Positions 1-41,970 of a DNA stretch of 41,970 bases are shown here, piece by piece. This DNA is from Wenjunlia vitaminophila DSM 41686 (GTDB lineage Bacteria > Actinomycetota > Actinomycetes > Streptomycetales > Streptomycetaceae). The DNA lies in assembly GCF_000380165.1 (NCBI RefSeq), contig NZ_KB904686.1, positions 1 to 41,970 of the forward strand, in the 5' to 3' direction. The position numbers were made by a program, and so were the translations under genes. The notes under the pieces were generated by a model. That model saw nothing but the letters and a program-made list of their open reading frames with translations, did no database searches and was not told where the DNA came from. Position 1 is the stretch's first letter. The number at the start of each line of letters is the position of its first letter.

Positions 1-240
1 CCGCAGCCGCATGCTCAGGCGCCGGGTGGTTACGGTTATCCGCCTGCGGCTCCTCCGCAGCAGCCGCAGGCCCCCGGTGGTTACGGTTACCCGCCCCCGG
101 CTCCGCCGCCGCAGCAGCCGCAGGCCCCGGGTGGGTACGGTTACCCGCCTGCGGCTCCGCCGCCGCAGCCGCATGCCCAGGCGCCGGGTGGTTACGGCTA
201 TCCGCCCCCCGCTCCTCCGCAGCAGCCGCAGGCGCCGCCT
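1..240 (+). repeat. Degenerate tandem repeat encoding APGGYGYPP units
   Basis: Four copies of a Gly-Gly-Tyr-Gly-Tyr-Pro-Pro module start at about 25, 76, 130 and 187, spaced 51, 54 and 57 bases apart, all in frame. The spacing changes by whole codons, as expected from in-frame slippage in a disordered coding region. A shorter 15-base repeat encoding THQPP lies at about 829-863 in the same gene. Confidence 0.75.
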
Positions 241-1671
241 CCCGTGGCCCAGCCGCCCGTGCAGCCTCCGGTGTCCCCGCCCGCGGAGCCCTGGCGGGCG
301 CCCGAGCCGCAGGCGCAGCCGGTTCCCGAGGGACCGTCGGTGGCACCACAACAGGGACAGCCGTGGGGTGCCCCGCAACAGCCGCAGGGCGGTCCTCCTG
401 TCGACGCCGAGACCCAGGTCATGTTCCCGGTGGGGCTGAACCCCCAGGCGTCCGGCGGCACGCAGGAGCCACAGGAACCCGGAGGCCAGGAGGAGACCAG
501 GCAGCTCCCGCAGATCCAGGTTCCCCCGCAGCAGGACCCGGCGCCGCAACAGCCGCCGCCACCGGGACAACCGCCGCACCAGGGTCAGCCGCAGGCACCG
601 GACGCGCCCGGTTCGCCGTTCACCATCCGTCCCGGGGCACCGTCAGGGGCGTACGGCGACCAGCAGCAGTCGCCCTTCCCGTCCGAGGAGCCACCGGGGG
701 CGGAGGCCACCCGGGTGCTTCCGCCCGTGGTGGTGGACGACCCGCCGCCCCACCCGTCGACGCCCGCTCACGGGGCCCAGCCGGCGGGACCTCCCGGCCC
801 GGCCGCCTGGTCGCCCCCGCCGTCCCACCAGCCCCCGACCCACCAGCCCCCGACCCACCAGCCGCAGTCCTACGCGCAGCCGGCGCCGCACCAGCCCGGT
901 GGACACCACCACCCGGGGCACCAGGCGGCGGCGCGGCAACCGGGGGGGCCCGAGCCGGCCGCGGCGACGGGCTGGTCTCCGCCTGAGCCGTCGCCCCGGA
1001 TGGCCACGATGGGCGACCCGGGCCCCGAGCGCCGCGGACTGTCCCGTCCCGCCGTGGTTGGGATCGTGGTCGCCTGCTGTGCGGTGGCCGGCCTGATCGG
1101 CGGCGCCGTGCTCAGCGGCGGGGACGACAAGAAGGAGGACCCGGTCACGCCGGGGAGCAGCGAGAGCGCCACTTCCGCCTCCAAGGCCCCGACCTCGCAG
1201 GCCCCGCAGGTCGATCCGGCGGAGCAGCAGGCCAAGGACCTGGACGCGTTGCTCGCGGAGAGCAACAACAGCCGCTCCGCGGTGATCACCGCGGTGAACG
1301 AGATCAGCTCCTGCAAGAACCTCGACGGTGCGGCCAAGTCACTGCGCGACGCGGCCAACCAGCGCAACGACCTGGTGACCAGGCTCGGTGAGCTGTCGGT
1401 GGACAAGCTGCCGGACCACGCCAAGCTCACGTCGGCGCTGAACGAGGCGTGGAAGTCGTCGGCGTCCGCTGACAACCACTACGCCGCCTGGGCCGACCAG
1501 GTCGCCGGCAAGGGCGGCTGCAAGAAGGGGCGGGCGAAGGTGACCAACGAGCGGCAGGCCGGCGACCGGGAGAGTGGGAAGGCCACCGACGCCAAGAAGC
1601 GGGCCGCCGAGTTGTGGAACGCCATCGCCAGGGAATACGACCTGACGGAGCGTCAGAACAACGAGTTGTGA
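1..1671 (+). CDS. Pro/Gln-rich membrane-anchored protein, 5' end missing
   Basis: The frame is open from base 1, so the true start lies outside the window; 556 codons are visible. About 350 residues of low-complexity Pro/Gln/Ala/Gly sequence, including four APGGYGYPP units, are followed by one membrane segment near visible residues 351-375 (AVVGIVVACCAVAGLIGG). About 180 more polar residues follow, with two Cys (the NEISSCKN and KGGCKKG segments) that could form a disulfide. This order suggests a cytoplasmic disordered N-terminus and an extracytoplasmic C-terminal domain. Such proteins are common in Streptomyces; I do not recognise a catalytic domain and assign no function. The gene ends convergent with the VOC gene, with a shared hairpin between them. 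Confidence 0.8.
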   Translation, partial: PQPHAQAPGGYGYPPAAPPQQPQAPGGYGYPPPAPPPQQPQAPGGYGYPPAAPPPQPHAQAPGGYGYPPPAPPQQPQAPPPVAQPPVQPPVSPPAEPWRAPEPQAQPVPEGPSVAPQQGQPWGAPQQPQGGPPVDAETQVMFPVGLNPQASGGTQEPQEPGGQEETRQLPQIQVPPQQDPAPQQPPPPGQPPHQGQPQAPDAPGSPFTIRPGAPSGAYGDQQQSPFPSEEPPGAEATRVLPPVVVDDPPPHPSTPAHGAQPAGPPGPAAWSPPPSHQPPTHQPPTHQPQSYAQPAPHQPGGHHHPGHQAAARQPGGPEPAAATGWSPPEPSPRMATMGDPGPERRGLSRPAVVGIVVACCAVAGLIGGAVLSGGDDKKEDPVTPGSSESATSASKAPTSQAPQVDPAEQQAKDLDALLAESNNSRSAVITAVNEISSCKNLDGAAKSLRDAANQRNDLVTRLGELSVDKLPDHAKLTSALNEAWKSSASADNHYAAWADQVAGKGGCKKGRAKVTNERQAGDRESGKATDAKKRAAELWNAIAREYDLTERQNNEL

Positions 1672-1699
1672 GCGGCGCCGTCCCGCTGCCCCACGGCGT

Positions 1700-1730
1700 G
1701 TGACCCCCCCGAGCCCTTGGGGGTGGTCAC
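1700..1730. terminator. Bidirectional hairpin between convergent genes
   Basis: GTGACC at 1700-1705 pairs with GGTCAC at 1725-1730, extended inward by C-runs opposite G-runs. The hairpin overlaps the stop codon of the minus-strand VOC gene. There is no clear U-tract, as is usual in actinobacteria. Confidence 0.5.
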
Positions 1731-2152
1731 ATGCCGGACTCGTTGAGCTGGACGAGTCGGATGTGGTTGCCCGAGGGGTCGCGGAACGACGCGTCGATCC
1801 CGTAGGGGCGCACCTCGGGCTTCTCGACGAACTCGACGCCCCGGTCGCTGAGCTCCCGGTAGGTGGCCTGGCAGTCGTCGGTGGTGAGGAACACCGCCCC
1901 CGCAACGCCCTTGCCCATCAGGTCCTTGACCTGCTCGGCCGTGGCCGGGTCCAGCATCGGCGGGCCGGGGATGGCCATCAGCACGATGGACACGTCGGGC
2001 TGCCCGGGAGGGGAGACGGTGAGCCAACGGAAGTTGCCCAGCTCAGGGGCGGTGACGTCGGCGCGGACCTCCATCCCCACCTTCTGGGTGTAGAAGCTGA
2101 GTGCCTCGTCCTGGTCGTGCACCCACAACTGGACATTCGCGATCTTGTACAT
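1727..2152 (-). CDS. VOC (glyoxalase/bleomycin-resistance fold) family protein
   Basis: The 141-residue product is the normal length for a two-module VOC protein. The first module begins IANVQLWVHDQDEALSFY and ends in the FRWLTVSPPG strand. The second carries VFLTTDDCQATYREL and finishes with the typical DPSGNHIRLVQL strand. VOC proteins use paired beta-alpha-beta-beta-beta units to bind a metal or small ligand, as lyases, dioxygenases or drug-binding proteins; the substrate cannot be told here. The ATG is preceded by GGCTCTCC (complement GGAGAGCC), a usable ribosome site. It lies 71 bases downstream of the AraC-type regulator on the same strand, an arrangement often seen for small regulator/VOC pairs. 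Confidence 0.85.
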   Translation of the reverse strand: MYKIANVQLWVHDQDEALSFYTQKVGMEVRADVTAPELGNFRWLTVSPPGQPDVSIVLMAIPGPPMLDPATAEQVKDLMGKGVAGAVFLTTDDCQATYRELSDRGVEFVEKPEVRPYGIDASFRDPSGNHIRLVQLNESGM

Positions 2153-2223
2153 CGGAGAGCCTCCCAGCTCAGTGGCCCCGGCCGACGTCCGAACCGTCGA
2201 CCGGTGATCAGTCCAGCACGACG

Positions 2224-2682
2224 CTAGTCCCCCGGTCTGACAGTGTCTTCTCGAAACGTCCGGTGTTGTGGGCGTCCGTACGCACGGAGTACACAGGAGG
2301 GGACCAGGGCGAGGCCGGCGGCGGGCGGGAACGTGGCGCGGTAGTGCGTCGGTGACATGCCGTAGGTCCGGGTGAAGCTGGCGGTGAACGACCCGATGCT
2401 CTGCCATCCGACGGACAGGGCGACGTCGGCGACGGACCGGTCCGTGGTCCGCAGCAGTGCCGCGGCGCGCTCCAGTCGCCGGGTGATCAGATAAGCGTGG
2501 GGGGACTCGCCGAAGGCCTGGCGGAACGCCTGGTGGAAGTGCCCGCGGGAGAGCCCGGCGGCTCGGGCGAGGTCAGCCACGGTCAGCCTCTCGTGGTAAC
2601 GGGCGTCGATCAGGTCCCTGGCCCGCAGCAGGTGCCGGACCGGTGGAACGGAGGGCATGTCCGCCAGTGTGCCGCTGGCCAC
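2224..2682 (-). CDS. AraC family transcriptional regulator, DNA-binding domain only
   Basis: The protein has 152 residues and consists almost entirely of the two helix-turn-helix motifs of the AraC/XylS domain: LTVADLARAAGLSRGHFHQAF (first) and SVADVALSVGWQSIGSFTASF with the following YGMSPTHYR signature (second). No separate ligand-binding domain is present, so it either responds to a partner or acts constitutively. A second in-frame ATG at 2658 is an equally possible start; neither has a strong ribosome site. It is upstream of the VOC gene in the same direction and probably controls it. The last 35 residues after the signature are not conserved-looking. Confidence 0.85.
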   Translation of the reverse strand: MASGTLADMPSVPPVRHLLRARDLIDARYHERLTVADLARAAGLSRGHFHQAFRQAFGESPHAYLITRRLERAAALLRTTDRSVADVALSVGWQSIGSFTASFTRTYGMSPTHYRATFPPAAGLALVPSCVLRAYGRPQHRTFREDTVRPGD

Positions 2683-2773
2683 TGACAGTCAGGGCCGGGC
2701 GCGGGCCGGGGTCGGCGGTGAGATCGTCGCGCGTACCGGGACGGGCATGACGCCTGGTGCGGGGCCCGGAACG

Positions 2774-2802
2774 TTGAGTACCCGGGAGCGGGAACGTACG
2801 AT
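2774..2802 (+). promoter_or_regulatory. Vegetative (HrdB-type) promoter giving a leaderless mRNA
   Basis: TTGAGT at 2774-2779 and TACGAT at 2797-2802 are separated by exactly 17 bases, matching the principal sigma factor consensus. The GTG at 2811 lies where transcription should begin, so the message is predicted to be leaderless, which decides the start of the following gene. Confidence 0.65.
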
Positions 2803-2810
2803 CGACACCT

Positions 2811-3305
2811 GTGCGAGCTTCCGAGAACCCTTCCCGCCGAGCCAGCCGCTCGTTCACCATGGCCGGTATGCCGCTCAATGACATGCCGTGGTGGCGCTGG
2901 CGCGCCCAGGTGCGATCCGCGCTGCACATGCTGGGTGACACCGCGTTCCAGCGCGAGTGCTGGCTGCGGGGGCGCCCCGGTTACGGTGACGTGACCGACG
3001 CCGTCTACCGGTTGGTCGAGGACACCTGGCTGGACAACTGGTCGGCGGAGAAGTACGTCGGGACGGTCTTCCGGGATGCCGAGGAGGCCGCGCTGGTGGA
3101 CGCCGCGGTGCTGCGGGTGCTGCGCATCCTGCACCAGGTGGGGGCGGACGCCCCGGCCCAGGCGTACGCGGACCACCCGGACTGGCCGGACGCGGTGGCC
3201 GCGGCCCGGCAGGCGCACCTCCGGCTGGCCGCGGGGGACGGTGACGACCCCGACGAGCCCCCGCGCTCCCTCGACGCGCTGAAGATCCTCACCCGGTCCG
3301 GCTGA
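2811..3305 (+). CDS. Conserved Streptomyces hypothetical (SCO4402-like)
   Basis: A 164-residue protein of unknown function whose core (MPLNDMPWWRWR, GYGDVTDAVYRLVEDTW, NWSAEKYVGTVFRD) I recognise as very strongly conserved in streptomycetes, where it sits beside purU as here. It is mostly helical and soluble, rich in Trp and acidic residues, with no signal or membrane segment. The GTG at 2811 is chosen because a consensus promoter ends eight bases upstream, implying leaderless translation; ATG codons at 2859 and 2868 are alternatives closer to the conserved block. No function is assigned. Such conservation suggests a housekeeping role. Confidence 0.8.
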   Translation: MRASENPSRRASRSFTMAGMPLNDMPWWRWRAQVRSALHMLGDTAFQRECWLRGRPGYGDVTDAVYRLVEDTWLDNWSAEKYVGTVFRDAEEAALVDAAVLRVLRILHQVGADAPAQAYADHPDWPDAVAAARQAHLRLAAGDGDDPDEPPRSLDALKILTRSG

Positions 3306-3456
3306 GCCCGTCGCACTCCCGGTGTCCGGTCCGGCGGGGCCGCGCGGGCTGCCCGGCGCCCACCGACCCGGGGCCGTTCCGGTCTGTGGACGGCACGTCC
3401 GTGCTCCCGTCGATGTGCGAGGCTTGAGGGTCCACAGGGAGCGAGAGGGAACAGGC

Positions 3457-4479
3457 GTGAGCGAGTCGCCCGAGGGATCGGACCAGGCAGTCAGGCAGGA
3501 CGAGGCGGCCCAGGCGGAGCGGCCCGGCCAGGCGGGACGGTCAGGACCGGTGGAGCGGCAGGGTCAGGCGGGCCACCAGGGCCAACCGGAGGAGAGCGAG
3601 CAGCAGTTCGTCCTCACCCTGTCCTGCCCCGACCGGCAGGGGATCGTGCACGGAGTGTCCAGCTTCCTGTTCATGACCGGGTGCAACATCGAGGACAGCC
3701 AGCAGTTCAAGGACCGGGACACGGGCCTGTTCTTCATGCGGGTGCACTTCTCGTGCCCGGTGCGCGGCCTCCCACCGGGTGCCGAACCGTCCCGCCCGGT
3801 CGCCCTGGACCGGCTGCGTGCCAGCTTCGCCGCGGTCGCCGACTCGTTCCGGATGGACTGGCAGCTCCAGCCCGCGGAACGACGCATGCGAGTGCTGATC
3901 ATGGTGAGCAGGTTCGGGCACTGCCTGAACGACCTGCTCTTCCGCGCCAGCATCGGAGCGCTTCCCATCGAGGTCGTCGCCGTGGTCTCCAACCACACCG
4001 ACTTCCGGGAACTGGCCGGCTCCTACGGCGTCCCGTTCCACCACCTCCCGGTCACCGGCGGGAACAAGGCGGCGGCCGAGGCCGAGCTGCTGAAGATCGT
4101 GGAGAACGAGGACGTGGACCTGCTGGTCCTCGCCCGTTACATGCAGGTGCTCTCCGACGACCTGTGTCGGCGACTGCCCGGGCGGATCATCAACATCCAC
4201 CACTCGTTCCTGCCCAGCTTCAAGGGCGCCAGGCCCTACCACCAGGCGCACGCCCGCGGGGTGAAGCTGATCGGCGCCACCGCCCACTACGTCACCGCCG
4301 AACTCGACGAGGGCCCGATCATCGAGCAGGAGGTGAAGCGGGTCGGGCACGAGTCCACCCCCGAACAGTTGGTGGCCGTGGGCCGGGACGTGGAGTGCCA
4401 GGCGCTGGCCCGCGCGGTGAAGTGGCACAGCGAGCACCGGGTGCTGCTCAACGGCACCAGGACGGTGGTCTTCGCCTGA
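3457..4479 (+). CDS. purU: Formyltetrahydrofolate deformylase
   Basis: PurU hydrolyses 10-formyl-tetrahydrofolate to formate and tetrahydrofolate, balancing one-carbon units for purine synthesis. The 340-residue protein has a 45-residue polar, Gln/Glu-rich extension, an ACT domain (FVLTLSCPDRQGIVHGVSSFL onwards) and a formyltransferase fold. The catalytic block is visible: RYMQVLSDDL, IINIHHSFLPSFKGARPY (Asn and His), then ELDEGPIIEQ (Asp). The start is the GTG at 3457, with GAGAGGGA six bases upstream; an upstream in-frame GTG at 3322 would add 45 unconserved residues and lacks a site. The N-terminal extension is longer than in most family members (about 285-300 residues). Confidence 0.93.
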   Translation: MSESPEGSDQAVRQDEAAQAERPGQAGRSGPVERQGQAGHQGQPEESEQQFVLTLSCPDRQGIVHGVSSFLFMTGCNIEDSQQFKDRDTGLFFMRVHFSCPVRGLPPGAEPSRPVALDRLRASFAAVADSFRMDWQLQPAERRMRVLIMVSRFGHCLNDLLFRASIGALPIEVVAVVSNHTDFRELAGSYGVPFHHLPVTGGNKAAAEAELLKIVENEDVDLLVLARYMQVLSDDLCRRLPGRIINIHHSFLPSFKGARPYHQAHARGVKLIGATAHYVTAELDEGPIIEQEVKRVGHESTPEQLVAVGRDVECQALARAVKWHSEHRVLLNGTRTVVFA

Positions 4480-4795
4480 GCGGCGAGCCGCCGCAGGGCG
4501 GGTCCGGCGGCCCCCGGTCGTGGCGCGCCGTTGGGGCCACTCGTCGGGGAGTGGTGGCACCTCTTTGTTCGGGAATCCCCACCGGCCTGTGGAGGTTCAA
4601 CGGGAGCCGGACCGTCATCCCGCGTTCTTTCCCTGAGCGTTCGCCCAGGCGCGCGACGTAGCACCCGGGGGGCGCGCCCTGTCGTGGACAGCGCGCGCAG
4701 CGTAAGGTCGCATTCGGTTGGGGAGAGATCGGTGAATGCGCGTCGGACCGGGTGGCCGCGGCCTGACGGCGGCCGGGAGGAAAGGGAAGCACCGC
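4480..4795 (+). other. Intergenic region, purU to STAS gene
   Basis: No gene recognised. GCCGCCG (4487-4493) and CGGCGGC (4505-4511) form a short hairpin that may terminate purU. Just before the STAS gene lies a strong ribosome site, GGGAGGAAAGGGAAG (about 4775-4789). I could not fix a promoter with confidence. Confidence 0.4.
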
Positions 4796-5134
4796 GTGGC
4801 GCTGACAGTGACCGATGGTGAGCGGCGCGGGTGGACGGTGCTCAGGATCGAGGGCGACATGGACCTGGTCTCCTCCCCCGCCGTTCGACAACGGGTACAC
4901 GCGGCCGTGGCCAAGGGGGAGCGCCGCGTGGTGCTGGACCTGACCGGTGTCACCTTCTGCGACTCCAGTGGCATCGGGGTGTTGATCGCCTCCCGCCGGC
5001 TGATGCGGTCCTGCAACGGTGGCCTACGCCTCGTCATGTCCACGGAGGGGACCCACGTCAACCGGGTCTTCACCGCCCTGGGGGTGCGCAGCCTCTTCGA
5101 CGTCTACCCCGAGCTGGACAGCGCGGCCAGTTGA
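4796..5134 (+). CDS. STAS-domain anti-sigma factor antagonist
   Basis: A 112-residue single STAS domain of the RsbV/SpoIIAA/BldG type. In this family the unphosphorylated protein binds the partner kinase/anti-sigma factor and frees a sigma factor. The hallmark is the VTFCDSSGIGVL loop, whose Ser (of DSSG) is the usual phosphorylation site; the preceding WTVLRIEGDMDLVSSP strand-helix is also typical. The GTG at 4796 is preferred because a strong Shine-Dalgarno sequence ends seven bases before it; the ATG at 4736 would add 20 basic residues. An anti-sigma-type ATPase is encoded 488 bases downstream in the same direction, so the two could form a partner-switching pair, but no sigma factor gene is in the window. 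Confidence 0.88.
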   Translation: MALTVTDGERRGWTVLRIEGDMDLVSSPAVRQRVHAAVAKGERRVVLDLTGVTFCDSSGIGVLIASRRLMRSCNGGLRLVMSTEGTHVNRVFTALGVRSLFDVYPELDSAAS

Positions 5135-5622
5135 CCGCCGTCGGGCGAACGACGGTCAGGGCCCTCCCCACCGAGGGGGCGGCGGGGAGCTCCGCGGGGG
5201 GACCCGGTCAACGCCGTTGGACCGGACCAACGGTGTCCCCACGACAGGGACCACTCCACGGGCATGACCGTACTCGGTCACCTTCTGTCCCCGCCGTCGC
5301 CCGCGCGACGGCAGCGTTGTGTCCGTAGCGTGATAACGGTCCGGGTGGAGTCGGGGGTCTACTCGGGTACGCTCCCTCGCGTGCGAGGGGTTCTGTTGCG
5401 TAGAAACGCCGCTGGTGTGACACCTGTGACCGGCCGGCGGAACGTGGCGACCCCGGCAAGTGGCGAAGTATGCCGCATGCTTCGACCTTTGCGCTGGAAT
5501 ATCACTGAAGTGCTTGTCGACGTGACTCTGTGTCGATCATTCTGGTCGACACGTAAGTCACTCTCGGTAGCGCTGCGAGGGCGTTGGGCTGTGTGTGCGC
5601 CGGTTCGGATGGTGTTGTAGCA
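5135..5622 (+). other. Long leader/intergenic region before the anti-sigma ATPase
   Basis: No gene recognised in 488 bases. The stretch 5470-5600 is clearly less GC-rich than its surroundings and probably holds the promoter; TTGTCG (5514-5519) and CATTCT (5538-5543) are a possible pair with an 18-base spacer. A GTCGAC palindrome occurs twice (about 5516-5521 and 5545-5550). Near 5413 the sequence GGTGTGACACC is palindromic. Confidence 0.35.
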
Positions 5623-6084
5623 GTGCAGGTTCTTCAGGTGCAGTTGACGGTCGAACCAGACCCGGCCGAAGTGGGCCGGGCCAGACGCTGGGCGCGTTCC
5701 CGGCTGGCCAAGAGCGGGGTCGCCCCGGAGGAGCCGCTGGTCGAAACGCTGGTTCTGATCATCTCTGAACTGGTCACCAACGCCGTGGTGCACACCGGCT
5801 GCCCCGCCGTGCTGCGGATGCTCTTCAGCGTGGGCTCCTCGGGCCCCAGCCGGGGGACCGTGCGGGTGGAGGTCGCCGACGCGAGCACCCGGCCCCCGCT
5901 GCCGCGTTGCGCCGCCAGCGACGAGATGGGCGGGCGTGGCCTGGAGCTGGTCGACGGGCTCGCCGACCGCTGGGGTTGGCAACCGGAGGGGGCCGGCAAG
6001 CGGATCTGGTGTGAGGTGGACCGGGCCGCACCCGCGCTCGGCGGCCGGGGCACGGACGGTCGGGTCGTTCGTGTGACCGGCTGA
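5623..6084 (+). CDS. Anti-sigma-type ATP-binding protein (HATPase_c, RsbW-like)
   Basis: A 153-residue protein with the GHKL ATPase fold used by serine kinase anti-sigma factors. Visible motifs are the N-box LIISELVTNAVVHT, the G1-type VEVADASTRPPLP (the actinobacterial D-x-S-x-x-P form) and MGGRGLELVDGLADRWGW. This family phosphorylates or sequesters STAS proteins, or regulates sigma factors, and in Streptomyces has many short members with unknown partners. The start is uncertain: GTG 5623 is chosen from the reach of homologous N-termini (QLTVEPDPAEVGRARRWAR); GTG 5638 is possible and neither has a good ribosome site. The last 20 residues are basic and variable. Confidence 0.85.
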   Translation: MQVLQVQLTVEPDPAEVGRARRWARSRLAKSGVAPEEPLVETLVLIISELVTNAVVHTGCPAVLRMLFSVGSSGPSRGTVRVEVADASTRPPLPRCAASDEMGGRGLELVDGLADRWGWQPEGAGKRIWCEVDRAAPALGGRGTDGRVVRVTG

Positions 6085-6962
6085 CGACACGCCCGACGGC
6101 CGGTTGAAGACGCGTTGCCGTGGGTCTCGCCGCCCGCCGCGGACACCGGACTCGGGTTCGGTTCGCGCGTGCGGGCGGCGACTCCAACCGCATCGTGGCT
6201 CTCTCCTCGAACGGGCCTCCGGTGTCGTCCGCCGTCTACAGGACGAGACCGGTGCCACCATCCGTCGGTGCCACCAACTGGTGTCACCACGATGCGGGTG
6301 CCTACCGCTGGTGGACAGGTTCCGCCGGTGCGCACGGGAGGCGGTGGAGGCCCACTTGACGCTTCCGGCCGTGGGTAGCCGTCCCGGGGCCTGTCTGAGA
6401 CCCGCGCCCTCCGGGCGGACGGCGCCACTCATCAGGAAGGCCCCGGGGCACACGTTCGATCGGCTGCCTCTCACACCGGAGAAGGCACGCGCCGGCCGCG
6501 CCCTTCCCGGCACGGTCGAACACCATGTGCGTCCAGCATGCCCGCACCCACGGTTTCGGGCAGTGTCCGGGCCACCGCTGCGGCGGGGGGAACGTCAACG
6601 TCGCCGGTAACCGGCGTGGGACGGGGGCACACGGACGGCGGCCTCGGGAAGCCGTCGGTGTGGGCGGGCTGGGGAGGGTCTGCTCGTCGGTTCGTCGGTC
6701 GCAGTGGGGCCGGACGACGGGCGTGCGCTGGGGGAGGCGGCCAGGAGCTGCTGCGCTCCCTGGTCGGTGCCCGGGGACGGAGGGACGGGCCCGGCGTCGC
6801 GAGCGGAGGGCAGTCAGGATCGGCTGGGCCCGGGAAGGGGCTGAGGGGGAGGGGTTGCGGGCCGGCGGTGGCCCGGCGAGGGGTGCGGCCCCCGGTGGCC
6901 CGGCCGGTGTGCGGGGGCGTGGGGGACGGTACGGACAGGGGGACGGCTGACAGCCGCGCCGG
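6085..6962. other. Gene-free G-rich interval
   Basis: 878 bases with no convincing gene on either strand. It contains three GGTG-N-CACCA boxes (6251-6260, 6267-6276, 6280-6289), the last part of an 11-base palindrome TGGTGTCACCA. In the half nearer the TetR gene, five G-tracts (6826-6854, loops of 1-4 bases) form a candidate G-quadruplex on the plus strand. The length is unusual for this otherwise compact region, and the interval may be decayed sequence. Confidence 0.4.
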
Positions 6963-7610
6963 TCAGCGAGTCGGCTTGCGACCGGTCACCCCGAGGTGGA
7001 CCAGCACCGCGAGGTTGGGTTTGATCTCCGCCTGCTTGACGCCCCAGCCGCTGAACGCCTTCTGGTGGCTGGCGACCGCGGCGAGCATGGAGACCAGGGA
7101 GCCGGCGACCGCTCCCGGGCTGATGGACTTGTCCACCCTGCCCTTGGCCTGGAGGTCCTTGATCGTGTCCTGGAGCGCGGTGGTGACCGGGGCGAGGACC
7201 TTGGTGCGGACCCGGGCGAACCGCTTGTCGCCCTCCGCCGCCGCGAGGTCCATGACCCGCAGGATCGCGTCGTGCTTGCGCCAGAAGGCGAGGAAGCCGT
7301 CCACCAACTGTTCCGCGGAGGTCCAGCCGGCCCTGCCCGCCCACGACCGGTCGGTGACGAACCCGCTGAGCGCGGCGCTGTCCTTGGCCGTGTCGTCGGC
7401 GATCTCCAGAACGGCGCCTTCGACGTCGGGGAAGTACTGGTAGAACGTTGCTGGGGACGTGCCCGCCATCCGGGCGACATCGATGACCTTGACATCCCGG
7501 TAGGGAGAGCTGCTGAGCATGTCCCGCAGGCAGTCGAGCAGCTTCTGCCGCGTCGCCTGCCCGCGTCGCCCGGCTACTCTGCCGTCGACGGTTCTTACTT
7601 GTCCTGTCAT
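6963..7610 (-). CDS. TetR family transcriptional regulator
   Basis: 215 residues. The N-terminal helix-turn-helix spans about residues 18-65 (TRQKLLDCLRDML, then VIDVARMAGTSPATFYQYFP); the rest is the helical ligand/dimer domain. The protein starts with ATG at 7610 behind a run reading AACTGACG; a related TGACG-CTC-CGTCA palindrome lies between afsK and the thiolase gene. It is the last of three minus-strand genes (afsK, acetyltransferase, this one) with gaps of about 90-95 bases, so they may be co-transcribed. The ligand is unknown. A TetR gene at this place beside afsK is, as I recall, conserved in Streptomyces. Confidence 0.9.
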   Translation of the reverse strand: MTGQVRTVDGRVAGRRGQATRQKLLDCLRDMLSSSPYRDVKVIDVARMAGTSPATFYQYFPDVEGAVLEIADDTAKDSAALSGFVTDRSWAGRAGWTSAEQLVDGFLAFWRKHDAILRVMDLAAAEGDKRFARVRTKVLAPVTTALQDTIKDLQAKGRVDKSISPGAVAGSLVSMLAAVASHQKAFSGWGVKQAEIKPNLAVLVHLGVTGRKPTR

Positions 7611-7705
7611 GCCGTCAGTTTACCGGCGCGTGATCAGCGCGCGATTCGGCAGCGGCAAATGGGGAGGGTGGCGTTCCGCAACGGAGATGACCGGCGCGGC
7701 AGCCG

Positions 7706-8239
7706 TCACCACAGGTCACCCTCGCGCCAGTCGCAGGTGAGCTCGCCGGTCAGCTCCAGCGGAACACCCAGCGGCAGCACGAACACGGAGTCGTCGTCCT
7801 CGCTGGTCCTGACCGTTCCGGTGGGGGTGAGCGCGGACGTCGTCCCCCGCCAGCGCTGCCAGCCCCGACCCGCGTACATCCCGGCGCCGTCGTCACTGGC
7901 ACTCAGCGCGCCCACCTGGTAGCCGCCCCGGATGACCCGTTCGAGTTGCTCCAGCATCCTCCCGGCGTGCCCCCGGCCCCGGTGGTCCGCGTGGACCGCG
8001 ACGCCCTCCACATAACCCGTACGCAGTACCCGGCCCTGGTGCAGCAGCCGCCGCTGCACCACCGCGGCGTGGCCGATCACCTCGCCGTCGTGCCGGACCA
8101 GGGTGTGGATGCCACCCAACGTGTGGTCCCAGTCCGCGTCCGAGAAGTCACCCTCGAACACCTCGTCCAACAGGGTGCGGACCACGGCCAGCTCCGCGGC
8201 GTCCAACTCGGCGGTGTGCCCCGTCCACAACTCAGCCAT
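7706..8239 (-). CDS. Aminoglycoside 2'-N-acetyltransferase-like GNAT
   Basis: 177 residues. Long stretches resemble mycobacterial AAC(2') enzymes as I remember them: DWDHTLGGIHTL, HAAVVQRRL, GYVEGVAVHADHRG (acetyl-CoA pyrophosphate loop HRGRG), RGGYQVGALSAS, and the C-terminal FVLPL and CDWREGDLW. AAC(2') transfers acetyl from acetyl-CoA to the 2'-amino group of aminoglycosides; in mycobacteria it is an intrinsic chromosomal gene and may have a physiological substrate. The ATG at 8239 is preceded by GAGGATGG. It lies between afsK and the TetR gene, where S. coelicolor, as I recall, has kbpA. Whether it confers resistance cannot be judged from sequence. Confidence 0.85.
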   Translation of the reverse strand: MAELWTGHTAELDAAELAVVRTLLDEVFEGDFSDADWDHTLGGIHTLVRHDGEVIGHAAVVQRRLLHQGRVLRTGYVEGVAVHADHRGRGHAGRMLEQLERVIRGGYQVGALSASDDGAGMYAGRGWQRWRGTTSALTPTGTVRTSEDDDSVFVLPLGVPLELTGELTCDWREGDLW

Positions 8240-8330
8240 GCGCCCATCCTCGCACGGCGCGGGACGAGGCCTGTCGTTCCCCTCCGGCCCCTCCGGCGGG
8301 CGGGCCCCGGGCGGGGACGGAACGGCACCG

Positions 8331-10742
8331 TCAGGCACGGCTCGCCGCGCGGGTCGGGGCCCCCTTGCCGGCGTCGAGGGCGTAGACGCACCGGTCCTTG
8401 CTGCACGCGTACACCACCCCGTTGGCCACCACCGGCGAACCGGTGATCTCCCCGCCGGTCTCCAGCTTCCAGCGGAGCTGGCCGCCGTCGGCGTCCACCG
8501 TGTAGAGGCAGTGGTCCTTGGAACCGAAGTGCACCCGGCCCCCGGCGATCACCGGGGAGCCCACCAGGTCGTCCTGGGCGGCGAAGCGCCAGCGGGGGGC
8601 GCCGCTGACCGCGTCCATGGTGTAGAGGGCCTTCCCGCTGCCCAGGTGGACGGTGCCGTTGACGACCACGACCGGCTCGGCGCCCTGCCGGCTCTCGGTG
8701 GCCACGCGCCACCGGTCGCGCCCGCTGGCGGGGTCGAGCGCGTACACCGTGCCGAGGTAGTCGACCACGTAGACCCCGCCGCCGGTCACTCCGGAACCGG
8801 GCACGTGGGTGGGGCGGGTGAAGAGCCCGGCGGGCGCGTCGAAGCGCCAGCGTTCCCGGCCGTCGGCGGCACTGAGCGCCAGGACGCGGGTGCCGGCGGT
8901 GAGGTACACCGAGCCGTCGGCCTCGATCGGCTGGGCCGGGCAGTCCTCGCCGACCGGGTAGGACCACTTCTGCCGCCCCGAACGGGCCTCCACGGCGTGC
9001 AGCAGCCCCCCTCCGAAGTAGTAGACCGTGTCCCCGACCACCAGTGGCCCGGACTCGGGGGACTCGAAGGTGGTCTGGCCGCCCGTCTTCTTCCAGCGCA
9101 GCTCCCCGGTCGCGGCGTCCCGCACCTGCACCTCACCGCCCCGGATACCGGTGCACACCGATCCGGCCTCCACCTGGAGGGAGTACACCCAGCCGTCGGG
9201 GGCGGCCCGCCAGCGGTCACTGCCGTCCGACGCGCCGAGGGCGTACAGGCTCGCCCCGTCCGAGGCGAGGAGCTGTCCCTGGGCCACGGCCATGGTCCAG
9301 GCGACGTCGCGGGTGCGGAACTCCCGACGCCCGGTCGCCACGTCCAGCGCGTGCACCTCGAAGGAGGTGACGTACAGCAGGCCCTCGGAGACGATCGGGG
9401 TCCCCCACACGTCGTTCGACATGCGGAACCGCCAGGGGCGCCAGCGGGCCGGGGCAGCGGGCCCGCGGTGCTCGCCGGGGCCCGGCAGGTTCGCCGGTAC
9501 CGCCCCCGCGGGCCGGGGCGTGTGGCTGGCGGGGCCGGCGCTGTGCCGACCGCGCTGGGCCGGGCCGTGCGGGGCGGCGCCGCGGCGGACCCAGTCGGTG
9601 CTCGCGGTCGGCGGGGCCCCGTGGCCGACGCTGTCGGCGACCCGGGGCCCGGGGCCTATCGCCACGTCGGAGCCGGGCAGCCGGACCGGGGCGTGCTCAC
9701 GGGTCAGCTCGCCGCCCCGGTCCCGGTGGCCGGGGGACCGCTGCGCGGGCGGGCCCGGCTCCGCGGGGAGCCGGTCGGGGGGCATCGGCTCGGGCGGGGA
9801 GTCCGGGGGCGGCGGCGGGCCGACCGCGTCCGCCCTGGGCTGGGCGGCGACCCTGCGACCCCGCCGCGACTCGATGAGCGCCACCACCGGCTCGGGCAGC
9901 CACGCCGACGCCTCGCTCCCGTCGTGGTCGGCGGCGAACAGGTGCGGGGCGAGCTGGGCCTGGAGGTCCACCGGGCTCGGCCGGTTCTCCGGCTGGGTCT
10001 TCAGACAGGAGTCGATCAGGGGCCGCAGCTCGTCCGGCAGCCCGGACAGGTCCGGGCCCTCGCGCAGCAGCATGAACACCGTCTCCACCGGGTTGGCGCC
10101 GTGGTACGGGGCGTGGCCGGTGGCGGCGTAGACGAGGGTGGAACCGAGGGAGAACACGTCGCTCGCGCCGGTGACGCTCCGGCTGTCCCTGGCCTGTTCC
10201 GGGGACATGTAGGCGGGGGTGCCGACGGCGACGTTGGTCATGGTCAGTCGGGTGTTGGAGACGCCGCTCGCGATCCCGAAGTCGATCACCCGCGGCCCGT
10301 CCTCGACGACCAGCACGTTGGACGGCTTCATGTCCCGGTGGACCAGCCCGGCGCTGTGGATGGACTGGAGCGCCTCGGCGATGCCGGCGGCGAGCCAACG
10401 CACCGCCTGCACCGGCAGCGGCCCGCACCGCTCGATGATCTCCTCCAGGGAGGGCGCCGGTACGTAGGCGGTGGCCAGCCACGGCACCGCGGCGCGCGGA
10501 TCGGCGTCCACCACCGCCGCGGTGTAGAAGCCACCGACCGCCCGGGCCGCCTCGACCTCCCGGGTGAACCGGACCCGGAAGAGCTGGTCCTCGGCGAGTT
10601 CCGCGCGCACGGTCTTGATGGCCACGCGCCGGCCGGAGGCCGAGCGGGCGAGATAGACCAGCCCCATGCCGCCGGCACCGAGACGGCCGAGCACCTCGAA
10701 AGGGCCGATGCGTCTCGGGTCGTGCTGCGAAAGCTGCTCCAC
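8331..10742 (-). CDS. afsK: AfsK serine/threonine protein kinase with PQQ-type beta-propeller
   Basis: 803 residues, close to S. coelicolor AfsK (about 800). The kinase domain fills residues 13-275: P-loop GAGGMGLVY, Lys43 in VAIKTV, catalytic HRDMKPSN (Asp137), DFG at 154-156, and the MSPEQ motif. A Pro-rich linker follows, then a C-terminal propeller of repeated strand units ending in patterns such as GVVYACSKDRCVYALDA. AfsK autophosphorylates and phosphorylates AfsR, raising afsS transcription and secondary metabolism; KbpA restrains it. Start GTG 10742 has GGGGAGGTGG eight bases upstream; the opening EQLSQHDPRRIGPFEVLG matches AfsK. HRDM instead of HRDL is a small variation. The gene is divergent from the thiolase. 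Confidence 0.95.
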   Translation of the reverse strand: MEQLSQHDPRRIGPFEVLGRLGAGGMGLVYLARSASGRRVAIKTVRAELAEDQLFRVRFTREVEAARAVGGFYTAAVVDADPRAAVPWLATAYVPAPSLEEIIERCGPLPVQAVRWLAAGIAEALQSIHSAGLVHRDMKPSNVLVVEDGPRVIDFGIASGVSNTRLTMTNVAVGTPAYMSPEQARDSRSVTGASDVFSLGSTLVYAATGHAPYHGANPVETVFMLLREGPDLSGLPDELRPLIDSCLKTQPENRPSPVDLQAQLAPHLFAADHDGSEASAWLPEPVVALIESRRGRRVAAQPRADAVGPPPPPDSPPEPMPPDRLPAEPGPPAQRSPGHRDRGGELTREHAPVRLPGSDVAIGPGPRVADSVGHGAPPTASTDWVRRGAAPHGPAQRGRHSAGPASHTPRPAGAVPANLPGPGEHRGPAAPARWRPWRFRMSNDVWGTPIVSEGLLYVTSFEVHALDVATGRREFRTRDVAWTMAVAQGQLLASDGASLYALGASDGSDRWRAAPDGWVYSLQVEAGSVCTGIRGGEVQVRDAATGELRWKKTGGQTTFESPESGPLVVGDTVYYFGGGLLHAVEARSGRQKWSYPVGEDCPAQPIEADGSVYLTAGTRVLALSAADGRERWRFDAPAGLFTRPTHVPGSGVTGGGVYVVDYLGTVYALDPASGRDRWRVATESRQGAEPVVVVNGTVHLGSGKALYTMDAVSGAPRWRFAAQDDLVGSPVIAGGRVHFGSKDHCLYTVDADGGQLRWKLETGGEITGSPVVANGVVYACSKDRCVYALDAGKGAPTRAASRA

Positions 10743-11099
10743 GTTGCGTGCCACCTCCCCGTCGGGTCCCCCGTGCAGCGTCTCACTGCGGACCGGCCCG
10801 GGGGTACGGCAATGATTCTTCCTGTCCGGGGCACTCGTTGCGAAGCGGGGGGCGTTTCGCCGTGTCTGTGGCTTTACGGACGAAACGATCCGGGGGCCGC
10901 TGCGCGCTGTCGCCCCCGCGGTCGCGGCCCTGGCGACCGGGCCGTGGGCGGGGTGGTTCACCACCGCGGCGGGACCGGGCGGTCGGGCGGGCGTGGACGG
11001 GCGCCCGCAAGCCGTTCGTCAACTGACGCTCCGTCATTTCCATGAGTCGGGTGCACACTGGGAGCCGACACCTACTCATCGGTAATGAGGGGCACACAC
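10743..11099. promoter_or_regulatory. Divergent promoter region of afsK and thiolase
   Basis: 357 bases without a gene. TGACG-CTC-CGTCA (11024-11036) is a perfect 5-base-arm palindrome, and CTCAT-N5-ATGAG (11075-11089) overlaps the thiolase ribosome site GAGGGG (11087-11092). The first palindrome shares AACTGACG with the start of the neighbouring TetR gene, so it is a possible TetR operator. Promoter hexamers are not clear enough to state. Confidence 0.45.
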
Positions 11100-12251
11100 A
11101 TGGGCGAGGCGTACATCGTCGAAGCGGTCCGTACCCCCGTCGGCCGGCGCCGGGGCGCGCTGTCGGGCATCCACCCGGCTGACCTCGGGGCGCATGTGCT
11201 GACCGCGCTGGTGGAGCGCAGCGGCATCGACCCCGGTGCGGTCGAGGACGTGATCTTCGGCTGCATCGACCAGCTCGGCGGCCAGGCCGGGGACGTGGCG
11301 CGCACCTGCTGGCTGGCCGCCGGCTACCCGGAGCACGTCCCGGGCGTGACCATCGACCGGCAGTGCGGTTCGTCACAGCAGGCGGTGCACTTCGCCGCAC
11401 AGGCGGTGATGAGCGGCACCGCCGACCTGGTCGTCGCCGGCGGGGTGCAGAACATGTCCCAGCTCCCCATCGGCTCGGCGATGCTGGCCGGGAAGCACTT
11501 CGGCTTCGAGGACCCGTTCTCCGGCTCCGCCGGGTGGCGCAAGCGCTACGGGGAACAGGAGATCAGCCAGTTCCGGGGCGCCGAACTGATCGCCCGCAAG
11601 TGGGACCTCAGCCGGGCGGAGATGGAGGAGTACGCGCTCCGCAGCCACCAGCGGGCGGTCCACGCCATGGACAACGGGTGGTTCGACAAGGAGATCGCCC
11701 CACTGGCCGAGCTCGCGGTGGACGAGGGACCGCGCCGGGACACCAACCTCGAACAGATGGCGTCGCTGAAGACGCTCGCCCCCGACGGAGTGCTCACCGC
11801 CGCGCTGTCCTCGCAGATCTCCGACGGCGCCTCCGCGGTGCTGGTGGCCTCCGAGGAAGCGGTGCGGCAGCACGGTCTCACCCCCCGCGCCCGCATCCAC
11901 CACCTCAGCGTCCGCGGCGACGACCCGGTGCTGATGCTCACCGCGCCCATCCCCGGCACCGCCCACGCCCTGGCCAGGACCGGGATGTCGATCGACGACT
12001 TCGATGCGATCGAGCTCAACGAGGCGTTCGCCTCGATCGTGCTGGCCTGGCTGCGGGAGACGGGCGCCGACCCGGCGAAGGTCAACCCGTGCGGCGGGGC
12101 GCTCGCCCTGGGGCACCCGATCGGCGCGAGCGGCACCAAGCTGCTGACCACCCTGCTGCACCACCTGGAGCGCACCGGCGGTCGGTGGGGCCTGCAGACC
12201 ATGTGCGAGGGCGGCGGCCAGGCCAACACCACGATCATCGAACGACTGTGA
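11100..12251 (+). CDS. Acetyl-CoA C-acyltransferase (thiolase)
   Basis: 383 residues, a normal thiolase length. All catalytic residues are present: nucleophile Cys89 in DRQCGSSQQA, His339 in GGALALGHPIGASGT and Cys369 in MCEGGGQAN. Thiolases either condense two acyl-CoA units or cleave 3-ketoacyl-CoA in beta-oxidation; which direction applies here cannot be told. The ATG at 11100 is chosen over 11085 because GAGGGG sits seven bases before it. The gene is divergent from afsK, a placement I recall from Streptomyces, and its product could supply or consume acetyl-CoA for secondary metabolism. It ends facing a minus-strand membrane protein across a strong terminator. Confidence 0.93.
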   Translation: MGEAYIVEAVRTPVGRRRGALSGIHPADLGAHVLTALVERSGIDPGAVEDVIFGCIDQLGGQAGDVARTCWLAAGYPEHVPGVTIDRQCGSSQQAVHFAAQAVMSGTADLVVAGGVQNMSQLPIGSAMLAGKHFGFEDPFSGSAGWRKRYGEQEISQFRGAELIARKWDLSRAEMEEYALRSHQRAVHAMDNGWFDKEIAPLAELAVDEGPRRDTNLEQMASLKTLAPDGVLTAALSSQISDGASAVLVASEEAVRQHGLTPRARIHHLSVRGDDPVLMLTAPIPGTAHALARTGMSIDDFDAIELNEAFASIVLAWLRETGADPAKVNPCGGALALGHPIGASGTKLLTTLLHHLERTGGRWGLQTMCEGGGQANTTIIERL

Positions 12252-12284
12252 CGAGCCCGCTCCCTCGCTGAGCACCGCTCACGC

Positions 12285-12321
12285 CGCCGGCCCGACGGGG
12301 AGTGCCCCGGTCGGGCCGGCG
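12285..12321. terminator. Long GC hairpin between convergent genes
   Basis: CGCCGGCCCGAC (12285-12296) pairs perfectly with GTCGGGCCGGCG (12310-12321); the stem continues with GGGG/CCCC around an AGTG loop, with one bulged G. It sits 33 bases after the thiolase stop and 60 before the end of the membrane protein gene, so it can serve both. Confidence 0.75.
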
Positions 12322-12381
12322 TCCGTGCGGGGCCGGTCGGACGGCACCCCGGGCGGGGCACCCCTTGGCCCCGGGGCGTGC

Positions 12382-12897
12382 TCAGGCCGCGTCGCCGGGG
12401 TGCCGCCACTGATCACCGGGACCCTCGTGCGGTGGCTGGTCCGGGCCCATGGGGGGCGCCACATCCAGTCGCCGGTCCCCGTACCTGTGCCGCCCGCCCC
12501 TGCGCCGACGGGTGGTGCCGGCGGCCAGGAGCAGGGCGAAGCCCCCACCCACGACCAGGGCGAGCCCGTCACCGAGGAGGTCGGACCGCAGGGCCTGAGG
12601 GGTGAGCGACTGGCGGGTGGCCCACAGCGCGGCGGTGGCCAGCGCCACCAGAGCGGCCAGCAACAGCACCGTGCGGGAGCGCAGCAGCGCTCCGAGGACC
12701 GCCAGCACCGCGCCGACGAGCAGCGGCAGGAAGAGCGACACCATCAGGTTGTCGGGCCGGGCCGTGGTCATCGTGTCGAACAGGTCCCCGACCCGGATGT
12801 CCGACCCGTCACGGCCGGCGTACCACGGGCGGAAAGCGCTGACGATCACTGCCGCCGCCGCTACGAGCGCCAGCAGCATGCCGGGAAGGTTACGCAT
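12382..12897 (-). CDS. Four-helix integral membrane protein, unknown function
   Basis: 171 residues with predicted membrane helices near 5-22 (LLALVAAAAVIVSAF), 52-68, 73-92 and 107-127, and a cytoplasmic basic tail (TTRRRRGGRHRYGDRR) that ends in a Pro/His-rich segment. The loop between helices 1 and 2 (RPWYAGRDGSDIRVGDLF) should be extracytoplasmic. The ATG at 12897 has GAGG eight bases upstream. I do not recognise a named family; the topology resembles small actinobacterial membrane proteins of unknown role. No functional partner is evident in the neighbourhood. Confidence 0.75.
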   Translation of the reverse strand: MRNLPGMLLALVAAAAVIVSAFRPWYAGRDGSDIRVGDLFDTMTTARPDNLMVSLFLPLLVGAVLAVLGALLRSRTVLLLAALVALATAALWATRQSLTPQALRSDLLGDGLALVVGGGFALLLAAGTTRRRRGGRHRYGDRRLDVAPPMGPDQPPHEGPGDQWRHPGDAA

Positions 12898-13217
12898 CGT
12901 AAGTACCTCACGTTCCGCGTATCCCTCTGTCTGACGCTACGCTTCCCCGTCCGAACCCGCCACGCGAGCGGAGGACGGCCCCGTGGACGGCCGCCCCGGG
13001 GCCCCACCGGTGAACGTTCCCGGCGGGACGGGCGCGGTGCGTGGCCCCCGTCCGACCCGCCCGTGGACCGTCGGGAACCAGCCGTGCGGCCGTCCGCGTC
13101 GTAGGGGCCAGACTGCTAGCCTGTCGTGCACCCATCACCCAGGAATAGCCCCTTACTTCAGGTATTTCCGTTGGGTGAATGATTGACCACAATTCGCAAC
13201 GTTTCAGCGGGGGACTC
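12898..13217. other. Divergent intergenic region
   Basis: 320 bases between the membrane protein and the secreted protein. The last 120 bases are AT-richer than the rest and probably contain the plus-strand promoter; TAGCCT at about 13113 is a possible -10 element. The ribosome site of the downstream gene is GCGGGGGA (13207-13214). No gene or strong repeat seen. Confidence 0.35.
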
Positions 13218-13802
13218 ATGACCCGTCGCCATGTCCGAGCTGTCGCAGTCTTCCTGATAGTGCTCGTCACCCTCACGGGTGCGCGCCGGTCAGGCGGCGG
13301 CGGCTGCGACGACGACAACGACAACTCGCACAGCTCCAGCACCTCGGGCGGCTTCCCTGGCGGCTCCACCGACGGCGGCAGCGGCGACGACTTCGACATC
13401 GACATGCCCACCATCGAGCCGCCCACGTTCGAGCCGCCCACCTACGACCCGGCCACCGAGCCGGCCATCGCCCCCTCAGAGACCATCGACGACCCCGACG
13501 CGCTGGACGAGGTGGACATCACCTCGTGCGACTACGACGAGAACACCCAGGAGCTGTACTCCGACCTGACGGTCACCAACTCCGCCTCCTCCGGCTCCTA
13601 CAACTACACGATCACCGTGAAGGTCGAGCAGACCGAAGGCGGTGTCACCAACGGCAACGTGCTGGCCACCGACATGGTCACGCTGAACAGCCTCACCGCC
13701 GGCTCGAGCCAGAACGTGACGTCCAAGTCCTACTACCCGCTGCAGGAGTACACCACCTTCGAGTGCAGCGTGACGGCGGCGACGAAGTACCCGTCGAGCT
13801 GA
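13218..13802 (+). CDS. Secreted acidic protein, unknown function
   Basis: 194 residues: an export signal (basic MTRRHVR, then hydrophobic AVAVFLIVLVTLTG), a Gly-Cys-Asp-rich linker (GGGGCDDDNDN), a Ser/Gly- and Pro-rich stretch, and a C-terminal domain of about 100 residues with two Cys (DITSCDYDE and FECSVTAAT). The latter is probably a disulfide-linked beta-sandwich (NYTITVKVEQT). It looks like a lipoprotein precursor, but the expected lipobox Cys after LTG is Ala, so lipidation is doubtful. The ATG at 13218 has GGGGGA upstream; an ATG at 13179 would place 13 residues before the signal. No function assigned. Confidence 0.8.
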   Translation: MTRRHVRAVAVFLIVLVTLTGARRSGGGGCDDDNDNSHSSSTSGGFPGGSTDGGSGDDFDIDMPTIEPPTFEPPTYDPATEPAIAPSETIDDPDALDEVDITSCDYDENTQELYSDLTVTNSASSGSYNYTITVKVEQTEGGVTNGNVLATDMVTLNSLTAGSSQNVTSKSYYPLQEYTTFECSVTAATKYPSS

Positions 13803-13833
13803 GCCGGAGACGCACCGGCCCCGCCGGACGGCC

Positions 13834-14850
13834 CTAACGGTCGAACCAGGCGGCGATGACGTCCCTCTCGCGTTGCGGCTCCATGCCGTTGTCGGGCAGG
13901 CCCCCGCGGTAACGCGGCAGCACCTCGGGGACGTCGTCGCCGCTCAGCCACGCCCACGTGTCGCGGAGCGACTCCACCACCGGACGGCAGGACATCCCGG
14001 CGGCCAGCGCCCGGCTGGAGTCCGGTGCCCACACGGCGGCGAACTCCGGCCGGTCGGGCATCCACAGGGGCAGCCCGCTCCACACGGCGACCTCGTGCCC
14101 GAGCAGGAAGTCGTCGTCCACCCACACGGGCCGCGCCAGGGAACCGGTCAACTCCACACAGGTGTCAACGAGCTCGCCCCACGTGCAGTTCCCGCGGACA
14201 CCGCTGGTGATGTACCGCCCGGTGCGCTCCCGCTCCAGGGAGTCCAGGGTGAACGCGGCGATGTCCCGGGCGTCCACCAACTGCAACGGCCGGTCGCGGG
14301 GGCCGGGCGCGAGCATGTCCCCGCCGCGGGCGGCGCGGCGCAGCCAGTACGGCACCCGGCCCACGTTCTCGTGCGGACCGATGATCAGGCCGGGATTGAT
14401 GATCAGCACCCGGCCGGGGAAGTCGCGCTCCACCGCCCGTTCGCACCCCGACTTCAGCGTCCCGTAGTCGCCGTCCTCGGGCCCGGCGTCGGGGGAGCAC
14501 GCGAACCGCGGGGAGTCCTCGTCCACCGCCTCCGCGGGCCAGCCGGGGAAGGCGGAGACACTGGAGATGAACACGTAGCTGCCCGCCTGTGCCGACAGCG
14601 CCCGTACCGCCGCCCCGACGTACCGCGGGACGAACCCGCAGACGTCCACCACGGCGTCCCAGGGCCCCTGCTCGGCGAGCCGGGCGAGGTCCCGCGGCTC
14701 GGTCCTGTCACCGCGGACCACCCGCACCCCGGGCACGTCGGCGCTGGTCACCCCGCGGTTGAAGGTGGTCACCTCCCAACCGCGGGCGAGAGCAGCCGCA
14801 ACCGTGTGCCGCCCGAGGAACACCGAACCACCGAGTACCAGAAGTTTCAT
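13834..14850 (-). CDS. NAD-dependent epimerase/reductase (extended SDR)
   Basis: 338 residues. The N-terminal dinucleotide-binding motif is LVLGGSVFLGRHTVAAAL (GGxxFLG form), and the SDR Tyr and Lys appear in DYGTLKSGCE, with the Ser in VFISSVSAF. The protein is close to the isoflavone reductase-like/epimerase subfamily that modifies nucleotide sugars or small ketones; the substrate is unknown. ATG 14850 has GGGAGAGG upstream. It converges with the secreted protein gene (31-base gap) and is followed upstream by the hairpin-rich region of afsS, so it is probably transcribed from its own promoter rather than from afsS. Confidence 0.88.
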   Translation of the reverse strand: MKLLVLGGSVFLGRHTVAAALARGWEVTTFNRGVTSADVPGVRVVRGDRTEPRDLARLAEQGPWDAVVDVCGFVPRYVGAAVRALSAQAGSYVFISSVSAFPGWPAEAVDEDSPRFACSPDAGPEDGDYGTLKSGCERAVERDFPGRVLIINPGLIIGPHENVGRVPYWLRRAARGGDMLAPGPRDRPLQLVDARDIAAFTLDSLERERTGRYITSGVRGNCTWGELVDTCVELTGSLARPVWVDDDFLLGHEVAVWSGLPLWMPDRPEFAAVWAPDSSRALAAGMSCRPVVESLRDTWAWLSGDDVPEVLPRYRGGLPDNGMEPQRERDVIAAWFDR

Positions 14851-15017
14851 GGCACGAGCCTCTCCCGGCGTGGGCCCGAACCGTAAGGAATTCTTCCCTG
14901 GGCAGATTCGGTGCGCGTCGGGCGGAAGCCCCCGTCGGCCCGGCGCCCCCGTCGGGCCGGCGCCGGCGCCGGGCCCGGCCGCCGTGGAGGACCCGGCCCG
15001 GGCCGTGGCACGCGAGA

Positions 15018-15144
15018 GCCAGCCGGCGGACGTTCACGGAAGGGTCCGCCGGCTGGCGTGTGTGGAGGGGACAGCCCTGCCACCGGACTGTCCCCTGACG
15101 GCGAACTCTCGCCGTCGGGTGTCGTGGCCCCTCCCCACGACACC
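15018..15144. terminator. Cluster of four consecutive hairpins downstream of afsS
   Basis: Four non-overlapping stems: 15018-15031/15044-15057 (14 perfect base pairs), 15067-15074/15088-15095 (8), 15097-15104/15109-15116 (8, tetraloop ACTC), and 15118-15127/15135-15144 (10). They lie 129-255 bases beyond the afsS stop. The rest of the 422-base interval (14851-15272) is a GC-rich run of palindromic GCCGG/CCGGC words near 14930-15000 and shows no gene. The cluster could be a strong terminator of the afsR-afsS transcript or a structured 3' RNA. Confidence 0.65.
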
Positions 15145-15272
15145 GCGGAGGCCGGCCGCGGCGCTCCCCCTCCGACCGCCACAGCCGGCCCCACTTCCCC
15201 TACGGGGATTCCCCCCGCTGTTCCCCCGTGTGCCCCCCCGAGCACACTCGACCAGCGGTTACCGGTTCTTCG

Positions 15273-15503
15273 TCAGACCTGCTGGCTCGGCTCGTCGGTG
15301 GGCTGCCAGTTCCCCTGTGCGGGCTCGCTGGTGGGCTGCCAGTTGGTGGGCTTGACGGGCTCACCAGTCGGCTGCCAGTTCGCGGTCCTGACCGGTTCGC
15401 TGGTCGGCTGCCAGTTGTCCGGCCGCGGGGTCTCGGTAGCCTCCGGCTTGTCCGCGCCGCTCTCCGGAGTCGGTGTGCTCATTGGTTTCTCCCAGTCGGT
15501 CAT
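15273..15503 (-). CDS. afsS: AfsS-like secondary-metabolism activator with four NWQPT repeats
   Basis: A 76-residue, strongly polar protein. After a Glu/Thr-rich head come four near-identical units of 11-12 residues built on NWQPT(S/G/D)EP. S. coelicolor AfsS (AfsR2, 63 residues) has three short repeats and stands downstream of afsR, its direct activator; position, size, composition and repeat type fit here. AfsS raises antibiotic output by an unknown mechanism. The ATG at 15503 has GGGAG nine bases upstream, but the ATG at 15482 has an equally good GGGAGA, giving a 69-residue form. No Cys; likely disordered. Confidence 0.85.
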   Translation of the reverse strand: MTDWEKPMSTPTPESGADKPEATETPRPDNWQPTSEPVRTANWQPTGEPVKPTNWQPTSEPAQGNWQPTDEPSQQV

Positions 15504-15689
15504 GTCGCTGCGCTCCCGGAAGGACCCGGGCGCGCCGGGTCCGTCGGCCTCGCGCGGTGGCTACCCCCGTGAGTCACCTGTGCGGGCCACCGGCGGTCGC
15601 GCCACTGTAATCACGCGACGCCGAACCGAGAGCTGCTGATCCCCGAGGTGTTGCGGTCTCGGAGCGATGCAGCGGCGGATCTGTGACAA

Positions 15690-15735
15690 CGACAGTGCCC
15701 CCGGGGCATCAGCAGCCGATAGACATCGGATAGAC
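15690..15735 (-). promoter_or_regulatory. Candidate SARP (AfsR) binding repeats and afsS promoter
   Basis: Read on the minus strand, GTCTATC (15735-15729) is repeated exactly at 15724-15718, an 11-base period; a weaker third unit, GCTGATG, lies at 15713-15707. CACTGT (15697-15692) follows nine bases later as a possible -10. Heptamers at 11-base spacing ahead of -10 are the known SARP arrangement. A second possible -10, TACAGT, is at 15609-15604. This is inference from spacing. Confidence 0.45.
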
Positions 15736-15755
15736 GTGGTCCTCAGGACTGCTGA

Positions 15756-18704
15756 CTAGAGCGTCACCGCGCCACGCTCATCGTCGTCGAGCAGCGCCCG
15801 TAGCTGGGCGACCTCCGGGGCGGCGACCCTGTCGTAGAGCGCGTACGCCTCCTGCCAGCAGCCACGGGCGCGGTCCGCCTGCCCGATCCTGGTCAGGGCG
15901 TGGCCCAGCGAGGTGAGGACCTGCGCGCGACGCCATTCTCCACCGATGTCCCGCAGCAGGGACAGGGCCTGTTCGGCGTGGGCCGCCGCGTCCGCCGGAC
16001 GCCCCGCGGTGAGCAGCACCTCGGCGATCCGGAAGACGGTCATCCCTTCCCACAGGCGCTGCCGGGCCCCCCGGTGGATCTCCAGCGCCTCGGTGAGCCT
16101 GGCCAGCGCCTCCTGGTGCCGGCCGGCCCGGGTCAGCGCCATGCCCAGGGCGTACAGCCCGTTGCCCAGGCGCAGGGTGGCGCCGCCGATGTCCCGGTGC
16201 AGCCCCAGCGCCTGCTCCGCCGCGGCCACCGCGCTGGTGGCCTGGCCCAGACTGAGCCGCACCCGCGACAGGTTGCTCAGCACGCTGGCCTCGCCGAGCC
16301 GGTTCCCGTCGGTGCGGAAGGCGTTGAGGGCCAGGGTGAAGCACTCGTGGGCGTCCTCGAAGCGGTTCTGGTACAGCGCGGTGATGCCCAGGAGGTTCGG
16401 CGCGTAACAGGCCATCAGCTGGTCGCGGGCGGTGATGCCGAGCATGTGCGCGCGCCGGGCCTCCTCGTTGGCCTCGTCGAAGCGGCCGGACATGCAGTGG
16501 GACTGGCCCAGCAGGGCCCGCGCCCGCGCCTCGCAGCGGGCGTCCCCCACCTGGTGCGCGGCCTCGATCACGGCCCTGGTCGCCAACTCGTAGGAACGGG
16601 CGAAGGCGCCGGACTCCATCAGGTCCTGGACGACGAGCAGCAGATCGACCGCGGGACGCAGCAACCGGCTGTCGGTCGCGGTGTGCGAGACGGTGGCCAG
16701 CAGGCACGGCGCCTCGGTGAACAGCCAGTCCAGGGCGGCCTCGTCGTGGTCGAAGGCGATCCCGGGGTGGTGGGTCGGGGTGAGGTGGTCGAGCAGGCGG
16801 TCGCCCGGGTTCTCCCGGTGGTAGGTGTGGGCCGCGGTGGCGAGGTAGAAGTCCAGCAGCCGGGCCAGCGCGTCCTGCCGCTCCACCGGGGACTGGTCCT
16901 GTTCCGCGCGGGAACGGGCGTACAACCGCAGCAGGTCGTGGTAGCGGTAGCGGCCAGGAGCCGCGGACTCCAGCAGGCTGGTGTCGACCAGGGACTCCAG
17001 GATCTCCTCGACGGTGTAGGGGTCCAGGTCGAGCAGGGCCGCCGCGGCGGCCAACGAGATGTCCGGGCCCTCGGAGAGCGCCAACAGCCGGAAGGCCCGT
17101 GCCTGGTCCGCCTCGAGCTGGCCGTAGCCGAGTTCGAAGGTGGCGGTGACGGCGAGCTCCCCGGCGCGCAGCTCGTCGAGCCGGCGACGCTCGTCCGCCA
17201 GCTTGGAGGCCAGCAGCGCGACCGTCCAGGTGCGGCGGTTGGCCAGGCGGGAAGCGGCGATCCGGATGGCCAGCGGCAGGAAGCCACAGGCGGCGACGAC
17301 GTCGAGGGCGGCCCGTTGCTCCCCGCCGACCCGGTCGGCTCCGACGATCCGCGTGAACAGGGCCAGCGCCTCGTCGGGACTCATCACGTCCAGGTCGACC
17401 AGGTGCGCGCCGGCGAGGTCGATCATCCTGCTGCGCGAGGTGATCAGGACGGCGCACCCGGGAGAACCGGGAAGCAGCCGACGGACCTGGGCGCTGTCCC
17501 GGGCGTCGTCCAGCAGGGCCAGGACCCGCCGCCCGGCGAGCAGCGACCGGTAGAGCCCCGCGCGCTCCTCCAGGCCCTCCGGGATCGCCGAGTCGGGCGT
17601 GCCGAGCGCGCGCAGGAACGCGCCGAGCACCACCTCCGGCTCGGCCGGGCTGGGCCCGGCGCCCATCAGGTCCACGTACAACTGGCCGTCCGGGAAGTGC
17701 TCGCGGGCCGCGTGCGCCACGTGCACCGCCAGCGTCGTCTTGCCCACGCCGCCGATCCCGGCCACCGCGGACACCGCCATCACCCTGCCGCCCTCGGCGC
17801 TGGCGAGCTGATCGCTCAGCTCCTTGACGAACGCCGTCCGACCGGTGAAGTCGGACACCGGCGCGGGGAGCTGCGCCGGCCTCGGGGCGGGACGCTCCCG
17901 GTCGTCGGCCGCGGACGTGACGGCCACCAGGGGAGGCGGGGAGGGGATCAGGGCCGGGTCGGCCTCGAGCACCCGCTGGTGCAGTTCGGTCAGTTCGGGG
18001 CCCGGATCCACCCCGAGCTCGTCGCCGAGCAACCGGCGGGTGTCCGCGAACACGCCCAGCGCCTCGGCCTGACGCCCGCCCCGGTACAGCGCGAGCATCA
18101 GCAGCGCCCGCAGGCGCTCCCGCACCGGGTACTCCGCGGACAGCGCGGTCAGCTCGGACACCGCCTCGGCGTGGCCGCCGAGCTCCAGGTCCAGCTCCAG
18201 CCGCCACTCGAGCAGGGTGAGGCGCCACTCGCTCAGCCGGTTGCGCTGGCTCTCGGCGTACGGCCCGGGGACACCCGCCAGGGGCTCCCCGGCGAACGCG
18301 TCCAGGGCCTCGCGCAGCAACTCCCTGGCGCGGGCCGGCTCCCCGGAGGCCCGGAGCTTCTCCGCCTCGGCCGCGAGCCGTTCGCACACCGCCAGGTCCA
18401 GGGCTCCGGAGTCCATCTGCATCGCGTAGCCACCGGCGACCGATGCCAGGGCGTTGGCGCCGAGCACCTTGCGCAGCCGGAAGGCGTACGTCCGCAACGT
18501 GGCGAGGGCGGAGTTGGGCGGTTCGTCGCCCCAGACCGCGTCCACCAGCTCGCCCGAGGTGATCGTCCGGCCGCCCCGCAACAGCAGTGCCCCAAGGACC
18601 GCGAGTTGTTGCGGCGCCCCGAGATTCAACGGGACCTCGCCGCGCCACGCCCGTACCGGCCCCAGCACCGCGAAACGCAGGTTCAGTGATCCTTCGCGTC
18701 CCAT
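15756..18704 (-). CDS. afsR: AfsR SARP-family global regulator
   Basis: 982 residues, almost the size of S. coelicolor AfsR (993). Domains in order: OmpR-like winged helix (about 8-95, SGELVDAVWGDEPPNSALATLRTY), bacterial transcriptional activation domain (about 100-250), NB-ARC ATPase with P-loop GIGGVGKTT (316-324) and Walker B RVLALLDD, then a TPR array (about 640-960). AfsR is phosphorylated by AfsK and other kinases, binds the afsS promoter and recruits RNA polymerase; its ATPase is needed for activation. ATG 18704 has GAGG nine bases upstream. It is followed by afsS on the same strand, 252 bases on, while afsK is about 5 kb away. Confidence 0.95.
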   Translation of the reverse strand: MGREGSLNLRFAVLGPVRAWRGEVPLNLGAPQQLAVLGALLLRGGRTITSGELVDAVWGDEPPNSALATLRTYAFRLRKVLGANALASVAGGYAMQMDSGALDLAVCERLAAEAEKLRASGEPARARELLREALDAFAGEPLAGVPGPYAESQRNRLSEWRLTLLEWRLELDLELGGHAEAVSELTALSAEYPVRERLRALLMLALYRGGRQAEALGVFADTRRLLGDELGVDPGPELTELHQRVLEADPALIPSPPPLVAVTSAADDRERPAPRPAQLPAPVSDFTGRTAFVKELSDQLASAEGGRVMAVSAVAGIGGVGKTTLAVHVAHAAREHFPDGQLYVDLMGAGPSPAEPEVVLGAFLRALGTPDSAIPEGLEERAGLYRSLLAGRRVLALLDDARDSAQVRRLLPGSPGCAVLITSRSRMIDLAGAHLVDLDVMSPDEALALFTRIVGADRVGGEQRAALDVVAACGFLPLAIRIAASRLANRRTWTVALLASKLADERRRLDELRAGELAVTATFELGYGQLEADQARAFRLLALSEGPDISLAAAAALLDLDPYTVEEILESLVDTSLLESAAPGRYRYHDLLRLYARSRAEQDQSPVERQDALARLLDFYLATAAHTYHRENPGDRLLDHLTPTHHPGIAFDHDEAALDWLFTEAPCLLATVSHTATDSRLLRPAVDLLLVVQDLMESGAFARSYELATRAVIEAAHQVGDARCEARARALLGQSHCMSGRFDEANEEARRAHMLGITARDQLMACYAPNLLGITALYQNRFEDAHECFTLALNAFRTDGNRLGEASVLSNLSRVRLSLGQATSAVAAAEQALGLHRDIGGATLRLGNGLYALGMALTRAGRHQEALARLTEALEIHRGARQRLWEGMTVFRIAEVLLTAGRPADAAAHAEQALSLLRDIGGEWRRAQVLTSLGHALTRIGQADRARGCWQEAYALYDRVAAPEVAQLRALLDDDERGAVTL

Positions 18705-18784
18705 CGCAGTCCTCGGAATGCGTCGTCCATCAATCGTCCATCGAGAGCTGGGACCGTGTCATCCCAGCGGGGCTCCCGCACCGT

Positions 18785-18842
18785 CCACGCTCCCCGCACC
18801 CACGCTCCCCGCACCCACGCTCTCCGCGCCCACGCTCCGCAC
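18785..18842. repeat. Tandem 15-bp repeat upstream of afsR
   Basis: CCACGCTCCCCGCAC occurs at 18785-18799 and 18800-18814 exactly, at 18815-18829 with two changes, and partly at 18830-18842. It lies 81-138 bases upstream of the afsR start in a 402-base gene-free interval (18705-19106), in which I see no other gene. It may bind a regulator or be simple slippage. Confidence 0.7.
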
Positions 18843-19106
18843 GCCTGCCTCCCACGACCGTCCGCCCACCACCGCGCCCGGCACCGCCGCCGGAACCCGC
18901 CTGACTGACACACGCGCTCACGGCGCCCCGCCCGGTACCTCGGGGGCAGGGCCCCCGCCGACCAGTGCACGTGTCACAAACCCACCCTGTCAACGCGATT
19001 GAGCTGGATCTGAGCGTACGCCTGTGAACCGCCCGGCGCCTCACCCCGCAGGCAATCCCACCGCCCTCATGACCAGCCTGATTACGGAAGAGTTGTCTGA
19101 AAAGTC

Positions 19107-19808
19107 ATGCAGCCGATCACTGCGTTTCCTCCGCCTGCCTTTCACCCGAGCGGCACCCTCGGCGTCATGCTCCGCCGCCAGGTGGCCGCACAGCCGGACG
19201 CCCGGCCCTACCCGAACAGCGCCATGACCTACGCGGGGTTGCTGGTGCGGGCCCAGGCCGTGGCCACCCGACTCGGCGCGGCCACGCCACCGGGCAGCCG
19301 CGTCATGCTGGCCCACCCCCCGGGCGACGACCAGGCCGCGGCCTTCTACGGGGCCGCCCTGGCCGGAATGGTGGCGGTCCCGGTGCCGGGACTCGGCGGA
19401 ACGGAACCGCTGCCCCTCGTGGAACGGGCCGTGGCGGTCTGCGCGCCCCAGGTGCTGCTGACCACGCCGTCCTGGTCGTACCAGATCGGTGACCTGGGAC
19501 GGGTCAGGGTGATGGTGACCGACGGGACCCACGTGGACGGCGAACCGGTGGGGCGCCTCACCGAGGAGTGGCGGCCCGTCGGGGTGCTGCCGACCTCGGG
19601 GGCCTACCTGCGCTACGTGGAACAGGAGGCTCGGGAGGCGGAGTTCACCCACACCGACGTGCTGACGACCCTGCTCCTGCTGTCCAGGACGGCCCGACTC
19701 GGTCTGGACGAGCGGCACCTGGGATGGCTGGCCTCGGTCCACGGCCTCGAGCTTGGCTGGCGGGTCCTGCTTCCGGTGTTCCGGGGGCTCCACCACCCCG
19801 TCGGTTGA
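19107..19808 (+). CDS. FAAL/acyl-CoA synthetase-like protein, N-terminal part only, ATP loop lost
   Basis: 233 residues against 550-600 for a normal adenylating enzyme. The start follows the N-terminal half of fatty acyl-AMP ligases: MTYAGLLVRAQAVATRL, GSRVMLAHPPGDDQAAAFYGAALAG (usually PGLD..AFFGCLYAG), AVPVPGLGG. Where the family has the phosphate loop SSGSTG-x-PKGV, this protein reads YLRYVEQEAREAEFTH, and the later LP-x-xHDMGLI motif has become WLASVHGLELGW. It ends soon after. Catalysis seems impossible; it may be a pseudoenzyme or a relic whose frame has stayed open. The gene sits divergent from afsR. ATG 19107 has only a weak ribosome site. Confidence 0.7.
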   Translation: MQPITAFPPPAFHPSGTLGVMLRRQVAAQPDARPYPNSAMTYAGLLVRAQAVATRLGAATPPGSRVMLAHPPGDDQAAAFYGAALAGMVAVPVPGLGGTEPLPLVERAVAVCAPQVLLTTPSWSYQIGDLGRVRVMVTDGTHVDGEPVGRLTEEWRPVGVLPTSGAYLRYVEQEAREAEFTHTDVLTTLLLLSRTARLGLDERHLGWLASVHGLELGWRVLLPVFRGLHHPVG

Positions 19809-19862
19809 CGCGGGCGCCGTGCCGGGCGGCCCCGGGGCTGGGCCGGGTGATGTGACAGGGGC

Positions 19863-19891
19863 GGGGCGGTGGCTGGGTGGGCCACCGCCCC
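19863..19891. terminator. Bidirectional GC hairpin
   Basis: GGGGCGGTGG (19863-19872) pairs perfectly with CCACCGCCCC (19882-19891) around a nine-base loop, between the convergent FAAL-like and metallohydrolase genes. Confidence 0.75.
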
Positions 19892-19905
19892 GGCGACGTC
19901 CGGCG

Positions 19906-21459
19906 TCACTGACCGCCCAGGAAGATCGGGTTGGTCATGGCGACCATGGCGCCCGGAAGCCCGGACGCGCCACCGTCCCCGGCCGGTCGGCGGACCTCGG
20001 CGCGGACGTAGGCGGCCCTGGAGGACGAGGTGCGCCAGAGCACCGTCGCCGGCTGTGCGGCGGGCAGCGGGGTGAGCAGTGCCTGGCCCTCGTCGGTCAC
20101 CAGCCGGGCCAGTGCCCCGGGGGCGCCGCTGACCTCCAGGCGGACGGCGACCTCGTCGTCGGCGCGGGTCGGCAGGCGTTCGCCGATGCCGGCGTGCAGG
20201 CCCCGTCCCCCGGTCGCGGAGAAGGACAGCTCCACCTCCGCGGACTCGGCGATCCAGCACCGTCCGGCCCTGATACCGGCCAGCAGCGCGTGCCGCTCGA
20301 GGTCGTCGGCGAGGACCACGGTCTGCGGCAGGCCCACCACGTCGGGTTCGCGGTGGGCGTCGCTGTTGCCCACCGCGGGGGTCCAACGGCGGCCGGGCCC
20401 GGGGTCCCGGGTCAGCAGCGCGTCCCACTCGGCGACCGCCATCTCGTCGTCCGCGCCCCACGGCCCGTTCCACACCTCGATCGCGTCGGCCTCCTGGTGG
20501 CCGAACTTCCACGCGCAACCGAGGTACGGGCAGTACGGGTGCGCGGGCACCACCAGTCCGCCGGCGCGGTGGATCCGCCGGGTCACGCCGCGGAACGCGT
20601 CGTCGCGGGCGCGGTACCGCCAGTCCACCCAGGTCCCGGGGGCGGTGCCGTACGCCAGGCAGTGGCCGTTGCGGGTGGTGATCTCCTCGCCGGCGAGGAC
20701 CAGCAGGTCGGGCCCGGCGTGGTCACCGAGGAACGGGTGCGCGGTGTGGGTGTTGTGCTCGGTGGAGACGACGAAGTCGAGCCGCGCGGCGCGGGCCGCG
20801 GCGGCGAGCTCACCGAGGGTGCGGGCCCCGTCGGAGTGCACGGAGTGCAGGTGACCGTCGCCCCGGTACCAGGAGCGACCCCGGCCGACGGCCCGTTCCG
20901 GGGGGTAGCGGGGTGCGGGGGGCCGTCCCGGCGGGCCGAACCCCAGGGTGATCGCCACGTGGAAGCGCAGGCCCTGCGGTGCCACCGAGTACGGGCCGAG
21001 CACCACGTGCCAGGTTCCCGCCCCGATCGGGCCCGGCAGGTAGCCCGGGGTCGCCTGGGTACCGCCGATGCCGAACGTGCTGCGGGCCCCTCCGGACCAG
21101 CCGCGGAACCCGTCGCCGCCGAGCGTGGTGCCGCGCTGGTCGAAGATCCCGATGTCGCAGGCGTTGCCCGGGACGCCGGGGGGGACCTCGGGACGGTCGT
21201 AGGAGTACGAGACGCGGAGCTGCCGCACCCCGGGTGGCACCCGGACCGGCAGGTGGACCCAGTCGGCCACGCCGTGGGGCAGGTGCCCGGTGGTCTCGCG
21301 GGTCTCCTGCCCGCCGCCGGAGCCGTCGGCCCCGGCGAAGTCGACGGGGGACAGGGTGAGCACCGCTGCCACACCACCCACCACGGACGAACGCAGCAGG
21401 TCACGGCGGCCCACCGGCGTGGCCGGGTCGGTGCCGGGTGCGGGGTCCGCCGTGCTCAT
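19906..21459 (-). CDS. Tat-exported CehA/McbA-type PHP metallohydrolase
   Basis: 517 residues. A twin-Arg signal (GRRDLLRSSVVGGVAAVLTL, residues 18-37) points to export in folded form. A beta-rich domain follows, then the PHP catalytic core: GDGHLHSVHSDG, STEHNTHTAHP, AGEEITTRNGHC, VPAHPYC and GNSDAHREPD, the His/Asp/Glu ligands of a polynuclear metal centre. PHP enzymes of the CehA/McbA group hydrolyse phosphoesters or carbamates; the natural substrate here is not evident. ATG 21459 has GGGAGGCCCG directly upstream. An N-terminal beta-sandwich before PHP is usual in this subgroup. It is divergent from the LLM oxidoreductase. Confidence 0.88.
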   Translation of the reverse strand: MSTADPAPGTDPATPVGRRDLLRSSVVGGVAAVLTLSPVDFAGADGSGGGQETRETTGHLPHGVADWVHLPVRVPPGVRQLRVSYSYDRPEVPPGVPGNACDIGIFDQRGTTLGGDGFRGWSGGARSTFGIGGTQATPGYLPGPIGAGTWHVVLGPYSVAPQGLRFHVAITLGFGPPGRPPAPRYPPERAVGRGRSWYRGDGHLHSVHSDGARTLGELAAAARAARLDFVVSTEHNTHTAHPFLGDHAGPDLLVLAGEEITTRNGHCLAYGTAPGTWVDWRYRARDDAFRGVTRRIHRAGGLVVPAHPYCPYLGCAWKFGHQEADAIEVWNGPWGADDEMAVAEWDALLTRDPGPGRRWTPAVGNSDAHREPDVVGLPQTVVLADDLERHALLAGIRAGRCWIAESAEVELSFSATGGRGLHAGIGERLPTRADDEVAVRLEVSGAPGALARLVTDEGQALLTPLPAAQPATVLWRTSSSRAAYVRAEVRRPAGDGGASGLPGAMVAMTNPIFLGGQ

Positions 21460-21603
21460 CGGGCCTCCCGAAGTCGGCTGGGCGGAATCTCGTTGTACCC
21501 GCTGCCCCGACCTCAGGCAATGAGCCCGGCCCCTCGGGTGCGGCCGAGTGGCCGAGCTCGTCAGCGCTCCGACGGCCGAACCCTCGACGGCGCCGGTTTC
21601 GCA

Positions 21604-21650
21604 TTGAAGAAGTGGACACGCCTGGAGAGGCTTGTGTCCAGTGTCTTCAA
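21604..21650 (+). promoter_or_regulatory. Two-part inverted repeat upstream of the F420 oxidoreductase
   Basis: TTGAAGA (21604-21610) and TGGACAC (21613-21619) pair with GTGTCCA (21634-21640) and TCTTCAA (21644-21650), a 14-base-pair stem broken by a small internal loop. The interval 21460-21762 is otherwise gene-free and contains a distinctly AT-rich patch. It may be a leader hairpin or an operator for the LLM gene 112 bases downstream. Confidence 0.45.
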
Positions 21651-21762
21651 GAAATTGATGAAGGGTCGGTTCGCGGACCAAAGCCGACACACATGTCCCA
21701 CATCCGGTGGGAAACCGGTATGAAGGAGGAACACCCGGTAGGGGACCGACGAGGAGGCCGAG

Positions 21763-22587
21763 GTGCGGATCGGAGCGTCCATCTTCCTGACCGACGAGAG
21801 CATCAGACCCACCCGGCTCGCCCGGGAGCTGGAACAGCGCGGCTTCCACGCGCTGTACGTCCCGGAACACACCCACATCCCGGTCAGCCGCGAGACTCCC
21901 TGGCCCGGAGGGGCGGAGCTGCCCCGCGAGTACGGCCGCACCCTCGACCCGTTCGCCGCGCTGGCCGCTGCCGCCGCGGTCACCGAACGACTCCACCTGG
22001 GCACCGGGATCACCCTGGTGGCGCAGCACGACCCGATCACGCTCGCCAAGCAGGTCGCCACCCTCGACCTGCTCAGCGGGGGCCGGTTCACCCTGGGCGT
22101 GGGCTTCGGGTGGAACCGGGAGGAGGCGGACGACCACGGGGTGGACTGGGCCGCGCGGCGGGACGTGGTGCGGGAGAAGGTGGCCCTGATGCGCGCCCTG
22201 TGGGCACCGGAGCCGACCGGTTACCAGGGCGTCCACGTGAGTGTCGCGCCCAGCGTGGCCCACCCCAAGCCCAGTCCGCCGCCGCGGGTCCTGCTGGGCG
22301 GTGGCGCGGGACCGGTCCTGTTCGCACACGTCGCCGAGTACGCCGACGGGTGGATGCCGGTGGGTGGCGGCGGGCTCGCCGAGGCCCTGCCGCGCCTGCG
22401 CCGGGTCTGGCAGGAGGCCGGCAGGGACCCGGAGGCGCTCCAGGTGCTCCCCGTGTCGGTGCAGCCGAGCGCAGGCAAGCTGGCCCGCCTGCGCGACCTC
22501 GGGGTGGCCGAGATCACGGCCCAGTTGCCCAGCGCGGGCACCGACGAGGTCCTGCGCACCCTAGACGCCTACGCCCAGTTCCTCTGA
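21763..22587 (+). CDS. LLM-class F420-dependent oxidoreductase
   Basis: 274 residues with the luciferase-like TIM barrel: MRIGASIFLTDESIRPTRLA, LYVPEHTHIPVSR, HLGTGITLVAQHDPITLAKQ, GGRFTLGVGFGWNREE and RVLLGGGAGPVL. This pattern (TGITLVAQHDPI, GVGFGWN) is typical of actinobacterial F420-dependent members. They transfer hydride between reduced F420 and an organic substrate, here unknown. The start GTG 21763 has GAGGAGG five to six bases upstream. It precedes fbiC by 196 bases in the same direction, so cofactor-using enzyme and cofactor synthesis are side by side. Confidence 0.9.
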   Translation: MRIGASIFLTDESIRPTRLARELEQRGFHALYVPEHTHIPVSRETPWPGGAELPREYGRTLDPFAALAAAAAVTERLHLGTGITLVAQHDPITLAKQVATLDLLSGGRFTLGVGFGWNREEADDHGVDWAARRDVVREKVALMRALWAPEPTGYQGVHVSVAPSVAHPKPSPPPRVLLGGGAGPVLFAHVAEYADGWMPVGGGGLAEALPRLRRVWQEAGRDPEALQVLPVSVQPSAGKLARLRDLGVAEITAQLPSAGTDEVLRTLDAYAQFL

Positions 22588-22783
22588 CGGGTGGTCGGCG
22601 GTGCGCCGGGGCGGGCCGGGCTCGGGCGCTCAGACCGCCCCGTCCGAGGGCGGCACCGGGCCGGCGGCGCCCGGCGGGCTGCCGCCGTGTCAGCGACGGA
22701 GCGGACGATCGTGAACGAACCCGCGCACTTATTCTCGAACGGCACCATCTGTCGAACAGTCGTCCAGCCGAGGGGTCTCATCC

Positions 22784-25423
22784 ATGACGAGTAGCAGCCC
22801 GCCGGCGCCCGACCGGCCCGCCGGTCCGACCGCGAACGCGATGCGCCGGGCGCTGCGCCGGGCCAGGGACGGGGTGGCCCTCGACATCACCGAGGCCACC
22901 GTTCTGCTCCAGGCGCGGGGCGACGACCTCGCCGAACTGTGCGCCGCCGCCGCCCGGGTCCGGGACGCCGGGCTGCGGGCGGCGGGGCGCCCGGGAGTGA
23001 TCACCTACTCCCGCAAGGTGTTCATCCCGCTGACCCGGCTCTGCCGGGACCGGTGCCACTACTGCACCTTCGCCACCGTTCCCGGGAAACTCCGCAGGGA
23101 CGGCCACGACAGCCCGTACCTGTCCCCCGACCAGGTGCTCCAGATCGCCCGGCAGGGAGCGGCCCTGGGCTGCAAGGAGGCGCTGTTCACGCTCGGCGAC
23201 CGGCCCGAGGACCGCTGGCCGCAGGCCCGCGCCTGGCTGGACGAGCAGGGCTACGACGACACCCTGGCGTACGTGCGGGCGATGGCCGTGCGGGTGCTGG
23301 AGGAGACCGGGCTGCTGCCGCACCTGAACCCGGGGGTGCTGAGCTGGTCCGACCTCCAGCGACTGAAGCCGGTCGCGCCGTCGATGGGCATGATGCTGGA
23401 AACCACCGCGACCCGGCTGTGGTCGGAGCCCGGCGGCCCGCACCACGGTTCGCCGGACAAGGAGCCGGCGGTGCGGCTGCGGGTGCTCCAGGACGCCGGT
23501 CGGTGCAACGTGCCGTTCACCACCGGGGTGCTGCTGGGCATCGGGGAGACCCCCACCGAGCGGGCCGAGTCGTTGTTCGCCATCCGCCGGGTGGCCCGCG
23601 AGTACCACGGCATCCAGGAGGTCATCGTCCAGAACTTCCGGGCCAAGCCGGACACGGCGATGCGCGCCGCCCCGGACGCCGACCTGACGGAGCTGGCCGC
23701 GGCCGTCGCCGTGGCCCGCCTGCTGCTGGGCCCCGGCGCCCACGTGCAGGCCCCGCCCAACCTCGTCGGCGACCAGCACGCGCTGATGATCCGGGCCGGG
23801 ATCGACGACTGGGGTGGTGTGTCCCCGCTGACCCCGGACCACGTCAACCCCGAACGCCCCTGGCCGCACCTGGACGACCTGGCCCGGATCACCGCGGACT
23901 CCGGGTTCGTCCTCGCCGAACGGCTCACGGTCTACCCCGAGTACGTCCGGCGCGGCGAGCCGTGGCTCGACCCCCGGATCGTGCCGCACGTGACCGCGCT
24001 CGCCGACCCGGACACCGGGCTGGCCGTGCCCGGCCGCGTCCCGACCCCACTGCCCTGGCAGGAACCCGACGAGTACGGTTCGTCCGGCCGCACCGACCTG
24101 CACGTCGCCATCGACACCGAGGGCCGCACGAAAGACCGCCGGGACGACTTCGACGAGGTCTACGGCGACTGGGACGCCCTGCGCGAACAGGTCGCGGCCG
24201 GGTCCCGGGCCCCGCTCGGGGCCGGCGTGGTGCCGCAGCGCCTGCCGGCCGACGTCCGCGCGGCGCTGGACACCGCCTCCACCGACCCGGCCGGGCTCGA
24301 CGACGACGAGGCCCTCACCCTGCTGCACCTCGACGGGCCCGCGCTCGACGCCCTGTGCCGGATCGCCGACGAGGTCCGCCGGGACGCCGTCGGGGACACC
24401 GTCACCTACTGCGTCACCAGGAACATCAACTTCACCAACGTCTGCTACACCGGCTGCCGGTTCTGCGCGTTCGCCCAGCGCCGCACCGACGCGGACGCCT
24501 ACACCCTGTCCGTGAACCAGGTCGCCGAGCGAGCCGCCCAGGCCTGGGAACTGGGCGCCACCGAGGTCTGCGTGCAGGGCGGAATCCACCCCGACCTGCC
24601 CGGCACCGCCTACTTCGACCTGGCCAGGGCGATCAAGGAGCGGGTCCCCGGCCTGCACCTGCACGCGTTCTCCCCGATGGAGGTGGCCAACGGGGCGGCC
24701 AGGACCGGGCTTTCCGTCCGCCAGTGGCTGAGCGAGGCCCGACAGGCCGGGGTGGACTCCATCCCCGGGACCGCGGCCGAGATCCTGGACGACGAGGTCA
24801 GGTGGGTGCTCACCAAGGGAAAGTTGCCCGCCGCCACCTGGATCGAAGTGATCAGCCAGGCGCACCGGCTGGGCATCAGGTCCTCGTCCACCATGATGTA
24901 CGGGCACGTGGACCAGCCCCGGCACTGGCTGGCCCACCTGCGGGTGCTGGCCCGGGTCCAGGACGCCGCCGTCGAGGCGGGGGCCGCCGGGTTCACCGAG
25001 TTCGTCACCCTGCCGTTCGTCCACACCAACGCCCCCGTCTACCTCGCCGGACTGGCCAGGCCCGGCCCGACCCGGCGGGAGAACCGCGTGGTGACCGCCA
25101 TGGCCCGGCTGCTGCTGCACGGCAGGATCCCCAACATCCAGACGAGCTGGGTCAAGCTCGGCACCGAGGGGGCAGCCGAGATGCTCCGCTGCGGCGCCAA
25201 CGACCTGGGCGGGACGCTCATGGAGGAGACCATCTCCCGGATGGCGGGCTCGGGTTACGGCTCCCACCGCTCGGTCAGCGAGCTCGAGGAGATCGCGGCG
25301 GCGGCGGGACGCCCGGCCCGGCAGCGCACCACGACCTACGGCGAGGTTCCGGCTGAGCGCAGGGCGGCCGCGCTGGCCTCGGACGGCAGGCTCCCCCCGC
25401 TGCTTCCGGTTCTGGAGAGCTAG
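22784..25423 (+). CDS. fbiC: FO synthase, fused CofG-CofH (coenzyme F420 biosynthesis)
   Basis: FbiC joins 5-amino-6-ribitylamino-uracil and tyrosine to make FO (7,8-didemethyl-8-hydroxy-5-deazariboflavin), the chromophore of F420. The 879 residues hold two radical SAM halves. CofG: Cys87-x3-Cys91-x2-Cys94 in CRDRCHYC; CofH: Cys554-x3-Cys558-x2-Cys561 in CYTGCRFC. Both [4Fe-4S] triads are complete, and the length matches the actinobacterial fused form. ATG 22784 has GAGGGG upstream; the first 15 residues are an unstructured Ser/Pro stretch. The LLM oxidoreductase just upstream is a likely user. Confidence 0.96.
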
Positions 25424-25531
25424 TGCACATCGCGGTGGGCAGCCCCGGCGAGGCCCTGGTGTTCGATTACCCTGCTACGGGTCGCCGGACCGCCGAGGCG
25501 AGCCACCGCGAAGGGGGAACGAGGGAACGCC

Positions 25532-26650
25532 GTGACGGCACTGTGGGGACGCGTCCAGCAGCAGGACTTCCGCAGCAGGGTGCGGGGATGCCTGCTCGGC
25601 GGCGCGATCGGGGACGCGTTGGGCGCGGGCGTCGAGTTCGAATCGCTCGCCGGCATCCGCTCCACGTACGGCGAACGGGGCGTCACCGACCTGGTGCCCG
25701 CCTACGGGCGCCGCGGGGCGGTCACGGACGACACCCAGATGACCCTGTTCACGGTGGAGGGCCTGATCCGCGCCCAGGTGCGCAAGGACACCGGTGCCTG
25801 GCACCCGCCGACGGACGTGCACCGCGCGCACCTGCGCTGGGCGGCGACCCAGCGCGACTGGGGCCCCGACGAACGACGGGCCGACGCCGGTTGGCTGGCC
25901 AGGGAGGAGTGGCTGTACTCCCGGCGCGCGCCCGGCAACGCCTGCCTGTCCGGACTCGCCGACGACCGGATGGGCACGCTCCAGGACCCGAAGAACCCCG
26001 ACTCCAAGGGGTGCGGCGCGGTGATGCGCTCGGCCCCGTTCGGACTGCTCGTCGGCTGGGACCCGGGCCTGGTCTTCCAACTCGCCGTGGAGTGCGCGGT
26101 GCACACCCACGGGCACCCCACGGGGTACCTGGCGGCGGGCGCCTTCGCCGTGGTCGTCCACGCGCTGGCCCAGGGCTCGGCGCTGGAGCCGGCGGTGCAG
26201 CGGGCACTGGCCCTGCTCGCCGAGCGCGACGGGCACCAGGAGACCACCGGCGCGCTGCAGGGCGCGGTGAACGCGGTCCGCCAGGGCCCCCCGTCCGCCG
26301 AGCTGGTGGAGTCCCTGGGCCAGGGCTGGACGGCGGAGGAGGCGTTGGCCATCGGCGTGTACTGCGCCCTGGTCGCCGAGGACGTGGCCCACGGGCTGCT
26401 GCTCGCCGTGAACCACTCGGGGGACAGCGACTCGACCGGCTCGGTCTGCGGCAACCTCCTCGGCGTCCAGCACGGGGAGACCGCGCTCCCGCCGGGGTGG
26501 GTCGCCGAGTTGGAGGGCCGCGGCACCATCCTCACCCTCGCCGACGACTTCGCCATGGAGATGACCCAGTCCGCCGCGCTGCACGGGCCCGGGCTCACCG
26601 GCACCGGGGTGGACGGCGCCGGCTGGCTGGACCGCTACCCAGGGACCTGA
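25532..26650 (+). CDS. ADP-ribosylglycohydrolase family protein
   Basis: 372 residues. The dinuclear magnesium site is visible: GCLLGGAIGDALGA at the start, TDDTQMTLF, and HSGDSDSTGSVCGNLLG at the C-terminal end. The family removes ADP-ribose from modified proteins or small molecules (DraG-type), though several members have lost or changed activity. The GTG at 25532 follows GAGGGAAC. The gene is 108 bases after fbiC in the same direction and could be part of its transcript. No ADP-ribosyltransferase gene is visible in the window, so its substrate must be made elsewhere. Confidence 0.9.
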   Translation: MTALWGRVQQQDFRSRVRGCLLGGAIGDALGAGVEFESLAGIRSTYGERGVTDLVPAYGRRGAVTDDTQMTLFTVEGLIRAQVRKDTGAWHPPTDVHRAHLRWAATQRDWGPDERRADAGWLAREEWLYSRRAPGNACLSGLADDRMGTLQDPKNPDSKGCGAVMRSAPFGLLVGWDPGLVFQLAVECAVHTHGHPTGYLAAGAFAVVVHALAQGSALEPAVQRALALLAERDGHQETTGALQGAVNAVRQGPPSAELVESLGQGWTAEEALAIGVYCALVAEDVAHGLLLAVNHSGDSDSTGSVCGNLLGVQHGETALPPGWVAELEGRGTILTLADDFAMEMTQSAALHGPGLTGTGVDGAGWLDRYPGT

Positions 26651-26794
26651 CCGTCCCCGGGCCCGTCCTGACCCCGGTCGCACCCTCACCGTGACGCCCC
26701 CGCTGTGCCCGCGGTCGCGCATACCGACCCCGGGGCGCTCGGCGCCGCCGCGCGCTGACGTGCCGGAGGAACGTGCCCCCCGCGGACATGCGTC

Positions 26795-26839
26795 GAGCCC
26801 CCTCGACCGGGGGGAACGCGCTGCCGATCGAGAGGGCTC
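26795..26839. terminator. Hairpin between convergent genes
   Basis: GAGCCCCCTCGA (26795-26806) pairs with TCGAGAGGGCTC (26828-26839) with one mismatch, between the ADP-ribosylglycohydrolase stop and the end of the DUF397 gene. Confidence 0.6.
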
Positions 26840-26916
26840 CACGGTGGTGCTGTGCGTCGTGCTGAACCACGTCGTGGGAACCGGTGTGCAACGGCCACCA
26901 CGCCGCGGCGGAACCG

Positions 26917-27126
26917 CTACGCCGGGTCGAACCTGCCCTGGCCCACCTCGGTGACGAACGCGGTCCAGGCATCACTGGAGAACAGAAGGCTTGGTCCCTG
27001 TGGGTCCTTCGAGTCGCGTACCGCGACAGTGGAGGTGCCGGGGACGGCGAACTCGACGCACTCACCCCCGTTCATGCTGTGGCTGCTCTTCCGCCACCGC
27101 AACGGGCCCGCGGCCTTGTCGATCAT
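26917..27126 (-). CDS. DUF397 small protein
   Basis: 69 residues with the DUF397 signature: LRWRKSSHSMNGGECVEFA, then VAVRDSKDPQGPSLLFSSDAW and FVTEVGQG. DUF397 proteins pair with an XRE regulator in WhiJ-type systems of Streptomyces. In the studied cases I recall, the small protein interacts with the regulator and affects development. The start ATG overlaps the TGA of the XRE gene in a 4-base ATGA, indicating translational coupling. Confidence 0.93.
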   Translation of the reverse strand: MIDKAAGPLRWRKSSHSMNGGECVEFAVPGTSTVAVRDSKDPQGPSLLFSSDAWTAFVTEVGQGRFDPA

Positions 27127-27977
27127 CGTGAGTACTCCTTAGCCACTTGGGCGATCAGCGCCCGCGACTGCTCGGGGCTCAGTGCCTCCGCGCGCAGGTG
27201 CTCGTACATCACGGTATAGAGGTGAACATCCGCTTCTCGCTCCAAATAGAGATCACTTGTCACTCCTTCGAGGTACACAACATCCGAATCATTAGCTTCT
27301 TGGAACTCCAGGATAGAAAATGCCCCCGTCATTCCCGGGTGCGCACCGACGGAGAACGGGATCACCTGCACCGTGAGATGCGGAAGCATGCTGAGGTCCA
27401 CCAGGTGCTCGAGCTGCTCCCGCATCGTCTGCGGATCTCCGACCACCCGGCGCAACGCCGCCTCGTCCAACACGGCCCAGAACCGGACCGGTTCCGCCTC
27501 GCGGATCCGATCCTGTCGTTTCATCCGGACCTCGACCTGCTTGAGGACCTGCTGGGGGGTGTTCTCCGGCCCGGTTCCGCTCACCACTGCCTCCGCGTAC
27601 GCCCGAGTCTGCAACAGCCCGGGTACGACCAGGGAGTGGTATGTACGAATCGATGCCGCCTCCGCCTCGAGTCCGATGTACACGCTGTACGGAATGTCCC
27701 CGAACGCGTGCCACCAGCCGCGTTGCCGGGACTCCCGGGCCATGGTCATCAACGACTCGACGATCCGCCTGTCCTCGACGCCGTAGACCTGACAGAGATC
27801 GCGCACATCGCGCTGGCTGATGCTGCGCCGGCCGTTCTCCAGCCGGCTGATCTTGGACTGCGAGACCAGGAGTCTGGTCGCGACCTCCTCCGCGGTCATG
27901 CCCCTGGCCTCGCGCAGCTTGCGCAGCTCCGCGCCCAGCCGGCGTCGCCGAACGGTGGGATTGACACTGGTCGCCAT
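27123..27977 (-). CDS. XRE-family regulator with DUF5753 domain (WhiJ-like)
   Basis: 284 residues. The helix-turn-helix occupies about 10-70 (LGAELRKLREARGMTAEEVA, LLVSQSKISRLENGRR); the remaining 200 residues are the DUF5753 domain, with YIGLEAEAASIRTYHSLVVP, GLLQTRAYA and LSMLPHLTVQVIPFSVGAHPG. Streptomyces genomes carry dozens of these, usually with a DUF397 partner; WhiJ represses differentiation. ATG 27977 has GGAGGTGG upstream; the longer open frame towards 28289 is not translated-looking. A role in development or metabolism is inferred from the family only. Confidence 0.93.
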   Translation of the reverse strand: MATSVNPTVRRRRLGAELRKLREARGMTAEEVATRLLVSQSKISRLENGRRSISQRDVRDLCQVYGVEDRRIVESLMTMARESRQRGWWHAFGDIPYSVYIGLEAEAASIRTYHSLVVPGLLQTRAYAEAVVSGTGPENTPQQVLKQVEVRMKRQDRIREAEPVRFWAVLDEAALRRVVGDPQTMREQLEHLVDLSMLPHLTVQVIPFSVGAHPGMTGAFSILEFQEANDSDVVYLEGVTSDLYLEREADVHLYTVMYEHLRAEALSPEQSRALIAQVAKEYSR

Positions 27978-28157
27978 CGATGAACCCACCTCCGGGTTGA
28001 AGGTTTTTCCGGATGTCTTCGCCGACCCCGGGGTTCGGCCCGGGTCCTCGACTGGCGCATCTCGGTACCGCCTTGGTTCAGCAGCGTGCCACTCACGATC
28101 ACTGTTCGCCGGGGAAACCGGCGGTGCGTGGTCGGCACCGGGCTCCGGGGACACGCA

Positions 28158-28201
28158 AGGGACGGTGGGCCGGAAGCAGCGGCTTCCAGCCCACCGTCCC
28201 T
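28158..28201 (-). terminator. Very strong hairpin downstream of the GOLPH3-like gene
   Basis: AGGGACGGTGGGC (28158-28170) pairs with GCCCACCGTCCCT (28189-28201), and GGAAGC (28172-28177) with GCTTCC (28182-28187) around AGCG. That makes a 19-base-pair stem with one mismatch, 60 bases after the GOLPH3-like stop. It insulates the downstream XRE gene. Confidence 0.8.
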
Positions 28202-28260
28202 CGTGCCGGTGGGTCCCGTTGTGGATCGATTCGGCGCAATGGGGACAGCGGGGGCCTGAG

Positions 28261-28998
28261 TCAGCGTGCCCCGGCTCGGGCCATGCCACGTCGGGCGCCC
28301 TGTTCTGAGCCGGCCTGCTGGCTCGCTGTCCGTCCGGTCGAGCCGCGTGCGGCGGGCTGGCGGCGAGGCGCCGCGGCGACCCCGTTCTGCACGTCCATCA
28401 CGGCGTGCGCCACCAGGCCGCCCATGGGGTCGTACCTGATCAGGTCCCGCAACCGGGAACGCGACGAGCGGCCCTCGTTGCCCGGGTAGAGGTGCTTGCC
28501 GAGGCCGACGGCGTGGGCCAGCGCGGCCAGGGCCGCGGTCCGTGGGTCCGGCGGTACACCGGTGCGGATCGCGGTGTCCACGCGGTGCCTGATCTCGCGG
28601 CTCGCCACGTCGTCCGACGCCTGGTAGCGGGTCGTCGGCAGCACTCCGCACACCTGGCCCGGCACGGCGTGCACCATGCCGCAGCGTTCCAGGTGCGCCA
28701 GGTAGGTCTGGCGCAGCCCCAGCCGAGGCCCGCCTATCCAGTGCACCGCCCGCACCGGGCTGCCCCGGCGGCGCAGTAGTTCCAAAGCGGTGTCCAGAGT
28801 CGGATCACCTGTCGGCCGTGGCAGTACCACGGCGATACGATCCCCGTCAGGGGCTATCCGTCCGGCCAGCGCCAGCTCCACAAGCTGCGCTCCAGCCAGG
28901 CCAAGGTCGAGCGACTGCGGCTGTGCCGTGGTACCCGTGGCCGGGTCCAGTGCCAGCAGCAGAAGCTCTTCCGGAAGTGTTCTGCGGCTCCTGCCCAT
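28261..28998 (-). CDS. GOLPH3/VPS74-like (GPP34) family protein
   Basis: 245 residues. I recognise the GPP34 layout common in Streptomyces: RRTLPEELLLLALDP, LDLGLAGAQLVELALAGRIA, TALELLRRRG, HLERCGMV, the central RTAALAALAHAVGLGKHLYP loop, then RLRDLIRYDPMGG and AVMDVQNGVAAA. In eukaryotes the fold binds phosphatidylinositol-4-phosphate and Golgi glycosyltransferases; the bacterial role is unknown. ATG 28998 has GGGGAGGC upstream; the upstream ATG at 29025 is less likely. The last 35 residues are a basic, Arg/Ala-rich unstructured tail, longer than I expect for the family. Confidence 0.88.
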   Translation of the reverse strand: MGRSRRTLPEELLLLALDPATGTTAQPQSLDLGLAGAQLVELALAGRIAPDGDRIAVVLPRPTGDPTLDTALELLRRRGSPVRAVHWIGGPRLGLRQTYLAHLERCGMVHAVPGQVCGVLPTTRYQASDDVASREIRHRVDTAIRTGVPPDPRTAALAALAHAVGLGKHLYPGNEGRSSRSRLRDLIRYDPMGGLVAHAVMDVQNGVAAAPRRQPAARGSTGRTASQQAGSEQGARRGMARAGAR

Positions 28999-29250
28999 CC
29001 ATGCCTCCCCGCGTGGATGAGTCACAGGGTGACGCCTCTCACACTCCGCTGTCGAGAGTGCCTAGGGGAGATGGGTGGGAACCGGTAGGTATGTCTTTGT
29101 CGTCTACCCAGGGGGCGGTCGTGTCTCGGAAGGTCCGCTGGGTGATCGGCAGCCCGCCAACGATAAGTGGATTTCTGGGGATACCGGTCGGTACGGGGCG
29201 TCGTCGCAGTCATGGCGCCCCGTACCGCTGCGGTGGAGGAGGTATTGGTG

Positions 29251-32200
29251 TTGAACGAGTCCCCCGGCAGGTCCAGGCGCGACGAGCCCTCGGGGGAGAC
29301 AACCGCAGCAGAACCGGTGGATCCTCGCCTGGTGTTCGGGGCGGGGAGCGGGTCGGACGAGGCCGCGGCCTCCACGGCGACAGTCCAGTTGACCACCCTC
29401 GACCGGAACGCGGGCGAGGCCGAGGAGACCTCTGACGGGAGTCCCCGAGGGAAGGCGGAACTCATAGACGACAGGCGTAGTACCGCTACGTCAGATGCGG
29501 CTTCTGACGGGGGCCAGGAGTCGCCGGATTCCCGGAAGTCCACTGGTGCTGATGCGGCAGTCGCGCGCCCTGCTGACGTGGCAGGGAAGGCTGGTACTGA
29601 CGAGCCGGGCAGTGACGAGGGCGCCGACACCGCAGGCGTCGACCCGCGCAAGGTGTTCGCCACCGGCGCGTCGCAGGACCACGGCGCATCAGGGGGCGCG
29701 AGTGCCTCCGACGGTGACGCGGAAGGGCCGTCCACGGCCGGGCCCGCCTCCGTCGGCTCCTCCACCGGGTCCTCGACGACCGATTCCCCAACCGAACCCA
29801 CGGCCGGCTCCCCGGGTGGGTCCACCGCCGACGACCAGCCGCCCGCCGGCGGGTCGGCCACCTCGGACCTGCGGGTCCCGGCCCGCCGGAAGAAGGCCGC
29901 CACATCCAAGACCTCCTCCAAGACCTCCTCCAAGACCGCAGCCACCTCCAAGACCGCAGCCACGCGTAAGACCGCAGCCAGGCCCAAGACTGCCGCTGGC
30001 AGTAAGACCACCGCGTCCCGCCCGGCCGAGGTCGAAGGCGAGACCGGGGACACCGGGTCGACGGGCCGCACCCAGACGCCCGGGGAGGACACCGCCCCGC
30101 GAGCCGTCAAGGGGACGAGCCGGAAGGACGAGGGGGCGAAGGGCGCGGGCACACGGGCCGCCCGGGCCACCGCCAAGTCCGAGGCCGTCAGCACCGGGGC
30201 GACCGACTCCCCGACCACAACCGGGACGAGCGCCACCGACGCGGAAGCAGCCGAGGGCCCCGGGACGACCGGCTCCGGCAACCCCGACGGCCCGAACTCC
30301 ACCGCGTCGAAGCCGCCCGCCGCCAAGGCCACCGCGGCCAAGTCCGCCGCCGCCAAGTCCGCCGCTTCGAAGCCGGCCCGGACCGGGTCCACCCCGTCCG
30401 ATGCGGGATCCACGGCTTCGCCCGAGGACCCGGCCCCCGCCGAGCCCCCGTCCGATTCCCCCGACCGCCCCACCGCGGTGCCCGCCGCCAGCAGCGGGCA
30501 GACCCCGCCCGACCCCAACCCGACCAGCTCCGAGGACCCGCCCGAGGAGGGCGCCACCGGGGAGAGCGCCACCGGGGAGAGCGCCACCGAGGACAGTGGC
30601 ACCTCCCCGGCCGCCGAGCCGCGCTCCGCCGTGGACACCGGGGCCCCGTCAGCCACGGCTGCCGAGCCCGACGCACCACAGGCGGCCGACCAGGACGCCG
30701 ACCAGGACCGCGAGTCGGACCCTGGGCAGGACGCCGACCGGGACCGCGAGCAGGCGCCCCAGGACCCGGAGCAGGACCCCGAGCAGGACGCCGGCGCCCC
30801 GGCACCCTCCGGGCCCCGGGCAGCAGGCGTTCCCGGGGGCCCCACCCGAGAACTGCGGGTGCCCAGGCCTTCCCGACCCGAAGGGGCCAGTGAGCCGGCC
30901 GGGACCAGTGAGCCGGCCGGGACCGGTGAACCCGGGACGCCCCCGTCCCGTGCGCGCGGCCCCCAGCTCTCCAAGGGCCCGGCGCCTTCCCCCGCCCCCG
31001 GCGGGACCGATTCCGGCAGCTCCACCCGCACCCACCAACTGAGGAGGCCCAAGCCGCCCGCCGGATCGGCGGCCACCGCCCCGCCCCCGGCCCGCTCGCT
31101 CCCGCTGCCACCCCCGCCCGGGGACACCGACGGCAGCCCCAGGCCCCCTGCCTCCGACGTCACCACCCAGCAACCGGTCCTGTCCGGTCCAGCCGACCCG
31201 CTCAAGCTCCTGGCGGACCTCACCAACACCCCGCCACCACCGAACACGCCGCTGCGCAGCGCCCTGCGTCGCGTCAAGATCTGGACGCCGCTGGTGCTCC
31301 TGCTGGCGATCGTGTTCTGCGTGGCCCAGGCGGTGCGCCCGCTGCCGGACCCGACGCTGGAGCTCACGGCCGCCCCGTCGTACGTGTTCGAGGGCGGCAA
31401 GCCGGAGATGCCGTGGCCGGACCAGGGCCAGGCGGCGGTGAGCGCCAAGGGGCTGGGCAGCTTCGGCAGCTCCGGGGGTGACGAGCCGCGGCCGATCGCG
31501 AGCGTCACCAAGGTGATGACGGCGTACGTCCTGCTGAAGGAACACCGGCTGAAGCTGGGGCAGCAGGGACCGAAGGTCACCATGGACCAGAAGGCGGTCA
31601 GTGACTACGAGACGGGACTGGCCGAGAACGAGTCCGTGGTCAAGGTGGAGCTGGGCCAGCAGATCCCCCTGTACGAGGCGTTGCAGGACGTGTTGATCGC
31701 CTCGGCCAACAACGTCGCCCGCCGGCTGGCCGTCTGGGACGCCGGTTCCGAGGCGGCGTTCGTCGCGAAGATGAACGCGACGGCCAAGGAACTGGGGATG
31801 GACGACACCAGGTACACCGACCCCAGTGGGCTGGACGCCAGCACCGTCAGCACCGCCGAGGACCAGGTGAAGCTCGGGCAGGTGGCGATGGAGGACCCGG
31901 TGCTGCGGCAGATCGTCGGCCTGGGCCAGTACCAGCCCGCGCTGTACGACACCCCGATCTACAGCCACAACCTGCTGCTGCTGAAGAACAACGTGATCGG
32001 CCTGAAGAGCGGCAACAGCACCGCGGCCGGGGCGAACCTGCTCTGGGCGGCGGAGAAGGAGGTCGGCGGCACCAAGCAGCTCGTGGTCGGCGCCGTCCTC
32101 GGCCAGCGCGGCCCCATCCCCGCCCAGGAGGCGGCCAATGCCAGCCAGGCCCTGGTGATCAAGGCCCAGGAGGTGCTGACCTCGCATAAGTTGATCAAGA

Positions 32201-32472
32201 AGGGGCAGGTCGTCGGCGAGGTGGACGACGGCCTCGGTGGCACCACGCCGGTGGTGGCGACCAAGGACCTGGTGCTGGTCGGGTGGCCGGGGCTCAGGGT
32301 GAGCATCGACCTGAGGGCCACCGACGGGGAGGCCCCGAGCACGGGGGAGCAGGGCGACCGGGTCGGCACCCTGGTGGTGGGCAACGGCCTCGGCAAGCGC
32401 TCGGTCCCGGTGGCCCTCGGTGACGCGCTGGCCGAGCCGTCGTTCGGCACCCGGTTGACCCGACTGGCCTAG
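29251..32472 (+). CDS. D-alanyl-D-alanine carboxypeptidase with giant disordered N-terminus
   Basis: 1073 residues. About 670 N-terminal residues are low-complexity Ala/Pro/Ser/Thr/Asp, with Lys-rich units (KTSSKTSSKTAATSKTAA), DQD-type acidic and SEPAGT repeats. One membrane helix follows (about 678-696, LVLLLAIVFCVAQAV), then a penicillin-binding serine peptidase of family S11: SVTK (nucleophile Ser751, Lys754), SAN (Ser818) and KSG (919-921). S11 enzymes trim the terminal D-Ala of peptidoglycan stems outside the membrane. The start chosen is TTG 29251, eight bases after GGAGGAGG; GTG 29248 and ATG 29212 are alternatives. It lies divergent from the GOLPH3-like gene. Confidence 0.88.
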   Translation: MNESPGRSRRDEPSGETTAAEPVDPRLVFGAGSGSDEAAASTATVQLTTLDRNAGEAEETSDGSPRGKAELIDDRRSTATSDAASDGGQESPDSRKSTGADAAVARPADVAGKAGTDEPGSDEGADTAGVDPRKVFATGASQDHGASGGASASDGDAEGPSTAGPASVGSSTGSSTTDSPTEPTAGSPGGSTADDQPPAGGSATSDLRVPARRKKAATSKTSSKTSSKTAATSKTAATRKTAARPKTAAGSKTTASRPAEVEGETGDTGSTGRTQTPGEDTAPRAVKGTSRKDEGAKGAGTRAARATAKSEAVSTGATDSPTTTGTSATDAEAAEGPGTTGSGNPDGPNSTASKPPAAKATAAKSAAAKSAASKPARTGSTPSDAGSTASPEDPAPAEPPSDSPDRPTAVPAASSGQTPPDPNPTSSEDPPEEGATGESATGESATEDSGTSPAAEPRSAVDTGAPSATAAEPDAPQAADQDADQDRESDPGQDADRDREQAPQDPEQDPEQDAGAPAPSGPRAAGVPGGPTRELRVPRPSRPEGASEPAGTSEPAGTGEPGTPPSRARGPQLSKGPAPSPAPGGTDSGSSTRTHQLRRPKPPAGSAATAPPPARSLPLPPPPGDTDGSPRPPASDVTTQQPVLSGPADPLKLLADLTNTPPPPNTPLRSALRRVKIWTPLVLLLAIVFCVAQAVRPLPDPTLELTAAPSYVFEGGKPEMPWPDQGQAAVSAKGLGSFGSSGGDEPRPIASVTKVMTAYVLLKEHRLKLGQQGPKVTMDQKAVSDYETGLAENESVVKVELGQQIPLYEALQDVLIASANNVARRLAVWDAGSEAAFVAKMNATAKELGMDDTRYTDPSGLDASTVSTAEDQVKLGQVAMEDPVLRQIVGLGQYQPALYDTPIYSHNLLLLKNNVIGLKSGNSTAAGANLLWAAEKEVGGTKQLVVGAVLGQRGPIPAQEAANASQALVIKAQEVLTSHKLIKKGQVVGEVDDGLGGTTPVVATKDLVLVGWPGLRVSIDLRATDGEAPSTGEQGDRVGTLVVGNGLGKRSVPVALGDALAEPSFGTRLTRLA

Positions 32473-32832
32473 CACGTACCGCTGTCCGGGGCGTCGCCCC
32501 CTCCGGGTCGCCGGCGGGAGGGCGGTGCCCCGGACGCATCAGGCAGACGCGCACACGGGATCGGGCGGGGCCACCGGGGGATCGGCCCCGCCCGACGCAT
32601 CGCCCCCGAAGTCACCGCGTCCTGTCCGCGTCCGGGGCGCGACGGGCAGGCGCCGCCGTCACCGCCGCGGCTCCGTTGACCGCTGCCGCTGACCGCTGAC
32701 CGCTGACCGCTGCCCGGTCCCGTCCCTCGGTACGAGCCTGACGCCGGCGGATGAGAACAGGGTGAACCCCGCGTGAGAACCTCGCTGGAAACCGCCCGTC
32801 GCCCGCCACGGCGGTCCTGGAGCCCCACGGGC
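32473..32832. other. Intergenic region with GACCGCT tandem repeats
   Basis: 360 bases between convergent genes. At 32677-32713 the 7-base unit GACCGCT is repeated four times, partly broken. The segment 32500-32600 has long GC-rich palindromic words typical of a terminator, but I could not place one clean stem. No gene seen. Confidence 0.45.
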
Positions 32833-33228
32833 TCAGACCCCGGCGGCCAGGACGGCGAGGGCGGCGTCCAGGCGTGCGGTGGCCTCGTCGGCGACCGGCT
32901 GGAGGGCGGACAGGCCGGTGAGGGTGACCATGGTGGTCGGGTCGAGGACCTGGACGAGGGTGCTGTCGCCGTCCCGCCGCACGATGACGTTGCAGGGCAG
33001 CAGGAGGCCGATGGTGCGGTCGGCTTCGATGGCCCGTTGGGCGAGCAGCGGGTTGCAGGCGCCGAGGATCAGGTACTCCTCCATGTCGTGACCGAGTTTG
33101 GCGCGCAGCACGGCCCGTACGTCGATCTCCGTCAGGACGCCGAACCCCTGGTCGGCCAGGGCCCGCCGTGCGGCGGCGACGGCGGTGTCGAAGTCGGCGT
33201 CGAGGCGGACGGTGCGGTGGTAGGACAC
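32833..33228 (-). CDS. DUF302 family protein
   Basis: 131 residues with the DUF302 signature: ALADQGFGVLTEIDVRAVLRAKLG, YLILGACNPLLAQRAIEAD and IGLLLPCNVIVRRDGD. The family is a small alpha/beta fold of unknown function that often lies next to sulfur or metal handling genes, as here. The two Cys (LGACNP, LLPCNV) are a family feature. GTG 33228 has GGGAG upstream. It is divergent from the MBL-rhodanese gene across a 153-base promoter region with a CsoR/CstR-like operator, so it is probably co-regulated with it. Confidence 0.9.
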   Translation of the reverse strand: MSYHRTVRLDADFDTAVAAARRALADQGFGVLTEIDVRAVLRAKLGHDMEEYLILGACNPLLAQRAIEADRTIGLLLPCNVIVRRDGDSTLVQVLDPTTMVTLTGLSALQPVADEATARLDAALAVLAAGV

Positions 33229-33344
33229 GCTGGGCTCCCGGGTCAGTCGCAGGGGCTGGGTACCCGCATAGGGGGAGACGATGCCGGGTTGGCACCACTC
33301 CCTGAGACACCCCCCGCGGTACCTGCTGTTAGGGTGCCGAATGA

Positions 33345-33360
33345 ATACCCCAGGGGGTAA
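33345..33360. promoter_or_regulatory. CsoR/CstR-type operator, first copy
   Basis: ATACCC-CAGG-GGGTAA; the inner TACCCCAGGGGGTA is a perfect palindrome. CsoR-family repressors bind G-tract palindromes flanked by A/T. A near-identical site precedes the rhodanese-DUF2892 gene at 35845. The site is 22 bases before the MBL start, whose ribosome site AAGGAG is at 33368-33373. Confidence 0.7.
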
Positions 33361-33381
33361 CCTGCCTAAGGAGTCGCAGTC

Positions 33382-34791
33382 GTGTTCTTCATCGACACCC
33401 TGGAGTTGGAAGGGCTGGGGAACCGCAGCTACCTGGCCGGGGGACCGCGCCTCGCGGTGGCGGTCGACCCACCACGGGACATCGACCAGGTCCTGACGGC
33501 CGCCGCCCGCCGGGGAGTGCGGATCAGCCACGTCGTCGAGACCCACGTGCACAACGACTACATCACCGGGGGTCCGGAACTGGCCCGCGTCGTCGGTGCT
33601 CACTACCTCGTGCCGGCCGGTGCGTCGGTGACCTTCCCGTGCGTTCGGGTCGCGGACGGCGACACCGTCTCCGTTGACCAGCGCCTCGCGCTGCGGGCGA
33701 TCGCCACCCCCGGGCACACTCCGCACCACACCTCCTACGTCCTCGAGGAGGACGACAGGGGAGTGGCGGCCTTCACCGGTGGCTCGCTGCTGATCGGCGC
33801 GGTGGGGCGTCCCGACCTGGTCGAACCGCGGCTCACCGAGCAGCTCGCCCGCGCCCAGCACGCCTCGGCCCACCGGCTGGCCGAGGAACTGGACGACGAG
33901 GTCCCGGTGCTGCCCACCCACGGCTTCGGCAGTTTCTGCTCCAGCTCGCAGGCGGAGGGCGACGCCACCACGATCGGCGCGGAACGGCGGAACAACGACG
34001 CGCTGACCAAGGACGCGGACACCTTCGTCGCCGAACTGCTCGCCGGACTGGACGACGTCCCCGCCTACTACGCGTACATGGCACCGGCCAACGCGGCCGG
34101 CCCCACCCCGGTGGACCTCACCCCGCCCCGGCGGGCGGACGCGGAGGAGATCGCCTCCCGGCTCGCGGCCGGCGAGTGGGTGGTGGACCTGCGCAACCGG
34201 CTCGCGTTCGCCGACGGGCACGTCGCCGGGACGTTCAACGTCGAGGGCGAGGGGAAACTGGCCACCTACCTCGCGTGGCTGATCCCCTGGGGCAAGCCCG
34301 TCACCCTGCTCGCCGACACCCCCGAGCAGGTCGCGGGCGCCCAGCGGGAGCTGGCCCGGGTGGGCATCGACCGCCCGGCCGCGGCCGCCACCGGCGACCC
34401 CGCCACCTGGGTACGGGAGGGCGAACCACTCGCCTCCTTCCGCCGCGCCACCTTCGCCGACCTGGCCGCGGCCGGACGGCGCGACGGCGACATCGTCGTC
34501 CTCGACGTGCGGCGCGACTCCGAACGCGCCGGCGGCTTCGTCGAGGGCTCGGTGCACGTCCCGATCCACCAACTCCCCCGCGCCCTCGGCGAGGTGCCGC
34601 CGGGAGTGGTCTGGGTGCACTGCACCACTGGCATGCGCGCGACGATCGGCGCGTCCCTGCTGGACGCCTCCGGACGTGAGGTCGTCGCCATCGATGACGA
34701 GTTCGACGCCGCCGTCGCCGCAGGGCTCGTCCGCTCCGACCGCGACGGCGGGCCGGAGAACCCCACCCCCAAGGCTTCCCCGCGAAGGTGA
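33382..34791 (+). CDS. MBL-fold persulfide dioxygenase-like protein with two rhodanese domains
   Basis: 469 residues. The metallo-beta-lactamase part (1-235) carries ETHVHNDYITGG (His55, His57, Asp59), ATPGHTPHHT (His112) and PTHGFGSFC (His180). The usual final His of HxHxDH is Tyr60, as I recall for this MBL-rhodanese subfamily. A first rhodanese domain (about 253-345) has no active-site Cys; the second (about 352-458) has it in HCTTGMRA (Cys414). The likely role is oxidising glutathione- or mycothiol-type persulfides and moving sulfane sulfur. The start is GTG 33382, nine bases from AAGGAG. Its TGA overlaps the next start (GTGA). The operator upstream suggests persulfide-responsive control. 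Confidence 0.9.
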   Translation: MFFIDTLELEGLGNRSYLAGGPRLAVAVDPPRDIDQVLTAAARRGVRISHVVETHVHNDYITGGPELARVVGAHYLVPAGASVTFPCVRVADGDTVSVDQRLALRAIATPGHTPHHTSYVLEEDDRGVAAFTGGSLLIGAVGRPDLVEPRLTEQLARAQHASAHRLAEELDDEVPVLPTHGFGSFCSSSQAEGDATTIGAERRNNDALTKDADTFVAELLAGLDDVPAYYAYMAPANAAGPTPVDLTPPRRADAEEIASRLAAGEWVVDLRNRLAFADGHVAGTFNVEGEGKLATYLAWLIPWGKPVTLLADTPEQVAGAQRELARVGIDRPAAAATGDPATWVREGEPLASFRRATFADLAAAGRRDGDIVVLDVRRDSERAGGFVEGSVHVPIHQLPRALGEVPPGVVWVHCTTGMRATIGASLLDASGREVVAIDDEFDAAVAAGLVRSDRDGGPENPTPKASPRR

Positions 34792-35027
34792 TCAAACCGA
34801 TGCTCCTCCGTCGCGGCCGGGCGCGCCTCAGCCCGGCACAGGCTCACCAACGTGCCTCCCACGGGCAGGCCGTCCTGCTCGACGTCCGCGAGGCCACCGG
34901 GCGTGCCGGCCAACGCGCGCCCGGCGGCCTCCACCCGCCGCCGAGCCGCCGGCTGGCCGGCGCGCCCCCACCGCTGGCCGCTCGGGCCCGGGCGGCCACG
35001 CCGGTCACCGGTGGGGTCACCGGGTGA
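34788..35027 (+). CDS. Internally shrunken rhodanese-like protein, active-site Cys absent
   Basis: 79 residues that begin and end like a rhodanese: LSPAQAHQRASHGQAVLLDVRE at the N-terminus and PVTGGVTG at the C-terminus. The middle (APGGLHPPPSRRLAGAPPP) is a distorted form of the GHxPGAxHxPLxxL segment, and the Cys loop is missing altogether. Yet the start GTG at 34788 overlaps the MBL stop in GTGA, and its own stop overlaps the exporter start at 35024 in another GTGA. The coupled reading frame is therefore intact at both ends although the fold cannot be complete. Either a relic kept for translational coupling or a small protein with another task. Confidence 0.55.
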   Translation: MIKPMLLRRGRARLSPAQAHQRASHGQAVLLDVREATGRAGQRAPGGLHPPPSRRLAGAPPPLAARARAATPVTGGVTG

Positions 35028-35776
35028 CCGCGCTGGTCCTCGCCCTGGTCGCCGGTGCCGTGGTGGGCCTGGCGCTCGGCGGTCTCGGCGGAGGAGGCAG
35101 CGTCCTGGCCGTGCCCGCGCTGATCTACCTGCTCGACTTCACCCCGGCCGCGGCGACCACCGCGAGCCTCCTGATCGTCACCGTCACCTCCGCCACCGCC
35201 CTGTCCGCGTACGGCAGGGCCGGACACGTCCGCTGGAAGGCCGGCGGGCTCTTCGCCGCGGCCGGCCTGCTGCCCGCCGCGGCTGCCGGGGCCGCCGCGG
35301 CCCGGCTCCCCCAGGCGGCGCTGACCATCGCCTTCGCCGCCTTCGCCGCCCTCGCGGCGATCCGGATGCTGCGGCCCCGTGGGGCGCTCGCCGGGCGGGG
35401 AGCCGCGGAGGTCCACCCGGCCAAGGCCGCAGCCGTCGGCGCCGGCCTCGGAGTGGTGACCGGGTTGCTCGGCGTCGGCGGGGGCTTCCTGGCCGTCCCC
35501 GCCCTGGTCACCGTGCTGGCCTTCGACATGCAGGCCGCCATCGGCACCAGTCTGCTGGTGATCACGGCCAACTCACTGGCCTCCCTCAGCACCCGGGGCG
35601 CCACCTTCTCCGGACTCGACTGGTCGGTGATCGCTCCGTTCGCCGCGGCGGCGATCCTGGCCGCCTGGGACGGGAAACGCCTGGCCAGCAAGGTCTCCGG
35701 GGCCCTGCTCCAGCGGGTCTTCGGGGGCACGCTGCTGGCCGTCGCCGCCTTCATGCTCGTTGACACCCTGGTGTGA
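35024..35776 (+). CDS. TauE/SafE (TSUP) family sulfite/thiosulfate-type exporter
   Basis: 250 residues, almost entirely hydrophobic: about eight membrane helices in two related halves. Each half has the family glycine motif, LALGGLGGGGSVLAVPALIYLL and VTGLLGVGGGFLAVPALVTVL. TSUP proteins carry sulfur oxyanions or organosulfonates; in persulfide-detoxification loci they export sulfite formed by the dioxygenase. GTG 35024 overlaps the preceding stop by four bases. The context (MBL-rhodanese, rhodanese) makes sulfite export the likely job. About 120 bases separate it from the next rhodanese gene, which has its own operator. Confidence 0.9.
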   Translation: MTALVLALVAGAVVGLALGGLGGGGSVLAVPALIYLLDFTPAAATTASLLIVTVTSATALSAYGRAGHVRWKAGGLFAAAGLLPAAAAGAAAARLPQAALTIAFAAFAALAAIRMLRPRGALAGRGAAEVHPAKAAAVGAGLGVVTGLLGVGGGFLAVPALVTVLAFDMQAAIGTSLLVITANSLASLSTRGATFSGLDWSVIAPFAAAAILAAWDGKRLASKVSGALLQRVFGGTLLAVAAFMLVDTLV

Positions 35777-35844
35777 CCGGCCACGGGCCCCCGCCCTCCG
35801 CCCGGTGCGGTAACAGCACCAGCAGTTCCCCCACCCTGTCACTC

Positions 35845-35860
35845 ATACCCCGCTGGGTAT
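35845..35860. promoter_or_regulatory. CsoR/CstR-type operator, second copy
   Basis: ATACCC-CGCT-GGGTAT, a perfect 6+6 inverted repeat with the same 4-base spacer as the site at 33345. It is 40 bases before the rhodanese start and overlaps TATCCT (35858-35863), a possible -10, so repression by occlusion is plausible. Confidence 0.75.
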
Positions 35861-35899
35861 CCTGGTCGGAGGGGGTACCCGAGACAGAACGGAAAATGC

Positions 35900-36466
35900 A
35901 TGGCCGCCACCACTTCCCTCGTTCCGGAGCAGGCGCACGCCCGCCTCCACGAACTGACCATCATCGATGTCCGCACCCCCGGTGAGTACGCCTCCGGGCA
36001 CCTCCCCGGTGCCCACAACGTCCCCCTGGACCACCTCGAGGCGGCGCTTCCCGCGCTGAGGGCCGCTGCCGCCCGCGGCGACCTCCTCGTCGTGTGCGCC
36101 TCAGGCGGCCGTTCCGCCCAGGCGTGCGAACGCCTCACCGGGGACGGCGTACCCGCCGCCACCCTGGTGGGCGGCACCCAGGCGTGGACCCAGCTCGGAC
36201 ACGACCTCCACCGCCCGGCGGGCTCCCGCGCGCCCTGGGCCATGGAACGCCAGGTCCGCTTCGCCGCCGGCTCCCTCGTCCTGACCGGGCTCGTCGCAGG
36301 ACTGCGCTGGCCGAAGACCCGCCTGCTGTCCGCGGGGGTCGCCGGCGGGCTCGTCTTCTCCGCCCTCACCAACACCTGCGGCATGGCCCACCTCCTGGCC
36401 AAGCTCCCGCACAACCGGCCGCGCGCCACCGACCTCGACGCCACCCTCGCCGCTCTCGCCGGCTGA
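35900..36466 (+). CDS. Rhodanese domain fused to DUF2892 membrane segment
   Basis: 188 residues. The rhodanese domain (about 8-105) has TIIDVRTPGEYASGHLPGAHN and the active loop CASGGRSA (Cys66). Two short hydrophobic helices follow (about 120-165, FAAGSLVLTGLVAGL and SAGVAGGLVFSAL), then NTCGMAHLLAKLPHNR, the DUF2892 (YgaP-type) ending. Such proteins bring sulfurtransferase activity to the inner membrane. ATG 35900 has GGAAAA upstream; transcription probably begins at the operator-containing promoter. The extra Cys in NTCG is typical. It ends facing the ABC exporter across a strong terminator. Confidence 0.9.
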   Translation: MAATTSLVPEQAHARLHELTIIDVRTPGEYASGHLPGAHNVPLDHLEAALPALRAAAARGDLLVVCASGGRSAQACERLTGDGVPAATLVGGTQAWTQLGHDLHRPAGSRAPWAMERQVRFAAGSLVLTGLVAGLRWPKTRLLSAGVAGGLVFSALTNTCGMAHLLAKLPHNRPRATDLDATLAALAG

Positions 36467-36495
36467 CCGCTCCCACCAGCGCTCCGCACGCCCGG

Positions 36496-36527
36496 CGCTG
36501 GCCCGTCCCCCCGTGGACGGGCCAGCG
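36496..36527. terminator. Perfect 13-bp hairpin between convergent genes
   Basis: CGCTGGCCCGTCC (36496-36508) pairs with GGACGGGCCAGCG (36515-36527) around CCCCGT, between the rhodanese-DUF2892 stop and the ABC exporter stop. Confidence 0.8.
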
Positions 36528-36546
36528 GCGCTCGGGACCGGACCGG

Positions 36547-38586
36547 TCAGACCCCGGCGCCCTCACCGCCCGTGGCCGTGTCCGAGCCGACCTCGTGACC
36601 GTCGTGCTGTGCCGGCACGGCGTGGCCGTCGAGGCGGTACTGGTCGGACTGCGTCAGGTACATGCGCCGGAAGAGACCCGGGCCGTGTCCCAGGCGCATG
36701 AGGTCGTCGAAAGTCCCGTGCTCGGCGATACGGCCGTGGTCCATGACGTAGATGTGGTTGGCGTGCCGGACGCTGTGCAGGCGGTGGGTGATCAGGACGA
36801 TCGTCTGGCCCTCGGCGGCGAGGTTGCGGATGCGGTCGAAGACCCGCTGTTCGGCCTCGGCGTCCAGGGCACTGGTGGGCTCGTCCACCACGAGCACCTC
36901 GGCGTCACGGTGACGGGCGCGGGCGATGCCGAGGCGCTGCCACTGGCCGCCGGAGACCTGGTGACCTCCCCGGTAGCCCCGGGCGAGCAGGGTGTCCCAT
37001 CCCCGCGGCAGTGACGCGATGGTCTCCCCGGCACCCGCGTACTCGGCCGCCGAGTGCAGGAGCTCGTCGTCGTGCGGGGCGTCCGGACGGCCGATCGCGA
37101 CGTTGATCCGGGCGGTGAAGGGCCAGCGGAAGAAGTCCTGGGTGACCACCGCGACCCGGTCGAAGACCTCGGCGCGGTCGGCCTTCGTGACGTCGGTGCC
37201 GTCCCAGAGGATGCGACCGGTGTCGGGGGCGTACAGGCCGCACAGGAGCTTGGCGAGGGTGGACTTGCCGCTGCCGTTGCTGCCGACGAGGGCGACGATC
37301 CGACCCGTGGGGATGGTGACGTCGACCCCGTTGAGGGCCGGCCCCGTCGACGCGCCGGGGTAGGTGAAGGTGACGTTCTCGAAACGGACGGCGCGCACCT
37401 CCCGTGGCAGAGGGAGACCGGTGGTGGGGATGAGCCGGCGGTCGGCCTCCTGACAGAGCCGGTCCAGGTCGGCGACGAACATGGACTCCTCGTAGAGGTG
37501 GTTGAGGTGGATGACCAGCGTCTCGAGGTTGGACGAGCCGGTGCGGACGGCGATCACCGCGGTCCCGGCCACGGCCAGGTCCATCGCGCCGGCCCACAGC
37601 AGCAGACCCAGCACGCCGTACATCACGGTGGCGGCGAGGCCGGTCCAGGCGGAGGCGGCGAGGCCGGTGCGGGCGGCCAGGGACGCCAGCCGGGTCTGCT
37701 CCCGCTCGCCGGTCTCCGCCATGGTGCGGAAGTGCCTCAACAGGAAGGGACCGACGTTGTGGACCCGTACCTCGGGCGCGGCCTGGGGGTCGATCAGCAA
37801 CTGCTTCAGGAGCCTCGCGGCACGGGCGTGCTGGATCCAGGTGTGGAACGAGACGTAGCGGCGGCGCGCGATGGTCAGCGCGCTCCAGGCGCTCGGCAGT
37901 GTCATCACGGCGAGCAGCGGGAGCAGCACCGGGTGCAGCACGGTCAGCACGCCGGCCGCCGCTACCAGCGCGGTCACCGCGGTGATGACCGACGAGCACA
38001 GCCTGATCATCTGGCGGGAGGACTCGGCGCCCCACTGGGCCGAGTCGAGCAGTTTGTGGAACTCGTCGTCCTCCATCGCGGCCAGTTCCACACGTGCCGC
38101 CCGTTCCAGGTACTCCTCGGTGGCCACGCGGAACACCTTCGGCTCCAGTCGACCCGTGCCGGCGGTGGAGGCGGACCGCAGCAGGGCGCCGATCACGCCG
38201 GCGACGGCCACCGTCGCCAGCGCGGGAACGGCGGCCGACAGGCGCTCACCGGTCCCTCCGGGCCCCAGGAGGTGGGCGAGCACCCGGTTGACCGCGACCA
38301 GCCCGACGGCCTGCACGACCCCGCTGGTGAGTTCCGCCGCCGCGACCACGCGCAGCGCACGCGGGTCCGCGCGGTGGGCCAGCCGGATGGTGGAGCCCAC
38401 CAGCCGCGGCATCTGCCCGACCACGGAACGCAGTCCCAGTTCGAGGAACGAGCCGTCGTGCTGGTTCCACCCGGCCTCGTTCCGCAGGGGTCCACCGAAC
38501 AGCAGCCGTTCTGAGTCCGACACGTCCTCCTGGGGGTCGGGTGCCCCCTTCGGGTGTCCCTTGGTGCGTTTCGTGCGCGTCCACAT
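36547..38586 (-). CDS. ABC exporter, membrane and ATPase domains fused
   Basis: 679 residues. After a polar 60-residue head, the membrane domain (about 70-400) has six helices, including VNRVLAHLLGP, GVIGALLRSAST, VITAVTALVAAAGVLTVLHP and VMYGVLGLLLWAG. The ATPase (about 415-650) is complete: Walker A GSNGSGKST, Q-loop VVTQDFF, signature VSGGQWQRLGIARA, Walker B VLVVDEPTSALD with catalytic Glu, and ITHR switch. A homodimer would form a full exporter; peptide or lipid cargo is possible, with no precursor gene recognised nearby. ATG 38586 has GAGGAGG ten bases upstream. Directly upstream is a decayed Nudix gene. Confidence 0.93.
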   Translation of the reverse strand: MWTRTKRTKGHPKGAPDPQEDVSDSERLLFGGPLRNEAGWNQHDGSFLELGLRSVVGQMPRLVGSTIRLAHRADPRALRVVAAAELTSGVVQAVGLVAVNRVLAHLLGPGGTGERLSAAVPALATVAVAGVIGALLRSASTAGTGRLEPKVFRVATEEYLERAARVELAAMEDDEFHKLLDSAQWGAESSRQMIRLCSSVITAVTALVAAAGVLTVLHPVLLPLLAVMTLPSAWSALTIARRRYVSFHTWIQHARAARLLKQLLIDPQAAPEVRVHNVGPFLLRHFRTMAETGEREQTRLASLAARTGLAASAWTGLAATVMYGVLGLLLWAGAMDLAVAGTAVIAVRTGSSNLETLVIHLNHLYEESMFVADLDRLCQEADRRLIPTTGLPLPREVRAVRFENVTFTYPGASTGPALNGVDVTIPTGRIVALVGSNGSGKSTLAKLLCGLYAPDTGRILWDGTDVTKADRAEVFDRVAVVTQDFFRWPFTARINVAIGRPDAPHDDELLHSAAEYAGAGETIASLPRGWDTLLARGYRGGHQVSGGQWQRLGIARARHRDAEVLVVDEPTSALDAEAEQRVFDRIRNLAAEGQTIVLITHRLHSVRHANHIYVMDHGRIAEHGTFDDLMRLGHGPGLFRRMYLTQSDQYRLDGHAVPAQHDGHEVGSDTATGGEGAGV

Positions 38587-38650
38587 CGGAGTTGTCCTCC
38601 TCGCTGGGCCTGACGAGTGCGTGCCTGCCCTTCGCCGGGCCCCGCCGCCG

Positions 38651-38967
38651 TCACGAGGGCCACCTCCTCTCCGTGTGGGTGCGCTCGGCAGCGACCCGGG
38701 TCAGCGCGACGACGGTGTGGTCCACCAGCGGCTCGGACAGAGCGGCGCACGGCCACCAGCCCGACTCCGCGCAACTGTCGGGTTCGTGGATCAGCGGCGT
38801 TCCGACGTGGTCCAGGTCCCGGGACTGCAACCGCGTGCGGGGCTGCCGGTCCCCTTTCCGGGGCTGCCGGTCCCCCCGCCTCCGGTGGGCGACCGCGGGC
38901 CGAGGAACACCGTGCCGGTTCGTTCGAACACCGGGTGGACGCCGACGACGGTGGGGTGCGGGTGCAT
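38651..38967 (-). pseudogene. Decayed Nudix hydrolase
   Basis: The ATG at 38967 with AGGAG upstream opens HPHPTVVGVHPVFERTGTVFLG, a Nudix-like N-terminal strand pair. In this frame it stops at once after a Gly/Pro-rich insert. A second frame continues with SRDLDHVGTPLIHEPDSC, AESGWWPCAALSEPLVDHTV and a stop at 38651, the usual C-terminal half (EPxKCxExGWFP-like). The Nudix box between them is gone, and a 17-base unit is duplicated at 38838-38854 and 38859-38875 at the junction. Total length is about 105 codons against 130-150. Deletion with slippage is the simplest cause. From 38968 to 39199 I see nothing else coding. Confidence 0.6.
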
Positions 38968-39199
38968 GAGGGCTCCTGGCTGGACGGCGAGTCGGACAGG
39001 CGCCTGAACAACGGTGCTGATCAGTGGCACGTAACGGGCCATCTGCCGTTCAAAAGTTCGAGCGCCTCGTGCCTCTCCCACCGGAGCTGGCCGGAAGCGC
39101 CATGGCGCACAGTTCGAACCACCCGGGCGGACATCCCCACCCGATCCGGGGATTGCGGACGACCGGCACCACCAACAGCCGTTCGCCGTGGCTCCCGCG

Positions 39200-40165
39200 T
39201 CAGTCGCTCCAGTACTCACGCCGCGGCAGCTCGACCCACCTGTCGGGTGGCCCGACGACGGCGCGCGCGTCGGTCAGCCGCAGCCCGGCGAAGGCGCACG
39301 CATGGGCGACCGCGTTGCCCCGGTAGAGATAGGAAACCAGGACCTCCTCGGGCGTGAAGCCCACGTCCGGCCCGCCGCCCGGGTGGAGGTCCCAGCCCTC
39401 GACCACGCCGTTGCGGACGACGCTGCCCTGGTTACCGCTCTTGGGGTTGGCGTACAGGCCGTAGCAGACGGTGCCGACGGACAGCCGGACCAGCACGCCG
39501 GGCATCTTCGGCGCGTACCCCCACGGCTGAGTGACGACGCAGCCCCCCGGCACGGTCGTCACACCGACGATGTGGGATATCTCGTCCATGTCGTACGCAT
39601 AGGGATCCTCCAGCACCTCGTCCAGCTCCTCGCTGTCCGCCGGTGTCGCCTCCAGGCGACGTATCGCCTCCTCGGCGTCGATCCCCGCCACGCATGCGAG
39701 CCCCGTGCCGTCGCAGTGCAACTCCCCCAGCGCCGCGACGAGCCGGCTGCCCTCCCGCGCCGCCGCGTGCTCCTCCTCGGTCAGCCGAGGTCCCCCCTCA
39801 GGCACCGGGAACAGGTCCGGCGTCGGTCCGGCCAGGCTGAGCCGCCCCGGCGACCAGCCACCGAGCAGGGGCCTCCAGGGATCGGCACCCACCGCGGCGA
39901 GGGCCCGCGCGTTGTCCGGTCGGTCGAACAGGACGGCTTCCCACAGCGCGGTCGTGCCGTTCTCGAGCGCGTCAACGTCCGCGACGCGCCGGGCCAGCTC
40001 CGCAACGACCTGCGGGGACCCCGACATCGCTGCCAGGTGCAGGGGGCGCCCCCCTCCGAACGCCTCCGGATCGGCTCCCAGGTCGAGGCGCCGCCGAACG
40101 TCGCCGTAGTCCTGCCAGCTCTCCCAGCACATGCCCGCCCAGCCGTCGTCACTCCGCCCCGTCAC
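39200..40165 (-). CDS. Ankyrin-repeat protein
   Basis: 321 residues from the GTG at 40165 (330 if the ATG at 40192 is used). The N-terminal third holds ankyrin-like units: RRRLDLGADPEAFGGGRPLHLAAMSGSPQV, then ENGTTALWEAVLFDRPDNARALAAVGADP (split here by the Gly-rich turn). The remaining 180 residues (VAGIDAEEAIRRLEATPADSE, ISHIVGVTTVPGGCVVTQPWG, VSYLYRGNAVAHACAFAGL) form a domain seen in other Streptomyces ankyrin proteins; I cannot name it confidently. Ankyrin proteins bind partner proteins; no toxin or effector gene is next to it. There is no signal peptide, so it is cytoplasmic. Confidence 0.8.
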   Translation of the reverse strand: MTGRSDDGWAGMCWESWQDYGDVRRRLDLGADPEAFGGGRPLHLAAMSGSPQVVAELARRVADVDALENGTTALWEAVLFDRPDNARALAAVGADPWRPLLGGWSPGRLSLAGPTPDLFPVPEGGPRLTEEEHAAAREGSRLVAALGELHCDGTGLACVAGIDAEEAIRRLEATPADSEELDEVLEDPYAYDMDEISHIVGVTTVPGGCVVTQPWGYAPKMPGVLVRLSVGTVCYGLYANPKSGNQGSVVRNGVVEGWDLHPGGGPDVGFTPEEVLVSYLYRGNAVAHACAFAGLRLTDARAVVGPPDRWVELPRREYWSD

Positions 40166-40335
40166 CACGCCCCCCAAGCACCGAACCGGCAATTCCCCGC
40201 ACCCACACCGTCCCAGGTGGGTCTGACAACGCCCGGGGGCAGGACGGGCGAGCGCGCCCCGTGTGGGCCGGGCACCCGGCCAGCCCCGCCCGCAGGGGCC
40301 GCCCCGTCCCGCCGCACCGCTGATCCGCCACCCGC

Positions 40336-40451
40336 TACACTGTCGCCGGTGGCACAGGCGTCAGCGCCTGCGCAACCCCCGCAACTGCCGGGAAGCCAGA
40401 GAAGGACCGCCCACCCGGGGCGGGTGACGGACCGGCTTTCCGACAGGTTCC
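40336..40451 (+). ncRNA. Structured leader upstream of tRNA-Arg, identity uncertain
   Basis: TACACT (40336-40341) is a possible -10. After it CAGGCG/CGCCTG (40355-40360/40365-40370, TCAG loop) and CACCC/GGGTG (40412-40416/40422-40426) form stems. CCCCCGCAACTG (40376-40387) and GGGAAGCCAG (40390-40399) look like fragments of the cobalamin riboswitch core, but the full consensus is not there and the next gene is a tRNA. The segment may simply be the tRNA precursor leader. Confidence 0.25.
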
Positions 40452-40524
40452 GCCTCAGTAGCTCAGGGGATAGAGCACCGCTCTCCTAAAGCGGGTGTCG
40501 CAGGTTCGAATCCTGCCTGGGGCA
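40452..40524 (+). tRNA. tRNA-Arg, anticodon CCT
   Basis: A complete 73-base cloverleaf: acceptor GCCTCAG/CTGGGGC (one G-U), D-arm GCTC/GAGC, anticodon stem CCGCT/AGCGG with loop CTCCTAA (anticodon CCT, reads AGG), variable GTGTC, T-arm GCAGG-TTCGAAT-CCTGC, discriminator A. The CCA end is not encoded. tRNA genes of this kind are frequent integration sites for actinobacterial mobile elements. Confidence 0.96.
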
Positions 40525-40549
40525 CGGTGAGACCAGCAGCGAAAGACGC

Positions 40550-40587
40550 AAAGGCCCACGTCGGAGGTACCTCCGGGGTGGGCCTTT
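40550..40587 (+). terminator. tRNA-Arg terminator
   Basis: AAAGGCCCAC (40550-40559) pairs with GTGGGCCTTT (40578-40587), enclosing a second stem, GGAGG/CCTCC; the 3' arm ends in TTT. It lies 25 bases after the tRNA. Confidence 0.85.
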
Positions 40588-40606
40588 GTCGTCGCCGTGC
40601 ACAGCT

Positions 40607-40638
40607 CTACGTTGGCGCTACGTTGGCGCTACGTCCGG
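40607..40638. repeat. Tandem 11-bp repeats downstream of tRNA-Arg
   Basis: CTACGTTGGCG occurs at 40607-40617 and 40618-40628, followed by CTACGTCCGG. Short direct repeats next to a tRNA resemble arm-type sites of tyrosine integrases, but no integrase is visible. The interval 40525-40887 has no gene; it also contains several hairpins. Confidence 0.55.
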
Positions 40639-40714
40639 AGTACCCGATGCGGTCTCCGGAAAATCTCCTAAATGATCATGATGGAAGTGCAGGTCACGGG
40701 CGGGGTGAACGACA

Positions 40715-40747
40715 ACCGGCCCTCCCCTGGGAGAGGGGAGGGCCGGT
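40715..40747. terminator. Perfect 14-bp hairpin
   Basis: ACCGGCCCTCCCCT (40715-40728) pairs with AGGGGAGGGCCGGT (40734-40747) around GGGAG. It is a probable terminator for the minus-strand XRE gene. Two weaker hairpins follow: GGGGGC/GCCCCC about 40771-40791 and GGAGGG/CCCTCC about 40868-40888. Confidence 0.7.
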
Positions 40748-40887
40748 ACCTGTGCCGGGACCTACGAGAGGGGGCACTCCGTGAGCCCCCGGCACGACTG
40801 GAGAGGCTCCACCAAGATGCCCTTCGCGAGTCGGTCACCATTCCTACACGGCATCCCCGATGACCGGGAGGGTCCACTAAGGCCCTC

Positions 40888-41658
40888 CTAAGTAAGGTAC
40901 CGCCACACCAGCAGCCGGAATCCCCTCTCCCGCATGCTCTCCGGGACGCTGGACAGGATGACGACCCGGATAAGGCCGCCGTGCGCAGGGTGCCGGATCG
41001 GCCGTTCCGACGTGTCGGGGTGGATGACGGAGTACTGCTCCCGCGCGGCCCACGCGCGCCGCACCGCCGGATCTGGAGACTCCATCAAGCGGGCCACCTC
41101 CCGCCGCAGCACCGGGTGATGCGGATGCGCGAGGTGCGCGGCCCATATCTGCGCCATGATCGGGCCGCCCCAGGAACGTTCCCAGTCGGCGAGCGCCTGC
41201 TGGGCCTCCGGCGCGATCACGGCCGGCACCAGGTTCACCGGAACGTCGTCGAAGTTCACCCACCAGAAAAACTGTTTGAACGCCTGGTTCGCGGCGATCA
41301 GGTTCCACCCGGTTGTCACCAGGTAGCACGGTGTGGTCTGCGCGGCGATCATCGCCAGGTAATGAGGGTCCACCAGGGCCGGGTCGGCGGCCTGCACGGG
41401 CTCTGGATCCGGCAATCGGCCGACTGCGAGTTGATGGAGTCGGTCACGCTGCGTGAGAGTCATCCGCACCACCGTAGCCACGGCGTCCACCCGAGCGGGT
41501 GGCATGCGGCGCCCGCCGGTCTCCCAGCGGCGGTACGTGCGCAGGTCGACACCGAGGGCGGTTGCGACCTGCTGCTGCGACAGCCCGCGGGCTCGCCGGG
41601 CGGCCCGGAGAAGTACGCGGAGTGCGGGGAGAGGGTCGGGGTCGGGGGCGCAGTGCAT
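40888..41658 (-). CDS. XRE regulator with MmyB-type ligand domain
   Basis: 256 residues. The helix-turn-helix covers about 11-65 (RVLLRAARRARGLSQQQVATAL, VDLRTYRRWETGGRR). The remaining part shows the MmyB-like PAS-type domain, in which TGWNLIAANQAFKQFFWWVN and VPVNLVP are recognisable; in MmyB-type regulators this domain binds small hydrophobic ligands. It differs from the more frequent DUF5753 type at 27123. ATG 41658 follows GGAGAG. No divergently placed short-chain dehydrogenase, the usual neighbour of MmyB-type regulators, is visible. It may belong to accessory DNA beyond the tRNA. Confidence 0.85.
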   Translation of the reverse strand: MHCAPDPDPLPALRVLLRAARRARGLSQQQVATALGVDLRTYRRWETGGRRMPPARVDAVATVVRMTLTQRDRLHQLAVGRLPDPEPVQAADPALVDPHYLAMIAAQTTPCYLVTTGWNLIAANQAFKQFFWWVNFDDVPVNLVPAVIAPEAQQALADWERSWGGPIMAQIWAAHLAHPHHPVLRREVARLMESPDPAVRRAWAAREQYSVIHPDTSERPIRHPAHGGLIRVVILSSVPESMRERGFRLLVWRYLT

Positions 41659-41790
41659 CGTCTCTCCAGGCGTGGGGGAAGGCGCATCAGAGGGGTCCGG
41701 CGAGATTCAGCCAATCTGGCCAATCATCAGTCACTGTTAGGCGTGTGACCAGGGAGAAGTGCCGGCTGGCGCCCGGTGGTCGGACAGCGC

Positions 41791-41825
41791 GAAGCCCCCG
41801 CCGGGAACGTCCCGGCGGGGGCTTC
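41791..41825. terminator. Perfect 15-bp hairpin
   Basis: GAAGCCCCCGCCGGG (41791-41805) pairs with CCCGGCGGGGGCTTC (41811-41825) around AACGT. It lies just past the stop of the partial minus-strand gene. Confidence 0.85.
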
Positions 41826-41836
41826 GGTGGCTAGGG

Positions 41837-41970
41837 TCAGGCCGGGACGGGGACCAGTGCGGCGGCCTGCGCCATGGCGTCCGGGTCGGCCAGCTCGATC
41901 CGACCCACGGCCAGCGCCTCGTGCCCGTACGCGCTTTTCTCCAGGCGCACGGTGCGGGCCAGCTCCGCGG
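41837..41970 (-). CDS. C-terminal end of an unidentified protein, 5' part outside the window
   Basis: A frame open to the window edge gives at least 43 residues ending in ALVPVPA and a TGA at 41837-41839. It reads AELARTVRLEKSAYGHEALA and then VGRIELADPDAMAQAA. The strand-helix pattern and codon usage look coding, and a perfect terminator follows the stop. Too little is visible to name a family. Confidence 0.5.
   Translation of the reverse strand, partial: AELARTVRLEKSAYGHEALAVGRIELADPDAMAQAAALVPVPA

Follow-up and report, generated by a model that had tools for sequence, protein, structure and literature searches.

In Staphylococcus aureus, CstR is a persulfide-sensing CsoR paralogue that controls rhodanese, PDO (CstB) and TauE-type genes, as seems to be the case at the locus described here, and the regulator of the cst operon adjoins its targets, unlike here. 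In Streptomyces coelicolor, the parts of PMC7533328 considered here describe a circuit in which ScCsoR was shown experimentally to bind ATACCn6GGTAT and to be released with polysulfide; two sites lie in the PDO promoter, and one site is common to regulator and rhodanese. The enzyme activity of ScPDO has been demonstrated. PMC7533328 also reports that the homologous Streptomyces circuit affects actinorhodin production and sporulation, and that the regulator lies within 3 ORFs in 773 of 1248 PDO-bearing genomes, which implies separation in the remaining ones.

A comparable set of genes was found in the window, that is, the whole stretch of 41,970 nucleotides of Wenjunlia vitaminophila DSM 41686 that was analyzed. 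The preliminary description had proposed a sulfane-sulfur island, and Pfam matches bear out its gene identities: a 469-aa PDO-like protein (33382–34791, plus strand; PF00753, metallo-beta-lactamase, and PF00581, rhodanese), a predicted TauE/SafE sulfite exporter (35024–35776, plus strand; PF01925, E 8.7e-43), and a rhodanese with a YgaP-like (DUF2892-type) membrane domain, hereafter rhodanese-TM (35900–36466, plus strand; PF00581 and PF11127). A 79-aa ORF (34788–35027, plus strand) overlaps both of its neighbors and has no Pfam match; it reads as a truncated rhodanese without the Cys loop, as its N-terminal part resembles full rhodaneses that occupy the same position in three relatives (L090, L135 and L187) and carry CRSGHRS. 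As had been noted, a DUF302 gene (131 aa, 32833–33228, minus strand; PF03625, E 4.9e-22) diverges from the PDO gene at the first operator region, and several relatives have it in the same divergent position; a literature search on DUF302 together with rhodanese returned nothing useful on DUF302 function.

Forty further genomes encode relatives of the PDO-like protein with 70–81% identity, at 42 places in all, and the protein aligns over its length with 3tp9 and 3r2u. It has H55, H57, D59 and H112, which 91 of 92 aligned relatives share (the remaining one is unaligned there); the His among them are the iron ligands expected of a type III persulfide dioxygenase. Gly134, with the same distribution (91/92, the other one unaligned there), stands at the position of the Asp of the TGD motif in 3tp9, 3r2u and 8zbd, presumably the third iron ligand of persulfide dioxygenase; the window protein is therefore called PDO-like, its activity not being assured. 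A partial PDO tree placed it as sister to a 64-row group, with a support of 92 above it.

The coordinates given earlier for ATACCC-N4-GGGTAW at the two promoters are correct, and both matches are exact and lie on the plus strand. The proximal PDO operator, ATACCCCAGGGGGTAA (33345–33360), has the same position in relatives, and the rhodanese-TM operator, ATACCCCGCTGGGTAT (35845–35860), corresponds to a site that in relatives is common to CstR and rhodanese-TM. Under a first-order model with the composition of the window, 0.0003 exact matches are expected per window and 0.05 per genome-sized sequence, so these sites stand far above chance. When up to 2 mismatches were allowed, the same two sites gave 4 strand-matches in the window against 1.14 expected; 9 of 100 shuffles reached 4, and thus only the exact operator form is significant. 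The 6.4 Mb genome contains five exact matches, and the reversed-pattern control gave 0: two in the window, two (C24:59494 and C24:59697) at a second island on contig C24 (in the order rhodanese/PDO/rhodanese/TauE, with a PDO enzyme that retains the TGD motif), and one (C3:181835) upstream of a CstR-type gene on contig C3. The motif does occur away from recognizable sulfur genes in 5 of the 11 genomes that have it without CstR (those 5 being the ones examined), as a chance or unrelated palindrome might; however, with all five sites at sulfur genes or CstR, and with positions conserved across relatives, the probability of such an origin is close to negligible.

A further operator at the PDO promoter had been overlooked in the preliminary description. 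This degenerate distal site, ACACCCCCCGCGGTAC (33307–33322, plus strand), precedes the exact one by 38 bp and matches in position the distal operator found in relatives; it has 3 mismatches to ATACCC-N4-GGGTAT and is the sole match of that degree in the scanned stretch, about 32801–36000. The promoter thus has one exact operator and one decayed one, where the S. coelicolor circuit has two. Among 76 distinct PDO promoters of relatives, identical or truncated ones being left out, 61 have exactly two exact N4 cores, 1 has three, 11 have one and 3 have none; the by-eye alignment also takes in a few loci that are truncated at their ends. Where two or more operators are present (62 promoters), they are most often 37 bp apart (43/62). 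Between the two window operators, TAGGGT (33330–33335, plus strand) is, from its sequence, the probable -10 element; a permissive pattern, TGTTA/TGCTA or a close variant, was found between the operators in all 62 of those promoters. Owing to the decay of the distal operator, repression of the window PDO gene may be weaker than in S. coelicolor.

Additional half-sites had also been suggested, and this holds in part. The element GGGTACCC is found at 33258–33265 and 35873–35880 (previously 33259 and 35875). In a by-eye alignment with the upstream stretches of relatives' DUF302 genes, the first copy occupies the position of the DUF302 operator of some relatives and reads as its surviving half; a full N4 core was found in 6 of 25 distinct stretches (38–43 bp from the start), a lone GTACCC/GGGTAC half in 10, and neither in 9. 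The second copy was rejected as part of an operator, since an additional GGGTA occurs in just 17 of 62 distinct rhodanese-TM promoters and the element is thus unconserved. For the S. lividans CsoR, the portion of PMC3902906 considered here reports no detectable binding to a half-site.

The window contains no CsoR/CstR gene, as had been stated, and the proposal that the regulator acts from elsewhere gains support from the genome: its two PF02583 (CsoR-family) genes lie on contigs C69 and C3. The sole CstR-type gene (C3:181537-181815, minus strand; PF02583, E 1.3e-22, above the cut-off) has the N4 operator 19 bp upstream of its start, which is the commonest gap among relatives' CstR genes (33/77). 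Its product carries Cys37 and Cys66, numbered from the chosen GTG start, as in ScCsoR, and Gly stands in for the His copper ligand, four positions ahead of the second Cys, so that the Cys-His-Cys copper site is absent. Cys37, Gly62 and Cys66 occur in 121 of 121 CstR loci examined (own locus included; 3 genomes counted twice). On these residues, the regulator class, formerly given as CsoR/CstR, is settled as CstR of the persulfide type, not copper CsoR. A CstR tree (93 aa) placed the protein within an unresolved comb. The assembly is a draft of 111 contigs, and C3 ends 276 bp past the CstR operator. The neighbors of the gene on C3 are presumably an acetyltransferase and the end of an M23-type peptidase; in the other loci searched, no CstR had these neighbors, so no shared insertion site was seen. 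Visual inspection of the ORFs listed around the C3 gene showed no recognizable transposase.

The paralogue on C69 has His at the copper-ligand position, and this copper CsoR might be the main regulator of the window sites or might share them, as it belongs to the same fold family as CstR and uses the same half-sites. The S. lividans CsoR uses ATACCC-N5-GGGTAT-like sites, with a spacer one base pair longer, as seen in the part of PMC3902906 drawn on here. That one base pair separates the two types: an N5 site lies upstream of the C69 gene (C69:11811), and on C51 such sites precede a heavy-metal/copper P-type ATPase. In 80 named loci, the best 80 of 255 relatives (3 of these loci recur in the other locus set), the 250 bp preceding the CstR-type gene hold N4 cores in 77 cases and N5 cores in 0. 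Around 13 genes of the His type, with His confirmed in all of them (12 and L244), the 3.2-kb locus has an N5 core in 8 and an N4 core in none, although 5 lack N5 too. In the sister genome G001, which lacks both CstR and N4 sites, there is a CsoR of the His type close to an N5 site. Spacer length and residues therefore disfavor the copper regulator, and we regard its acting at the window sites as very improbable. The N4 and N5 spacers offer a simple, testable rule for separating persulfide from copper operators in the CsoR family.

Relatives indicate where the regulator gene would be expected. In 42 of the 80 named loci, a convergent CstR gene lies between TauE and rhodanese-TM in the same gene order, at the place where the window has a 68-bp spacer (35777–35844). 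A close PDO (at least 70% identity) occurs at 43 places in 41 relatives' genomes, own included; these are 43 of the 54 places listed by a search that scored 8 candidates per genome. A CstR gene is found no more than 6 kb away at 34 of the 43, elsewhere at 6 and nowhere at 3. The earlier picture of an island without its regulator is right about the absence in the window; set against most close relatives, this gene arrangement looks like a loss or a move rather than an independent design.

It might be argued that, after loss of the local repressor, the operators are relics and the island is constitutive or under another regulator, and the decayed distal PDO and DUF302 operators and the truncated middle rhodanese would fit. 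Nevertheless, two exact 12-base palindromic sites survive in the window, as does the one at CstR, and the TACCC-N4-GGGTA core is kept at the PDO promoter in 6 of 6 places with CstR elsewhere (for these genomes, the number of listed motif matches equals their counted total) and in 0 of 3 without CstR, one of which keeps a 2-mismatch version. We therefore consider relic operators unlikely, to about the same degree as control by the copper paralogue. One of the three CstR-less relatives, G006, carries a further CsoR-family gene (L245) that belongs to neither type. Among 200 genomes of the family, 96 have CstR and the site, 16 CstR only, 11 the site only and 77 neither, and the Fisher test on these counts ignores kinship; the exact motif is thus missing in 16 of 112 CstR-bearing genomes, and the CstR loci of G112 and G004 (L098, L118) have no N4 core at all. 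In the complete genome G012, the single CstR-type gene lies 0.13 and 1.8 Mb from PDO2 islands with N4 sites.

Judged from sequence, the window island corresponds, in rearranged form, to the S. coelicolor ScCsoR-PDO-TauE-rhodanese circuit (PMC7533328, as far as considered here). Very probably this island, for sulfane-sulfur disposal, is of the ScCsoR (CstR) type and the repressor gene once embedded in it was lost or moved, with the lone CstR on C3 most likely acting in trans. The reduced C3 protein would occupy the N4 operators at the window PDO and rhodanese-TM promoters, at the C24 island and in front of its own gene; on modification of Cys37/Cys66 by persulfide or polysulfide, the repressor would leave. 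The PDO-like enzyme, TauE and rhodanese would then be produced, sulfane sulfur would be oxidized and sulfite exported, if enzyme activity and exported substrate are as predicted, and fresh reduced repressor would shut the genes again.

A broader reading, which we offer tentatively and consider rather doubtful as a whole, is that a single distant persulfide sensor controls a regulon of three loci with two PDO types and that selection keeps the operator, not the neighboring gene: local repressor genes would come and go, also on Streptomyces plasmids, and N4 operators would persist while any CstR is in the genome, with the one-base spacer difference (N4 for sulfur, N5 for copper) separating them from copper CsoR. 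The window PDO-like enzyme, of the Asp-to-Gly family, might then do other chemistry than the C24 enzyme. The target set of the regulator can be read from operators even where the regulator is not adjacent, and the locus offers a natural way to see if a cluster remains under control once it has no repressor gene of its own.

Within the sections of the cited reports considered here, the S. coelicolor circuit (PMC7533328) resembles the window in PDO, TauE and rhodanese genes placed under a 16-bp ATACCn6GGTAT site, and ScCsoR, like the C3 protein, is a CsoR-like regulator with two Cys. It differs in that its regulator adjoins PDO, whereas W. vitaminophila has its regulator on another contig, a decayed distal operator at PDO, and a further PDO island with the same operators. 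The copper CsoR of S. lividans (PMC3902906) shares family and half-sites with the C3 protein and has, besides those at its own gene, operators at distant copZA operons, but differs in its N5 spacer, His ligand and copper genes. TTHA1953 of Thermus thermophilus is likewise a sulfur regulator of the CsoR family, reportedly encoded at a distance from its target genes, for which inverted-repeat spacing matters for affinity; it differs in its operator, TACNNTACNNNNGTANNGTA, and in its Sox regulon (PMC10318464).

The genome carrying the window (6.43 Mb, 111 contigs, one of which is the entire window) holds a sulfur island at 32833-36466, which opens with a DUF302 gene on the minus strand and a persulfide dioxygenase (PDO)-like gene combining MBL and rhodanese domains; a 79-aa ORF, TauE and a rhodanese gene whose product has a YgaP-like membrane domain (rhodanese-TM) follow. 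A sequence check of the window placed both ATACCC-N4-GGGTAW operators where the preliminary description had them, at 33345-33360 in the PDO promoter and at 35845-35860 in the rhodanese-TM promoter. Under a first-order model of the window, 0.0003 exact sites are expected per window and 0.05 per genome; the proposed genome scan found five, and the reversed pattern none. The window also proved to contain no regulator gene, as had been claimed: the TauE-to-operator gap is 68 bp, and the gene order otherwise matches that of relatives, with CstR, the persulfide-type CsoR-family repressor, absent.

For a regulator located outside the window, the genome offers one clear candidate. Two CsoR-family genes were found, on contigs C69 and C3. 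The C69 protein bears the copper Cys-His-Cys signature, and a site with the spacer lengthened by 1 bp (N5) lies upstream of its gene at C69:11811; other N5 sites were located ahead of a heavy-metal/copper P-type ATPase (C51) and near an MFS gene (C1). The C3 protein carries Cys37, Gly62 and Cys66, the same trio as in 121 of 121 CstR loci (own included; three genomes entered twice), and an exact N4 operator stands 19 bp ahead of its start. Cys37 and Cys66 are shared with ScCsoR of S. coelicolor, which, according to passages of PMC7533328, binds ATACCn6GGTAT until polysulfide releases it. Based on these signature residues, its own operator and the likeness to ScCsoR, the C3 gene is, as judged from sequence, a clear candidate for the missing regulator.

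Within 250 bp upstream of CstR, N4 cores (TACCC-N4-GGGTA) were present at 77 of 80 named loci, the best 80 of 255 relatives, and none of the 80 had an N5 core there; in the 3.2-kb loci of 13 His-type CsoR genes, N5 occurred at eight and N4 at none. Passages of previous reports describe a preference for the N5 spacer in S. lividans CsoR (PMC3902906) and, for TTHA1953, an affinity cut about 10-15 fold, on our reading of the passage, by a one-base spacing change (PMC10318464).

Among 200 family genomes, 96 had both CstR and the exact site, 16 CstR alone, 11 the site alone and 77 neither (Fisher p 7e-27, kinship uncorrected), and the reversed pattern occurred in five. In all five inspected of the 11 site-only genomes, the site lay away from recognisable sulfur genes. 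When PDO places of at least 70% identity were counted (43 places in 41 genomes, own included), CstR was no more than 6 kb away at 34, lay elsewhere at six (once 11.4 kb off on the same contig) and was absent at three. The core was present at the PDO promoter in all six "elsewhere" places and in none of the three "absent" places, one of which had a two-mismatch version. One of the "absent" genomes, G006, encodes an additional CsoR-family protein (L245) in which Tyr takes the His/Gly position. Regulator and operator thus travel together as far as sequence can tell, although the N4 core is missing at CstR loci L098 and L118 of G112 and G004, which counts against strict coupling.

At 42 of the 80 named loci, the CstR gene is flanked by TauE on one side and, on the other, by a divergent rhodanese-TM gene with which it shares an operator; PDO is within the fetched stretch in 68, CstR being otherwise placed in 27 of those, and seven loci have neither PDO nor a neighbouring rhodanese-TM in that place. 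In the C3 copy, the distance from operator to gene and the ribosome-binding region are still the typical ones, and inspection by eye shows the CTACC that relatives have beyond the operator; this copy looks as if it formerly faced rhodanese-TM. The simplest reading is that the local CstR was lost, with a move or duplication. The CstR tree did not separate descent from acquisition for the C3 gene, and transfer is possible, since related CstR modules sit on Streptomyces plasmids (seven records at 80-90% identity among 510 matching; three inspected). In G044, a CstR fragment adjoins the PDO gene (L255, 5276-5437); the genome also has intact copies at other places, and this looks like an intermediate stage of local regulator decay. 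In L119 (G107) and L121 (G139), a pair of CstR-type genes with about 60% identity to the own CstR stands tail to tail beside a second-type PDO (PDO2) gene.

The remaining two exact N4 sites lie on contig C24, at 59494 and 59697, ahead of a rhodanese (59775-60110) and a second PDO-type gene (about 60248-61633), in an island that also encodes a rhodanese-TM protein and a TauE relative (39% identity). A third site with one mismatch, ATACCTAGGGGGGTAT (C24:59753-59768), lies 56 bp beyond 59697, and this spacing recurs between operators in PDO2-type islands of G012, G047, G100 and G102. The single-contig genome G012 has a single CstR-type gene alongside one CsoR gene of the copper type, and N4 sites occur at its PDO2-type islands, which lie 0.13 and 1.8 Mb away from CstR; therefore, action at a distance is not peculiar to the own genome. 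An MFS transporter gene (C24:57709-59286, start about 59286) faces the 59494 operator and is a candidate regulon member; a similar gene occurs in the G047 C26 region with CstR and several N4 sites (L267). N4 operators also lie between a DUF302 and a pyridine-nucleotide-disulfide oxidoreductase gene in G012 (L262:1671-3675) and upstream of a thioredoxin gene in G047 (L267:14680-15096), making these genes possible further CstR targets.

The PDO-like protein (33382-34791) may plausibly oxidise persulfide, with the caveat that its residue 134 is Gly, versus Asp of the TGD motif in the solved relatives 3tp9, 3r2u and ETHE1-like 8zbd. We take this Asp to be the third iron ligand. Gly134 is common to 91 of 92 close relatives, the other being unaligned there, and the whole subfamily may lack this ligand; TGD is kept in the C24 PDO-type protein. 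The 79-aa ORF (34788-35027), a truncated rhodanese without the Cys loop, overlaps PDO and TauE; at its position, a full rhodanese is encoded in L090, L135 and L187, and the longest ORF in L093, L128 and L157 is not one.

PDO promoters of relatives (n = 76) have exactly two operators in 61 cases, three in one, one in 11 and none in three; pairs are commonly spaced by 37 bp, with a TGTTA/TGCTA-like element between them (permissive pattern), probably the -10. In the window, the distal operator is the remnant ACACCCCCCGCGGTAC at 33307. Of the two further half-sites suggested earlier, the 33258 element coincides with a full DUF302 operator in 6 of 25 relatives and a half alone in 10 of 25, and the 35873 element lacks conservation (17 of 62). 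The preliminary observation is confirmed, and its interpretation is supported and made sharper. Since the regulator gene is not adjacent, the window island is a variant of an already known circuit. In S. coelicolor, a passage of PMC7533328 reports, Scpdo mRNA rose 100- to 480-fold when the repressor was deleted; given the decayed distal operator, control in the window may be less tight than there.
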